Origin: Porphyra umbilicalis
Taxonomy: Eukaryota > Rhodophyta > Bangiophyceae > Bangiales > Bangiaceae
Direction of reading: 5' to 3'
Length of the DNA: 64,000 nt
Assembly (NCBI GenBank): GCA_002049455.2
Contig: KV918775.1
Coordinates: 186,001-250,000 of the forward strand
Position 1 is the stretch's first letter. Every line of letters begins with the position of its first letter. Positions 1-64,000 of the stretch are shown here, in pieces. Below the pieces are notes generated by a model, which made no database searches, was not told the origin of the DNA, and saw only the letters and a list, made by a program, of their open reading frames with translations. The translations under genes were made by a program, and so were the position numbers.

Positions 1-7
1 TGAGGTC
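1..7. repeat. Left target-site duplication of the hAT element (7 of 8 bases visible)
   Basis: The window opens with TGAGGTC directly before the left TIR. The matching copy GTGAGGTC sits directly after the right TIR at 8084-8091. hAT transposases make 8-bp duplications, so the missing first G is expected one base to the left of the window. Confidence 0.9.
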
Positions 8-18
8 CAGGGGTTGTC
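8..18 (+). repeat. Left terminal inverted repeat of hAT element
   Basis: CAGGGGTTGTC, a perfect inverse of 8073-8083, followed by a run of ATCCG-containing subterminal motifs. Confidence 0.9.
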
Positions 19-392
19 ATGGATACATCCTGTAGGAATGTATCCGGGCATTATAGTCATATCCTCCGAGAATAGGGGTCACTCCATTGTATCCGTATTC
101 GACTATGCCGGGAGGCCTCTGCCATTGATAATCTGAAGCACGACTCGAGTAGCGCATCATATCGTATTCTTGGTGTATTTATAATATCCGACTATATCCG
201 GCCTCCGGGTGGGATCTGGACGATCTGAAAGCCGCCGACGGCGCTTCCAGAGATATGCTGACCCCTGGGCGATTCAACTGCTCTCACCATGCACCGTGTC
301 GCTGCGGCACAGACGACAAAGGTCCGCATCGTCCCAGCTCGCGACGCCAACTGTCCTCGCCAACAACATCCTACTGACGCTCCCCCTCTCCT

Positions 393-3038
393 ATGCCCCA
401 ATCTCACTCCCCGAGCATGGCGCCGTCATTTCCAAGTGCCGACAGCGGCAGTGGCCCCATCGTTGAGGACGTTGTGTCGCCGCGAAGTTCTCTCGCCCCC
501 GCCCTACCCGTTGAGCAGCGGCTCACGTCCGGGTCGGAGCCGACTGAAGAGGAGGAGGCGCCCCCGTCGCAGACGACTGCGAGCGACATTGACGAGCTTG
601 CTTCCGTGGTCGGGCCCTACGCGCCCACTCCGGCGTTGGCGTGCCCGCCACGCTTGATGCATGGCGGGCAAGAGTGGATTCCGGTCCAGGAAGGTGGCAA
701 GTCCTGGACGAAGGAACCCAAGGCGGACCACTTCTTCGACACGCTTCACGGGTCAGGGGAGGACCAGAGGGGCCACTTTGTCGTCCGTTGCCGCGTTTGC
801 GCTCTGAAAGGGGTAACGACGACGTACATGCTCCGTCGCGGCAAGTCGAGCAACGCTTGGAAGCACTTCGACATGGTGGCGGCATCCCGTGTCTCCAGTG
901 CGCTCCAGCGGAGCAGACATTCAGCCGTTGCCACCTACCGGACGGACGCCAACCATGCCCCGAAGGCGGGCGGCAGTGGACCGAGTGGTCCAATGTCGGC
1001 GTACCTGACGGTGCCTCGCGACCGGGTCATGAGCCCGGTACAAGCTCGTCCTCATCACGTGCGCTTTGTGCTCATGCTAGTCATGACATTGTCCCCCTTT
1101 TCTCTCGCGGGGAATTCGTACTTGCACGAATTTGTTCGAGGTCTCGGTGTGCCGTACAACACCCCGTCGCCGTGGGGCGTGCGCGACGTCTTGCTGGATT
1201 TATTCCTCTTCATCACGGATCGCTTGCGGGCCGAGGTGCGGCAGCTCCAGGGTCTATATCGGGGGCTACCCTTTTTTCATCTCGTGACGGACCTGTGGAC
1301 GGAGCGGCACGGCTCTGGCTCTTACGGGTCGCTCGTGCTTCGGTGCGTGAACCCTGAGAGTTTCTCAATTCGTGAGCTCCATCTCGGCGTCACACCCTTC
1401 GTCGGGCGCCACGACCACGAGAACATCAAGAAGTGGTTGTTGCAGCAACTGGAGCGCTTTGGGGTGCGCCCGCAAGACATCAGCTCCTCCACGACGGACT
1501 CGGGCAGCAACGTGAAAAAGGCCCTGAGGGAGCTGTGGCCGCGTTGGATACCCTGCGCGGCTCATGCCATCCATCTTGCTGTCAAGGCGGCGCTCGGGGC
1601 AACCGGGGAGTCATCAACTGCCCGCGGCGCTGGCTCGGGCACCGCCCCGTCCTCAAGGTCGGGAAGCAGAAATCCGGAGGCAAGCAGGCTCCTCCGCCGG
1701 ACACGCAAGACGACAGCCCACTTCCACAAATCGCCGGCGAGCGTGGCGATGCTCAATGCGGTCCCTCTTCAAGGAGATGATTGCGCCCGAAAGCTGCTGA
1801 CAGACTCGCCAACTCGGTGGGGTTCAACATATCTTTCCCTTGCGCGACTTTTCACCCTCATGCCTCGGCTCGTCGGTTTTGGGAAGCTGCGGAACCTAAC
1901 GGCGGCGCAAGTGAGGCGCTGCATCGAGTGGGCTGACTGGCAGCCTGTGCCGCACCTGATGGGCGTCCTGCAGCCGTCTTACGAGGCGTCAATCTCCGTG
2001 CAAAGCGCGTCCGCGACTGTGGCAGAGGCCTTCGAGGTTGTTTGTCGGCTGCAGCGGACAATGCAGGTGCCATCGTACCCATGCCCCATTGACTACACTG
2101 AGCCCCTTGACGTTGGGCGCGACGCCATTCTCGCCGTTTTGGACGCAGACGAGAGCAGGACGGACGTTATGGAGCTTGATGGCCGCCTCTACGAGCACGA
2201 ACAAGTGTACGTGACGCGGACTCGTAACGCTGCCACTATGTGCTCTGAAGCAGCGACGTTTGTGTCCGTGCTTCAAGATGAGCTGGACCAGCGGTTCTTT
2301 AACGAGTTGGACGACACCAAGAATTGGTTGATGAGCGACGCAGTTTTGGCTGCAACACTCGTCACGCCGGGAGGCGGATCGATGCTCAAAAAGGTGGCGA
2401 CGCGACGCGGGCAACGTAACGCCACGGACCGCGCCCACGCCGCTGTAAGGGCGACAACCACTCACCTTCTGGACGACCGCCCGGCAGCGCGATCGCGTCG
2501 CGGGGAGCTAGAGAGCAAGCGCAAGAGGTGCCGCACGTCATTGATTGGCTGGGACTCGGAGGAGAGTCGGGGCGCCTCTGACGATACGCCAGCTGAGCTC
2601 GCCATGCGGGAGCTGGACCGCTTTCTCATGACGAGCGTTCCCGGTGACTACGACGTTGCCCTGGGCTTTTGGGCGGCGCGCCGTGACGACTACCCTCTGC
2701 TCCACCTTGTTGCGTGCTCGCTCCTTGGAGCATCTGGGTCATCCGCGGCATCTGAACGTGACTCTTCCGTCGCTGGGCTCGTTCTGCGCAAGGACCGGTC
2801 AACACTCCTAGCCGAGCACGTGGAGATGCATTGCCATGTGAGCTTCAACGCACACATTTTGCCTTCAGACCTCTCCCTCATCTCGCGTCTTTCCCAAGCC
2901 GACCGGGCGACCACTCGAGCTAGCATGCACCAGTTGACCACCGAAATGCCTTCCGGTGGAGCCGCGGCGCACGATTCGTCGGAGAGTGACGGCGACATGT
3001 TTTTGGAGGAGTCTGACTTTGAAGACGATGACTTCTAG
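393..3038 (+). CDS. hAT-family transposase, apparently intact
   Basis: This 881-residue ORF would encode the nuclear transposase that cuts and inserts the element at 8-8083. A BED-like zinc finger lies near residues 110-160 (CRVCALKG, then a Trp-Lys-His). The RNase-H-like core shows the first catalytic Asp in TDLWTE, the second in TTDSGSN, a CAAH motif shortly after it, and the conserved Trp of an RWGSTYL block. The C-terminal hAT dimerisation domain includes FWAARRDDYPLL and a SERD motif holding the catalytic Glu; the usual Phe after SER is Asp here. Length fits long hAT transposases (600-900 residues). The first ATG, about 385 bp inside the left TIR, is used. There are no internal stops or frameshifts, unlike most elements in this window. 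The extreme C-terminus is acidic. The element looks competent, but activity cannot be judged from sequence. Confidence 0.93.
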   Translation: MPQSHSPSMAPSFPSADSGSGPIVEDVVSPRSSLAPALPVEQRLTSGSEPTEEEEAPPSQTTASDIDELASVVGPYAPTPALACPPRLMHGGQEWIPVQEGGKSWTKEPKADHFFDTLHGSGEDQRGHFVVRCRVCALKGVTTTYMLRRGKSSNAWKHFDMVAASRVSSALQRSRHSAVATYRTDANHAPKAGGSGPSGPMSAYLTVPRDRVMSPVQARPHHVRFVLMLVMTLSPFSLAGNSYLHEFVRGLGVPYNTPSPWGVRDVLLDLFLFITDRLRAEVRQLQGLYRGLPFFHLVTDLWTERHGSGSYGSLVLRCVNPESFSIRELHLGVTPFVGRHDHENIKKWLLQQLERFGVRPQDISSSTTDSGSNVKKALRELWPRWIPCAAHAIHLAVKAALGATGESSTARGAGSGTAPSSRSGSRNPEASRLLRRTRKTTAHFHKSPASVAMLNAVPLQGDDCARKLLTDSPTRWGSTYLSLARLFTLMPRLVGFGKLRNLTAAQVRRCIEWADWQPVPHLMGVLQPSYEASISVQSASATVAEAFEVVCRLQRTMQVPSYPCPIDYTEPLDVGRDAILAVLDADESRTDVMELDGRLYEHEQVYVTRTRNAATMCSEAATFVSVLQDELDQRFFNELDDTKNWLMSDAVLAATLVTPGGGSMLKKVATRRGQRNATDRAHAAVRATTTHLLDDRPAARSRRGELESKRKRCRTSLIGWDSEESRGASDDTPAELAMRELDRFLMTSVPGDYDVALGFWAARRDDYPLLHLVACSLLGASGSSAASERDSSVAGLVLRKDRSTLLAEHVEMHCHVSFNAHILPSDLSLISRLSQADRATTRASMHQLTTEMPSGGAAAHDSSESDGDMFLEESDFEDDDF

Positions 3039-6000
3039 ACTGATGCGGGTTTGTTGGTTAGCGGTGCTTTGCTCTCTTTTTTTGCTTCTTCGACGAGTCA
3101 GTTGTCTTTCTGTTAGCTCGTAGATAGAGCCCCTAGCTTGTGCAGTCACTCGTCACGCTTGCTCCCCAGTGACCGAGCCTTGTTGACGTCCCCACCGGCG
3201 ACACTGCTGCACCTGGCCAAAGCGGGCACCGAGCTTTCCCGGGGCCAGCTACCGAGGCGCTAAGAGAGACAGAGCAGGTGACGGCGGGCGGTCGGACTGC
3301 CGCAGCAAGCGGTATCTAAATAGAACGGCTGCTTCCTGTGAGCGGAAAGTGGCGAGGCCGCAACCTTTTCCCACCCGTGCTCGGCTGCAGAAACCAAGTG
3401 GCGGGGCGGACGCAAAGCACGAGCGGTAGTCTGCGGAAGGGTGTGGAGTGCCACCACTTCATAAAGCGCATACGTGGGAGAGCGCACGCAAGCGAGTACA
3501 TCTGTAGCACAGAGCCATCTGTGAGGCAGAGGACGTTTGTCACGACCGCCTCCCACCCACCCTTCCCACGTGGATTTCCTCCTGCGGAGGCGCAACGCGG
3601 GCGACTGCCACACCCACAGAGCCCGCGCAAAACACCAACGCCATGGTATCGCCGATCAGCGCCCGCACGCCAGAGCCTACCGCCACAACCAGGTGGTCGG
3701 GCACGCCGGGTCTCCACACCACCGCGGCGGCGACGGCCTCGGATGGCGGCGCAGCCGGCGCCCACCGCACGGGCGTGGAACGACCTCGACGTCAGGGGCG
3801 CGCCGACACTGCCGGCCAACGCCTGCTGGTCCGTCTGCGACGCACTGGCCACCCCCGCCTCATAAACGGCCTTTTACGGCAGCGTGCATACACAAACCGC
3901 CGCCACAAATGTATCAGCATCGGCCGCCGCATCACGCCTGCAGCATTGTTGAGACTGCGAGGGGGCGTGCTGTCGCGGACTGGCGCCGCCGGCACCTCCA
4001 CCTCCGGCAGCCGCGCCGCTTCGAAGAGCTTGGGTTGGTGGTTGGCGAGGCAGACTGCCAAAACAAGCTGTTCCGCCGTTTGTCGCCCCTGGGCGCCGCT
4101 GCAGCGACACGAAGCAAGACCACAAGCCCACGCGCCTCCGCGGCGCGCCCCACAACAGCCGTCCGTGCAAGTTGGAATGCTTCATGGGGCTTTCTGTAGA
4201 CGGGCGCCGGTCAAAGAGAGGAAGGGGAAAGGGGGGCAGGGACAAGGAGACCAGCATCATCGATCGCCGCTTCGCAAAGTGGTCGAAACAGTGGGGGGGC
4301 GGTGGCAATGGCATCGTCGAGAGTGACAGCCACGATGGCTTGAGTGAGGACGCCGCGACGCCGCCGACTCTCCTTCTTCAGTGATCAGCGCGCCTCGGGG
4401 CCTTCGCGTTAATTGGCGAAACCGGGGCGATTTTCACAGAAAAAGCTGGGGGCCTGACGCGCCTTGCGTGGTAAAACTTCGAGTGCAGGTGCCAGCACGC
4501 GCCTACCCCGACACACCCTGCAAATGGGGATGGCGGTGAAAGCAGGGCCTGAAAGCTCCCGCGGCGGAGGAGGCCGCAGCGGCGCCAGGGGAATTGGCGG
4601 GATTGCACTTTCTCGTTTTCTACTATTTTTCTGTGCTGTCAGAAAAACTTTTGGTCCGTCCACTTCCGCCCCCTCTTCCACTCAATACGCAGCGCACGCG
4701 CCCGGCTGACGCCGGCATGGCGCGCGCCGCATGTCCTCCTTGTGGCAGGACCGGTCCACGCGCTGCAATGCGTCAAGACTCGTCAACGTCGCGTTGCTGC
4801 GCGACTGCACGAGTGCAGCATCTTCCGAAATGAGCGGAGGCGGCTCGTTGCGGGCGGCGAGTGCGCCCGACAACGACGTGCCACCGTCCTTTCCGCCGAT
4901 GCTGCCGATAGAGCCGCCGCCACTTTCAAGGCCAGTTCAAAGCGCCGGCTGCGGCGGCCGCGTAATACCGCGAAATGCCAGAGCCGCACGACCCGAAAGG
5001 CCCTCCAACGCCGTTCCGCCAAAACACCCGCGCTTCACCGCTCCTCCCACCCCCAGTGGCGACGTGGAGCGCGGTGGAGGCCATCCCGTCTAAGGAAATC
5101 CGGTCGATACCTGCGTGCAGGGGAGAGTGCCGAAGTAGCGATGCGTAATCCCAGGCAGGCCGCGTCGTTAGAGACGAGCGCGTCGCTGACCACCGCCGCG
5201 TGCGCGTCCGTGTGGCGGCGGGGGTGGCCGCGCCACGACGGCATCCATGCTAGCAGCAGGTCCTAAAAAAAGCATACCTCCAGCCGGACTCGCCGCATGT
5301 GGGTGACTCGGAGAAAGTTACAGCGCGAGCCACGGCGGCGGCAAGCCGCCTTTTTGTTTTTTGACACGTGAATGCCGTTGGTGGCAGCCACGAAAGCTGC
5401 GGCCTTTAGTTTCCGTACGACGACGTGAGCAGCGTCCGCGGCTAAAGGCACGGCGCACACGATGGCGGTTCGCCAGCGGTCTAGGGAGTACCCTTCGGTG
5501 CCAGCGGCAGCCGCGAGAAGGGTTTTGAACCCAACTGGCAGCTGTCGCGGCTTGGCGCCAGAATCACCACGAGCCTGGCGCGTAGCCGTGGTCAACGCCA
5601 CTGCGGCGAGGACGGCAGCTGGCCGCAAGAGGTGCTCGGTGGGGCCAGCGCCTATTGCCGCCTGGAAGCACGTAGGCGCGGGTTTCCACGGGCGCGGTCT
5701 CTAGGCGGGGGTGTGTGACCGTCCGTGGTCGCGGGCCGCTTCAAGACGACGATAAAAAGCTTTGCGCCTACACGGACTGCCTGCGTCAGCGGGCTGTGCC
5801 GTGTGCCAAGGACTCAGTTGCACAGGCGGGCGCGGCGTGCACAGTGTGAACGTTGATGAGTATACGGTTCTTTACGCTTCCTGTTACCTGGCGCGCACCC
5901 CGACGAGGCCGCGCTGTCTCTCAAGGCCACGGGTTGCGCCTGAAAACGTGGCGGAAACGAATGTGTTCGACACGTGTCGAATTCCGGGGATGACATCCCT

Positions 6001-6772
6001 CCCGCACATTGATTCTTCCCGCCTCCCACCCACCCCTCCTCCGCCACCACGACCATGTTAAGCAGTACTCCCGGACGCGCAAGGTCGAGCGCTGCATGAG
6101 ACACGTGGGCGCGTGCGTCGCGGAGGTAGCCTCGGCGGGCGATCTGGGGGAGAAAACGGCCCACGTCGCAAGCGGCAGAAAGAGCGAATAGAAACGCGCG
6201 CGTGACGGATTTCTAAGGGTGCCAACGCGGGGGTTGGTATTTGTTAAGGCAGCGTGCGGGCGCAGCGCCGCTGAGGGGGCTAACACTATGGCCGGCTCCA
6301 CGAGAAGTGCGGCGGCAGAAACCTGGTCCTTGTCCGGGGCTCCTTGCTCATGCATGGAGATGCGTGACAGTCTTCTGCGTTTCTCGCATGGGCGTCGGGC
6401 GCGCCGCGCTCGGGGCGGCGGTCGGCGGCGTTGCCACGGGGCGGGCGCCGCCGGGAATATCCAATGGCGGAGAACATAAAAGAGTCTGTCCGGTTCGGCC
6501 GCGACTCCGGCGCGGATGCGTGTTGCCCAAACCGCCGCCCTCTCCCCCAGCTGCCGCGGCGGTGGCGCCAGCGGCCGCCTCACCTCTGCCCCCTCCCCAC
6601 ACCACAGCCAGCACCCCCCCCCCCCCCCTTCCCGCCGGTTACACTCCCCCCGCACACCCCGGGTCACTTGCCAACGCGCGAGAGCCCGCGGCAGCGGCGC
6701 ATCCGCCACCGCCACCGTCTCTGCCGCGCGCGCGGCCGCCACCTTGGCCGAATCCGGAGCGTCCGCCGCCGC
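3039..6772. other. Internal hAT sequence without a recognisable gene
   Basis: This 3.7-kb stretch lies between the transposase and the SEL1L-like fragment. It is GC-rich with C-rich microsatellite patches (for example around 6610-6640). Several ORFs of 100-270 codons overlap in opposing frames with no motif I recognise, so I treat them as chance ORFs. It may include further captured host DNA. Confidence 0.5.
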
Positions 6773-7750
6773 TTACACCCGCCGCGCCGCGTGCCGGTCG
6801 ACGGGCGCGCCCTCCGCCCGCCTCTTCATGGCGCCCACCTCCCGCGCGGTGGCCACACTGCCGAGCGACACCGCGTCCGTGTAGCGCGCAATAGAACCCT
6901 CGTCCGACGCGGGCCCCCCGAGGCCCGCAGCGATCATGGCCGCGGCCGCCGTCGCGCCCGCCGCCGACCACCCCGCTGCCGCAGCGTCGTACCACCGCAG
7001 CGCCGCGACGTAATCGACGGCGACGCCCTCATCCCCCGCGTACACAAAACCGCCGAGGTAGGTGGCCACGTCGGCGACCCCGAACACCGCCGCGCGGCGG
7101 GTCAAGGCGAGACACTTGGCCAGCTACCGCGGCAGCCCCGACGTGTTGGAGTCCCGATGGCGGTAGGCGAGCTCAAACGTGGCGTCGCCGTCGCCCGCTG
7201 CCGCCTCCGCCTGCACAAGCGCCGCCGCGCGCGGCGGGGAGGGCGCCAACATGAGCGCCGCCGCCAGCGAGGCGTGCGCGAGTGCGATGGTGCCGCCGGG
7301 GTTCCCCGCCTCGGCGGCGGCCAGGAGCGCCGCGCGCGCGCGGGGGGGGTCTGCCGCCATGCCAGGCGCGCCTGCCGCCAGCAGCGCGCCGAGACCCGCG
7401 TGGCCGGCGGTCACGCCCGCGGCCGCGGGTGGCGAGGCGTGCGTGCGGGGTTTGATCACCCGCGTGGAGTCTGCGCGGGCTTCGACCAGGGCACCGTCAT
7501 GGTGGTCGACGGAAGGTTCGTCCAGTGGTTCGGGGGGGATTGCAGAAGAGGAGGCTGCGGGGACGATGCAGGCGCATCGGAGGCCAGCGTCGGCGACGCC
7601 GGCCCCGCGGGTGACGGCCGATGCGTGGCACACCCCAGGGAGCCCCCCCGACCCAGCCCAAGGCTGTGTGGATGAGCCTAGGCACCGTAGACAGTGGGAA
7701 GCTGGGACAGGAGTATGCTGGCCGCCAGGCCAGCCCACCCGCTGACACAT
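6773..7750 (-). pseudogene. SEL1L/HRD3-like Sel1-repeat gene fragment carried inside the hAT element
   Basis: On the minus strand one reading frame runs through two ORFs (7750 to 7124 and 7105 to 6773), separated by a single in-frame TAG at about 7124-7126. The protein is Ala-rich and shows Sel1-type helical repeats: alanine-spaced units around RAALLAAAEAGNPGG, an LAYRHR motif resembling the signature of SEL1L/HRD3 proteins, and a unit with YLGGFVYAGDEGVAVDYVAAL. SEL1L/HRD3 is the ER membrane adaptor of the HRD1 ubiquitin ligase in ER-associated degradation. No signal peptide or transmembrane helix is visible, and the piece is far shorter than a full gene, so it is probably a captured fragment. 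Another Sel1-repeat protein could be the source. Confidence 0.55.
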
Positions 7751-7849
7751 GACTCATCGGAGGCTGTGGCACTGTAACGCGCCGTGTGCTTCGTCCGGCC
7801 ACTTTCATTGACACCTCCGACACTGCGACATGGGGCCGCGTCTACTTTC

Positions 7850-8072
7850 GACCTAACCGCCGGACAATCCGAAACGATCGGACTACATCCGGATCGGGAT
7901 CTATATCCTATTCATATTACTTCCAAGATAACATTGGGATATACTCTTCACTTTTATCCTGACACCTGTGGAAAAATCCGGATCCGGATCCACGGCAGTC
8001 GCAAGTATCCGTATCTGGACTTGCGGAAAGAACGCTCGAATACATCTGATTCCAATAGAAAAAATATATCCA
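7850..8072. repeat. Right subterminal region of the hAT element
   Basis: This AT-richer stretch has repeated ATCCG/CGGAT motifs (around 7888-7896, 7975-7992 and 8007-8013). It mirrors the left subterminal region at 20-210 and is a probable transposase-binding area. Confidence 0.65.
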
Positions 8073-8083
8073 GACAACCCCTG
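8073..8083 (-). repeat. Right terminal inverted repeat of hAT element
   Basis: GACAACCCCTG, a perfect inverse of 8-18, directly followed by the target duplication GTGAGGTC (8084-8091). Confidence 0.92.
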
Positions 8084-8091
8084 GTGAGGTC
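8084..8091. repeat. Right 8-bp target-site duplication of hAT element
   Basis: GTGAGGTC matches the seven visible bases at 1-7. Confidence 0.9.
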
Positions 8092-8699
8092 GGCGGCGCA
8101 GGGGCGCTGCCGCCCGTCGCCGCTGCGGCGCCTTCCCCGTGGCGGCCGCGGGTGGCTGCTGCCTCCGCCGCTCGCCCCGCCCTCACGCTGGCCCCGCCCA
8201 CCCCCGCCTGGCGGCGGCCGCCGACGCGGCCTCCTCTCGCCGCCGAGGGGGGGGGGCGCGTCCGCCGCGCGCCTCCCCCCGGCTGAGGGTTGCGCCGACC
8301 CCACGTGGCCGGCGCCATGTTTCTGTGGCCCCACCCGGGGCCGCGAGGGGGTGTGCCGGCCTGGCGGCGACGGGGTTTTCTTTCTCCGCGGGCGTGCGGG
8401 TCATTGCCCCGCCGCCCCCCGCACCTCTGCCGGAGGCGCCCCGCGCTGCCGCCCCGCCGGCGGCCCGGCCCGCGAGCGCCAGACCGCCACGTGTGCCTCC
8501 GGGCCCGCCCCCGGCGGACTCGGGCAGGACCTCGCCCGCTGTGACGGGGGGTCCGGCGGGGGGGGCGCACCGGTCTTGTGGTACGGGCACGATGATGTGC
8601 CCGTCACCCTGGCACCGGTGTCCCCCCCCCCCCCGACTCCTCGCCGCCGCCGCGCCTCCCCCCCGTCCCCCCCCGCTCCTGCGTCCGCCCTCGGCGGCA

Positions 8700-9795
8700 A
8701 CCGCGGCCCTGCGGCGGGACCTGCTGGGGTTGTGCGACGCGGCGGCGTGCCTCTTCCGCTCCCCCGCCACCGGGGTTCTGTGGTCGCCGCCGCGGCGCGC
8801 CTCACGCCCTGGAGGCCCTGCCGCTACGCCCGCCGACCCTCTCGCGGTCGCTGCGGGCGTCCTCCCCCCCCCCCCCCCCCTCGCGACGCCGGTGCGACCC
8901 CTTCTCGCCCGGCCCCTGGCCAACACGGCCCGGCGTCGCCGGCGCTGCCCACCTGGGCGGCGCTGCTGGGGGGGGGGACGGGCCGCTGCGCACGCAGCGG
9001 GAGCTGTCTCTCCCCGTGCACGCGGCCGCGCGCGCGCGCTTGTACGAGGATCTTTCCCTCGGCGAGCGCGCGTCGCTGGCAGCGTGCCACGGCCACGGCG
9101 CTGCCGCGTGGCTATCGGCGCTGCCCATTCCGGGGGTGACTAGCACTGCCATCTCCGGGGTGACCATGCACGCGGCCGTGCGGCTGTGGCTGGGGGCGCC
9201 CCCCCGCTCGACGCCGCCCGGCGGGCGGTGCCGTTGCGGGGCGGCCGTAGAGGTGGACGGCCGCCACTTCCTGGGGACCTGCGCTGTACAGCGCGGCCGC
9301 CACATGCGGCTGCAAGACCACCTTTTGCAGCTCGTGGCGGCCGCGCTGCGGCGGTGTCCGGGGTGTGGGGCTCGGTGGTGGTGGAGGTCGGGCTGCACGG
9401 CGCCCGCGCCGCACTGCGGCCTGACCTCCGAGCCACGCGGACGGCAACGGGGTGGATGGCCTGGGGCGACGTGTCTGTCACGTCGCCCTTCCCCACCGCC
9501 CTCGTGTCCCGCGTCGCAGTCGCGCCTCTGCGCGCGGTGGCGGCGGAGACGTTGGAGACCTACAAGGTTTCCAAGTACGCCCCCGCGCTCCCCGCCTCCA
9601 ACCCGCCCCACATCTTCACCCCATTGGTCTGGGAGGCGTATGGGCGGGCTTGACCGCAGACGGCCGACTGGCTCCGCACCGCGCTGGGGGTGCCGGGGCA
9701 GTCGGCGGCGCGGCAATCGTTGTTGACCGCCGCGTCGGTCGCCCTGTGGCGTTCCAGCGCCAGAAGAGTTGTGGATGGGTATGGGGCTTGCTTTA
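8700..9795 (+). pseudogene. C-terminal zinc knuckle and restriction-like endonuclease of R2-like polyprotein, frameshifted
   Basis: Two frames carry the recognisable protein. Frame one (about 9016-9360) has LSLGERASLAACHG, a WLGAP block and then CRCG...GRHFLGTC...RGRH, which fits the Cys/His knuckle of R2-type proteins. Frame two (about 9360-9652) has VVVEVGLHGARAALRPDLR, then GDVSVTSP and KVSKY. This is the order PD, then D, then KxxKY expected of the endonuclease that nicks the target for target-primed reverse transcription. A helical tail may continue in a third frame to about 9795 (TADWLRTALG onwards). At least one frameshift lies near 9360. No reverse transcriptase remains in this copy within the window. 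Assignment to the R2/R4/NeSL group rests on the C-terminal motif order seen by eye. Confidence 0.6.
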
Positions 9796-9820
9796 GGTCG
9801 CGTGACCCGCCTGGGTTGGG

Positions 9821-9963
9821 AAAGGAGAGACCAATTGGTTCTGGTTTGAATTCAGTGAGGGTCGGTGCATAGGAGGGGCGACTCCCCTTGAATTGGGTCA
9901 GGAGAGTGAAAACTCTCGTGCCAATAAATACCAAAGTCAAGGGTTCGAGCCCCTTCTCCATTA
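9821..9963 (+). other. tRNA-like segment at the 3' end of the R2-like element
   Basis: This AT-richer island has a near-consensus B box (GGTTCGAGCCC, 9942-9952) inside a plausible T arm: stem AAGGG/CCCTT with loop TTCGAGC. An A-box-like stretch, AGACCAATTGG, lies near 9828. AAAGGAG (9821-9827) pairs with CTCCATT (9956-9962) with one mismatch, like an acceptor stem. The 104-base gap between the boxes is too long for an ordinary tRNA and contains a hairpin (GAGAGT/ACTCTC, about 9903-9916). It could be an intron-containing tRNA, a tRNA-derived SINE, or a tRNA-like 3' end of the retrotransposon. I cannot assign an anticodon. Confidence 0.4.
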
Positions 9964-10042
9964 AGGTGGTTCGTTTTTCGCCGTTTTTTGGGTGTGGGGG
10001 TGTTGGGGGGGTGTTGAGTCACCCCCCCATCGCTTTTGTTTG

Positions 10043-11560
10043 ATGGCGGGGGGTGGTTTTGGGCCCAATCGGGCCCGGGTCGCGGCTGTTGCGGAGGTGG
10101 TGGTGTCGATGGTCGACGCGGCGGCGGGCTACCGCGAAAAGGTAGCCTGCTCTGAATTGTTGCATTTGGTATTGGCCGAAATCTCGGCCAATGAGGTGGC
10201 CGTGTTAGCGGGGCCGGACGTTACGAGCGGGGTTACGGGCGTAACCAGGCCCGTCTTGCTGGCGCCGCTTCGGGGTATGGCGGGGGGGGCACCTTCCTCC
10301 ACCCCCTACACGGGGGTTCCCGTCGGCGCCGGGGGGGGAAGACCCCCGCGCCACGACGAAGGGGTGTCCCCCGCGTCTTCCAGCCGCGGGCGGTGTCTCG
10401 GCGGCCGGCGGTGCCGGCGCGGCGGCGGTCGCGGTGCCTTTTGCGGCGGTTCTCGGGCGGGGCGCGGCGCGCGTTTCGGTCCCTGCTGGCTCCCTGGTGC
10501 CCCCCCCTCCCGGTTTTCGACCTGGGGCGGGCGAAGCGGTCCCTGCCTTCCCCCTCGGCGGTGTCTGCGGGGGGGGGGAGCTGTTTCCCCCTCTGGGGCG
10601 GGCGGCGGTCGGCCAGCCGGCCGCCGCCCCAACTTTTGTCCCTGTTTCTGCTCTTCCTGGCGGTCGGCGCGGCGGTGCTCTTCCTTCTGGCGGCCAATGC
10701 GACGGCGGTGCTCAACCTCGACAAGGTCAAGACGGTCGAAAAGTCGGCGGTCAAGGTCGTGTCGGGGGGGGTGCGGGGGGCGTCGGTGCGCGTGTTGGCG
10801 GGAGGGATGCTGTCGGTGTGGGTGCGGCGGGGAGTATTGGTATTGCCCCCGCTTCGGTGGGGGGTGCCCCCCCCGTTGCTGCATCTGCTCCCCCTGCCGG
10901 GGGGGCATGGACGTTGGTCGTTCGTCGTGGGCGTCGGCGTGAAGGTGGACGTGGGAGGGTGGGGGTGGTTGCCGCTGGCGGTGTTGCCGGTGCTGCAGCA
11001 GCACTGCCGGCTGCCCTGCCTGTGGATCCCTCCCCACCTGGTCACCGCCACGCCGGGGCGCAGCGTGCCGCTGCCGCCGGCGGAGCGGGCGGCGCGCGCC
11101 GCCGCGTTTTTGACGCGCGCGCGGCCGCGCGCGGGGGCTTTGGTCGCCCGCGAGACAATTTTCGTCTCGGGGGTGAACGGAGGCGCCCCCGCCCAGCGCC
11201 TGCGCGGGGTGCTGGCGGACCTGACGGGCGTCCACGTGCATAGCATCGTGGACGTCCGTCGGATCGGCGCGGCCACCGCGGTCACCCTGACGGCGACCGG
11301 GGTGCCCACGTTTACCGCGGCCCTGGGGGTCGGCGCCGCGGCGGGTGTTTTCACCCTGCTGCCAGGTGCCAACCCCTGGTCCCCCGCCTTTTTGGGGCCC
11401 CGGCGGCGCGCCCACCTGACGAGCGCAACCGCAGCAGCGGAGGCGGTCTCCAGTTGCCGCCGCCGCCACGCCAACCAGGTGGCCGAGGTGGCGACGCGGG
11501 CGGCCATGCCCCCCTTCTTACGTGCGTCGCTGGCGGCCCATGATAAGGCCGACCTAGCGG
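10043..11560 (+). pseudogene. N-terminal region (ORF1-like) of R2-like element
   Basis: An ATG at 10043 opens a frame with a helical start (VAAVAEVVVSMVDAAAGY) that breaks near 10320. A second frame gives an orderly stretch at about 10985-11380, including ETIFVSGVNGG and VHVHSIVDVRRIGAATAV. This alternation of strands and helices resembles an RRM-type fold, as in ORF1 or N-terminal parts of some non-LTR elements. I cannot name a family. Between the two parts the frame is Gly/Arg-rich with no clear signal. Confidence 0.35.
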
Positions 11561-12240
11561 CGCACGCTGGTGCTGGGGGGGTGGCCGCCGTGTCGTCGGC
11601 GGCCGCCCGTGACGGTTCAAGCGCCGCGGTGGCGGTGGCGACTGCCGGCGCCGCCGCCAATTTGGCGGGCGGGGGTGCCGCGGCGTCTGCCGCCGCGCAT
11701 CCCGCCGCCGTTGCGCCCCCGCCCGGCCACGTGTCGGAACCGGGGGCGGCGGGAGCCGACGTTTCCGCGCTTGAGGCGGCCGTCGCGAAGACGGCGGCCA
11801 CCCCCGGCACTTTCGCCGAGTTGGCGGCGGCCGCCGCGGCGTCCGCCGCAATTTCTGTTGGTGGGGGTGCCGCGGCGTCCACCGCTGCGCACCCCCCTGC
11901 CATTTCGCCCCCCAACGGCCACGTGTCGGCCCCGGTGGCAGGGGGGGGCCGACGTTTTTGCGTCGACGGCGGCCGCCATGACGACGGCGGCCACCTCTGA
12001 TGTTACCGCCGCGCCGGTGGCGGCCGCCGCCGCCGCCGCCGCAATTTCCGCGGGTGGGGATGACGCGGCGTGCGCCGCCGCGCCCCCTATTGCTCCCCCC
12101 CCCCCTCCCGCCACGTGTCGGCCCTGGCGGCGAGGGGGGGTGCTTTCCCCGCCATTGGGGCGGCCGTGGCGCCGGCGACGGCCAACACCGGCGGTTCTGT
12201 GGGGTCGGCGGCGGCATTCGACGCCGCCGCCGCAGCCATT
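11541..12240 (+). repeat. 192-bp tandem repeat inside the R2-like element
   Basis: A GGCCACGTGTCGG-type marker occurs at 11725, 11917 and 12109, giving a period of 192 bp (64 codons). Each unit encodes an Ala-rich helix-like segment, a GGG-AA-A-HP block and a Pro-rich linker. The third unit is slightly diverged and a fourth is partial. The units change reading frame, so decay came after expansion. Confidence 0.7.
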
Positions 12241-13558
12241 TCGTCCGGCGGGGGTCACACAACAACCCCCGCCGCACCGCCCGCCCTCGCCTCGCCCTCT
12301 CCTCGGCAGAGGGCTGCCACCGGGGCGCCCGACGCTGGGGTTGACGCGTTGGCGGCGGACTGGGCGATGAAGTCATCGTCCGATGCCGCGCCCGCCGCCG
12401 GCGCGCTGCCTGCCGCCGCCGCATCGCCGCCGGCGCCCGCGCCGTCGGCAGCCGGGCCTCCCCCGGCCGGTAACGCTCCCGCAGCCGCCACGCCGCCCCC
12501 GGCGGCCACCCCCCCGACCACGGGCGGGCCGGCTGGTGGTTCCCCTGCCAAAAAGGCTCGCCGCCGCCGGTCTGGTCGGCGTGCTGGGGCGTCGCCGACG
12601 TCCGCCGTGCCCGCCGAGGCGTCATTCGGCATGGACGTCGACGACGCCCTGGCCGTGGCCCCCGTGGCGGCAGGCCAGGGCGAACCGGCGTCCGCCCCGC
12701 CCCCGGCGGCGGGTGTCGCTCCCCCCCCAGCTCCACTCGGGTTTGCTCCGTTGCCCCCTGCCGCCACAACGGCGCCGGCGGCGGAAGGCGCCCCGGTGGC
12801 TGCGGCGGCGGTGCTGCCGACGCCGACGGCGGGGTCGTCCGCGTGCCGTGACCGCGCGGCCGCCGCCACGCGCGCACGTCGTGGTCCGTTGGCGGGGGGG
12901 TGTCCGGATGTGGCGAATCGACGCACCCGCACCACCCTGGCTGGACTGGCGCGCACGCTCGCCGCGGCCGGAGGCAGCCTGCTGCGGGGCGGCGCATCGC
13001 TGCCCCCGCCGGCTGCCCGGGCGGCGGCCGCCCGTGGGGCGGCCTCTGCAGCACCCCCTCCTCCTGTCCCCGCCGCTGTGGCTGGGGCGGCTGCCGCTCC
13101 GCTTCCCCCTCCTCTGCTGGCAGGCGGCCACGCCCCTGGACCTGCTGGGGGTTTGGCCGCCGCACCGCCGACGGGGCCGCCGACGGGTACGCCGCCGGTC
13201 GCGGCGCCCTGCCATCGCCTCCGCCGCCTGCGGAGACCGCCGCCGCGCCCGCTGCCGCCACGCCGGCTGCGCCGCCGCCCTCGCCCGCCACCCTCGGCCC
13301 CACAACACCGGGGGGGGCGGCTGACGTGGGTGCCGCGCGCCGTCATGAACGACGACGCGAGGGGTAGCGGCGCCACTGACGGCGCGGGGACATCCAACCC
13401 AGCGCCGTCGGTGGCGGCCGCGTTGCCGCCCGCCAGCACGCCAAAGTCGGGTGATGTGTGGGGGGCGGCTGGCGGGACGCCGAGCGGTGCTCGGGTGGGC
13501 GGGGCGGCCGGGGGGGGGGGCGTCGCGACGGGCACACCCGACACCTCCGACGACGTGC

Positions 13559-16095
13559 TCAAGGTGTGTCCGTGCGACGAGTGTGAGGTGGTGCTGCCGG
13601 GGGGGGGGGGTCGGCCATGGGCGTCACCCACCTCAAACAGCACCACCTCCTGCAGGACGTGCCGACGGCGACGGCGGCCCATCTGCAGCACGAGGGCTGC
13701 CGCTGGTGCCGCCGGCCGATTCGGGCGGTGAAGGAACGGACCGGACGGTCCTCCCTCACCGCCCACGAGGCACAGTGCTCCCGCAACCCGCGCAAGCGGG
13801 CTGCGAGGGAGGCCGCCGCGGCGCTGGCTCGGGGGGAGAAGGCGGCGGCGCCGAAGGGGGGGGGGTCGGCGGCGGCGCCGGGGCAGGGGGGGTCGGCCGC
13901 AGTGGCATCTGCGCCGCCACCAGGTGGTGCTGCCGCGGCGGCGGTGCCGCCGGGAGGTGGGGCGGGGGCGCGCGCGCGCGCTATCACCGCCGATCCGTCG
14001 GCGTGGGCGCGCGCGCGCGAGGAGCTTCTACGCCGCGTCGCCCCCACGGCCGACCACTGGGCGCCGCTGGTGGCGTCTGGCGCCCGCACGGAGGCGCACG
14101 TGCCGTCGGCGTTGGGGGGGGCGTAGTCGGCGCTGATGCGGGACGCGTTGGAGTGGGTAGGGCGGGAGCCTGGGCAACGCCTTGCTTGGCTGTCGCTGCT
14201 CCTCCTGCCCCCCCCCCTCTCCTCCACGTCCCCACAGCCGACAACGCGGGCGACTCCCCCCCCCCCCGCCGGCTGCTGTCGCACGCGGCGCGGGCGGCGG
14301 CGGTGCTGGACGGCGACTTTGTCGCCGCCCTCGCGGACCGCAACGCGGGGGTGTGGCGGCCGTCGGCGCGCGGCGCCGCCGCCACCGACAAGCGGGGGGG
14401 GGGGCGGGCGGCCGCACCCTCCCAGCGCGTCACCGGGGCGCAGCGGGGCGCCCTGCGCCAAGCGGCGACCGGCCGGCTGAGTGCCGCTGCGCGCTCGCTG
14501 GTGGCAGAGGAGGCCGCTCCGCAGACGAAGGCGGACTGGGCCAAGGCCCAGACCCTCTTTCCCCCTGCCTCTCCCACCCTCGCCACGCCGGCGTCGGTGG
14601 AAGCCGCCTTCCCCGCCGAGCTGGCGGAGGCGGCCGCGTTCGGCGCGCGCCGCAACATCCCGCCGCCGGTCAACCGCAACGACCTTGCCGCCGTCGTGCG
14701 GGCGGCCCCGCGGGGCAAGGCGTCGGGACCTTCTGGCCTCCGCGTCGAGCACCTTGGGGTGCTGGACGCGGGGGGGCAAGACACGTTGGAGGGGGTGTTG
14801 GTGCTGCTCGCCGGGCCGGCGGGGGCGGCGCGCATGCCCGCGTGTGCCTCCGGTGCCCTGGCGGCAACCGACCTGCTCCTCCTCCGCAAGCCGGGGGGGG
14901 TGCAGGCGGACGGCCTTCCCCGCCTCCCGCCAATCGGTATGTCGGAGGTGTTGCGCAAGTTGGAGGCGACGGCGCTGGCGCGCGCGGTGCGGTCGCCTGC
15001 GGCGGCGCTGTTCGCGCCGCTGCAGCTGGGGGTTGGCGTGTCGCGCGCCTGCGAGCGCATCCTCCCCGAGATGAGCGCGCACCTCACCGCCCACCCCACG
15101 CACGCGTTGGTTCAATTGGACTTTCGCAACGCGTTCAACCTCGTGTCGCGGGTCGCCGCCGCCGCGGTGCTGGCGGCCGCCTTTCCCGAGCTGGCCCCAT
15201 ACCTCCAATGGCTGTATTGCGGCGCCTCGGGGGGGGCGGCCCCTCCCGTGTACGGCTGGGCGGGGGGGGGGGCGCGGACCTGGGCGGGGAGGCGGACGTG
15301 ACGGGCGGGGGGGACATGGAGGGGAAGAGGGTGGATGCTGGGCGGGGGGGGGGTGCGGCTGGTGCGGCCACCACAGGCTTGCCAGCGCCGCCGCCGCAGC
15401 GCCTTGTGCTGCTGGCCGAGCGGGGCGCCCTTCAAGGCGACCCGCTCGGCCCCCTCCGGCATGCCGCCGCCCTCTGGCTGGTGATCCGCCGGCTGGCGGC
15501 CGCGCACCCGGGGCTTCTCATGCGCGCCTTCCACGACGATGTCGTCGTGGTAGGCGCGCCCGAGGACCTGCCCCACCTTCTCGGCGACGCCGCGCGGCTG
15601 GGCGCCAAGGTGGACGCCGAGTTGGCGCTCGCCAAGTGCGTGGGGTGGTCGCCAGCGGGCGCGGCGGCGCCGGGGGGTTGGACGGCGGGGTGGACCACCC
15701 AGGGGGTGGAGCAGTTTCCGTTCCCCTCGGGTCGCCGACTTTCGTCGCCGCGGCTGTGGCCGAGCGGGTGGGGGGGCAGCGGCATGTCACAGACGCCATT
15801 GCCGCGCTCCCCCCCTCGGCCCCTCAGACGCAGCTGCTGCTGCTGCGACTGTGTACTGGTCCCCGCGCCAACTACTGACTGCGCGCCCGGCTTCTTGAGG
15901 CGGGCGCGCAGTTGGCGGGCGCGGTGGACCGCGACGCCATCGCCGTGCTGCTCCGTCTTCTCACCGACGGGGCAGACACGGCGACGACGCGCACGCGGCT
16001 GGCCGCCCGCGCGGCGCTGCCGCCCGCCAGGGGCGGGTTGGGGATTGGCGGCCGCGCGTTGATGGTGGTACCGCGGCGCTGGCGCCCTGGGTAGA
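13559..16095 (+). pseudogene. Zinc fingers and reverse transcriptase of R2-like element, frameshifted
   Basis: An N-terminal C2H2-type array is visible: CPCDECE, then HLKQHH after a frameshift, then HEGCRWCRR with a distal H-x5-C. Reverse transcriptase motifs follow in order: KASGPSGLRVEHLG, IGMSEVLRKLEA, the catalytic Asp in LVQLDFRNAFNLVSR (about 15108-15150), GALQGDPLGPLRHA (about 15422), the FHDDVVVVG box with the Asp pair (about 15530), and the thumb ALPPARGGLGIGG (about 16010). The reading frame changes near 13600, 15270 and 15700-15910, mostly at G runs, so no continuous enzyme can be made as written. This enzyme would copy the element RNA at a nicked chromosomal target. Confidence 0.72.
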
Positions 16096-16253
16096 CGCCC
16101 TGCGCGCCGGCGCGGCCTACTTCCCCGCCCTCCGCGAGCTGGGTGACTGGTTGCGGGGGGGGGGGGGGGGGCGGCGATTTCTCCGTCACCTGCGTCTATC
16201 CTCCCGCTCCGCCGCCCCTCGGTCGGCAGCCACCGGTTGCCCCCAAGCCCACC

Positions 16254-18116
16254 ATGGCGGACGACCCGCAAGAGCCCAAGCCGCTGACAAGCGCGGTCTG
16301 CGGGGCACCGCTCGCAAGGTACGAGAAGCTGAAGAGTCACCGCATCGTCAAGCACGAGGCTGGTAGGCGGCAGCTGGGCGCCGGTCTTTCTACTCGAGCT
16401 CCTGTGGGCTCTTCGGCCCACGACGGCCGGTTGAGCGGCGCTGTCGCACGGCACGCCCAACGGCCGCCATGGCCACGACCACTACAACCGCCACCGCCAC
16501 AACCACGCCTTCCCCCGTCGCCGATCCTTCATCCCAATTCACAATGTGGCCACGACGAAAAGGGGGTGGTGGTGGCAGCGAGGGCTCGTCGCCCGTCGCC
16601 GCAGCGGCGGGCTCCGACTCCGCGGTGGGCACCACGTTGCCCTCCCCGAAAGATTTTCCCACCAATATGCTCTCATTAGAAAACGACGCCAGCTACGAGG
16701 CCATCGAGGCCATGGAGGCGGCCGTCGATCTGACGCGCCGCGCCAAGGCCTACGACGGAGCCGAGAGGAAAACATGGATGGCGGCCGACCGTGGCGTCGA
16801 GTCAATCGTCCCGGGGTGGGACTACTCGATGCTGCCCGCCGAGCTGCAGCAGCAATACTAGCTGATGCGTGGTTGGGAGACCAGCTTGCCCTGCTCACCA
16901 AGCGCAAGGTATTCCGGCCTTGATTCATTCACTCCTACCGGCTCAGGCATGAGCAGAGGTTCGCGTCGGAGTGCGGCGGCTGCGGAATGTCGTTGACAGA
17001 CAAGGACGAGTTCGGCGATGTGGTCGACGCCTGGGATCGGAAAACGCCTGGCATGCCCGTCGACGTGGGGCACTTCCTATGGTTGCGGAAGACGATCGGC
17101 TCCATGACCTCCTTCAAGGGCGCGCTGCGGGAAGATATGAGCACGGCCATCGAGGACGAGGCGTGCCTGAAGTGCACTCCCCCCCCTCCACCAGGCTGCA
17201 CCCTGGCGGAGGAGGGGGAGCAATTTCAAGCAATTTTTCGTTTCGCCCTCGAGCTCGCGCTCCAGCGGATGCGGGCTGCGCAGAGAGAGAAGCTACGCAG
17301 TTGCGGGAGCCGTCCCGCGCCCCTCGAGATTGCCAGAGAATCGCCAATCGACGGCGACGCTTTCCGTTTGTGTGACCAGACGTTCATCTCGGAGCAGGGC
17401 AATGACGACTGCTTGATACTGGAAATGCACTGCTTCAGCGACGCCACTAGAGGGTCGCGATCGGGTGGTAAGTAGTTTGGTCAGGAACCTGCAATGCGTG
17501 GGGAAGCCCGGGGAAGACAGCCAGCCTGTGCGGAAGTGCTTTTGACGTGTAAGCTGTGCGGTTGGTCCTGACTGACCCACTTTCTCGTGTTTCTTGCCCT
17601 TCCGTTGCCTTCTTTCGTTGTACCCCTGTTCGTCTCGCACCCCACATCTTATGGCCCCTCCGCCTGCGCGTTTTGAACACGTACATGGGAGACGCGGAAT
17701 GGGTCACTCCCGCGTACATCCCTATTTTCGGAAAGGGAAAAGAGCCAGGGGCGGGCCGCCACGCGCAGCTTCGCCACTCTGCCATCTTGCAGGGAGTGCT
17801 GTATCTCATTTTCCATTCGGCCATTGCGGTCAGCCACTTGGGGGTCAAGGTGAGGCTGTTGAAGCGAGAACTGCTCGCTTTTCCTCGCCTGCTCTTTTGC
17901 TCTTGCGACCTTCCCGAGAAGGAGACCATCTTTTGCCATCACTCGGGCGAGTGCGCACAGATGTGCCCCGTGTGTGACGTGCGCGTGACGCTGGCCGGGG
18001 CGCCCGCGGCGCTCAGCGTCAGGGATCGCGACGCACGCAATGGGCTTGCGCGGCAGGTCGAGTCGGCGAACCTATCCGCAGCGCGAAAGAACCCGAAACG
18101 GCGGTTGATTTTGTAA
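16254..18116 (+). pseudogene. CACTA/Plavaka-like DNA transposase remnant, multi-exon or frameshifted
   Basis: Consecutive frames encode pieces of what looks like one protein. MADDPQEPKPLT at 16254 leads into an L..H...H stretch like a degenerate zinc finger. A Thr-rich segment at 16469-16861 ends in AELQQQY. Residues from 16987 include FSDATRGSRSGG, which fits the first catalytic Asp context of this group. A GTAAGT donor-like site follows at 17468-17473. A frame ending at 18116 contains GDAEWVTPAYIPIFGKG, then SCDLPEKETIF and CPVCDVRV. That matches the order usually seen in Plavaka/CACTA transposases, where a DLPE block is followed by a CPxC pair. The family call is from motif memory and is tentative. 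No TIRs were found. Confidence 0.4.
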
Positions 18117-20596
18117 ATGCGGGGCAGAGCGCACAGCATTATGCCTGCCCTCGGCGGCATGGTGGGCCTTTTGACCGAGCCCTACTTCATGTGCAAGATG
18201 AGTGGCGTCGACACGCTGCGCGTTCGTTTCCGATGAAAACTTCCTTTGCTTCGCTTTACTGTCGGTACTACATCGGCAGCAGCTGGGCTGCGCGGCTCAG
18301 CGCCGTCGAGAATTGGTCTAACCTGTCACAGCCTCGCGTTGCACGCCATTCACTGTGCTCGTGCGCCTGCCACCCGCCCCCCTCCCCGTCTTTTAGCGGT
18401 TCTTCCCATCGTCGCGCATACACCACCCCGCCTCCATGCAGGTTCTCGACTTAACCTTCACCCGCATGCTTGTGCGCCGCCTCGTGCCGGTTTTCTCTCG
18501 TGTGTGCAAGAACCACGTCCCCGCGTGCGGCACGACCAAGGGGGCATGCCGTGTAGCGAGCATTCGGTTTGAGGAGTTTGGCGGCTGAGCAAGGCAAGCA
18601 CGGTGGCGCCAGATTAGGTTTGGACAGAGGTGTTGTCATTGTGCAACGGCCAACGGCAGTGGATGGCGCAGTACTACGGGGCCCCGGGCGGCCTGGGTGC
18701 CCGTCGGGAGGCGCCGGTGCCTGGGGCACGACGCCAGGCCAGGATGGCAGTGGCTTCAACGGCCACGGGCCGGATGTAGGCACGGGGAGAGGGACGCCGG
18801 GTCAGACCCCCGGCTGCGTGGCGAGCACACACCTGAGCGCACCCGGATGGCGTGGCGGCGACCGCGGCCCCCAAGAGGGAACCGACCGGTCGTCACGCCT
18901 GAGAGGGCGCGGCAGGCGACAAGAAGCCGGTCGCAACGCGGCGGGTGCAGCGTGCAACCCTTGTATCGGATACTTTCCTTCATCCTGTAATGCTTGCCTT
19001 TGGGGACTTGCTATGTATGTACGATGAAAATATCTAAAGTGGTTGGAGGCGGCCCGGGTCAAATCCCATTAAGAGCATTGAGCCCGCGCAGCGGTTTCCG
19101 CCCTTTTCCGACGAAGACCGACGACGTTGCACCCCCAGTGTGGAGGGGTATTCTGGCTCTGAAACATCTGAAAGCCTCAGCAACTCTTTGCAGAAATTGT
19201 GAAATCCACTCCATCCCAGATGCGACCTTGACAGACCTCCATGGGCACGGACGGCGCTTATTTTCAGGACTCCGCAACGGCGCCTACGTTCACAGCAACA
19301 CTCGCTTACTATTCGTATCAACCCCCCGCGCCCCGATAGACCCTGCGAAGTTCCCGCCCCCCCCCCCTACTGTTCACGGTACCTGTCCTGCCTCAGCACG
19401 CGAGCTGGTGCCCGATGGAAGGTCACGATCCCCAAGTGTTTCCAAACCAGATGAGCTTCGTGTTCGAAGACACGCGTGAGGCAGCATGAGGCGACGCGAA
19501 GTTTTCTGCGACACCTTGGCCAGTGTGACCGCGCTGAGATGGCGGTCGTGTTGAGCACAACTCTACACATATTGTAGGGCGCTCTGGGCCCTTACCATCT
19601 CCCTCATCACAGCGTATGGACTGCCGCTGACGGTGAGACTCTCCCTATATACGTTTCCTGCCCATGGATATGCAGTGCTTTCGACCAGACGTCTGGCCTA
19701 GTAAAAGACATTGTCAACTCTACTACAGGGCAGCCATTGACGCTTCCGTGCTGTCGTCGCCAAGGTGCTTTCCTACGCCCTAACAGGACCACGTAGGCCT
19801 TTCTCGTAGGCACATCACATCATCCGGTTGAGGACGCTGCACACAAGATGGCTCCTTCTCTGCGCAAGAGACAGAGCGGGCGGATGCCTGGCGCGCACCG
19901 TGGCAACTCTCTCTGGGAGTGTTCCCAGTGCTATTTTGAGAGCCAAGCACCTACCTCCCCATCGATAAGACAGGATCATGCGCTGTGGCTGTCCCTCTTG
20001 CACAAGGAGGGCGCCACGGCTGCTGCTGTGTACACCCCGACCCCTGTCGCCATGACTTGGCTCTGACCGCCAGACGTGGCCGCTGTGCAAACCACGTCAG
20101 CCCTCCGCCACCGACTGAAGGTTTTCGGAGCGTGTCGCTCCTCAATGGACAGGCGCCGTCTCGCGGCGCTGCCGCCGCCATCACCCTCCGCATCACCCAC
20201 CACCAACTGTTCAGGCCTGAACTCGCGTGGTCCTGACTCAGTGGAAAGGCCAGTGGACACGACTCCCGCATCAGCGGCTTCGAGCGAGGGGGCGCCAGCG
20301 GCGTCCCACTATGTGCCGCCCGCTCGCATTTTCTCGTGGCTGAGAAACTCCGTTCGTGCCCGTGGTTCGTGGCTCAGTTTCGCTGGGAGCGAGTTTCTCG
20401 CCCCACAGGCCGATGCAGATCATGCAGGCGCTCATGGTGAGCTACAGCACCTTGAGCTCAGCAGAGCTGGAGCTACTGGAGGCGCTCATGGCTACGCATC
20501 TCCGCGCTGTACGGCCGGACTTCATTCTCCTACTCCTTGCGCATCGGTGTCAACTGGCGTTACGAGCTGGCGCGAGGACGCCCCTGAAAGACTGAC
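18117..20596. other. No confident gene; possible transposase introns or decayed exons
   Basis: Composition is close to the flanking transposase-like pieces. Only short ORFs in shifting frames occur (for example 18569-19027, 18994-19479 and 20076-20627), without motifs I recognise. No inverted repeats or RNA genes were seen by eye. Confidence 0.5.
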
Positions 20597-20965
20597 GTGG
20601 CTAAGCGGCGGCTCCAGCGACGGGTGAATGCCGTGGCCCGCGTGGCCGGCGGTGCCACGCGGGAGAGCTCACACTACTATCGACTGTCAATTTCCAAGAT
20701 CCTCGCTGGCGCACAAATCCAGACGGGAGTTTCCGTGGTTCCCACGACAGGCCTACCAAAGCTCTCGCCTCGTGCGCAGGCTTTGTTTATGACTCAGCAT
20801 TGCATGAGCGTTGATATGTTGGGCGCGCTACGCAAAACGTACGGCGGCAAGGAGTGGGCTTGCTTCGCGACAGGTCGTGAGGGCGGTTACACGCGCAATT
20901 TCCGAGGCTCCGGGGCGGCGGACGTGGACAGACGACCGCGGGGCCTACCTAATGAGTCTGCGTGA
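20597..20965 (+). other. Unidentified 122-codon ORF
   Basis: This ORF starts with a basic stretch (MAKRRLQRRVNAVARV) and has TTGLPKLSPRAQALFMTQHC. It lies 16 bp upstream of the larger unidentified ORF, in another frame. It may be part of the same broken or spliced gene. No family recognised. Confidence 0.3.
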
Positions 20966-20990
20966 TGCGCTCTAGTGCTCATTGGCTCAG

Positions 20991-22211
20991 CTGTTGGCGT
21001 CCGTGCAGTTTCGGGAGCTCCTCGTATGTGGCGCAGAAAACTACTCCATTGAGCAGTGCCCTCTGTTTGACGTCGAGCCGCCGCAGATTGAACCTGCGCC
21101 CCTCCATTTGACACTGGGAATTGTAGGGCATGCCTTGCTGCTGGGAATCGAGGCGTTTGTCTTTGAGAGCGGTGCAGCGGCTGTGATAAGGGCGGCGAGG
21201 GCGGTCGGTGTTCCATTTCTTGTGAGTGCAGCGGTATGCCCAGCACCCTACCATGGCGGCAGATTCGAAGAACCTGACTTCCACCGCATCGCGCAGCGTA
21301 CCGCAGCAGCGTCTGATGGAATGATCCGTCATCTGTCGGCTGCCCGACTCACGACGCTACGACGGGCCTGGACTGATTGGTCAGACGTCACCAGCGTGCT
21401 CCATCGGGCCGAATATGTTCCTGTCGCGAACGCGCGTGACTACCAAGCCACTGCGTCGCGTTTGGCGTCGGGGCTCTGCGCTTCGTGCCCATGGATGCGC
21501 GTGACGCTCAAACTTGACGCCCTCGTTCACCACGCGCCCACGTTCTTGCTACACCTCGGCTCCCTCGGCTCGTACGATGAGCAAGCCCTTGAGGCGTGTC
21601 CCGAGTTTCTCAACCACGCGCTGGCGCACTGCACCGCGGACTCCATTCTCGGCTCTTTCTTGCGGCTGGTCGAGCGGGTGGCACGTGAGCGGCAGCCAGC
21701 CGCCGCCCACATGCTGCACAACGGGCAGATCAAGAAGGCTGCTGCACCCGGGGCGCGGACCGCAAGAAATCCCGATGACAGGCATCTGAGGCAAAATCAG
21801 CCGGCGACACGGAGCACGACTGTCGGAGAGCAGAAGGAGCTGGCTGAAATGGAGGCTTGGGCAGCGAAAGTGGCCAAGAAGTCCTCTCTCACCATCTGCG
21901 CGTATAACAATCGTCTGGACAAAGCTACATCCCCCGCAGCGATGGCGGCGGCGGCCGCGGCCGCCGCCACTGTAGCAGTGGGCGCCGCAGCAGCTGCATC
22001 GGCCACAGAAGCTAGTGTCGAGGGCGTGTGGGGGGAACCGCGGCGGTGGGTGACGGTGTCCCCACAGATGGGAACGGAGACTCTATGGAAGAGGAGGAGC
22101 TGGATGCAGCATTCGTGCTCATGCTGGGTTGAAAAAAACGCTCTAGGAAAACGCCATCTCGTGCGCGAAGCTAGAAAGGCGACCAGCCAGGTGCCTAAGA
22201 AGCGCTCCTAA
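20991..22211 (+). CDS. Unidentified protein, probable terminal exon of a transposon gene
   Basis: A frame of about 400 codons has no ATG near its start. A TAG at 20973-20975 precedes it, and TTGGCTCAG just before 20991 would serve as a 3' splice site, so it reads like a last exon. The protein is well ordered: a PLHLTLGIVGHALLL block, a PYHGGRFEEPDFHRI block about 70 residues later, then Cys-containing helical segments, KNA-poor basic sequence and an Ala-rich low-complexity tail (about 21940-22010). The HLxLGIV...YHGGxFE pairing recalls an uncharacterised domain often seen next to transposase domains in eukaryotic DNA transposons; that is from memory only. It follows the CACTA/Plavaka-like remnants on the same strand and may be the 3' part of that gene. 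Confidence 0.4.
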   Translation: MLASVQFRELLVCGAENYSIEQCPLFDVEPPQIEPAPLHLTLGIVGHALLLGIEAFVFESGAAAVIRAARAVGVPFLVSAAVCPAPYHGGRFEEPDFHRIAQRTAAASDGMIRHLSAARLTTLRRAWTDWSDVTSVLHRAEYVPVANARDYQATASRLASGLCASCPWMRVTLKLDALVHHAPTFLLHLGSLGSYDEQALEACPEFLNHALAHCTADSILGSFLRLVERVARERQPAAAHMLHNGQIKKAAAPGARTARNPDDRHLRQNQPATRSTTVGEQKELAEMEAWAAKVAKKSSLTICAYNNRLDKATSPAAMAAAAAAAATVAVGAAAAASATEASVEGVWGEPRRWVTVSPQMGTETLWKRRSWMQHSCSCWVEKNALGKRHLVREARKATSQVPKKRS

Positions 22212-22239
22212 ACGGGTGCAACATCTTCAGGCAGTAATA

Positions 22240-22678
22240 TTGCAGGCTGCTCAATTTTGCCGGTACAGAACAAGACTGGGACAAGAGTGGCTTTCATGAA
22301 ACTCTAATAAGTCTGCATTTTGTCCCGTCGATCCGCCAGCAATTCCGGGCTCGGGGCCTGCAAGGGAGGCCAGTTCCCGTCGTTTCCCGTCCGTTGTCCC
22401 CCGATCTGCTCCAGATGCCGGGATCGGGACAGATGCTGTACACATTCTTGCCAGCCCCCGAACCTTTTCGTGGTCGTTTCGAGCCAAATCGCCGATTGCG
22501 AAGGCATGAGTGCCCCCCCCTTGTTTCAATTCTCTGAATGCTGTTGTCTATTTCGACTGCTGCCAACAATGGGGGCCCGGATAGTTAGAGACTGTCCTTA
22601 CATGGCCTCAGTCGGGAATTTCCACTGTTGTTCTTGTCCCCTTCTTGTTGCGTACCGGCAAAATTGAGCAGACTGCAA
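22240..22678. mobile_element. 439-bp MITE with 47-bp TIRs and TA target duplication
   Basis: The ends are inverted repeats of about 47 bp (22240-22286 and 22632-22678) with five mismatches, beginning TTGCAG and sharing CTGCTCAATTTTGCCGGTAC. TA dinucleotides flank both sides (22238-22239, 22679-22680). Size, TIRs and TA duplication fit a Tc1/mariner-type (Stowaway-like) MITE. It has no coding capacity. Confidence 0.85.
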
Positions 22679-22680
22679 TA

Positions 22681-24570
22681 AATGCCGAAAGGAATCTCAT
22701 TGATTGAACGTTCTCTTTGAAGTGCCGTTCACCCAGTCAGATACCAAGTATGGGTTGACCACCGAGAAGATGCCTGTGCGGCGGTCTGAACTGAGAAAGG
22801 GCGGGAGGCACCGTCTTCGCTGGTAAGCAAACCGGCCTGTTGTCTTGGCGCTTCGATCACCCCGATCATCCTGGACCTCGCATCCCATGGCGGGTGTCGC
22901 TCGAGCTGCGAAGAATGCCGCTACTTCCCTGCTCCAGAGGTAACCCCCCCGTTGTGGTACTACATATTGGAGCGGCTGCCACTGGTGTGTGATCCGTCGA
23001 GACTGGACTGAAAGGTCGCTGCCTTTCGTACTGCGTCTGTGCGTCCGTCTCTGGTTCTTTCTATCCATGTGCGTCTCCGTGAGAAAACATTTGGTGACCG
23101 CAGATGAGCGCCACGCTAACCTCACGGGTGACAAGCTGCGGCAGGGCGTTTAGATCCTCCCCCACGCGGTGGAAAAGATCTTTGCGCTGGGAGCCCCCAA
23201 GCCGGCCGACGGCTCAAAGAGTGGGGCCAAGAAAAGTGGACGGCCAACAGGTGACGCCACGCAAGGACACCACGGACGGCGGGGCCCCGCCAGAGAGTCG
23301 CGCGCCCTCCCACCACTCGAACCAAGTCTTGGCGGTGGCAGATGGCGACGGCGCCGACGCATTTCCCCTCAAGGTTCAGGTGGGCAGTGACGCAGACGAC
23401 GAACTCCCCGAGGGGTTCCTGTTCGACTGGGGCGCGTACCGGAAGGTTTGGGGCAAGAGGTCCTATCAGGACGCAGTCACGGCGCTCTTTGCAGAGTGCA
23501 CTGTGCTTTACGGACGCATCGCCCGATGGATGACGGTGAACGCCCCCCGCCATTGACGCCGTCGGAGGCTCTCAACCTCAAAATGCCAGGCGGCCGAGTT
23601 CGAAACACTACGGGCGCCCCATCCTGCGTGATATTATCACATCGAAGCTTCAGAAGCTGTTGCGGCTTATTCGTGACGCGGTCAGGCTCCACGGCAACGT
23701 GGTCAACAGCAACACGAGCAGAAATGATTCAGAACAGAAGACGGACAAGAGGTTTTATAGCCGCACGACGCGGGCGGCAGCTAGCTTCACAGCATAAACG
23801 CCCGCCAGTCGCGAGGCATGCAGGCCGTCCTGGCGCGCATCGCCGAACTCGATGCCAAGGCCATTGAAAATGACAAGATCCGCCGCGCGCGCCGCTCCAC
23901 ATCCCGCGGCGGCTAGCTCATGGCGTTCGGGGCACGCGCCCTTCACGGCGTGTCGTGAATGGCGGCTAGCGCGCTTTCAAGGCGGCCAGGGCTGGCGTAC
24001 CTCAGTGCGGCACTCGGCCTCGCCCCCAACGCGCAGGTGCCAGTTCTTGGCCTCGTCGTCTTTGCCGCAAGGCTTGATGAAGGCACGCCCCTGCGGCAGA
24101 GGGTGCGGGCCCATTCCCATTTCCGCCACCGAGGAGCCTCGTCAGACTATGTCCGCTACACCATCGCGGGCGAGGCGCCCGTCCAAAGGCTGATGCAGGG
24201 CGTCACAAGTGCGTTTGAGGGGTCGCAATCCTCTTACGCTCGCTAAATTGAGGCGTCGTTCACAACACTAAATACGAAAAAACACGGCGCTGGATCAACC
24301 CCGCTCAGTGTGCATCTGGTCAATGATGTCGTCTTACGCTCTGGCAGCTGGTGATCCGATGCCCGCACACGACCGCTTAACCAAAGTAAAATGAAATTTC
24401 GGACCCTCTCGCTGCCAACGAGAGGTCATCGCAAACTGGATTGCGATGTACCCTGCAAGAGACTCGCGGACATCAGAAGAGAATCCCTCTCGACGCTGCG
24501 AGTGAGGCGACACCCGAACGTGACGATGGTAGAATATACTCTAGCTCTATGTCGTCATCAAAGTTCGTCA
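22681..24570. other. Mostly non-coding or degenerate sequence
   Basis: Two short plus-strand ORFs look mildly protein-like: 23104-23556 (with DDELPEGFLFDWGAYRKVWG) and 23959-24246 (with LAYLSAALGLAPNAQVPVLG). Neither matches a family I know, and both are surrounded by stops in all frames. They may be remnants of one old gene. Confidence 0.35.
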
Positions 24571-24571
24571 C

Positions 24572-26634
24572 TCACGCGGGCACACGCGGGTCGAGGTAGC
24601 GGCACGCTCCGACATTCAGGCCCGGCATCCTCTCCGAGTTCTTGAAGCACAACTCGCAGTGATACCACACACGCCGGTTGCAGTAGATGAAGAGGGAGGT
24701 AATGATGACCGCAACAGCCAGCTCCCGCCGACAATTGATGGGGTCCGTTGCAAAGATCTTGCCAATAGGCAAGCTGGTCCAGCTCGCAGGCGGCGGGTTG
24801 ACAAGCGGCGGCAATTTCTTCTAACTTTGAACAGTGCAGTCGGCACCCGGTGACTCAGCGACATACCATGGCGAGACGACGCGTGCCGGACGTCACCGTG
24901 CCCAAAATCTTGTTTGCACGCGGCACAGCGCGCATTTTCCGGCTTTTCCGTCCGCCCTGCCACGCGTGTGATGAAAACGCTTGACGGCTCCACAGCAACT
25001 ACGGCGGCCGGCGCTTTGAGGTACGTAGGACACATCGCATCAGTGGGAAGTGGCGCAGAGTGGCGTTACACGATGTGGGTGAAGGCGAGAAATGAATTTC
25101 TGAACGATTTGTTCTGACTTATGTCCGCCAGTTTCAGCCACCCATCTACCATTCGATACAGCCACAGCAGGGAGTGTAAGTGCAACGTCCTGTAGACGTG
25201 CTTCCAGAACCCGGAAATGAAGGCCTTGACATGACCAAAGATGCCCCCCCGAGAGTTCGGTCGCTGTTCGTCCCGGCCGCAGCCCATAAAGGCGTAGTGG
25301 AAGCAACAACTGATGTGGCTAAAGTAGCGCGTGCCGTACACGGGATCCTTCGATGCGGCACCGAGCCGAGCGGTCTACGACGGCGAGTTGGCAATGTCTA
25401 TCTCTTGGAGATTCTCGCGTACCACCTGCCCCGCCAAGTAGGCCATCGTCAGCGGCCCATTTTTTCTTTGGGCTGATGATTGCAAACCAGCTGGAACTGC
25501 CAACCCGCGTCTGCAGCGAGAGGCCGCCGCGGAAATGTACCTGCAGAGAAAGATTTCGCCTTTTGCCGTGCACCGCCACGGCTCGGACGCAGTTGGTGAG
25601 AATCTCGGCGCGTTTGAAGCCCGGCGGCATTAGCTGCCGCGGAACGTGTTGCGAGCAGCGCACAAGCATGCCGACTCGTAGTATAGGAGTGCGGAGAGCT
25701 CTTTCGTGGTGCCGTAGGCAATGGCGGCGCTCTGCTTCGCGCTACTGAGTAGGCAGAACAGTTATGCCTGCGCCATCACTTGATGGCACTCCGACATGTC
25801 TAACGCCATGAGTGTGTACGCGGTGCCCTGGGCAAATCGCCTCAGCGACAGGAGCTTGGAGTGACGCAGGCCCTCAAGCTTGGAGACGCCGACAGCCTCG
25901 GCTCTTCCGGCCCACCACGGTGAAACGCGATAAGCTCAGGAACCAGCATCTCCACGAGATGAGGTGTGCTTCCGGAGACGAGTGCCCTGCCCTGTCGAAG
26001 GAACACCGGACCACCGGCTTCGGCTGTCCCCTGGTTGCGTACAGGCCCGGCCGCTTGCAATCGCTGGTTCATTGTTCCCCCATTGTAGAACACGTGCGCA
26101 TCGCCCGAGGAGCGCACCAGAAACCCTTCGTCAGGTGATACGGCCTCGTCGTAGTTGACGCGCTGCCGCACATGGCCAACAGCGGCGGTTTAGGCGTCGC
26201 ATGAGTACGCCGCACGCTTTTGTAGCATGCCCTGCACCGGAATGTCAAAGCGCGACCATCAGCGCCCCGACGCGCAACCCGCGGAAAGAGGCCATCGACA
26301 GCCAACTGGGGCAAGTCGAGAACGACAGGGCAGTAATACTGCTCCCCCAGGAGATGCGGGAGGGCGCCCGGTAGCTTCACCTTGCGCACAACATCTGGGA
26401 AAGAAGCAGCCAAGTGAGTACGTGCGTGTTCGTATCGGACGCCACCACGAGGCGGCCGCGCACGGCACAGGTGACCTCGCTCATGTCATTGCCCCACAGT
26501 TGTGACCCTACGGCGTCCTGGATGGCCTCATGCGCCGCCCTGCTCACGTTAACGATCGGGGAGGAACTTGCCGACAGCTTGGCCAGGTGCTCATCTATCG
26601 CTGACGCGGGCCCGTCCCGCACGCCTGTCGACAT
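24572..26634 (-). pseudogene. Degenerate unidentified coding remnant, minus strand
   Basis: Reading from 26634 down to 24572, protein-like segments follow one another in changing frames. These are a piece ending RLVVASDTNTHVLTWLLL, then KVKLPGALPHLLGEQYYCP with RCRACYK, then VNYDEAVSPDEGFLVRSSGD, then QLMPPGFKRAEILTNCVRAV, then YFSHISCCFHYAFMGCG, then FIYCNRRVWYHCELCFKN. The order on one strand and the Cys-rich spacing suggest a decayed gene or transposon ORF about 650 codons long with several frameshifts or introns. No family recognised. Confidence 0.3.
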
Positions 26635-26819
26635 TCTTGATGCGTTTTTCCTTCAGCGCGAATCTTAACTGCGACTCTCCTCGTAACGCCGACTTGTGTC
26701 AGTGTCGCCCGGCCGAGCACCGCTCACTTCACGTACCGGTCCTTGCAGCTCCTCACTGCGTCCTAGAGAACCTACGCGATGTTTCGGAGCGCCGTCGTCA
26801 GCCCCGGCCGCCCCACGTA

Positions 26820-27218
26820 TTGCTGATCCCCGAATTTTGTCCTGGTGGACAGAGACTGACTTGACGACCGACTCTCTCCACCAATCAGATGCGCCCCTGG
26901 GACTGACTTGGTGCTCCTGATTGCTTACATGTGCCCATCCAGCCTGGAAATCGATATCACCTCCTCATTTTTTCTGCACTTCTGGCAAGGAGACAGTAGA
27001 AAATCTCAAGATCTCCCGTGGGCAGCTTGCTCCGTGCCAAAAAAATCGGATCAAGCGGCAACAAACAGTGCGTTCTGCTGGATGCAAGGTCCTGGTAACG
27101 AATGCGGGCTTTCTATTGGCTTCGATGCCTTCTTACTGTCGGTTTAGACCAATAAAGTGCTGTTATTCACAGTCAGTCTCTGTCTCTGTCCACCAGGACA
27201 AAATTCGGGGATCAGCAA
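26820..27218. mobile_element. 399-bp MITE with at least 37-bp perfect TIRs and TA target duplication
   Basis: Perfect inverted repeats of 37 bp (26820-26856 and 27182-27218) begin TTGCTGATCCCCG. They continue after a six-base AGAGAC length difference. TA flanks both ends (26818-26819, 27219-27220). Like the MITE at 22240 the TIR starts TTGC and has AATTTTG from position 14, so the two share a family or transposase. No coding capacity. Confidence 0.88.
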
Positions 27219-27220
27219 TA

Positions 27221-29883
27221 TTATCTCACCATTGATCTCGTAACGCGGCTGGATCCTCGGAGCACCTCGGTCACCTCCAAGTGGTTGCCAAGTGCGGCGG
27301 TCCAGTGGTCCATCGTCACGGCCCGCGAAACGTTGAAGGCAAGCGTGACGGTCTGCAAGGGGCACCGAGTCGCTCGATGAGTCGAGACATTCTCTTATCT
27401 GCTCAAGAGCACCCACTGCACCGGCTCCGCCGCCGACTGCAAAGAGGCGAATGGGTGCCACCTATACAATCCCGGCTCGAGACACAGCGCTACGCGCCTG
27501 GTTGTGCTCAATGCCATACATGACAATCCCGCGCTGTCCATATTCTACGCCAGAAAAAGCAACCTCTGACGGCTCGCCACTCTCGCGACGAGGCTGCTGG
27601 TACTTCCGTCTCCTGTGGTACTCAAGGGGAGTAGAACAAGGTAGATGACCACGACAAGGACCGGAACGCTTTGATGGACGACTTCCTCTAACCACAGCAT
27701 CTCCGTCAGAGTCCATTCCATAAAGCTCAGCGCACGGAGACAACCAGCAGTAGTGTCGTACGCGCGCGGTGTACCCCTGCTCGACGACATCGGCTCTCTC
27801 ACGCCCATAGCCACGTGCCTCACACTGGCGCTGCCCCGGCGCCCGTTCCGGCACCCACGCCTCCCTCAGCGCATCCCCGAAGCACATTCAGCAGAAACGT
27901 CTCTCTCCACTCATTGCAAGAGTCCCCTCATCCGCACATTGGCTTGCGTCACGGCCTGCGTCAGCACCCAGCCGCTTCCGGCCTTGAAAGCAGAAATTTA
28001 CACCTGCCTACGCCGAGAACATGAGCAACAACATGTGGACACACGTGCGTCTGTCGCTGCCTTTGCGTGCGCCCCCAACGGTGGCGCCCCGGAGAGGCAA
28101 CGCGGGACGCACGACTGGAAGCGGTGGAGTACACCGGCAGAGGCTCACACATCGCGCCCTCGCGCGCGCAAATCTCGCACGCGGAATCTTTGAGCCTGGC
28201 GCGGGTGCACATGAGAAGATCTCGGCCGCGTCCCGCCTACACTTCCACCCCCCTCCCAAATCCTCAACCATCTTGCCCCACCCACGGCCGCCCCGGGTAA
28301 AGCGGCGCCGCCCCATAATCAGCGTAAGCGTCCCGCGCTGCGCCATCGCACAACGCGCGCTGCAGCGGGCAGCAGCGCCACTCCCCACGCTCTGCAAAGG
28401 TCCCTCCATTCACACCTTCGCTTGTGTCGTGGCCTGCATCTCAGCACCCCATCGACCTCTCTCCTGCCATCGCTGCGGAAAGGCACGGCCGCCCTCCCCG
28501 CGCACGTTTGTACGATTGAATAAACAGCTGAACGTCGGCTGCTGACGCACCTCGCGCACAGTACGGCACGTCGGCGCACTTCAGGGCGGCGAGGGGCATC
28601 GGGTGGTGGAGTACTACGGCCACGGCGCGCACCGGGTATTCCCTCACCAGTCATAAAAACGAGGATTGCTGCGTCGGACGCAGCGGCAGGTGGATATGGC
28701 CCCAACAGCGTGCGCACTACTCGTCCCCCCGCTGCCAACGAACCACTCACCCTCAGAAGTATCGTCGCAGCACCCGTGGCCAGGCGCAGGCCACTGCTGC
28801 TGCGAGAGGGTGTACTCTCTTTATCAGACGGTGGGTCGTCGACCATAGCCTCTCCGCAGGGTGGACCGACCGACAGAATGCAACGACGCCGCGCAGCAGC
28901 TGGCGTCAGGACAGCGGGAAGGCCATCTCAGGTGACACGAGGCGCCCACTCGCCCATCACACTGCGTGACGACCCCCCCTGAAAGCTCGTTGCGGCATAA
29001 ACAGACCCTCACCAGTCCAAAATTCAAAAACATGCCCCTAAGAGCCCAGAAACGCATCTTCTTCTCAAGCACAGCTAACTCCTTTGGCCGAGTGCAGCCG
29101 GAGTTGTGGTTTTCAGGCTGAACAACGCACTCGACCCCGTTTTTGACCGCATTGAGCACGATCCGAATCGGAAACCCATTCAAACGACCCCTACAGACAA
29201 CGTAGACGCCTGCTGGAAGAGCAAAACATATGAGCGACATTGCCCATGGCTTGCGAACATGTCCACACCAAGAACCTACAGAGCAACGCCCTGTGTCGCT
29301 GTCATGGTCCCGTCTTACGTGTGCACCGTCTCTCTCCCAAGTTCTGCCGCAACGTGCACCGGCCTCCGAAAAGTTTTACAAAAGGTTCCGGGGTGTGCGG
29401 TGGTCGTTGCACACGTTGCGTAGAACCCTGGACTAAAGTCCAGGGAATTGCGCTTCGTCACCGCCATAGTCGCCTCTGACGGTGATGTCGTCTTCACCAT
29501 GGCGAACGCTGCCGCTGCCAGACGAGAGACGCTGCCGCTGCAGAGGGCGGCGGCGCGGATTTCGTTGTTGTCAGGCGGGGTCTTGTACGGAGGGGGCAGA
29601 TAGCATTTTGTGGGGGGGGAGGGGGGCATCTACGGGACGGTGCGGAATGTAGTGGGATGACAGAAGGCGTAGGCGGGTGTCCCTGTTGGGGCGTGTCAGC
29701 CGTGACGGCTGTGGGCGGCGGCGGCGACCACCGCAGCAGCAGCTTGTGCCACCCCTACCCCAAGCGGGGGAGCGAGGTGGGCCGGGCGGCGTCGTTGCGG
29801 GCGCGCTCGGTCTTCTTGCCCGCGAAGGAGCGGCGTGAGCGGGCGGGGGGGGGTGGGCGAGTAGGCGGGCGCCGGCGGGTGTA
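27221..29883. other. No confident gene; diverged tandem duplication and small hairpin
   Basis: Only short ORFs in conflicting frames occur. About 120 bp around 27900-28010 and 28350-28475 are diverged copies of each other (shared blocks such as GCTTGYGTCRYGGCCTGC). CCCTGGACTAAAGTCCAGGG at 29426-29445 is a 9-bp-arm hairpin. I see nothing else to annotate. Confidence 0.45.
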
Positions 29884-31133
29884 GTGGCCGGCCGGCACGC
29901 GGTGCTGGCGCGCCTCGGCACCATCCCCCGTGGCTCGTGTTGCGCCTTGTGTCTATGCTGCTTGAGCACATTCCCCCCTCGTGCGGCTGCCCGTGTTGGT
30001 GTCGGCGGCGGCGACGCCCCACCCCAGACCTTCGACGCCGCACGGCGCCGTCGACGCGCGGCGGCCGTCGCCAACGGGGCGTGCCGTCGCCGGCAACGCC
30101 GCTGCGCGCGCGTTGTCGCGTGCCGCCCGGTGCACGGTGGCGCTGGCCGACGCGGCGCGCGCGGCGCGGGGGCCGTTTCCTCTGCGCCACACGGTGGGTT
30201 CTGTCCAGGGGCCGTGTATTCAGGCTCGCGAGTGGACGCTGGCGGTGGCGGGGGAGCGGGGGGGGCGGGGCACCGGCACGCCTGTCGCCGCCTACGCCCT
30301 TGCCGTCGGTGGTGTGAGGGGGGCCGGCGCTGCCGCCACTGCTGCCTTCACGACCCCACGACGGCGGGCTTCCTGCCGCACGCGGCGGGGCGGGGGGTGC
30401 CGCCTGCCGCCGCTGCCGTCGCTGATGGCAGTCTGGGCGAGCGCGGCGCGTCTGCCAGTGTCCGATGCGCGGCCGCTGTGGCCGTTGTGGCGGCTCGGCC
30501 ACCCGCGCGACGGCGGCGTGCGTCACGTGGTGGCCGCCAACAGTGGTGGCCGCGAAAGGCGGCGCGCCCTCCGGGCGGGCAGAGCCCGAGCGGCCGCGTC
30601 CCGCCGCCGCGGCCGCTGTTTTTGCCGCTTCTTCCGCTGCCGCCGCCGCCGCCGCCGCCTCTGCCGCCATCGCCGCCGCAGCCGTCGCCGACGCCGCCGT
30701 CATTTTTGCCGTGGCCACCGTGGCGGCAGCGTCCTTCCCCGGCGAGCGCCCAAGAGGCGCCGGACGGTTTCCGCCGCCGCCGCCATCGGCGGGGCGCCGA
30801 CGAGCCGCCTGCCGCCGGGCGCGGGGGCGCCACCGCCTGTGGCGCCCCCCCCCCGACGGCGTGGGGCCCAGCTGGGGTCGGGGGGCGCCCCCCCTGCGGC
30901 CCGCCACCTGCCGCCCTCGTCCCCGCGAGCGGCCGCCCCGCATCGGACGGCGTCGTCGGTCCCCCTTTTCACGTGTGTGCCTGTGAGCGCCTTCTGGCGT
31001 TCCGCCGGGTGGCCGCCGGTGCGGCAGCCTCTCGGACGCACCACCCCCCTGGTAGCGACGGCCGGTACGCGGGGACCGCCCCGCAGGTCAGGGCGCGGTC
31101 GACCCGGTCGTGCGCAACTCCTGACGCCAACGG
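29884..31133. other. GC-rich target region of Copia-1, no assignable gene
   Basis: Overlapping ORFs of more than 400 codons exist on both strands because stops are rare at this GC content. The plus-strand frame from about 29981 has an ordered part (LSRAARCTVALADAARAARG and following) but no motif. The sequence resumes after the copia element at 38661. Confidence 0.4.
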
Positions 31134-31138
31134 CCCCG
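31134..31138. repeat. Left target-site duplication of Copia-1
   Basis: CCCCG, repeated at 38661-38665 directly after the right LTR. Confidence 0.85.
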
Positions 31139-31618
31139 TGTTGGCGGAACCGACCTAACAGCCACGCGTGCTCCAAGGCGCGCGTGCTCCCCGTAGATGA
31201 GAGGGTAACAGAAAGGTCGTCGGTCCACTTTCTCCTCGCCCCCCGGGACTAGGCCCCAGGCGCGAGCCTATATATACTCTCCCAGGCATCCCTCGTTGCA
31301 TGGGCGGCTGCACCCCGGCGCCGCGTACCGCACGGCTGCCCCGCAGCACCCGCCACTCGCCGCACACACCGCGCGCACCCACGTACACCCGGCCTGTACC
31401 CGACACTCTCGGTCGACCCGGTTGCATGTCTCACGCTGCGGGTGTCGCCATGCGGGAGTGCAAACGTCCCGGCATGACGTCCTCCCCGCACTCCCCGCGG
31501 GTCTACAGGTTGTCGCGTCCCGGTGCCGTGTCGGCCCGGTCCGTCGGCGCTGCAGCTGTCTCCCACGGCGGGGACATAAAAATCTTTCCCCCCCCCACAA
31601 AGGTGCTCCGCTTCAACA
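31139..31618 (-). repeat. 3' LTR of Copia-1
   Basis: This 480-bp LTR has a TATATATA box at 31269-31276, in the same relative place as in the other LTR (38311-38318). The adjoining CTCCTCCTCGCGGG (31619-31632) is, on the minus strand, the polypurine tract that primes plus-strand synthesis. The pol frame runs through it into the LTR and stops at about 31503. Confidence 0.93.
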
Positions 31619-32858
31619 CTCCTCCTCGCGGGATTCCGGAAGGGGTGCGCATGCCGAGCCCCTGCACCCCCCGTGCGAAGGCAACCGTACCAAGCGGCTT
31701 GGTCAGGATGTCCGCCGTCTGCTCCCCCGTCCGCACGTACTGCAACACCAGCGTCCCGTCCGCCACGCGCTCGCGCACGAGGCGGTGGCACACGTCGATG
31801 TGCCTCGTGCGGGCACTCGTCCCGGGGTTTTGCATCGAGGCCAGAGCGCTCTGGCTGTCGCACGACAAGCCTATGCTGCCAGTCTCCTCCGCGACTAACG
31901 CGCGAAGGCGGAGGAGCCACATACCCTGCTTGGCCGCTACGGCGGCCGCGATGTACCCCACCTCTGTCGTCGAGGCCGCCACCGACGGCTGCAGCTTACT
32001 GCTCCAGCACACGGCGGATCCCCCGAAGAGGTAGACCACAGCCGACGTCGACCGCCGGGTGTCACGGTCCGCCGCAAAGTCGGCATCACAGAAACCGGCA
32101 AGGCCGCCGTCACCAGCGTAGCAGAGCCCCAGCGTCGAGGTCCCCTTGAGGTGGCGCAAGACGGCCTTCCCGGCCGCGAGGTGCTCCTCCGTCGGGGAGG
32201 CCACGAACCGCGTAAGGCGCCCCACGGCGAAAGCAATTTCGGGCCGGGTGCTCGTGCTCAGGTACAGCAGGGACCCGACCAGCTCCTGATACAGCTTGGT
32301 CGTGTCCGCGTCTAGCAGCGTGCCCCCCTTTCTCAGGTGGACCCCCGCACCCATGGGGAGGAGCACCGGGTTTGCCTCCTTCAGCCCAAGCCGCGTCAGC
32401 AGCGAGGAGACGTACTGGCGCTGGTGGAGGCGCAGCGTGCGTCCGTTGGTGTCACGCTCAATGCGTGGACCAAGGACGTCAGTCGGCTCGCCCATCGTCT
32501 TGCTCTTCAACGCCTCCGTGACGACCGCTTGCCCGGCCTCCGCGGTGGCCACCGTCTGCGCCGTCACAAGCAGGTCATCCACGTACACGAGGATGAAGAA
32601 AATGTCGCCGTCGGGGGTGCGGCGCTTGAAGAGGCACTCGTCCGCCTCGCAGGCCTCAAAACCCGCGCGCTCCAGGGTACCCCGCAACTTGCGGTACCAT
32701 GCCCGTGCCGCCTGCTTCAGCCCATAGAGGGCCTTACGCAGGCGGCAGACGAGCCCTGGGGCCCCGCGCTCGTACCCGCGCGGCTCACGGATGTACAGCT
32801 CCTCCTCTACTTCGCCATTGAGGAACGCCGTCGCAACGTCCAGCTGCAGCAGAGCTAG
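31503..32858 (-). pseudogene. Copia-1 reverse transcriptase/RNase H, 3' part
   Basis: The frame from 32858 contains LLQLDVATAFLNGEVEEELY (first catalytic Asp), then YGLKQAARAWYRKL, and FILVYVDDLLVTAQ with the catalytic YVDD. It continues through the connection region into RNase H: FCDADFAADRDTRRSTSA, then ASTTEVGYIA, CDSQSAL, and the RTRHIDV and TADILTKPL blocks that end copia pol. RNase H Asp and Glu positions appear kept. No stop occurs before the LTR. Its 5' neighbour is the TIR of the nested hAT element, so the open frame now begins with an ATG and two codons contributed by that element (32879-32867) rather than by copia. Confidence 0.9.
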
Positions 32859-32866
32859 GTCCTGAC
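32859..32866. repeat. 8-bp target duplication of nested hAT element (left)
   Basis: GTCCTGAC, identical to 34544-34551. Confidence 0.95.
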
Positions 32867-34543
32867 CAGGGGCTTTCATGAATAAATAGCACTCCGATGT
32901 AATGGATAGATATACTCGGATATACTCATATTCAAAAAAAACCAGCCCGCTTTTACTTACTCTTATCTGAATGGTACCGCTATTTAACGGCTCCGAAGTG
33001 GATAAACGTAACTCTAATGACTTAGCATTGGGCTGATGCAGGCATCCAACGACCGCAGGTAACTTTACTTTCCAGGCGCGTCAGAACGCTCGAAGTCGGG
33101 ACCAAGAACGCAGGCATGAGTTCGAATAGTCATGAACAGTAGTGAGCCAACTCAGGCCCGATCGTCAACAGTGATGGCATGTGACAAACGTGGCGAGGCC
33201 CCGGCTCACGTCGCGCGCGGCGGCTCATGGGAGGCCCACAAACAACAGAACGAGTCTCAAGACTTGAGGCGAACCAGGATACCAGGATGGACGCAGAAGT
33301 CTACGCCCCTTGCCCCGCATTCACTGTCGCGATCTCACAGCTGGTTGCAGTGTCGCGTTGGTCGCGTTCAGATCATGGATGGAAAAAATCATACATTTTT
33401 TACTACGGCTTTAATTAATTAATAGATTGATTAACTTCATTTTTTGATTTTATCATTTTTAATCCATTTTATTACATTTTTTGACGAAGATGGACCAATC
33501 GAGAACACGTACCTCCCTCGCTGACCACCACGACGGCGTCGGCATTTGTACAGAGGACACTTGAGCAGATTCCCGCCCTCACACACACACGGCACCAGCG
33601 CGTCGCACCCCCACCGCCCCCCCCCTTTCCCAGTACGTGTTCCCACCACGGGCTTGTGCACCATGCTCCCCCCCAACTCATCTGACCATGTCCACCGCCT
33701 TGACCACGTCCGCCGTCTTGAGCACGTCCGCCGTCTTGAACGCCTCCTCCTTGTCGGGCTGCCAACACGTCCGCGGGATGCCCCGCAACCGGAAAGAGCA
33801 GCACCAGCACCGCCCATAGCGCGGCAGGGGTGGGGGCGGAGCCCCCCGGCACCCGCTGTGGTCGGCGGGACACGGCAGGCCGCAGCCATACCAGGGCAGG
33901 CCGAAAGGAGAGCAGATGCCCCGGCCGCCAGCCGCTGCGGCCGTGGCAGCGGCCGGCCCCGCCACTCCCGCGGGGGTCGGCGCCGAGCACGACGCTGAGG
34001 TCGACGGGACGGAGCCATCCCGGCCGCCAGCCGCCGCTAAGCTCCTCGGGGCTGCCGGCAGGGTGCCACCCAAGTCATGGGTGCTACCGCCCCCGGACGG
34101 TTGCAAGCGCCGAGGAATACGGCGCAACGACGCAGTCCTGGTGAGTCCTGGTGTAAATGGCTGTACCTGCCATAAGTTTAATTAATTCAAGGGGCTCGAA
34201 GGGCCGATGAATTAATCTATTAATTGATTCATGAATTAATCTAAATAATATAATGCATACATTATATTGCTGCAATCCATGGTTCAGATCCTGCACCACG
34301 ACCCGCTCTTTGTCGTTTCTTGGCAACGTGCCTTGCAAGTACTTTCACTTGGACATACTTGATCAAGAATCTGATAAGTTCTGGATAGAATCCGTATTCT
34401 TATTCATATCGTTCTTTTTTTGGCTGCGGATATATATCTTATCCGTATTGAAGAAGTTGCGGCAAAAATATTATCCGATTCAAGAAATACTGGTGTTGAA
34501 TATATCCAAGTGGTCCGAAAATTGGCAGATTCATATGCCCCTG
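32867..34543. mobile_element. Non-autonomous hAT element nested in Copia-1 (1,677 bp)
   Basis: The TIRs are CAGGGGC (32867-32873) and GCCCCTG (34537-34543), both followed inward by ATGAAT-like sequence. The 8-bp duplication GTCCTGAC flanks it exactly, and the copia reading frame is continuous across one copy of that duplication. The subterminal regions (about 32890-32950 and 34330-34520) are AT-rich with ATCCG/CGGAT motifs like those of the autonomous hAT at 8-8083, which may mobilise it. No transposase is present. A GC-rich core (33490-34165) lies between AT-rich blocks (33400-33490 and 34170-34260) that share an inverted AATTAATAGATT-type motif, perhaps a further nested insertion. Confidence 0.93.
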
Positions 34544-34551
34544 GTCCTGAC
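34544..34551. repeat. 8-bp target duplication of nested hAT element (right)
   Basis: GTCCTGAC, identical to 32859-32866. Confidence 0.95.
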
Positions 34552-37500
34552 TCGTGCAGTGCGCCAGCAGCAGACGCGGTGTCGTGTAGCGAGCCACCGG
34601 CGCCCAGGTCGCCGTGTAGTCGATCAGCGGGATCTGCGTGTCCCCGCGGACGACCAGGCGCCCCTTATTTCTTGACGATCTCACCGTCGGCGCCCCGCTT
34701 CCGCTCGCAGAGGAGTTCTGTCAGCGTCACCTTCTTCCCTTGTGGTAGGGGCACCATGTCCCAGGTCCCGTTGTCCCACAGGGCCTGCACCTCGACGCGG
34801 TTGGCCGCGTCAAAGGCGGGCCAGTCCTCCTCCCGGCGTGCCTCGTATACGCGCATCTTGTCCGGCCCGCCACACCCACTGGCTGCAAGCGCCCAGGCGC
34901 GCAAGCCCTTAGCCCCGTCCCTATCCCGCTCCATTCGTTGGCCGCGCAGCTGCAGGCGGAGTGAGCCGCGGGTAGGTCCCTGCTCGTCCCCCGAGGATGC
35001 GGGGCGGTCTGTGGATGGCGGGGCAACAGGAGCACCGTCCAGCTCTGTGTCGCAGGTCCCCGCGTCGTCCGAGGCGGCGTCCGTCCCCGACCCGCCGTCC
35101 TCAGCCTCACTTTCTGCCGACTCCTTGGGTGGCGCCGCCGCCCCCACCAGGCGCTGTGCCGCCGCAACGGCCTCCTCAATGGGCGACTGCTCGCTCGGCG
35201 CGGGCAACGCCACCTCCTGCTCAGGGCTGGCTCCCGTCGGTGCGTCCCACGGCTCCCCGGTCCCGCGGGTTGTCTCGTCAAAGGTGACGTCGCGACGGAC
35301 GTACACACGACCGTTGATAAGCACGCGGTACCCCTTCGACTCCTCCGCATAACCGAGGTGCGTGGCCGGAAGCGCTCGCGCATCCATCTTGCGGCGGATG
35401 TCAGGTGGGAGGTATGCCCATGCGCGGCATCCGAACACACGCAGGGTTGACACGTCCGGCTGGCTTCCGTAGAACAGCTCGTACGGGGTCTTCGTCTGGC
35501 CACGCTGCGGGGTGCAGTTCAGCGCCCGCGTGACCGCGGTGGCCGCCTCGCCCCAATACTTGTGGTCGAGGCGGGCCTCGGTGAGGACGGCCAGCATGTG
35601 TTCCTGGACCTTCCGGTTCAACCTCTCTGCCACACCGTTGTGTTGATGCGCATAGGGGGCAGACGTCTCGTGCTTGATGCCCTTGTCGCTCATCCACTGA
35701 TCAAACGCTGGTCCGCTGAACTCCTTCCCGTCGTCCGTTCGGATGGTCCCGACGCGCTCCCCCGTGATACTCTCCCACAGGTTGAGAACGCGCATCAGGG
35801 CGTCCTTGGCCTGCCCCTTGTCCATGATGGGCACGATGACCTTGAACCGGCTGTAGTCGTCCACGGCCCCCAGCATGTACCGTCGCCCCTTGGTGGTGGG
35901 GACGGACATGGGGCCGATGAGGTCGGAGTGGACGAGCATCAACACCCGCACCGGCTCCCGGTCGGACACCACGTACGGGGCGCGCACCATCTTCCCCATG
36001 ATGCAGGGCTCGCACGGAGCACCCTTCAGGGTGGGTCGAGAGGAGCGCGTCAGGTCCATCCCGTCCACCGCCTCTAGGGTCCGGCTCAGCCCGTCGACCG
36101 AGAGGTGCCCGTACCGGCGGTGCCAGAGCGCCGCCTTGGCGTCCACGCCACCTCGCGGCTGCGGTGCCGCAGCCGTCCCCTGACCCCCGCTGGGCTTGGG
36201 CATCGTCGTGGGGGAGGAGGCCGGCTCCTCCGTCTGCCCGCCCGTGGGCGGCGTGGGTGCCTCCTCCGGGCCGGCAGGCGGCGCAGCAGCCGCGAAGTCT
36301 GCGCTGGTAGCGGTAGGCTGCGGCGGCGAGGGTGTTACGACCGACGCCGCTAGTGCCTTAACGCGCACCCCGGCACGCTGCGCGTAAAGGACGTAGATCC
36401 CTCCGGCCGTCGTACCCTGCAAGATGGTGCTGTCCGCTTGACGGATGATTACCCCGGTGTCGGAGAATTCCGTCGTGAAGCCCGCCCGAGACGCGGTACG
36501 CACAGAGAAGAGGGGCATCTTCATCCCCGGGACCAAGAGCATATCGTGCAGGGTCACCTTGGTGCCGTTCACCCGCAGCTCCGCCGTCCCACGCGTTGTC
36601 GCGCGCGTCGCTGTGCCGTCCGCCAGCGTGATAGTCACGCCCCGCCCTTGGTGCAGGTTGGTCAGGTCTGTGGCGGCCCCGCACATGTGGTGCGAGGCCC
36701 GCCTGTCCACGGCCCGTGCCTGCCCCATCTCTGATGACCCTTGGGAGGCTGCTGAGTGCGCGACCAAGGCGCATCCCTGCTCGTCGGCGGCGGCGACGCC
36801 CGTTGTGAAGGCCAGCATAGCGTATCCCGGCTCGTCGTCGTACGAAGCCAGGTCCAGCGTCGCCATCCCGGCGGTTTCCACCTCATCCTCCTCCTCCCCA
36901 ACCGGGGACAACGTAGCGACCGTCTTCGCGGTCCCTTTGCCCGACCGGCAGAAGCGCTGGATGTGCCCGAGCTGGTTGCACTTGTGGCACCGCGTGTTGC
37001 GGTACCGCTCTCGCCGGGGGCTCTGGTCCTCCTCTGCCACTGCCGCGAGCGCCGTCCCCGCGCGCTTTTCCTTCTTGGCATCCTCAGCAAACCGGTCGGC
37101 CCGCACATCCGCGGCGCGCAACATGGCAAGGGCCTTGCGCACGGTGATGTCGTCGCGCTCCTCCATGGACGTCAGCGTATACTCGTACTTGAAGGGGAGC
37201 CCACCGAGGAGGGCCCCAAGCATCCAATCTTCGTCCACCGTGATGTCCAGCTCCTGCAGCAGCGCGACGATGTCCCAGGCCCGCTTGATTTACCGGATTG
37301 GCGTCTCGTTGGAACCCATCTTGAGCGAGTTGAGCTGCCGCAGCAGCGCATTGCCCCTGGAGGTTCGCTTAGGATGGAACTCCTCCCGGAGGGCGGCCCA
37401 CAGGTCCCGTGACGTCAGATGCCGACGGAGTTTGGCGCTGTGATGCGCGCGCACGTTGAGCATGATGATGACCCGCGCGCGCTCGCAGCGCTGCCGCTGC

Positions 37501-37906
37501 TCCGCCGCTGTCTGCTCCCACGCCAATGCCGCTGCCGTGACCTTGCCCGCCTCCGTGCGTACGTTGCCGCGCCTCCGCGGCCTTGGGCGTCTGGCCCGTC
37601 TCCGTCTTGGGGGCCCCGAGGGTCAGCCCAGACCGCGTCTGCATCCCCGACATCGGGCCGATGGCAGACGACGCGATTTGCGGCTCAGCTTCTGGGTGGT
37701 TCTCGGGGACCACGAGGCCCCAGAGGTCGTGAAATATACTCAATCTCGTGGCTCCAGGCCATGAAGTTGTCAACGTCCAACTTGGCCGTGACCCAGGGGA
37801 ATTCGTTCCCGCCCGGAGCCATCATGTTGGTCGGCGCTGTCGGCCCCCCTTGCCGGTCGGGGGCGCCCTTGCACGCAGTCCTCTCCTTGTCCACTGGCCC
37901 CACCAC
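34552..37906 (-). pseudogene. Copia-1 gag, protease, integrase and start of reverse transcriptase, broken
   Basis: Reading from 37906: a gag start with GGNEFPWVTAKLDVDNFMAW, a frameshift near 37735, another near 37530, then a gag body with an in-frame TAA at 37290-37292. The frame then runs from 37289 to 34665. It has a CCHC knuckle (CHKCNQLGHIQRFC), a protease region where the usual DSGA-type site reads DRRASHHM (the catalytic motif is altered), and integrase with an HH-CC finger (HRRYGHL...CEPCIMGK). The catalytic core has an Asp in VHSDLIGPM, another in RTDDGKEF, and the Glu after HNGVAERLN. A chromodomain-free linker leads to the RT start. A one-base frameshift at about 34665-34680 precedes TWAPVARYTTPRLLLAH, which ends at the hAT insertion. 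Confidence 0.9.
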
Positions 37907-38166
37907 GACGCCTCGTGAGTCGCGTCAGTGGTGTGCCGACACCGTGTTGCCCGGATCGCCCGCCTCCGCCGCCGCCCCGTCTGCCCACACCGGTGTTGCT
38001 TCCAGCGGTGCCGGTGCGGCTGTCGGCTCCACTAGGGCCGGGATGTCGTCACACGGCGCCTCGGCGCCCTCGCTCGTACAACCCGGGTCCCCAGTCGCCG
38101 CCAGCCGCAGCGCCAACCACTCCCACGCGCTCACCGACACTCCGTACGGTGTGCGCAGTGGCTCGC

Positions 38167-38180
38167 CTGGGCCCATAACC
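38167..38180 (-). promoter_or_regulatory. Primer binding site of Copia-1 (half tRNA-iMet type)
   Basis: On the minus strand the sequence right after the 5' LTR is GGTTATGGGCCCAG. It is complementary to the anticodon stem-loop half of eukaryotic initiator tRNA-Met (CTGGGCCCATAACC), the internal primer known from Drosophila copia, rather than to the tRNA 3' end. The same site occurs at 46137-46150 and 50679-50692. Confidence 0.88.
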
Positions 38181-38660
38181 TGTTGGCGGAACCGACCCAA
38201 CAGCCACCCGTGCTCCAAGCCCCGCGTGCTCCCCGTAGATGAGAGGGTAACAGAAAGGTCGTCGGTCCACTTTCTCCTCGCCCCCCGGGACTAGGCCCCA
38301 GGCGCGAGCCTATATATACTCTCCCAGGCATCCCTCGTTGCATGGGCGGCTGCACCCCGGCGCCGCGTACCGCACGGCTGCCCCGCAGCACCCGCCACTC
38401 GCCGCACACACCGCGCGCACCCACGTACACCCGGCCTGTACCCGACACTCTCGGTCGACCCGGTTGCATGTCTCACGCTGCGGGTGTCGCCATGCGGGAG
38501 TGCAAACGTCCCGGCATGACGTCCCCCCCGCACTCCTCGCGGGTCTACAGGTTGTCGCGTCCCGGTGCCGTGTCGGCCCGGTCCGTCGGCGCTGCAGCCG
38601 TCTCCCCCGGGGGGGACATAATAATCTGTCCCTCCCCCACAGGGGTGCTGCGCTCTAACA
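38181..38660 (-). repeat. 5' LTR of Copia-1
   Basis: 480 bp, about 96% identical to 31139-31618. TATATATA at 38311-38318 is the likely promoter box for minus-strand transcription. Followed by target duplication CCCCG (38661-38665). Confidence 0.93.
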
Positions 38661-38665
38661 CCCCG

Positions 38666-39694
38666 CGGCCTCTGCGCTTGTACACGTGCGCGGCGGCCGC
38701 GGCGGGACGCCGCCGCCACGCGCTCGAGCGCGCGTCCACAGCGGCGGCCCGGCGGGGGAGCGGCGGTGCGGTCGGTGCGGTTGCCGACCGCCGTGCCGGC
38801 GCGGGAACGGAAGGGGCTTGCCTGTAGCCCCGCACGGCTGGAAGCACGTGGGAACGGGAGGGTTGGGGTGTCGACGGCCCCCGCGGCCGCCCCGTTGGTC
38901 CGCCCTCTCGGCGTGCGGTCGGCTACGGCAGAGAGCGCGGACGGGCAATAGTACGGGGCTCCACTGGTGGCCGTACTATGGTGCGGTTGAGGAAGGGGTG
39001 AGCAAAGGAGAAGGAGGCTATTTTCGGAGTGGCAGGACAGTGATGTCGGTGTACAGTAGGTCCTCTGTTGTCTGAGCGGCGTTGCCCTCTTGTCATTGCC
39101 CACCGTCCGAAGCTGCTCTTGACGCACTGCTTTCTTCCGTGATGTGAAAACAGTTCTGACTGTCCACAAGCCCAGGGCGTTTTCGTGAACGCTCTTTCAA
39201 TACGAATGTTCTGCACGCCCACTTAATCACCAGAGCGCTGCTGTACCTCGAGCGGGGGAGTGGTGGTGGCGGGGCTGGCGAGCACCGCGTCGCCCACCGC
39301 GCCAGTGTTGTCCTTCCTGTCAGCACGCCCCCATGATGCGAGGTGCTGGTTGGCCCTCGCAAGCAGCAACGATGAACGATGCGCTGGGCCCACCTTGCGC
39401 GTCGTGGTGTCCACGAGGTGCTCGTTGGAGCTGCTTTCATGGTTGCAACACCTTTGCCTCCCTCGATGTTGCGGACCCCTATTCTTTCTTCCCCTGCTCC
39501 CTTCGACGGGTGCAGGTGCGTGAAGGAGAGGGTAAAGGTTGAGAAGTGTGCTTGGTGCTTGCCTTTGCGCGTCACCAGACCCTGATCGCTTGTGCACGGT
39601 CTGCTGGATGTACTGTAGTCGGTGCCAAGGTAGCGCAGCCGGCCTGACGGCGGTGGTGGCCTGACGGCTGCTGCCAACTCACGTTGGCGGACGG
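38666..39694. other. Upstream region of the NLR-like gene
   Basis: The first 300 bp continue the GC-rich sequence that Copia-1 entered. The rest is of more average composition, without motifs I can name. It presumably holds the promoter of the gene starting at 39695; no clear TATA box was seen. Confidence 0.4.
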
Positions 39695-42600
39695 ATGGCG
39701 GGGGGTTGGGTGGCGTGGTTTGGCGGCGGCTGCCGCTGCCGCCGCCGTGGTGACGCTGCCCGAGATGCGGCGGTCTCGTCTGATACGGGCGGCGGCGGCG
39801 GTCCGCCGTTTTCGGCGGCTGTGGCCGACAGCGACAACCAGTCGACAACTGAGGACTGTGGCAGCAACCAAACTGGTAACACCTTTGGCGGGCGTGTGGC
39901 GGGGGGCCCCCCGCCGTCGGACGAGTCCAGCGCCGCCGTCTGTGAGCGGGCGGATACCGACCCTGCATCACCAGCCAAGGGGAAAGCGTTCCTGCCGCCC
40001 AATGTCGGTGCGACTGCACCTGCCGGTGCTGCGTGCGGTAGCAGCCAGCCCAGTGCTGGGTCTTGCGGCAGCGGCGACGTTGGCGGGGCTCCCAGTAGCC
40101 ATGATCCACTAGAAAGGGACACCGACAACGGGCTGGGGGCCTCCCCTGTTTCCAGGAGGGATGCGACCGGTGAAGCAGATGGTTTTGTTGGCTACCCCAT
40201 TGCTACCTGCCAGGTGGTCTCTTGCTTTTCCCGGACGCGGAAGCTCGGCCGCGGCACATTTGTGTACGCGTGCCTTGGCCGCGGTGTGTTCTTCTTTCCT
40301 GGGGCCAGGCGCGCTGGTGCGCCCACTTCCTTGGCGGCATTTCGGGCCAAGGGTCCACGGCGCATCCGCCTTAAGCGGGGGGACGGCGCGCTGCGTGTTG
40401 CTCTGTCGCAGGACGTGGAGGGCGTCGACCTGGCTCATCCAAACCCCCGGCTATTGCTCTTTGTGCGCGGCGTCGAGGTGAGCACCTCGCCCGCTGGTGA
40501 AGACCTGTCAGAGATCAAGTTGGTGCTGGAGGCACCGTCGGCCGATGTTTGCGCGGCGTGGGTGGCGGCGGGCGAGTCCATGCTTCCCCTGTGGCCCGAG
40601 CTTTTGTCTGCGGCCAGCGGCAGCGGGTGCGATATGGACGCCTTGCTTGAGCTGGTGAGCTCTCTGCTACCAAGCCTTCCCGCCGCGAGCGATGCCAAGC
40701 ACGGGGTGATGTCGAAGGCGCTGGGACGCCGCGGACGTCGAGCCGTTCTGGAGACGTGGAACTGGCTGCAACCGACGACGGCCGCTGCGACAGCTGCTGG
40801 GAAGGTGGTTGGCAAGATTGGGGACGTTGTGGATGAGGTCACTGGCGTTCCCGTGGCGGGGCCAGTGCTCCGTGTTGGGCTGCTGCTGGCCCAAGCGGCC
40901 GCGCTGGCCGTGCTGGCGGACGAGCACGAGGCGGTCCGGGTGGCCGTGTCAGGCCAGTCGGCCGCTATGGCGCACCGCCTGGTTGCGCGTATCGTCGACG
41001 CGCTCCAGTGGGAACCAACCGACTTTTCTTCCGCACATGTGGAGCAGCTGAGCCGGGTGCTTGTCGACGTGGAGAACGTCCTCGACGTGGTGGAAGCATC
41101 CTTTTTTGCGCGGCCGATGACGGCGGCGCTACTGGACGATGCTGTGCGCGGGTGGGACGCAGACCTGGAGGCGCTTCTCCGTATCATGGAGGACCTGTGT
41201 GCGTCTGGTGCAGTTGGCCACACTGTGTACCAGATCGCCGAAGGCGTGTCCAGACTGGAGCGCGCTTGTGCTGCCTCCCAACCGGCTGAGCCAGACCTCA
41301 GCGGCTGCATCCTGGGCTGGGACGCGCCTGCGCCCGAACCGGGCTACGTTCCCGGCGTGGACAACCCAGACCGCGCGGAGCACCAGATTGTGGCTGCGCT
41401 GCAGGAGCCCCTGAGCGATGACGGCAGGGCCCTCCGTCTTGGCGTCTGCGCGGTTGGCGGCAGCGGCAAGTCAACAGCTTGCGCGGGTGTGGCGGCCTGC
41501 AATGCTATGCGCGAGCGCTTCTCCCAGGGCACGATGTGGGTGGAGCTGGGCGGCGACGCATCGCTACAGACGGCCGCAGATGCCGGTGTGACGCTGGTGT
41601 TTCGCTTTTGCAGCGCGGAGGCCGCCCAGCAGCTGCTCAAATTCGCGGTGGACAAGGAATTTTTCAATACGGCATCGCGCTACCTGAGGTCTGTGCCAAA
41701 GACTGCTGCGGCGGCATCGTTGATCGTGATTGATGATGTGCTTTACAAGAAGCGCGACCTGCTGGGGCTGCTCCTCAAGCTTGCGCCCGCCGCAACGCCC
41801 GTTCTGTTCACCACCCGCTCCGAGGCGGTCGTCGGGTCCGTACCTGGCGCTCGACTGGTGCCTATTGATGCGCTGCCGGTGGCCGATGCGAAGCGGCTGC
41901 TGGCCAATTCGGTTGGCAAGCAGGCCTTGACGGGGGTGGCCTCGTTTGCGACCGACGAGGAGGTGGCCTGGGTGCGGCGCGTCGTGGAGAAGACGCAGCG
42001 GCATGCGCTATCGCTGAGTCTTGTGGGCGCCATGCTAGCGGCCCGCGGCGGGGCGTGGCGGTCGGTCGTACAAGCACTGGAGCGGAGGTGGATGGACCGG
42101 GACTTTGGGGGCGGCTCGAATGGTGACCTCTTCCCGCGGCCGTCGGTGTGCGCGACGCTTGACGTGAGCCTTGAGCTGCTACCAGATGCGTATCGGGCGC
42201 CTTTTGCTGCAGTCGGCATCCTCCCGGTCCGTGCGAGCGTCTCCGTGCTGGCGCGGCTGTGGCGTCCCCAGCTGAGCGCGGCAGCTGCGACAGGCGGGCC
42301 AACCACTGAGTGTGCCAGCGATGACGACGGGCTGGCACTTGACGCGGGTGTGGAGCAGCTGGTGGACGTTCTGGTGCGGGCGGGGCTGCTGCCCCGCGAG
42401 GTGGACAAAATTGGCGGCGTCCTCGCGGGTGTCATCGTCCACCCGGTGGTCGGCGAGTACGCGCGGAGCCTGCTGGGCTCCACGTGCCGCGCCGCGCACC
42501 AAGGGCTGGTAGTTGACTACATGGCGGGGACGAACGCCGGTGAAGTGGACGCGTACGGGTGGCACGCGGTGCCCATTTGGGAGCTGCCCGACGACGGCTA

Positions 42601-44986
42601 CTGGTACGACAATGCGGCTCGCCACGTCGCTGCGGCCGGGGACGTTTGCGGCATGATTTCCTTGATGGGGTCCCAGTGGCGGGCCTTGCGCTGGCGGACG
42701 GGCTCGCCGCTGGCGCTCCAGGCGGATGTGGAGGTGGTGATGGCGGCGTTGCAGGCGGTGGTTCGGCATCCCGAGGACAGGGTGGCGCGCGCGCCCGTGC
42801 TGCTGTGTCGCGTGCGAGCGGCCCTGGCGTCGGCTTACATGAACCGGATTGCAGGAAGCCGACGCCAAAACGTAGACGCCGCGCTCAACTGCTCCAAAGA
42901 TGCCCTGGAAATTCTGTCAAAGGCAGATGAGCCTGTCTTATGGGCTCAGCTCCAGGACGCTCTGGGCGATGCATACCGCAACCGGGTGAACGGGGACCGC
43001 GCGGCCAACGTGGACGCGGCGGTGGCGTGTTACGAGCGGGCACTGGAGGTGCGCACGCGGGAGGCCGCGCCGCTGGATTGGGCGGCGACGCAGAACAACC
43101 TCGGCATTGCGTACGGCATCCGAGAGAACGGGGACCGCGCGGCCAACGTGGACGCGGCGGTGGCGTGCTACGAGCGGGCGCTGGAGGTGTTGACGCGGGA
43201 GGCGGTGCCGCTGCAATGGGCGACGACGCAGAACAACCTCGGCATTGCGTACGGCGACCGGGTGAACGGGGATCGCGCGGCCAACGTGGACGTGGCAGTG
43301 GCGTGCTACGAGCGGGCACTGGAGGTGCGCACGCGGGAGGCGGCGCCGCTGCAATGGGCCGCGACGCAACACAACCTCGGTAGTGCGTTTCGCAACCGGG
43401 TGAACGGGGACCGCGCGGCCAACGTGGACGTGGCAGTGGCGTGCTACGAGCGGGCACTGGAGGTGTTGACGCGGGAGGCGGCGCCGCTGGATTGGGCCGC
43501 GACGCAAAAGAACCTCGGCATTGCGTACGGCATCCGAGTGAACGGGGACCGCGCGGCCAACGTGGACGCGGCGGTGGCGTGCTACGAGCGGGCGCTGGAG
43601 GTGCGGACGCGGGAGGCGGCGCCGCTGGATTGGGCGGCGACGCAGAACAACCTCGGCATTGCGTACGGCGACCGGGTGAACGGGGACCGCGCGGCCAACG
43701 TGGACGCGGCGGTGGCGTGCTACGAGCGGGCACTGGAGGTGCGCACGCGGGAGGTGGCGCCGCTGGATTGGGCAATGACGCAAGACAACCTCGGCATTGC
43801 GTACGGCATCCGGGTGAACGGGGACCGCGCGGCCAACGTGGACGCGGCGGTGGCGTGCGACGAGCTGGCGCTGGAGGTGTTGACCCGGGAGGCGGCGCCG
43901 CTGCAATGGGCGGCGACGCAAACCAACTTCGGTTATGCGTACGGCAACCGGGTGAACGGGGACCGCGCGGCCAACGTGGACGCGGCGGTGGCGTGCTACC
44001 AGCGGGCGCTGGAGGTGCGCACGCGGGAGGCGGCGCCGCTGGATTGGGCCGCGACGCAGAACAACCTCGGCATTGCGTACGGCAATCGCGTGAACGGGGA
44101 CCGCGCGGCCAACGTGGACGCGGCGGTGGCGTGCTACGAGTGGGCACTGGAGGTGCGGATGCGGAAGGCGGTGCCGCTACGATGGGCGACGACGCAACAC
44201 AACCTCGGCATTGCGTACGGCATCCGGGTGAACAGGGATCGCGCGGCCAACGTGGACGCGGCGGTGGCGTGCTACGAGCGGGCGCTGGAGGTGCGGACGC
44301 GGGAGTCGGCGCCGCTGGATTGGGCGATGACGCAAAGCAACCTCGGCGTTGCGTACGGCATCCGAGTGAACGGGGACCGCGCGGCCAACGTGGACGCGGC
44401 GGTGGCGTGCTACGAGCGGGCACTGGAGGTGCGGACGCGGGAGGCGGCGCCGCTGGATTGGGCCGCGACGCAACACAACCTCGGTAGTGCGTTCCGCAAC
44501 CGGGTGAACGGGGACCGCGCGGCCAACGTGGACGCGGCGGTGGCGTGCTACGAGCGGGCACTGGAGGTGCGGACGCGGGAGGCGGCGCCGCTGGATTGGG
44601 CGGCGACGCAGAACAACCTCGGCATTGCGTACGGCATCCGGGTGAACGGGGATCGCGCGGCCAACGTGGACGTGGCAGTGGCGTGCTACGAGCGGGCACT
44701 GGAGGTGCGGACGCGGGAGGCGGCGCCGCTGGATTGGGCCGCGACGCAACACAACCTCGGTAGTGCGTTCCGCAACCGGGTGAACGGGGACCGCGCGGCC
44801 AACGTGGACGCGGCGGTGGCGTGCTACGAGCGGGCTCTGGAGGTGTTGACGCGGGAGGCGGCGCCGCTGGATTGGGCCGCGACGCAAAAGAACCTCGGCA
44901 TTGCGTACGGCATCCGAGTGAACGGGGACCGCGCGGCCAACGTGGACGCGGCGGTGGCGTGCTACGAGCGGGCGCTGGACGTGTGA
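39695..44986 (+). CDS. NLR-like protein: PH-like domain, helical bundle, NB-ARC and TPR array
   Basis: This intact 1,763-residue single-exon ORF is the best host-gene candidate here. Residues 1-160 are low-complexity. About 164-300 look PH-like, with strands around TFVYACLGRGVFFFP and a final helix with the conserved Trp (DVCAAWVAAGE). About 314-530 is helical, with TGVPVAGPVLRVGLLLAQAA and spaced heptads like HeLo/MLKL-type four-helix bundles (inference). The NB-ARC has a P-loop GGSGKST (588-594), Walker B LIVIDDV (about 676-682), sensor TTRS (about 705) and an LSLSLVGAM block in the GLPL position (about 773). A winged-helix-like part follows, then a degenerate TPR (1051-1096) and 14.5 near-identical 46-residue TPRs (1097-1763). 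In plants, animals and fungi this layout marks NLR immune or cell-death receptors: nucleotide-driven oligomerisation releases the N-terminal effector, while repeats sense the trigger. Start is the first ATG in frame. Confidence 0.88.
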   Translation: MAGGWVAWFGGGCRCRRRGDAARDAAVSSDTGGGGGPPFSAAVADSDNQSTTEDCGSNQTGNTFGGRVAGGPPPSDESSAAVCERADTDPASPAKGKAFLPPNVGATAPAGAACGSSQPSAGSCGSGDVGGAPSSHDPLERDTDNGLGASPVSRRDATGEADGFVGYPIATCQVVSCFSRTRKLGRGTFVYACLGRGVFFFPGARRAGAPTSLAAFRAKGPRRIRLKRGDGALRVALSQDVEGVDLAHPNPRLLLFVRGVEVSTSPAGEDLSEIKLVLEAPSADVCAAWVAAGESMLPLWPELLSAASGSGCDMDALLELVSSLLPSLPAASDAKHGVMSKALGRRGRRAVLETWNWLQPTTAAATAAGKVVGKIGDVVDEVTGVPVAGPVLRVGLLLAQAAALAVLADEHEAVRVAVSGQSAAMAHRLVARIVDALQWEPTDFSSAHVEQLSRVLVDVENVLDVVEASFFARPMTAALLDDAVRGWDADLEALLRIMEDLCASGAVGHTVYQIAEGVSRLERACAASQPAEPDLSGCILGWDAPAPEPGYVPGVDNPDRAEHQIVAALQEPLSDDGRALRLGVCAVGGSGKSTACAGVAACNAMRERFSQGTMWVELGGDASLQTAADAGVTLVFRFCSAEAAQQLLKFAVDKEFFNTASRYLRSVPKTAAAASLIVIDDVLYKKRDLLGLLLKLAPAATPVLFTTRSEAVVGSVPGARLVPIDALPVADAKRLLANSVGKQALTGVASFATDEEVAWVRRVVEKTQRHALSLSLVGAMLAARGGAWRSVVQALERRWMDRDFGGGSNGDLFPRPSVCATLDVSLELLPDAYRAPFAAVGILPVRASVSVLARLWRPQLSAAAATGGPTTECASDDDGLALDAGVEQLVDVLVRAGLLPREVDKIGGVLAGVIVHPVVGEYARSLLGSTCRAAHQGLVVDYMAGTNAGEVDAYGWHAVPIWELPDDGYWYDNAARHVAAAGDVCGMISLMGSQWRALRWRTGSPLALQADVEVVMAALQAVVRHPEDRVARAPVLLCRVRAALASAYMNRIAGSRRQNVDAALNCSKDALEILSKADEPVLWAQLQDALGDAYRNRVNGDRAANVDAAVACYERALEVRTREAAPLDWAATQNNLGIAYGIRENGDRAANVDAAVACYERALEVLTREAVPLQWATTQNNLGIAYGDRVNGDRAANVDVAVACYERALEVRTREAAPLQWAATQHNLGSAFRNRVNGDRAANVDVAVACYERALEVLTREAAPLDWAATQKNLGIAYGIRVNGDRAANVDAAVACYERALEVRTREAAPLDWAATQNNLGIAYGDRVNGDRAANVDAAVACYERALEVRTREVAPLDWAMTQDNLGIAYGIRVNGDRAANVDAAVACDELALEVLTREAAPLQWAATQTNFGYAYGNRVNGDRAANVDAAVACYQRALEVRTREAAPLDWAATQNNLGIAYGNRVNGDRAANVDAAVACYEWALEVRMRKAVPLRWATTQHNLGIAYGIRVNRDRAANVDAAVACYERALEVRTRESAPLDWAMTQSNLGVAYGIRVNGDRAANVDAAVACYERALEVRTREAAPLDWAATQHNLGSAFRNRVNGDRAANVDAAVACYERALEVRTREAAPLDWAATQNNLGIAYGIRVNGDRAANVDVAVACYERALEVRTREAAPLDWAATQHNLGSAFRNRVNGDRAANVDAAVACYERALEVLTREAAPLDWAATQKNLGIAYGIRVNGDRAANVDAAVACYERALDV
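42845..44986 (+). repeat. 138-bp (46-residue) TPR tandem array in the NLR-like gene
   Basis: One degenerate unit (42845-42982) is followed by 14 full units from 42983 at an exact 138-bp period, and a 23-codon partial unit (44915-44986) that ends at TGA. The consensus is RVNGDRAANVDAAVACYERA, then LEVRTREAAPLDWAATQNNL, then GIAYGI. Units differ mainly at a few sites: Leu or Arg in LEVxTRE, Asp or Gln before Trp, and the variable pair before NLG. Blocks of units recur: units 3-4 and 13-14 both pair a HNLGSAFRN unit with a KNLGIAYGI unit, pointing to duplication of multi-unit blocks and recent homogenisation. Confidence 0.95.
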
Positions 44987-45903
44987 ACGCAGCAGAGTTC
45001 TCCGCAGGAATTCGGCGAGACGTCATTCGCTCTCTTTCGTGTTCGCGAGTCAGGGCAGCGCTGGTTTGCTGCGTTAGACGTGGGTCGTACTCTGTTGTGC
45101 TTTGGAATGCGCTGGTCAGCTCCCGCGGATTCTCGAGGTGCGCTGTCGCGCATTGTCGACGAGTTGGAGCGCGTCCACGTGTTGCGGTGAGGTGACGTGC
45201 GCCCGACGTTTCACGACCGTCACTGCCCCCATCTGGCCTTCCACCGCCCCTGTGGCCATTGCCGTCGAGACCGCCTCGAGACGCGCAGGTGGCCGCCGCG
45301 GCGGACACAAGCTGGCTGTTCCTGGTGGGAGGATAGCTACTGGCGGATGGCCGGCGGCAGCACGGCATGCGGGGAATGGCGGGGGGATATGTGTGGCGCT
45401 GGCTTGCATTTCTCTCCTTGACCGTGCATCCGTGGTCCACGCGTTTCTCGTGTAGTTGATTCACGTCTTGCATATCCTTCACGATGCGCTCACACGCACG
45501 ATGCGATGGAAAGCGCACACGCACCCCGCACGCGCAAACAGCACCTGAAGCTGGCAACGTAGGTGCCCCGCACCACCCACTGCATCATGACAATCCCCCC
45601 TCTCCAGTGCGTCATTCCACCCCGCTATCACATTCGCGTGCGCGTACAGTCCGCAAGGTCCACCAGGCGGACCACCGAGCCCAGGGGCCCTCCACCTCCC
45701 CTCATGCCCACGAAAAACCCCCTCCATGCCCGCCGCCGTCGTCTGGCAGAGGGGATGACGAAGGAGCCCACGGTGGAGGGCACCCCGTGGCTCCGCCCCA
45801 CCTGGACGACACACATCATGGTCGAGGTTCGCTCCGCAAATGACCACAAGCAGGAGCAGGGCGGGCAAGCCGCCGATACGTAACTCGGGATGATGGCGTG
45901 TCA
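44987..45903. other. Region downstream of the NLR-like gene, no gene seen
   Basis: The first 40 bp after the stop still resemble a diverged TPR unit read out of frame. The rest has short ORFs on both strands without motifs. No transposon ends were found before the TRIM LTR at 45909. Confidence 0.45.
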
Positions 45904-45908
45904 CCACA
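45904..45908. repeat. Left target-site duplication of the composite LTR element
   Basis: CCACA, repeated at 50779-50783. Confidence 0.88.
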
Positions 45909-45994
45909 TGTTGGGATTCGAAAATTGTACCACTCAGCTACAGCCACAATACCGGTGTGAATGGTCCTGAGGAGTTCAAACTTATAGTTCAACA
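45909..45994 (-). repeat. LTR-A, left (3') copy
   Basis: 86 bp starting TGTTGGGATTCG and ending GTTCAACA, one mismatch to 50693-50778. CTCCTCCTAAC at 45995-46005 is its minus-strand polypurine tract. Confidence 0.92.
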
Positions 45995-46005
45995 CTCCTC
46001 CTAAC

Positions 46006-46136
46006 TTCACAGGACCTCAAGCCGCCAGGTCTCACTCACGAAGCCAATCCCCAGACTCCTGCGATTTCAAGTCGCCCTCAGGTGAGATTCGAACCTGCGA
46101 CCTCCTGCAGAGCCAACCAGCTTTAGCTGGAATTTT
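46006..46136 (-). other. Short internal region of the TRIM-like element, with tRNA-like B box
   Basis: Non-coding. The minus strand carries CAGGTTCGAATCTCACC (about 46096-46080), a good Pol III B-box match, preceded by AGCTAAAGCTGGTTGGCTC. This suggests the internal domain is partly tRNA-derived, but a full cloverleaf does not fold. Confidence 0.4.
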
Positions 46137-46150
46137 CTGGGCCCATAACC
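46137..46150 (-). promoter_or_regulatory. Primer binding site beside LTR-B
   Basis: GGTTATGGGCCCAG on the minus strand, complementary to half of initiator tRNA-Met. It lies where LTR-B meets TRIM internal sequence. The shared block with 50677-50697, TCTGGGCCCATAACCTGTTG, is 20 bp long. Confidence 0.85.
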
Positions 46151-46569
46151 TGTTGAAACGCAGTGGGGATAGGGGTTGGGGGACCACGGTGAAGTGGTTG
46201 AGTGGCTTGAGCTTGTGTGTGTTTGTGCGAACGTGCTTTGTTGGTTCTCCTCAGGATCGCCCGCCTCTCCCAACCGAGAGCACCTCTCAAATAGTCCCCA
46301 CCGGCCCAAGTGCTCCCCCCTCTCGCGCCCACACCGACGCCCACGCCCTCGCACCAGATCGAATCACTCACCAAATCAAAAAGCCACTAGAGCAAAGCGA
46401 AGATCAAATCCAAAACATGCCAAAAGTAACGCCCCAAGATGACCCAACACAAATGTGTGCAACTTGACCACGTCTTGCAAATGTACCATGTGGGGTACCA
46501 TAAGGGTCACCGACCATCGTCCAACCGCGAACCGCCAGTGGAGTCGGCGACGAGCATCACAGTCCAACA
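46151..46569 (-). repeat. LTR-B, the single LTR of the enclosed copia element
   Basis: 419 bp starting TGTTGAAACG and ending GTCCAACA on the plus strand. It is adjoined by a PBS on one side and by CTCCTCCTTGC, a minus-strand polypurine tract (46570-46580), on the other. Its sequence is unrelated to LTR-A except for the TGTTG/CAACA ends. No second copy exists in the window. Confidence 0.85.
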
Positions 46570-46604
46570 CTCCTCCTTGCTTGTTGCCGCGGCGGTTCCT
46601 GTTA

Positions 46605-49600
46605 TCAGCAAAGCCCCATGGCCTCGACATGCTTGTCGTGCTTGGTCTTGCCGAGCTCCTTCGTCATCGGGTCCGCCACCATGTCGTCCGTTGCACAATG
46701 CTCCAATGTCACCTTGTCCGTCGTAATGGCTTCGCGCACAAAGTGGTAGCGAATGTCGATGTGCTTAGTGCGCTTGTGCTCGACGGGGTTCTTGGAGAAG
46801 TCAATGCACCCGCTGTTGTCGACCTTGATGTTGATCGGCCCGCCAGAGATCGCTGTCCGCAGCCCTTGAGTTGCTACGCTTTGCACGAGCTTGTTGAGCC
46901 AAACAGCTTCCTTGCTGGCCTCACATAGAGCCATGTACTCAGCTTCCATCGTCGACAGCGCCACCGTCTTCTGCAACTTAGAACCCCAGCTGACGGCTGC
47001 TCCGCCAAAGATGAAGGTGAAGCCCGTCGTCGAACGTCGCGTCTCGTGGTCACCCGCCCAGTCGGCATCACGAAAGCCTTGTAGAACACAGGAAGAGTTC
47101 TTGTCGAAGACCAGCCCCTTGTCCATCGAACCCTTGACGTACCGTAGAACGCGCTTGATCGCCGCCCAATGCTCCTTGCCGTAGCACGAAACAAACCGAC
47201 TCAGCTTCCCGATAGCGAAGGCGAGGTCAGGACGTGTCCCTACCATCAGGTACATCAGACTGCCGACAGCTTCGCGGTAGGGCAGCGTGTTGTCGCTTTC
47301 GTCGGCCTTGACCAGCTGCAGGCCCACCTCCAGCGGCGTTCCGATCGGGTTGCACTCCGCCATCCCGAACTTGTCCAGCACTTGCGCCGCGTACTTGCCC
47401 TGCGACAGCTTGAGGGTGCCCAACGCCTTGTCACGCCTAATCTCTAGCCCGAGGATGACCTTCGCCTCGCCCAGGTCCTTCATCTCAAAACGCTTGTGCA
47501 GAGCGTCCTTAATCTTGTGGATCGCCGTCAGGCTTGATGCCACCAACAGTAGATCGTCGACGTACACCAGGACGATGATGATTTCGCCGTCATCCATAAG
47601 GAGGTAGAGGCATGCATCCGGGTCAATGTGATTGAACCCTTGTGACTTGAGGAAGTCGTCGAGCTTGGCGTACCACATCTTGGGGGCTTGCTTAAGCCCA
47701 TACAGCGCTTGGAGAAGACGATACACCTTGTCAGGATACGTCGGATCGACATAGCCGTCTGGCTGCTCCATGTAGACCTCCTAGTCAAGGTCGCCGTTGA
47801 GGAATGAAGTCTTGACGTCCATTTGATGTAGCTCCCACCCGTTCGCCGCCGTCATCGCCAGGATGCATCGGATGGTAGTGAACTTTGCCACCGGCGCGAA
47901 CGTCTCGTTGAAGTCGAGCCCGTTGATCTGTCGGTTCCCCATGAAGCACAGGCGCGCCTTGTGCCGCGTCTTGTTGTTCCCGTTCTTGTCAACCTCGTTC
48001 TTGACCTTGTACACCCACTTGCCCTTCAGCACGCGTCGACTGGCCGGGCGATCCGTCAAGCGCCAAGTCTTGTTCTTGCGGATTGCCTCCATCTCCTCGT
48101 CCATGGCAATCTGCCACTTAGCCGATTCCTGCCCTTGAACGGCTTGCACGTACGTCGTGGGCGCCTCGTGAGCAACCAGGCTCACCGGTCGCCAGTACTC
48201 GACAGGTGGTCGCCGCGATCTGCCGCTCCGACGCAGAGTGTCTTGAGAGCCGCCACAACCTTGATTGTCGTCCGTGGACTTGTCAGATCCATCGTCTTGC
48301 TTGTCATCCTTGTCGTCATTGTCAGCATCTACGTCTTCGCCGTCGCGTGTAGAACGCAAGCCCGTCTCGACTTCGACGTTTTCGTCTCCGGGGAGCTTCT
48401 CTGCAACTTCTGCCACCTCGCTTACGTTCGTCTCGGCGAACACGACGCTTCGTGCCTTGACGACCTTGCCGTCGTCGAGGATGACCTTGTACGCCTTGCT
48501 GCCGTCGGGATAGCCTAAGAAGACGCCCTTCGCCGCCTTGTCGCCAAACTTGCCGTCGATGTGACTCTTGTGCAGCACCACCCAGCATGTCGACCCAAAC
48601 ACCCGCATGTGGCTTACATCGGGCTTCTTCCCGGTCCACAGCTCAAAAGGCGTCTTGCCGACGGGAAGCGCCCGGCTGGTGACGCGGTTCTTGATGTAGA
48701 CCGCCGTCTTGATGGCATCCGCCCAAAGATCCTGATCGACGTCCTTGTGTCGCATCATGGTGCGAGCCATCTCCACGAGAACTCGGTTAAGCCGCTCAGC
48801 AACCCCGTTCTGCTGCGGCGTGTCGGGCACCGTGGTCTGGTGCGTCGTGCCGTTCTCATCGTGAAGAGCCTTGAATGCGTTCGACACATACTCGCCGCCA
48901 TTGTCGGAGCGTAAGATCTTGATCTTGGTTCCCGTGTGTAGCTGGGCCTTCGTCAGCCACTTCTTGTACTCCGAGAGCAGATCGCTCTTCTTCTGCACGA
49001 AGACCACGTCTGTCCAGCGGGAGAAGTCGTCAGTGAAGGTGCCAAAGTAGAGCGCACCGCCACGCGACGGCTCCGACATTGGCCCGCCCAGGTCCGAGTG
49101 CACGAGCTGCAGGCGCTTGGTCACTCGACCTCCTCCTGCACTAGGCATAGGCGTCATAGCCGCCTTCCCATACACGCACGGCTCGCAGACGTCCTTGACC
49201 GCCATGGAAGAGCACTTGAGTCCATCGATGTCCTTGTTCTTGATCATCCGCTTAACGCCAGCCGCGTTGACGTGCCCAAGGCGCTCATGCCAGAGCTGAA
49301 GTGAGGCCACCGCAGCAATATCCGACAGTGGGGCCATGTCCAGGTGGTAGAGCCCACTCTTCCGCGTGCCGCACGCAGCGACCTTGTCGCAAATCTTGAT
49401 GATCGTCTTACCGCCCTTGAATGACACTTCCGCACCACGCTCCTCCATCATGCCGACCGACATGAGGTTAAAGCCCATGGTAGGAACATGGAGCACCTTT
49501 TCCAACTTGATCTTGCGCGTCTTGCCGTGAACGATGACATTGAGCACGACGGTTCCGACGCCCGCCGTGGCCACGGACCCCTTGTCACCCATGGTGACGC

Positions 49601-50531
49601 TGCGTCCCGTAGTCGTCTGGTAGTCGTCGAAGCACCCGCGCATCCAGCACATGTGTGCAGACGCCGCAGAATCGACAAGCCAAGACTTGGAGATGTCATC
49701 GGTGTCAGCCGCATTGCCCACCAAACAGATGGCGTCGTCGCTGTCGCTACCATCGTCAGCCGCAATCGCGGCCACCTTGTCCTGTCTCTGCTTCTTGGCC
49801 TTGAGCTCTGGGCAATCGTGAGAGATATGCCCAAACTTATGGCAGTAGTAACACTCGATCTTGGAGAGGTCACCACGGCGGCCTTGACCTCGATAGTTGG
49901 CGCCGACGAGGGCCATGTCGCCAATGCGCTTGGTCGACGGTGACTTGTCCGCCTGCCGCCGCTCCTCCTGAAGCAAGCGGCTCTTGACAAAGTCGAGGCT
50001 CAGCTCGTCCTCGCCCTTGGCGTCGAGAGCCACCAGCAGGTTCTCGTACTTGGACGTCAGCCCGTTGAGGACGCTCATAGCAACGTCCATCTCCGTCACC
50101 TCGCCGCCCATGGCCTTGAGGTTCTCGCCGAGGTTGCGCACGCGGTTGATGTAGCCCAGCATGCCCTCACCGACGGTCATTTCGACGGTGTAGAACTCGC
50201 GTCGCGCCTTCATCTTGTTCATCAAACTCTTGCGCTGGAAGACACCTTGCAGCGTCGACCACATTTCTCCCGTCGTCTTGCAGCCCGACACGTGCTCGAG
50301 CTGCTCAGATCCAAGGGTGAGCCCAATGATGGCGCTCGCCTTCGTGTCTCGACGCTTCCACACCGCCAACTCGCGGGCATCCGCGTCCGTCGGCTTGCCG
50401 TCTTCGTCAAGCATATCGTCCAGGTCGCGCAGCGCGAGGACCATCTTAATGCGCTGACGCCACTCGTGGAAGTTCGTCTCCGTCAACTTGTCGATCTTGA
50501 TGCTACCCATGCCGGCAGCGCCACCGTCCAT
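46605..50531 (-). pseudogene. Copia-B gag-pol polyprotein, one in-frame stop
   Basis: One frame of about 1,308 codons encodes a full Ty1/copia polyprotein. Gag (MDGGAAGMGSIKIDKL, with a UBN2-like body) ends in a CCHC knuckle (CYYCHKFGHISHDC). Protease follows with WLVDSAASAHMC. Integrase has HERLGH...CEPCVYGK, catalytic Asp in HSDLGGPM and RSDNGGEY, and the Glu of QQNGVAERLN. Reverse transcriptase has FNETFAPVAKFTTIR, HQMDVKTSFLNGDLD, VLVYVDDLLLVAS, and RNase H ends with TKHIDIRYHFV and DPMTKELG. The only break is a TAG at 47781-47783 just after NGDLD, where Glu is usual. ATG at 50531 is chosen; upstream codons run into LTR-A. All catalytic residues I could check are present, so decay is slight. 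Confidence 0.93.
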
Positions 50532-50678
50532 AATGTCTTCTTGTCGTAGCACCCGACCTTGCCGAGCCGTGCGCCTTGACCGTCGCGTCCTTGAACCACC
50601 TTGACCTCGTCTTCTTCGCACTTGCCGCCACCGTCGCGACACCAGCTGGCACACCTTGCTCTTGTCACAGCCCCGGCT

Positions 50679-50692
50679 CTGGGCCCATAACC
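50679..50692 (-). promoter_or_regulatory. Primer binding site beside the right LTR-A
   Basis: GGTTATGGGCCCAG directly after the 5' LTR-A on the minus strand, half tRNA-iMet type. It is followed by copia-B leader sequence rather than by TRIM internal sequence. Confidence 0.88.
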
Positions 50693-50778
50693 TGTTGGGA
50701 TTCGAAAATTGTACCACTCAGCTACAGCCACAATACCGGTGTGAGTGGTCCTGAGGAGTTCAAACTTATAGTTCAACA
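50693..50778 (-). repeat. LTR-A, right (5') copy
   Basis: 86 bp, one mismatch to 45909-45994. Followed by target duplication CCACA (50779-50783). Confidence 0.92.
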
Positions 50779-50783
50779 CCACA

Positions 50784-52736
50784 CGTCCCAGCCCGCTCGA
50801 CGCGACCGCCCGCGTGAGGGTCGGAAAGGGGCGGAGCAGCCCGACGCCAGAGCCGCCCCCGAAAGGACATTGAGCACCCCGCGGGGGCGGTCGGAGAGTC
50901 GGCGCCGCCACAGCGGCCTCCATCCCTGTCTCGCCCGCCACGACGGGCACGCGCGCCACTTGTCGACGCCGCTGTCCACGGCGTCCTCCGTCCCTGCCCC
51001 AACCTCGGCCGGTGGCAACCAGCACCCCCAGGTTTCCCGCCCCACCGTCCAAGACCGAGCAGGCCATGACCGCGGCAACATCACCAGTGTTCACGACGGA
51101 GCGCCCGTGCCGACGCCACCCGCCCCGCCGCCGTGTGCACGCGGCTTCCGGCGGGTGGGCAAAGACTCGTCCCCCGCCGCTGCCGCAACCGTCCCCACAG
51201 ACGGAAGCCGCACCGCCCACAACCAGCCCACGTTGCGTCGCTGCCTCCCCCCACACGCGCGGCAGCGACGGGACCCCCCCCCCCCGGTGGCGGCGCGCAG
51301 CGCCCACCGCTCGACCAGCGACCTTGGCGGGGCGGGCGGCACCGCCGTCGGGCAGCGTGCAGGCAGCGGGCGCCCACCTTCCGGTCGGATCTTGGCACGA
51401 GTCGGGCGGCCACCGTCGCCAAAGGGGAGAGGAACCCCCGTCGACGAAGGGGGGTGAACGACCGCGCCGGCGCCGGCGGGGACGCCCCTCCGCCGCCGGC
51501 ACGCAAAACGCAACCGCCGCCGCGGGCGGGGGGGGGGGGGCGCAACGTCTGCGGCGCGGCCCTGCCGCGTCGGCCAAACGTGGGGGGCCCCTCGCGGTGG
51601 CGCCGGGAGAGGGAGCCCACACGTGCTGCGGCGCGACGCGCGCCGGAGCGCCCAGCGGGGGACGCCGCTCCCCGTGGCGACGCGGAAACGACCCGACGCG
51701 GCGCACCAGTGGCCGCCCAGCCGCGTGCGGCTGCGGCGGGGGGGCGGGGGGTGGCGCGCACGCCGCACAGCCCGACGGGCGTCGAGGGCGGCGGGGAAAA
51801 CAACCACAGGCGCGACCGGCGGCGCCCCCGACGCGGGGCGGGCACCGCTGCCGACGCGGTCGATCCGCTCGCGCGCGCGCGCGCGGCAGCGTCGCGGCTG
51901 GTGGCGGCTGCCGCGGGGGCCGGGCACCCCCTCCCCCCCCCCACCCCACCACCGGGCGGGCACCCGACACGCTCCGCGGCGCCGGCGGCGGCGGCCACAC
52001 GCGCCGACCGCCGGCGGGGCTGGGGAGCGGCGGCGGCGCGGCCGACCGAGAGCTCACGGTCGTGGCGACGCGGGCAGCGGCGGCGCCGCAAGCGGGGCGC
52101 CGTCCACCGCTTGGGCGGGGGGGGGGGGGGGGGGGGGGCGCCGCGCCTGCCGCGCGCCGCCCGCGGCCGCGCGCGGCGCGGCCGCCGCCGACACGGGCAG
52201 CCGGGGGGGGGTGGCGCCGACGGCGGCGCCGCGTCGGCCCCGGCGGGCCGCAGCGTCTGCCGCGCGCGCGGCGGCGGGCGGGAGGCGGCCGCCGCGCCGC
52301 GGATCGGGCGCCCGACGCGGCGCGGCGCGGCGGCGGCGCGCGCGGCGGCGGCCGCGGCCGCGGCCGCGCCCACCGCGCCACCGCCCGCCGCGCGGCGGGG
52401 CGCGCCGCGGCAGCGCGCGCGCGGGGCGCCGACGCCGGCGGCGGGGATTGGGCGACGGGCGGGGGCGGGCGCGGGGCGCCGCGCCGCGCGTCGCGCCGCC
52501 CCCGCGGCCCGCCCAATCCCCGCCGCCGACGCGCGGTCGGGGCGGTCGGGCGGGGCCCGCGGGCGCGCCCGCCCGCGCCGCAACCGCCCGACGCGGCGGC
52601 GGGGGCGGCAGCGGCCGCCGCCGCCGCCGCCCAGCGCGCCCCCCGAAGCGGGGGCGGCGCGGGGACGCTGCGGCGCGACACCCGCCGCCGCGCCGCCGCG
52701 GCGGTCGCGTCGACGCGACGCGGCCGCCGCCGCGGC

Positions 52737-52780
<44 letters not shown>

Positions 52781-53514
52781 TCGGCGGCGGCGGCGGCGCG
52801 GCGGCGCGGGCCGCCCGCCGAGGCGCGCGGGTGCGCTCCGCCACGCCGCGGGCGGCGCCCGCCGCGGCGGCGCGGCAGCGCGGCGGTCGGTGCCAGGGTG
52901 CGCGCACGGCCAAAGACAAGGGGGGGGAACGGGGCGCGCTCCCCCCCCCCGGCTCGCCGCCACGCACTATTCTTGGTGCGGCCGCCCCGGCGGCCACGTC
53001 GACCTTGACGCGGTGCCCCGTCCGCCGGCGGCCCCCGCGGCGGCGCCGCGCCACGCGCGCGCGGGGGCCCCCCACGGTCCTCCAACCCGTGCGGTGGCGG
53101 GTGGGGCACCCCGCCACCCCCCCCGCCACGTCGGTCGGTCCGGCAGCGAGCGCACGCGCGCAGTGTGCCGCCGCCGGTCGCGCGGCGGCGGCGGCCGCGC
53201 CGCGCACTGCCGCGCGGCCGCGGCCGCGGCGGCGGCGCCGCGGGCGGCGCCCCCGCGTGGCGGCGCGCCCAACGCGCACCCCTGCCGCGGCAGCCAATGG
53301 CGGGGTGCGACGGCGGCCGACCACGGGGGCGGCGGCGCGCGCGTCTGCCGCCGACCGCGGGCGGGGGTGGGGCACCCCGCCCCCGCCCGCGCGCGACCGG
53401 TGGGCGTCCCCCGTGGCCCCCCGCGGGCGCCGCACCCGCCGCGCAGGGCGGGGGCGGCGCGCCGCGCCGCCACCGCCCACTGGCGGCTGCCCCGCGGCCA
53501 CGCGCGCGGCGACG

Positions 53515-53547
<33 letters not shown>

Positions 53548-53794
53548 GCGGCGGAGGCGACGGCAGCGGCGACGACGGCGGCGCGGCGGCGCGACGCGCA
53601 CAAGATCGGCGCGCGGCGGCGCGCGCCGCAGCGGCGACCGCCACCCGACCGCCGCCCGACCGAAACGGCCGCCCGCCCCGCCCGCGCGACGGCTGTGCAG
53701 CGCGGCCGTGGCCGACAACGTCGAGCGTCCGCCACCCCGTCGCGGTCTCCCCCCCCCCCTCCCCCGCCCTCCCGCCCGTCCCGCACGTGGCGCC
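50784..53794. other. Three-kilobase block of extreme GC content upstream of the TIMP-like gene
   Basis: Long runs of G (52119-52138), CCG/CGG trinucleotide repeats (around 52735-52800 and 53520-53590) and dense CpG. ORFs of 400-1,100 codons occur in all six frames because stop codons are almost absent. None shows motifs, and their composition is Arg/Ala/Gly/Pro only, so I call no gene here. Confidence 0.6.
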
Positions 53795-54271
53795 ATGGCG
53801 CGCGCCACTCTTGTGCGTGCCGCCGTGCTGGCGCTTGCCGCCGTTGCCACGCTCGCGGCGGCGGCCGCCGCCCCCGCGTCGGCGTGCTCGTGCGCGGTCG
53901 CTCCCCCCTTCCTCGACGCGGTCGCGGCGGGCACCCACGTCGTAGACGTCGAGGTCGTCGAGACCGTCTTCCTCCCCCACCCCATCAAGGTGCAGCACAA
54001 GGATGCGGTCTGGTCCGCCCGCCTCCTCACGTCCTACAAGGGGTGCGCCCCGCCGACCATCCGGCTCGCGTCGGGCGCCAACTCGGCGCTGTGTGGCGTG
54101 CGCCTCACCGTGGGCGTGCGCTACGTGTTTGTCTTGGGCGCCCCCAACGGCGACGGCAACTACCGCGTGTCGGCGTGCGGCACCTTCCGCAGGTGGGCCG
54201 ACTTGAGGTACCGAGACCAGCGGGCGCTGCGCAAGATGCGCCCCCACTATTGTCCGACGTCGCCGCTGTGA
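53795..54271 (+). CDS. Secreted TIMP/netrin-like (NTR) domain protein
   Basis: This 158-residue protein has a clear signal peptide (MARATLVRAAVLALAAVATL, then an Ala run, cleavage after PASA at residue 30). The mature protein starts CSC. In tissue inhibitors of metalloproteinases the mature N-terminus is CxC, and Cys1 chelates the protease zinc. Cys31 and Cys100 are 69 apart, as are TIMP Cys1 and Cys70. Cys33 and Cys128 are 95 apart (96 in TIMP Cys3-Cys99). FLDAVAAGTHVVDVEVVE, SYKG and the GVRYVFVLGA strand fit the OB-fold of NTR domains. Cys84 and Cys153 could form a third bond. An inhibitory role is inference; NTR domains also bind other ligands. The ATG at 53795 has a good context (GCCATGG). 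It is a stand-alone gene in extremely GC-rich DNA. Confidence 0.82.
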   Translation: MARATLVRAAVLALAAVATLAAAAAAPASACSCAVAPPFLDAVAAGTHVVDVEVVETVFLPHPIKVQHKDAVWSARLLTSYKGCAPPTIRLASGANSALCGVRLTVGVRYVFVLGAPNGDGNYRVSACGTFRRWADLRYRDQRALRKMRPHYCPTSPL

Positions 54272-54284
54272 GGGTGTTCAAGAC

Positions 54285-54420
54285 GGTAGGCGACGTTGCT
54301 CGCCGGGGTGGGGGGGAGAGGGGGGGGGGTGGAACGCAGAAAAGGGGGGGGGGGGGCGGCACACAGAGAGGAGGGGGGAGGGCGGAACGCAGAGAGGGAG
54401 CGAGAAAGGAGTGGTTCGAG
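54285..54420 (+). repeat. G-rich polypurine tract downstream of the TIMP-like gene
   Basis: About 120 bp almost purely purine with many G runs of 4-12 and three partial copies of a GGCGGAACGCAGAGA-like word. G-quadruplex or triplex formation is likely. It could act in 3' end formation of the gene ending at 54271. Confidence 0.6.
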
Positions 54421-54828
54421 GTGCACGGCGGGGGTCGCAATCGTAGCTAGCACCGCCTGCGGGGCTGCCACGCCGCGCGGCCAGCGCGCGGGCGGTGGTC
54501 CGGCTCAGGTAGGTAGATGAGAAAACGAGGAGCGAGTCCGGGATGATGCACCACCCTCGCCCGACGCTTGTGGGGGCGGGCGTGTCTGCCGACATGCCGC
54601 ACGCGGCGCCAGCGCCAGCGCCAGCGCCGGCCGCCGCTGCCACACTGCGGGGCCGGCCACCGGGCTGGGGAGAGGGAGTGGCGGCGCGGCGGCGGCGGAG
54701 CCCCGTGCGGGGCGCGCACCCCCCCGCCCCACCGGCGCGGCGCGCGTCACCGCGGCGCCCCGCGCGCTCGCCACCGACGCTGCCCCGCCGCCGGGGCGAC
54801 CCCACCCCGGAGGTAGGAAATGCGCCGT

Positions 54829-54853
54829 GCAGCTTTCACATGACATTCGCGTG
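54829..54853 (+). repeat. Left arm of a distant 25-bp inverted repeat
   Basis: GCAGCTTTCACAT followed by ACATTCGCGTG matches the inverse of 58174-58198 at 23 of 25 positions. The arms are 3.3 kb apart and may be TIRs of an unclassified DNA element. No matching target duplication was found. Confidence 0.5.
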
Positions 54854-56650
54854 AATATGCGACGTGAAAACGCGGGGGGGGGGGGGGGGCGCGCGCGCTC
54901 CGCGCGCGCTCCGCGCGCCTCGGGGGGGGGCCGGATGCGCTCGTCGATTGACGAAATCAACAGTGAGATTCCATCAACTTCGGGCGCATCCTCGACATCG
55001 GTGCAGCAATCAGGACCGATTGGGGCCACCCAGAACTGGGGCCCGACCACAAAGATCTCCGGATCGGGGTGGCGAATCGGTCCCCACTGTCGTCGAGGAC
55101 AGCACGGCGACACAGGACCCGACGGATCGGTCCCCCCGCCGCCGTACCGAATCCGCCGCCACGATGTGCGCGTGGACGCTGATGCCGTCGCGGTTGACGC
55201 CATCGTCGTCGCGCCCGCCACCATGGCGCCGCTTTTACCAGGCGTGCGTCTCCTTCGGGCGGACCGGCATCGGGCACCCGTACGTGCGGTTCCCGTGCAC
55301 CCGGCTTGGAGCACCGCTATGCTTTGCCCAACCTGACATGCCAGTCCTCCGGCAGCGTATTGGTGTTGCTCTATATGTGGACAGCTTCACCGCGGCCGAC
55401 GCCTGCGCCCGCCTCCCTGTTTCTTCGTTGGCCGATGTAGCTGCAGAGGACTAGGGGAGGCACAAGCTAGCGCGGTTAGCGGGCGTGGGTGGCTGCAGTG
55501 TGGGTGACTGGAGAGTGGCGCGCCTACACGATCACATCGTAGTCAATACCTTCTTTTGCTCTCTCTCAGCTCCATTCTGTCTGACCCTACTTGTCCACTG
55601 AAGCATGAGTGCGGTCCGCTCGTACGCAAACAACGAAGAAACTTCAGTACAGCGGGCTGGTGTACCGAGTGTGCTGCTACATGTACCCCTTCAGGCGCCA
55701 ATGCTCAGGCGGCAGGTGGACAGCTTGCATGCCACTCTGGGTGAGGCCGGCACAGCGACCGCCGGGGCGCACGCCGATTCTATGCGCAGACAGTATAAAC
55801 GAAACAGCAACAGTCGGGCGGCTTCTGGGTCACCCCCGACAGGGAGGCGGGACGGGTGGGAGCTCGGCCACTGGTGGCAGGCCAATTCAGCGTGCGGCGC
55901 TCTTTCCATCTCGTCCAGCTCTGCTGCTGGTGGGGCCATGCGCGTATCGCGGTCGACCGTGGGACCCCACTTTGGAAACCGAGGCGACAGGTGACCAGGC
56001 AGATGGCGTTTGGGTTCTACTGGGAGCCATCAGCAGATACCATTCCGCAGGTGACCGACTGCTCCTCAACGAGGGACTATCCCGACGTGGCTGGGTCTCC
56101 CAGAATCCTGTGACCGCTCACGGCCCAGCACCACGCTGGCTGCTTGACCAGTCTATCTCTCGGATGGGGGACAGTGAGTATGTTCGCGGATTGCCGAGTG
56201 ACGTGCTCCCCGATAATCGCCCACCGACGCCCCCACTGTGTACTGGGGAGACATGAGCTGGTATGGGTAAAAGGCGTGGGTGACTGGAGTGCGGCTCGTG
56301 GGCATCATCGCTGTGTAACCAGAACCTACTTTCGCTTTCTCACTCTTCCAGTCTTTCTGACCATGCGTGTCTGCTGCCGTTTGCTGGAGGTCCGCTCTTA
56401 CGTAAACAGCCAGGGTACTGTTTCTGTTCTTCTGTATGCTTGGGGCTGCGGGTGCGGCCAGGGCAGCGGTCGGTGGGGCCGGCTACGGGACTGTGCGCAG
56501 CAACCGAAACGAATGCAGCGTCAGTCGGGCAGCTGCTGAGTCAGCTCCGACAGCGGGGCTGGATGGGTAAGAACGCGGCCACTGGTGACAGACCAGTGCG
56601 GCTGCGAGGCTGTTGCCGGCTGGTGGATCCAGCAGCTGCTGGCTCCACCA

Positions 56651-56728
56651 TGGCGTCCTGCTGGCGACTGGTCCTCTTGCCAGCCACTGCAGTTGCTAGC
56701 AAGAGGACCAGTCGCCAGCAGGACGCCA
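56651..56728. repeat. Perfect 30-bp palindrome with 18-nt loop
   Basis: Arms 56651-56680 and 56699-56728 are exact inverse copies (TGGCGTCCTGCTGGCGACTG at the outer end). It would form a strong hairpin in RNA or single-stranded DNA. Confidence 0.9.
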
Positions 56729-57380
56729 CCTCGGTCAGAGGTGGGAAGCAAACAGGAATGAGGAGCATGCCCTTCCGTAGGGCCTGGAATCGGCTGCTGA
56801 GGAGCCTGCATCGCCGGCATTGACCTACGCACAGGGGTAAAACACTGGCCCACAAACCCGTAACCCTGACCCATCTGGATCAGACACAGGTGATCGAAAA
56901 CATAATATGGACCCCTTGTGAATCATTTTCGATCCACACAAGCATATTACACATCAGTGAGCCTCTCCAGGGCCCTTCCAGAGGCTTAAAAATATCTACC
57001 AGTAGGCACTGCGCCCCGTTCATGGAACAGACTTTAGATTGTCCTGCAATTTCAGCCGAACAAGGCAATGCGAGTGAATTAACAGGTTTTTGATAAGTTG
57101 CTAAAACGGGCGGCGTTCTGGTGCTTGCCGCCTGATGCGACGCGCGGGGCAGGTCGTCCACCGTGTCAGACCCAGTCGGCACATGGAAACCTTGGAATCG
57201 CCTGATCTTGGAACGAAGTGGACGGATTCAAAGTATTCTCTGAGAGAAGAAAAAGTCGAGCCCGATTGGATGTATCAAAATATTTTTACGACAGCCAGCG
57301 GAACGTGTTTCTGTATTGTCGGTGGATCTGTTCGTTGATTTGCGTACAGTTGCGGATGACGCTTGGCAGCACTGTAATCC

Positions 57381-57750
57381 CGGCGCGCCAGGGGGCCCCA
57401 GCAACCCCGAGCACGGCCCCCGAGTTTCGCCAGCGCCCACCCCCGCCAGAGGTACCGTGCAGGGGGTGCCCAAAAGGGGCCACAAAGCGCGCACAAACAT
57501 TTCAGCCTGCTGATTGGCCAGGTGGCGGAAACGAAGGCGGCATCCTGGCCGCATGAAGTTTCTACCGGCGCGCCAGGGGCCCCCAGCGACCCCGTGCACG
57601 GCCCCCGAGATTCGCCAGCGCCCACCCCCGCCAGAGGTACCGTGCAGGGGGTGCCCCAAAGTGGCCACAAAGCGCGCACAAACATTTCAGCCTGCTGATT
57701 GGCCAGGTGGCGGAAACGAAGGTGTCATCCTGGCCAATGAAACAGGCGCC
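57381..57750 (+). repeat. 185-bp tandem duplication, two units
   Basis: Unit one starts at 57381 and unit two at 57566. They share long identical blocks such as GCCAGAGGTACCGTGCAGGG, with about a dozen differences. A more diverged partial third copy may follow near 57800. Confidence 0.85.
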
Positions 57751-58173
57751 AGTCCGTAGGTGGTTCCCTGGTCGCTTTGTTGACCGCATGTGCTGATACT
57801 ATCTCGCCACTGTGGGGGCGCCCAGGGGTCCTGGAGGCCTGTATCTCGCCAGACAGGGCTGCTGAGAGCCGCAGACACAACGGTATCTAATTTTGCTGTC
57901 GATCTGGGAGCCCCTTTTTTGGGTGCTCCAGGGCGCTGACAAGTGTCGTCGGCCACAGACACGACGACTGATCAGGACAGGCTTTGGTGTCTGTGGCCCC
58001 GCTCGGGCCTTTCCTCGTCGCTGATGTCTGGCGGCCCTGTTCATGTCCGGCACGTATCCGGTTCTGTACACCCTCTCAAGGGTCGTGCAGGCGGGCCGGT
58101 CAGGTCGGCAGCTCAGCGCTCGAGCTCGGCAGGCAGTGATCTAATTGGCCGGTTTGCTTTCACACAGCAAGTG

Positions 58174-58198
58174 CACGCGAATATGATGTGAAAGCTGC
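58174..58198 (-). repeat. Right arm of the distant 25-bp inverted repeat
   Basis: Inverse of 54829-54853 with two mismatches. Confidence 0.5.
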
Positions 58199-58686
58199 AG
58201 CGTCCGTTTCCTTCACGCCACCCCGCCGGTCCGCACGGCAGTCGCCGCCGCCACCCGCTCCACAGACGCGCGTCCGCACCGGCGCGCTGGCGGGCCTCGC
58301 CCACTCACGCCGGTCCACCCCGGCAATGCCGCCCGCCCCCCACCCACCCCCCGACGCTGAGCTGCGCAGCCGAGGGACGCCTAGACCAATAAAAAAAAAG
58401 GGCGCACCACACACCCCGCCCGCTCCCGACTATGGGCGCCGTGACGGGCCGACGCCACCGTGGCTGGTGACCGGCCGCCGGCCAACAAGTGAGGCGCGCG
58501 CCGCGGCCGCCCCCGCCGGCGCCAGGCCACCGCGGGGGACGGCGCGTGCCAGACGGGCCAGCGGCGGTCGCGCAAACCGCCGCGGGCGCACCGCCGCGGG
58601 CGCGACGCCGACGAGGGCCCCGCCTGGTCGGGCGCGCCCCGCCGACCACATGAGGCCCCCCTGCCCGCACCCCCCCCCCCTGTGAA
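58199..58686. other. GC-rich sequence, no gene
   Basis: Open frames on both strands are Pro/Arg/Ala-rich and motif-free. Contains a poly-A run (58391-58399). Confidence 0.5.
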
Positions 58687-58688
58687 TA

Positions 58689-58715
58689 TCCGTCTGACAC
58701 CAGATAAGAACCCAT
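58689..58715 (+). repeat. Left TIR of pogo-type transposon
   Basis: 27 bp, exact inverse of 61380-61406. Confidence 0.95.
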
Positions 58716-59263
58716 GGCATCAGATAAGAACCAACTGTAAGGGTCGATTCTTCACAGTGTTTACATACTAAGTGAGTTTCTGGATAATCAAACAGATGCC
58801 AACACTCAAACAGGAACGCCCGTCTTCCCCCAAAGAAAAAATGGATGCTGTCATGAGACACATGAATGAAAAGAGCGGGTCTTCAGCTCGCCAACCATGT
58901 GATCAGCTTTTCCATACGCCATCGTCGTCGGCAGGGACGGGTGGCCGAGTGTTTTTGATGGGGTCTCTGTCCAGACGTTCCAACGGTCAATTTTCGGCTC
59001 AAATCGCCCTCTGCGACCCTGCCAAGCGTCCATTGCGCGCGCGCGCCCAAAATCTGACCAGGCAGAACAGCACGATTTCCAGTCCTGGCCTGCCCTCTCG
59101 GACCATCCCTCTGCTTGTGCGCCAAAATCTGCCAAGCGTCTCACTGAGGGGCCCGTGTAGACCTGCTGCATTGTCAGGTAGGGCAATCTGGCCCATCGTG
59201 GCGCCCAATCCGAGGGGCCCATCACCACTCCTTTCACCCCCCCCGCTCCCCCTGGACCTCGCA

Positions 59264-60988
59264 ATGGAGGGGCCTCCGAGTCGTGGCCCTGTCAAGGGCA
59301 GCAAGAGAAGCCGTGCGCCAACGGCGGAGCAGCGGCAACAAATGGCGGATTTTCTGGCGACTGGGCAATCGGAGGCCGCCACTGCCAAACGCGTTGGGGT
59401 GTCCCGTGCGGCCGTCCGCCACTTCAAGAAGACGAGGGGGAAGGCGGTCTCTCCCGGCCCCCCTCCATTTTTTCACCCCGAGGAGGAGAAGCTGTTGGTG
59501 TCGTTCGTTCGCACAAAGGCCTTACTTGGCCAGGGCTTGACGCGCGACGGGTTTCTGGCGTGTTGCGGTGAGTACGTCGCGGCTCTGTCGCTGGACCGGC
59601 AGCAGATTGCGCGGCGTTACTTCAACGGGAAGCTTACCCCGGGCCGCGGCTTTTATCGTCTGTTCCTGAATCGCTGGCCGGAGCTGACGGAGTACCGCGT
59701 CGGAACGTTGGAGGATAGCCGGGCGCAGAACGCGCGCCCAGACGTTGTGGCGCGGTGGTATGCGGCTCTGACGTTGTGCTACCGGGACCTGAAAATAAAG
59801 CACCCCCGGCAGGTGTTTAATATGGACGAGACGCACGTTGAGCCGCGGCAGCTGTTGCTTGAGGCGCGGACTACAATTTTGGGCGGCAGGGGCATGCGCA
59901 AGCCGGAGGTGATCATCCCTTCCATCGGCTCAGGGGCGGCCGCCTGCACTGCGGCCGTCACTGTCTCCGCCGGGGGCCTATTGGCCCCACTCTTCCTCGT
60001 CGTCCAGGGCGAGGCGAAGGGCCACGCCTTTGCCAAAATCACGGTGGACGGCAAGACGACGTCAGTACCGCTGGCGGCGCGGCTGAACGACTCGGCAGTG
60101 GTGGTACGGCGCACCCCCGCCGGATTTGACAAACGTATTTTTCACGTTTGGTGTGCCCACTTCGCGGCGTTTGCGACCGCGTACTACCCGGGGGAATCTA
60201 AGCTCCTGTCATTGGACGGGGCAAAAGTACACCTGTCGGCCACCGGGCTACTGACTCTTTTGCGGGCCAACGTGCACGTTGTCGCCGAGCCGTCCAAGCT
60301 CTCCCATCTGTTGCAGCCATTGGACAACAAGCATGCTTTTGGCAGATTCCAGCCGTCTGTTCGGGGCGCCGTCCGCGGGCGGGCGAGCTCGTGTGTTGCC
60401 CGTGGCGCGGCATTCACTTGCGTGGACATGGTCGAGTGCGTCAAGGTCGCGGCCGACAACGCCTTTACGCCCACCTCCCTAGTGTCTGCATTCTCCGCGG
60501 TTGGCATGTGGCCACTCGACCCCACCAAGGTCCCCGCGGAGGAGCTGTCAAAAGGAGCAGACCGAGTGGTGTTGGACGTTAACCTCGAGCTTTTGGTTTC
60601 ACGCCTCACCCCGGTGGTGCGCAAGGACCTCTCGTGCCCTACAATCGTGCAGGGCACGCTTTCGACAGCGGGACGAGCAACGGTTTTGACGGCGCCGGAA
60701 GTGCTGGCGGCTCTACAGCAGCTTGACGCCGACAGGCTCAAGAAGCAGCAGGACCACGAGGTGAGTCGTCGGCAGAGGGAGGCGACGGTGGCCGCTAACA
60801 AGGCCAAAAAGGCCGAGCGGGCTGCAGCGCAGGAGCGCACGAAGTGGGCCAAGGTTTGGCGGCTGGTCAGTGAAGAGGCGGCCGAGGAGGGCCGGCACCG
60901 GCTGCACCGACTGTACCCGTCTCCCCGCAAGCTGGTCCTGTGGGAACGCGCCAGCAAGCAGCGCAAGCTGTTTCATGTGCCCAAGTGA
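59264..60988 (+). CDS. Pogo-type DDE transposase, intact
   Basis: The 574-residue protein would bind the TIRs and move the element by cut and paste. A psq-like helix-turn-helix comes first (EQRQQMADFLATGQSEAATA, then KRVGVSRAAVRHF). A CENP-B-type DNA-binding region follows (EEEKLLVSFV to FYRLFLNRWPELTEYR). The DDE core has catalytic Asp residues in VFNMDETHVEP, LLSLDGAKVHLS and HLLQPLDNKHAFG; the last two are 35 residues apart (DD35D). A Lys/Glu-rich coiled segment and a basic tail end the protein. The ATG at 59264 (GCAATGG) is chosen because the DNA-binding domain starts 20 residues later. The same frame is open back to an ATG at 58772, just inside the left TIR, which would add 164 low-complexity residues. 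Confidence 0.93.
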   Translation: MEGPPSRGPVKGSKRSRAPTAEQRQQMADFLATGQSEAATAKRVGVSRAAVRHFKKTRGKAVSPGPPPFFHPEEEKLLVSFVRTKALLGQGLTRDGFLACCGEYVAALSLDRQQIARRYFNGKLTPGRGFYRLFLNRWPELTEYRVGTLEDSRAQNARPDVVARWYAALTLCYRDLKIKHPRQVFNMDETHVEPRQLLLEARTTILGGRGMRKPEVIIPSIGSGAAACTAAVTVSAGGLLAPLFLVVQGEAKGHAFAKITVDGKTTSVPLAARLNDSAVVVRRTPAGFDKRIFHVWCAHFAAFATAYYPGESKLLSLDGAKVHLSATGLLTLLRANVHVVAEPSKLSHLLQPLDNKHAFGRFQPSVRGAVRGRASSCVARGAAFTCVDMVECVKVAADNAFTPTSLVSAFSAVGMWPLDPTKVPAEELSKGADRVVLDVNLELLVSRLTPVVRKDLSCPTIVQGTLSTAGRATVLTAPEVLAALQQLDADRLKKQQDHEVSRRQREATVAANKAKKAERAAAQERTKWAKVWRLVSEEAAEEGRHRLHRLYPSPRKLVLWERASKQRKLFHVPK

Positions 60989-61379
60989 TTGTCGCCAGCG
61001 TGGACTGCTGTGATCACGCGCTTGATTCCATTGTTTTTTTTTCTGTTCAAGCTGTGGTTGGATAGAATATTGCCAGGGTTTTCCAGGTTTTTGATTGGTG
61101 CAATAGGATTCACCCCCTTAGACAGTTGACTCAATTCGGACGGTCACACATCAACACTGTGGTACAATTATCCGTCAACACTGCAGAACGCCTAGGTTTT
61201 CCCAGGATGCTTGATGGGTTGTTAACTGGTGTATACCCCGATACCGACCCACCTACGAACAAAAAGAGTGAAGCGTCCATTTTTTGTGGAAAAAAGATGA
61301 TGGAGGAGGGGAGGGTGAGCTGAGCCCAACGGTGTGCTTCTCGAAGGAAGTGAACCAGTGGTTAATAAACGGGGACAGG

Positions 61380-61406
61380 ATGGGTTCTTATCTGGTGTCA
61401 GACGGA
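61380..61406 (-). repeat. Right TIR of pogo-type transposon
   Basis: 27 bp, exact inverse of 58689-58715, followed by TA. Confidence 0.95.
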
Positions 61407-61408
61407 TA

Positions 61409-62163
61409 TGTCAAAGAAGGCTGACCGCCGCAGCCGTCGTCGGTCCGGCGGCGGGGTGGCGGTTTATATAAGATCAGTGAGGTCAAGTCGGAGATACGAT
61501 AATTGAAAGGTCAAGCGGGAGATGCGACAATAAGTCTAACGAAATCGGCAGTCCGGGAAACCAGATGCGGACCAGTTGTGGGCCGGACGTTCCACACCCC
61601 CCCCCCCCCCCGACTGGCGAGTAGAGCAGGCGTCGGGCACGCCACGCCCGCCGCGCAACGGCCGGCCGCCCCAGACCCCGACGGCCGCCTGCCCACCGCG
61701 CAGCGGCTCGCAAGGCGCCACGCGGGCGCCCGACGCCAAACCAAGCACCCCGCCGCGTGCGTGCTACCCCCCTCCCCCCCCCCCCCGCCGCCTTGCTGCC
61801 AATGAAAAGCCGGCACGCGCGACGCACCCGCCACGCCGACGCGGGCGGCGGCCCTAGGCCGGCGCCGGCGCCCGCCGCTTGCGCCGCCGCCACCCCGCAA
61901 TCGACGTGGGCGACGGCGCGTCGGCGGGCGGGTGCCCCTTGGCCGCGCGCCCCCGGCGGGCGGGCGTCGACGCGCCCCCCGCCGGCGCGGGCGGGGCGGC
62001 CGGCGGCGGGCGGCGCGCCGGCGCGGCGGCGTCGGACTCAGAGTCGCTCCCAAAGACCGATCCCGGACCAAATCGGCCGCAAGAGCCCGATTTACCCGGG
62101 ATTGCGAGGCACTGGAATTCGGCTGGTGCGGATCAGCCGGTATTTCCAACGACCCCCCCCCCA
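61409..62163. other. GC-rich sequence between two transposons, no gene
   Basis: C and G runs (61601-61610, 61770-61790) and motif-free open frames on both strands. Confidence 0.5.
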
Positions 62164-62171
62164 TTGGTGCC

Positions 62172-64000
62172 CAGTAGGGTTGCTCAGAACGCCCGGGGCG
62201 TCGTTAAGGGCGTCGTTAAGGGCGTCACCAGGGCGTCATTTGGGCGTCATGCGCCCCTAACGCCCCAACTCAAAAGGGCGTCAACAAGGCGTCGCGAAGA
62301 GGAAGTTTTCAGGGGGGTCCACTTGATTCAGCAGGTGGCGGCTGTCCACCTTGGTTGGGGACAGGCCAGGGTTGAGAGGGGATAATTATAGTCGGATTAA
62401 TACACATGACATTTTCACTGTATTGATGCAAGCCATGGATCGGCAGACTATAATTATGCAACGTGTGCACCACGTGTTGGTAGTTGCTTTCCATTTACTC
62501 ATGTAAAGTTGTGTTTAAGTACTGTAATTGGAGTCGGCACGTGCTTGCCCCACGTCACCCACCAGCGCAGCGGGTCACGCACGGTGGACACCTCCCACAC
62601 AACGTCCAGCGCAAACCGCCCCCCCGCCTTGGACTTGAACTGCGCGTACTCATGCATGATGTGCTCTTGTGTGGTCCGGCTATACGACGCGGGCAGGCTG
62701 CTCTCGTCGTCGACAACGTCAAGCGCCAGCGCTACCTTGACGTCGTGCGCCGCCGCCAGCTCCTTGATAACCGCAAAGGCCTCGGTGGCCTCCGCCGCGT
62801 CCGGTTGCTCTGCCGCGTCGGTATACCGGGGGTCAAGCAGGTACGCCAAAGAGTGGATGGGCCGCAACGTGTACCGCTCCCGCTCCTGCAGGCACCGTAG
62901 CGTGTGCTGCTTGAAGCGCAACCGGTCGCCACCGTCGCCCCGCCCGCCGGGGACGTCGTAGTCGAAGTTGCCAAAGTGCGCCTCCACCTCGTAGAAGCTA
63001 CGGCGCACAGACCCGAGCCCGCGACCGTTCGCCTGGCCGCTGTCGAGCGCCGTGGCAAGCGGCCGAAGCAACTTGACCAGCAACTTCAGAGCCCCCCACT
63101 TCTCCTCGTCCCGCACCGCCTTGGCCGCCTCCTCCGCCGCCCCTCTCTGCTCGGTCGTGCCCCCCCGGAGGCACTGTGACTTGAACGCGGCGTCCACGAC
63201 CGCCTTCTCCATCGCGTCTTGGGTGTCCGCCAACGACGAGGCAGCCACCAGCTGCGACTTCCACCTCGTCGTGGCGGGCCGCTGTAGCTGGATGACCTTT
63301 CCGTCATACTCGGCGCGCTGGCACCGCTCGAGCACCATCTTGGGGAGATTGTGGTTCCTCCAGTACTGGGTCATGTGGTTGCAAAAAGCCACCGCGTCCG
63401 CCAGCGCCCCGTACTTGCACAGGTCAGAGAAGAGGAGGTCAAAACAGTGTGCCGCGCACGGCACCATCAGCATCCAGGGGTACTCCTCCTGAAGGCGGCC
63501 CCAGACGGCACGCATCTTGGGCTCCGTATCCGACACAAAAGCACATACGCTCCTCTTGCCCAGCGCCTCGATGCGCTTCATGAAGAACGCCGCCGTGTTG
63601 TCGGCCGTGTGCCGCTGCTCGGGCCACATGCCCGTCTCCACGTACAGCGGCTCGGGGGTGAAGAGCATGACGTTGCAGATGCTGTTGCGCTGCCGGTCCG
63701 TCCAGCCGTCACCGCCAATGATGATGTCCCCAGCGGCCACACTGCGCGCCACAAACGCGTCCACCAGCACCGACTGCGCTGCAAACTCCCGGTCGTGTAG
63801 GGGACCGGCCAAGAAGAAGCGCGACGGCGGCTTGTAGGCCGCGTTGAGCCCCTTGCAGAAGGCCTGAAAGGCAGGAGCCTCAGTCGTGTGCAGGGGGAGC
63901 GCACTGCGATACAGCCACCGTGCACACCGGGCGTCGAGGTCGGCGCACTCCCTGCTGGACAGCGACCGCACATACGGCGACAGAGGGCCACCGCCGACAC
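62172..64000 (-). mobile_element. hAT transposon, left end and partial transposase, runs off the window
   Basis: CAGTAGGGTTGCTCAG at 62172 has the CAG start of hAT TIRs. It is followed by at least six GGGCGTC motifs in both orientations (62197-62290), like subterminal transposase sites. The transposase on the minus strand begins outside the window. The predicted 8-bp duplication is TTGGTGCC (62164-62171); its partner should lie to the right of the window. Confidence 0.6.
62499..64000 (-). CDS. hAT-family transposase, 5' partial
   Basis: The frame is open to the right edge (the codons before 63971 read PLSPY), so the N-terminus and any BED finger lie outside. Motifs in order: IIGGDGWTDRQRNSI (first catalytic Asp), CAFVSDTEPKMRAVWGRL (second Asp), PCAAHCFDLLFSDL (CxxH of the DUF659-type subgroup), TTRWKSQL (conserved Trp), and SLAYLLDPRYTDAAE before the dimerisation region. 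The protein ends soon after DPLRWWVTWGKHV, before the SER-F block that normally carries the catalytic Glu. So the C-terminus is either truncated or spliced: GGTGGGTGACG at the WW codons could be a donor site. It belongs to a different hAT subgroup from the transposase at 393. Confidence 0.85.
   Translation of the reverse strand, partial: VGGGPLSPYVRSLSSRECADLDARCARWLYRSALPLHTTEAPAFQAFCKGLNAAYKPPSRFFLAGPLHDREFAAQSVLVDAFVARSVAAGDIIIGGDGWTDRQRNSICNVMLFTPEPLYVETGMWPEQRHTADNTAAFFMKRIEALGKRSVCAFVSDTEPKMRAVWGRLQEEYPWMLMVPCAAHCFDLLFSDLCKYGALADAVAFCNHMTQYWRNHNLPKMVLERCQRAEYDGKVIQLQRPATTRWKSQLVAASSLADTQDAMEKAVVDAAFKSQCLRGGTTEQRGAAEEAAKAVRDEEKWGALKLLVKLLRPLATALDSGQANGRGLGSVRRSFYEVEAHFGNFDYDVPGGRGDGGDRLRFKQHTLRCLQERERYTLRPIHSLAYLLDPRYTDAAEQPDAAEATEAFAVIKELAAAHDVKVALALDVVDDESSLPASYSRTTQEHIMHEYAQFKSKAGGRFALDVVWEVSTVRDPLRWWVTWGKHVPTPITVLKHNFT

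Follow-up and report, generated by a model that had tools for sequence, protein, structure and literature searches.

The element at positions 45,904 to 50,783 of the 64,000-nucleotide stretch of Porphyra umbilicalis DNA analysed here (the window; contig KV918775.1, positions 186,001 to 250,000) is probably a single-integration chimera of a TRIM (TRIM-A) and a copia element (copia-B), formed during reverse transcription. A sequence-only reading of the window had proposed that a TRIM took up a copia element through a shared primer-binding site (PBS); as read across the genome sequence, such fusion is also recurrent and reciprocal, with copia elements swallowing TRIMs too, and it involves a second TRIM family.

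On the minus strand the element consists of LTR-A, PBS, copia gag-pol, polypurine tract (PPT), LTR-B, a second PBS, a 141-bp spacer with PPT, and LTR-A; by direct reading, one 5-bp TSD encloses the entire composite.

45904..45908, no strand: TSD CCACA (sense TGTGG) on the element's 3' flank; direct reading
45909..45994, minus: 3' LTR-A of TRIM-A, 86 bp
45995..46135, minus: TRIM-A internal spacer, matching solitary TRIM-A copies, and PPT, sense AAGTTAGGAGGAG, adjoining LTR-A
46136..46150, minus: second PBS, sense GGTTATGGGCCCAGA; joint of LTR-B and TRIM-A spacer
46151..46569, minus: LTR-B of copia-B, complete, 419 bp, 98-99% to LTR-B of other scored matches
46570..46580, minus: copia-B PPT, sense GCAAGGAGGAG
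46605..50531, minus: copia-B gag-pol frame, start codon inferred, one in-frame stop
50532..50677, minus: copia-B leader, PBS to gag, also 3' of LTR-B in ordinary copies
50678..50692, minus: first PBS; joint of LTR-A and copia-B leader
50693..50778, minus: 5' LTR-A, 86 bp
50779..50783, no strand: TSD CCACA (sense TGTGG) on the element's 5' flank

The LTR-A pair (85 of 86 positions identical, ends TG..CA), the CCACA on both bounds, the single 419-bp LTR of another family, the order of the parts and the 20-mer TCTGGGCCCATAACCTGTTG present twice (46136-46155 and 50678-50697) are all as the sequence-only reading had described them. The 20-bp shared tract would serve DNA recombination as well. The window LTRs are unmixed, each aligning along its full length (LTR-A 86 of 86 bases, LTR-B all 419) with copies of its own family (the LTR-B segment used as a search query, 46152-46570, is one base off LTR-B proper). 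In Pfam searches the cargo has Retrotran_gag_2, gag_pre-integrs, rve and RVT_2 in that order, that is, gag and then integrase ahead of reverse transcriptase, as in Ty1/copia elements. An in-frame stop lies at 47781-47783, within RVT_2 (the reverse transcriptase domain); the earlier description of a full copia gag-pol thus holds, bar one broken codon. The suggestion that a TRIM had become the carrier of an autonomous element is not demonstrated by this copy, in which gag-pol has the stop and of which no second copy appears among the loci fetched.

Both parent families, which the sequence-only reading had proposed to look for, live apart in the genome. Solitary TRIM-A measures 328 bp, with the 86-bp LTR-A at both ends, a 15-bp PBS and the same 141-bp spacer; like other TRIMs it is very short and combines a PBS and a PPT with the lack of any coding sequence, 328 bp being too short for gag-pol. 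Its 5-bp TSD is perfect in eight of ten copies tested and matches at 3/5 and 4/5 positions in the other two. Ordinary copia-B carries LTR-B at both ends: among 40 scored LTR-B matches, 11 pairs lie 4531-4549 bp apart, and the six pairs compared show 1-3 differences between their LTRs over 418-419 positions. Tandem copia arrays are also present, with PBS sites 4541-4542 bp apart on C62 and 3230-3231 bp apart on C127.

Pattern searches of the 83.8-Mb genome find 43 mixed LTR|PBS|interior junctions: 12 join LTR-A to the copia leader, 15 LTR-B to the TRIM-A spacer, six LTR-B to spacer C, four LTR-A to spacer C, and six LTR-C to spacer A or the leader. Concordant junctions number 31 for LTR-A with its own interior and 248 for LTR-B with the copia leader. 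Reversed-pattern control searches of the genome gave no matches, and this, together with their recurrence, places the mixed junctions beyond chance. That TRIM and copia are joined at the shared PBS is strongly supported, and neither of the two refuting conditions named in the sequence-only reading (LTR-A as the normal copia-B end, or an assembly join) is borne out. The second TRIM family, TRIM-C (LTR-C, spacer C), also takes part; the partners are TRIM-A, copia-B and TRIM-C, and all six mixed pairings occur. With two further loci from similarity searches, the junctions make up 32 chimera loci. On this sequence record the PBS is the point of exchange, and LTRs are unmixed where they are read whole; at C46, C259 and C107, LTR-B aligns over its final 145 nt only (86%).

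For nine chimera loci both ends are in hand. Undeleted three-LTR composites account for six of them; in each, the outer LTRs match the 3'-most unit and the 5-bp TSD is perfect. LTR-A lies outside in four (sense TSDs: window, TGTGG; C16, CCATC; C259, CGTCC; C46, TGGCC) and LTR-B in the other two, which are copies of one composite (C208, CACCA; C45, GGGGG, its printed flanks being CCCCC on both sides). Two rearranged loci, C15:170 kb and C559, also have a perfect TSD. The first, flanked by GGGGG on both sides, was considered as an A/B chimeric LTR and is more simply read as a composite bounded by LTR-A that has lost pol from between LTR-A and LTR-B. C102 is a misfit, running from LTR-A through pol and LTR-B into flank with an unmatched TSD (5' GCCAC, 3' CTTTC). 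C9, C103 and C143 have the reciprocal arrangement at the 5' end (LTR-B, spacer A, LTR-A, pol); the expected 3' ends of C143, C306:45 kb and C246:27 kb were absent at the places searched, where there was either no element match or pol entering unrelated sequence. Longer chains are A-spacer-A-spacer-A at C206, B-spacer A-A-spacer C at C22, and A-spacer-A-pol, a 2.4-kb unread gap and pol-B-pol at C106; C9, C103, C106 and C22 are known from partial reads. The C206 tandem is flanked on both sides by CAACA, which is the LTR's own end and carries little weight as a TSD, and the tandem at C345 has a TSD match of 3/5.

A single extra jump during reverse transcription would give the window map exactly. 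Minus-strand DNA would begin on TRIM-A RNA, make the first jump and copy U3-A, PPT, spacer and PBS, so that its 3' end is a bare PBS complement. Rather than meeting plus-strand DNA, this bare end would anneal to a copia-B RNA packaged in the same particle, at its PBS. Minus-strand DNA would then copy U5-B and R-B, jump at R on RNA-B in the usual way, and continue through U3-B, PPT, pol and leader as far as the B PBS, where synthesis would stop because RNase H had removed R-U5. Plus-strand DNA from the TRIM PPT (LTR-A and PBS) would pair with that minus-strand end, completing a linear DNA that begins and ends with LTR-A and that integrase would insert with a 5-bp TSD. First priming on copia-B RNA would yield the reciprocal form, and repeated jumps longer chains. 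The parents, junctions, TSDs, reciprocal forms, recurrence and movement of one composite as a unit are read from genome sequence; we infer that TRIM-A and copia-B RNAs were co-packaged and that reverse transcriptase, not DNA repair, made the joint.

The sequence-only reading had offered two routes, and template switching between RNAs fits better than the one-LTR circle to which it gave prominence. Recombination of a one-LTR copia-B circle, as DNA, with a resident or cDNA TRIM across the 20-bp PBS/LTR-end tract is unlikely, yet it would draw the same map, with roles exchanged it would draw the reciprocal one, and circles could also make the tandem copia arrays at C62 and C127; the available text of PMC11899658 cites one-LTR circles as replication products. 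Short-homology recombination would be required at many loci while leaving 5-bp TSDs intact. Ages also speak against it, in that the LTR-A pairs are no older than the enclosed pol in all four LTR-A-bounded composites, a small sample: LTR-A pair divergence per lineage and pol end branch are 0.6 and 0.8% in the window, 1.2 and 1.6% at C259, 2.9 and 4.8% at C46, and 4.7 and 6.1% at C16. The first value is below the second and ranks with it in each case, as though LTRs and cargo had arrived in one event, although n is small. The C559 locus likewise points to a cDNA stage. It is a palindrome (A, spacer, PBS and U5-B facing itself) within the TSD CTCTC, which points to a cDNA that continued past the TRIM PBS into U5-B and snapped back on itself ahead of integration; the RNA of an older composite could be an alternative source. 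A snap-back point at the copia-B transcription start, which would have spoken for a fresh switch, was considered and is not claimed, the TATA-like TATTTGAG beginning just 17 nt upstream, too near.

Chimera formation during reverse transcription might instead have happened long ago, the window copy being an old composite re-transposed as a unit; this seems improbable for the window copy, but has a precedent. At C208 and C45 the composite LTR-B, spacer C, LTR-C, pol, LTR-B has distinct flanks and TSDs, inserts that differ at 4 of 220 positions, and sister placement on the tree (support 100/98), while C14 and C30 have both junctions of this type of composite at the same 228-bp spacing. Judged from these sequences, the LTR-B/TRIM-C/copia composite moved as a unit and has multiplied, so that the expectation of transposing composites is borne out for it and, among the loci fetched, not for that of the window. 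On a tree of 5' pol the chimera label requires at least four changes and chimera rows cluster (0 of 500 label shuffles as low), and some chimeras may therefore descend from shared fusions. The nearest relative of the window pol is no composite, but the ordinary copia C154 (99% identity, support 100/97), for which reason the window copy looks freshly fused. Even C46 and C259, whose pol sequences are 6.0% apart (a shared copia subfamily), look like separate captures because their TRIM spacers differ by 13.5% with nine gap columns.

Ordinary nested insertion, which does occur in the genome (at C135 a TRIM-A sits within copia pol, bounded by a separate TSD, GCATG), or recombination between adjacent elements after they integrated is very hard to credit for the window composite, whose inner joints lack a TSD and are PBS-exact with one TSD round the whole (observations that rule out nesting), and neighbour recombination would erase the shared TSD. 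Equally implausible is an assembly artefact, or a copia-B that normally carries LTR-A, with nothing found in favour of either: the 248 LTR-B|PBS|leader junctions rule out LTR-A as a native copia end, the 11 LTR-B pairs among the 40 scored matches and the perfect TSDs of eight of the ten solitary TRIM-A copies tested agree, and an assembly join is unlikely because the junctions, which mark 32 loci, are spread over many contigs and have separate TSDs.

Complexes made by template switching are already known, as are tandem TRIMs. Cereal complex elements are explained by reverse transcriptase acting on two co-packaged RNAs (Sabot and Schulman, 2007; PMC1950507), and like the window element they have two cores, three LTRs, like outer LTRs and one flanking 5-bp TSD. 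The four cereal cases each lie within one family and are modelled by a jump at R that gives chimeric LTRs, whereas here TRIMs are fused to copia at 32 loci in one 84-Mb genome and the window jump is at the PBS, with whole LTRs. In the available text of PMC4717578 and PMC7215508, tandem TRIM and Cassandra arrays form similar LTR-interior-LTR-interior-LTR chains of small non-autonomous elements, with template switching named as one route for Cassandra, and C206 is such an array; the arrays described there are homotypic, whereas chains here mix two TRIM families and coding copia, and the window element, with two families, is no array of one-family units. LTRs and interiors also alternate in rice tandem LTR-retrotransposons, 10 of 28 clear cases having perfect 5-nt TSDs; these were found as highly similar interior/LTR repeats, and the available text of that report describes no TRIM-helper mixing (PMC11899658). 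The mini-Tnt1 system with its endogenous Tnt1 helper is, from the accessible part of PMC2923131, an experimental case in which a non-autonomous element and its copia helper, sharing a particle, exchange sequence by template switching; there the RNAs are of the same family, and the chimera recovered lies in the LTR and is no three-LTR composite. No heterotypic TRIM-copia PBS join was found described in the literature searched, in which subscription journals are thinly covered.

Tentatively, the PBS may act as a universal joint in this genome: whenever one particle contains both TRIM and copia RNAs and these have a half-tRNA-type PBS in common, the bare minus-strand PBS end would readily move to the next RNA, LTR and interior cassettes would be shuffled and chained in any order into new chimeric families, and a physical record would remain of the copia that mobilises each TRIM. 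Most TRIMs have no known helper; larger related elements were found for 11 of 289 TRIM subfamilies (PMC4717578, available text), and Cassandra partners are called unknown (PMC7215508, available text). Because a PBS-joined chimera means that the nucleic acids of both partners came together in a single complex of reverse transcription or recombination, sequence scans for mixed junctions could by themselves name TRIM helpers, including helpers that have little else in common with their TRIM. The chimeras also point to a second place besides R from which minus-strand DNA may jump, namely its PBS end, and show how a non-coding parasite can fuse with the element that hosts it and go on to spread.

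The sense strand of LTR-A has a tRNA-like A box, TAGCTGAGTGG, and a B-box-like stretch, TTTCGAATC, without its first G; seven of 200,000 mononucleotide shuffles also have both in order, and neither Rfam nor ARAGORN called a tRNA in TRIM-A. TRIM size, an A box in the LTR and a 5-bp TSD (the latter in members from fungi and plants) are shared with Helenus, according to the available text of Kojima (2024; PMC10886601). Unlike Helenus/TRIMp3 elements, whose tRNA-derived LTRs have boxes A and B, LTR-A has only a near B box and no tRNA called by either program. In the same text most fungal Helenus members have PBSs that match a tRNA anticodon loop and are thought to be copia-dependent, and the Helenus families are placed in fungi, animals and one lycophyte.

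The feature at 45904..50783 of the window, on the minus strand, is a composite of two LTR families fused at a common primer-binding site (PBS): TRIM-A (328 bp, with 86-bp LTR-A) and a copia element, copia-B (with 419-bp LTR-B). Its parts, in sense order, are:

both ends, minus strand, 5-bp target-site duplication (TSD) TGTGG (sense), read directly
50778-50693, minus strand, 5' LTR-A
50692-50678, minus strand, first PBS, between LTR-A and copia leader
between first PBS and LTR-B, minus strand, copia leader and gag-pol, then polypurine tract (PPT)
46569-46151, minus strand, LTR-B, the inner LTR
46150-46136, minus strand, second PBS, between LTR-B and spacer
between second PBS and 3' LTR-A, minus strand, 141-bp spacer with PPT at its end
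45994-45909, minus strand, 3' LTR-A, then TSD TGTGG

The gag-pol has the copia order of Pfam domains (gag, gag-pre-integrase, integrase, RVT_2), with a single in-frame stop (47781-47783) within RVT_2; its closest relatives among named matches are Chondrus crispus proteins (39-43% identity). Together with the GC content of the window, these matches make a red algal host likely. The PBS reads GGTTATGGGCCCAGA in sense, which we take to be complementary to the anticodon arm of initiator-Met tRNA.

The sequence-only reading had the composite arise from two independent elements, and a genome search recovered both parents. Free-standing 328-bp TRIMs were found with an LTR-A plus spacer query, and eight of ten solitary copies examined have a perfect 5-bp TSD. 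Among the best 40 of 724 candidate LTR-B matches are 11 LTR-B pairs 4531-4549 bp apart; the two LTRs of each of the six pairs compared have 1-3 differences over 418-419 positions. In LTR-A (45909-45994, 50693-50778), the sense strand has an A box of tRNA type, TAGCTGAGTGG, together with a near B box, TTTCGAATC, an ordered pair found in 7 of 200000 mononucleotide shuffles; the TRIM-A spacer contains a perfect B box, GTTCGAATC. These motifs make TRIM-A a candidate for a polymerase III TRIM like Helenus.

Mixed junctions, in which the LTR and the interior beyond the PBS come from different families, recur in the genome. Pattern searches allowing up to 3 mismatches found LTR-A joined to copia leader 12 times and LTR-B joined to TRIM-A spacer 15 times, along with 31 concordant TRIM-A and 248 concordant copia-B junctions; reversed-pattern controls gave 0 matches. 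A second TRIM family, TRIM-C, also participates: its spacer follows LTR-B at six sites and LTR-A at four, and LTR-C precedes TRIM-A spacer or copia leader at six (two kinds pooled; the C260 site is either kind). All six mixed pairings were read in sequence at least once: LTR-A with leader and LTR-B with spacer A in the window composite, LTR-C with spacer A (contig C11), LTR-B with spacer C (C10), LTR-C with leader (C208, C45), and LTR-A with spacer C (C22). By our count the 43 mixed junctions, with C16:145 kb and C306:57 kb from similarity searches, represent 32 loci, possibly including fragments, and one insertion may contribute two junctions. Two less selected samples agree with this recurrence: 24 PBS sites among the 100 listed of 373, whose flanks, read by eye, comprised 6 mixed, 17 concordant, and 1 of another family; and the 37 loci behind the best 40 of 120 LTR-A candidate matches, at least 11 of which have a mixed junction.

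Both ends of nine chimera loci were inspected. LTR-A-bounded composites, each with its own perfect TSD, lie in the window and on C16 (CCATC), C259 (CGTCC), and C46 (TGGCC), the middles of the latter three having been fetched in part; C15:170 kb is such a composite with pol deleted. C208 and C45 carry LTR-B-bounded composites (LTR-B, PBS, spacer C, LTR-C, PBS, pol, LTR-B) with sense TSDs CACCA and GGGGG. At C559 (L062 1199-1852), U5-B, PBS, spacer, and LTR-A form an inverted dimer within a perfect TSD, CTCTC; this palindrome of facing halves looks like integrated snap-back cDNA. Comparison of the C102 flanks (LTR-A, pol, LTR-B, then flank) gave no TSD match, and this locus does not fit the pattern of the others. 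Three further composites, with TRIM-A inside LTR-B, were read over their 5' halves (C9, C103, C143). Chains also occur: A-spacer-A-spacer-A (C206), B-spacer A-A-spacer C (C22), and A-spacer-A-pol, 2.4 kb unread, then pol-B-pol (C106). Alignment of the LTR-Bs of C46, C259, and C107 is limited to the terminal 145 nt (86%), showing that a diverged LTR-B subfamily takes part there. On C127 (G000, 107338-117068), four successive copia-B PBS junctions are spaced 3230-3231 bp apart, marking a shortened copia unit repeated in tandem.

Finished minus-strand DNA always has the PBS complement as its 3' end, and this end could pair with the PBS on another RNA that is still unprimed. One extra jump at the PBS would give the window map, priming begun on copia RNA the reciprocal map, and further jumps the chains. 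Such a jump predicts that the outer LTRs are those of the 3'-most unit, which holds in 6 of 6 undeleted composites with a TSD and fails in C102. The main rival, circle recombination at the PBS, as in the sequence-only reading, would produce an identical final map. In all four cases, the per-lineage divergence of the LTR-A pair is smaller than the pol end branch, and the ranks agree, which is what joint arrival of LTRs and cargo would give, although four points make this weak.

Sabot and Schulman's R-jump model yields chimeric LTRs (PMC1950507) and, by our reasoning, should leave U5, PBS, and interior matched; the window composite is the opposite, with whole LTRs and mixed PBS junctions. Template-switch complexes are already published (PMC1950507), as are tandem TRIMs and tandem LTR elements (PMC4717578, PMC7215508, PMC11899658) and experimental mini-element/helper switching (PMC2923131). 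Our literature search found no published description of TRIM-helper composites with a PBS joint.

Descent was examined with a tree built on leader and 5' pol (1458 nt) from 14 chimeras (including C102) and 17 ordinary copies, leaving out duplicate loci and pieces below 1300 nt. The window copy groups with an ordinary copia on C154 (99% identity, support 100/97) and looks like an independent, recent fusion. The chimera label requires at least four changes and clusters more than in all 500 label shuffles; this may come partly from sampling, since the ordinary rows were the best matches to the window LTR-B and leader and hence biased towards the window's kin, and may come partly from common descent. 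C208 and C45 are sisters (support 100/98), with 4 differences over 220 insert positions and 42 over 1618 positions of pol and leader; their flanks differ, and both junctions lie 228 bp apart in C14 and in C30, as in their composite. Together these show that the LTR-B/TRIM-C/copia composite has transposed as a unit.

Elsewhere in the window, the PBS occurs a third time (38169-38200), adjoining an LTR-like sequence of another type (TGTTGGCGGAACC.., and TATATATA near 38311), and 31948-32094 matches copia pol at 70%; together they raise the possibility of a second copia family with this PBS, which may lie inside the window. Adjoining the composite on the minus strand is an 890-codon frame (42885-45557) that repeats a RPRWPRGPRSPG-like unit, either simple repeat coding or a chance open frame in GC-rich DNA; the GC content of the window is 0.66.
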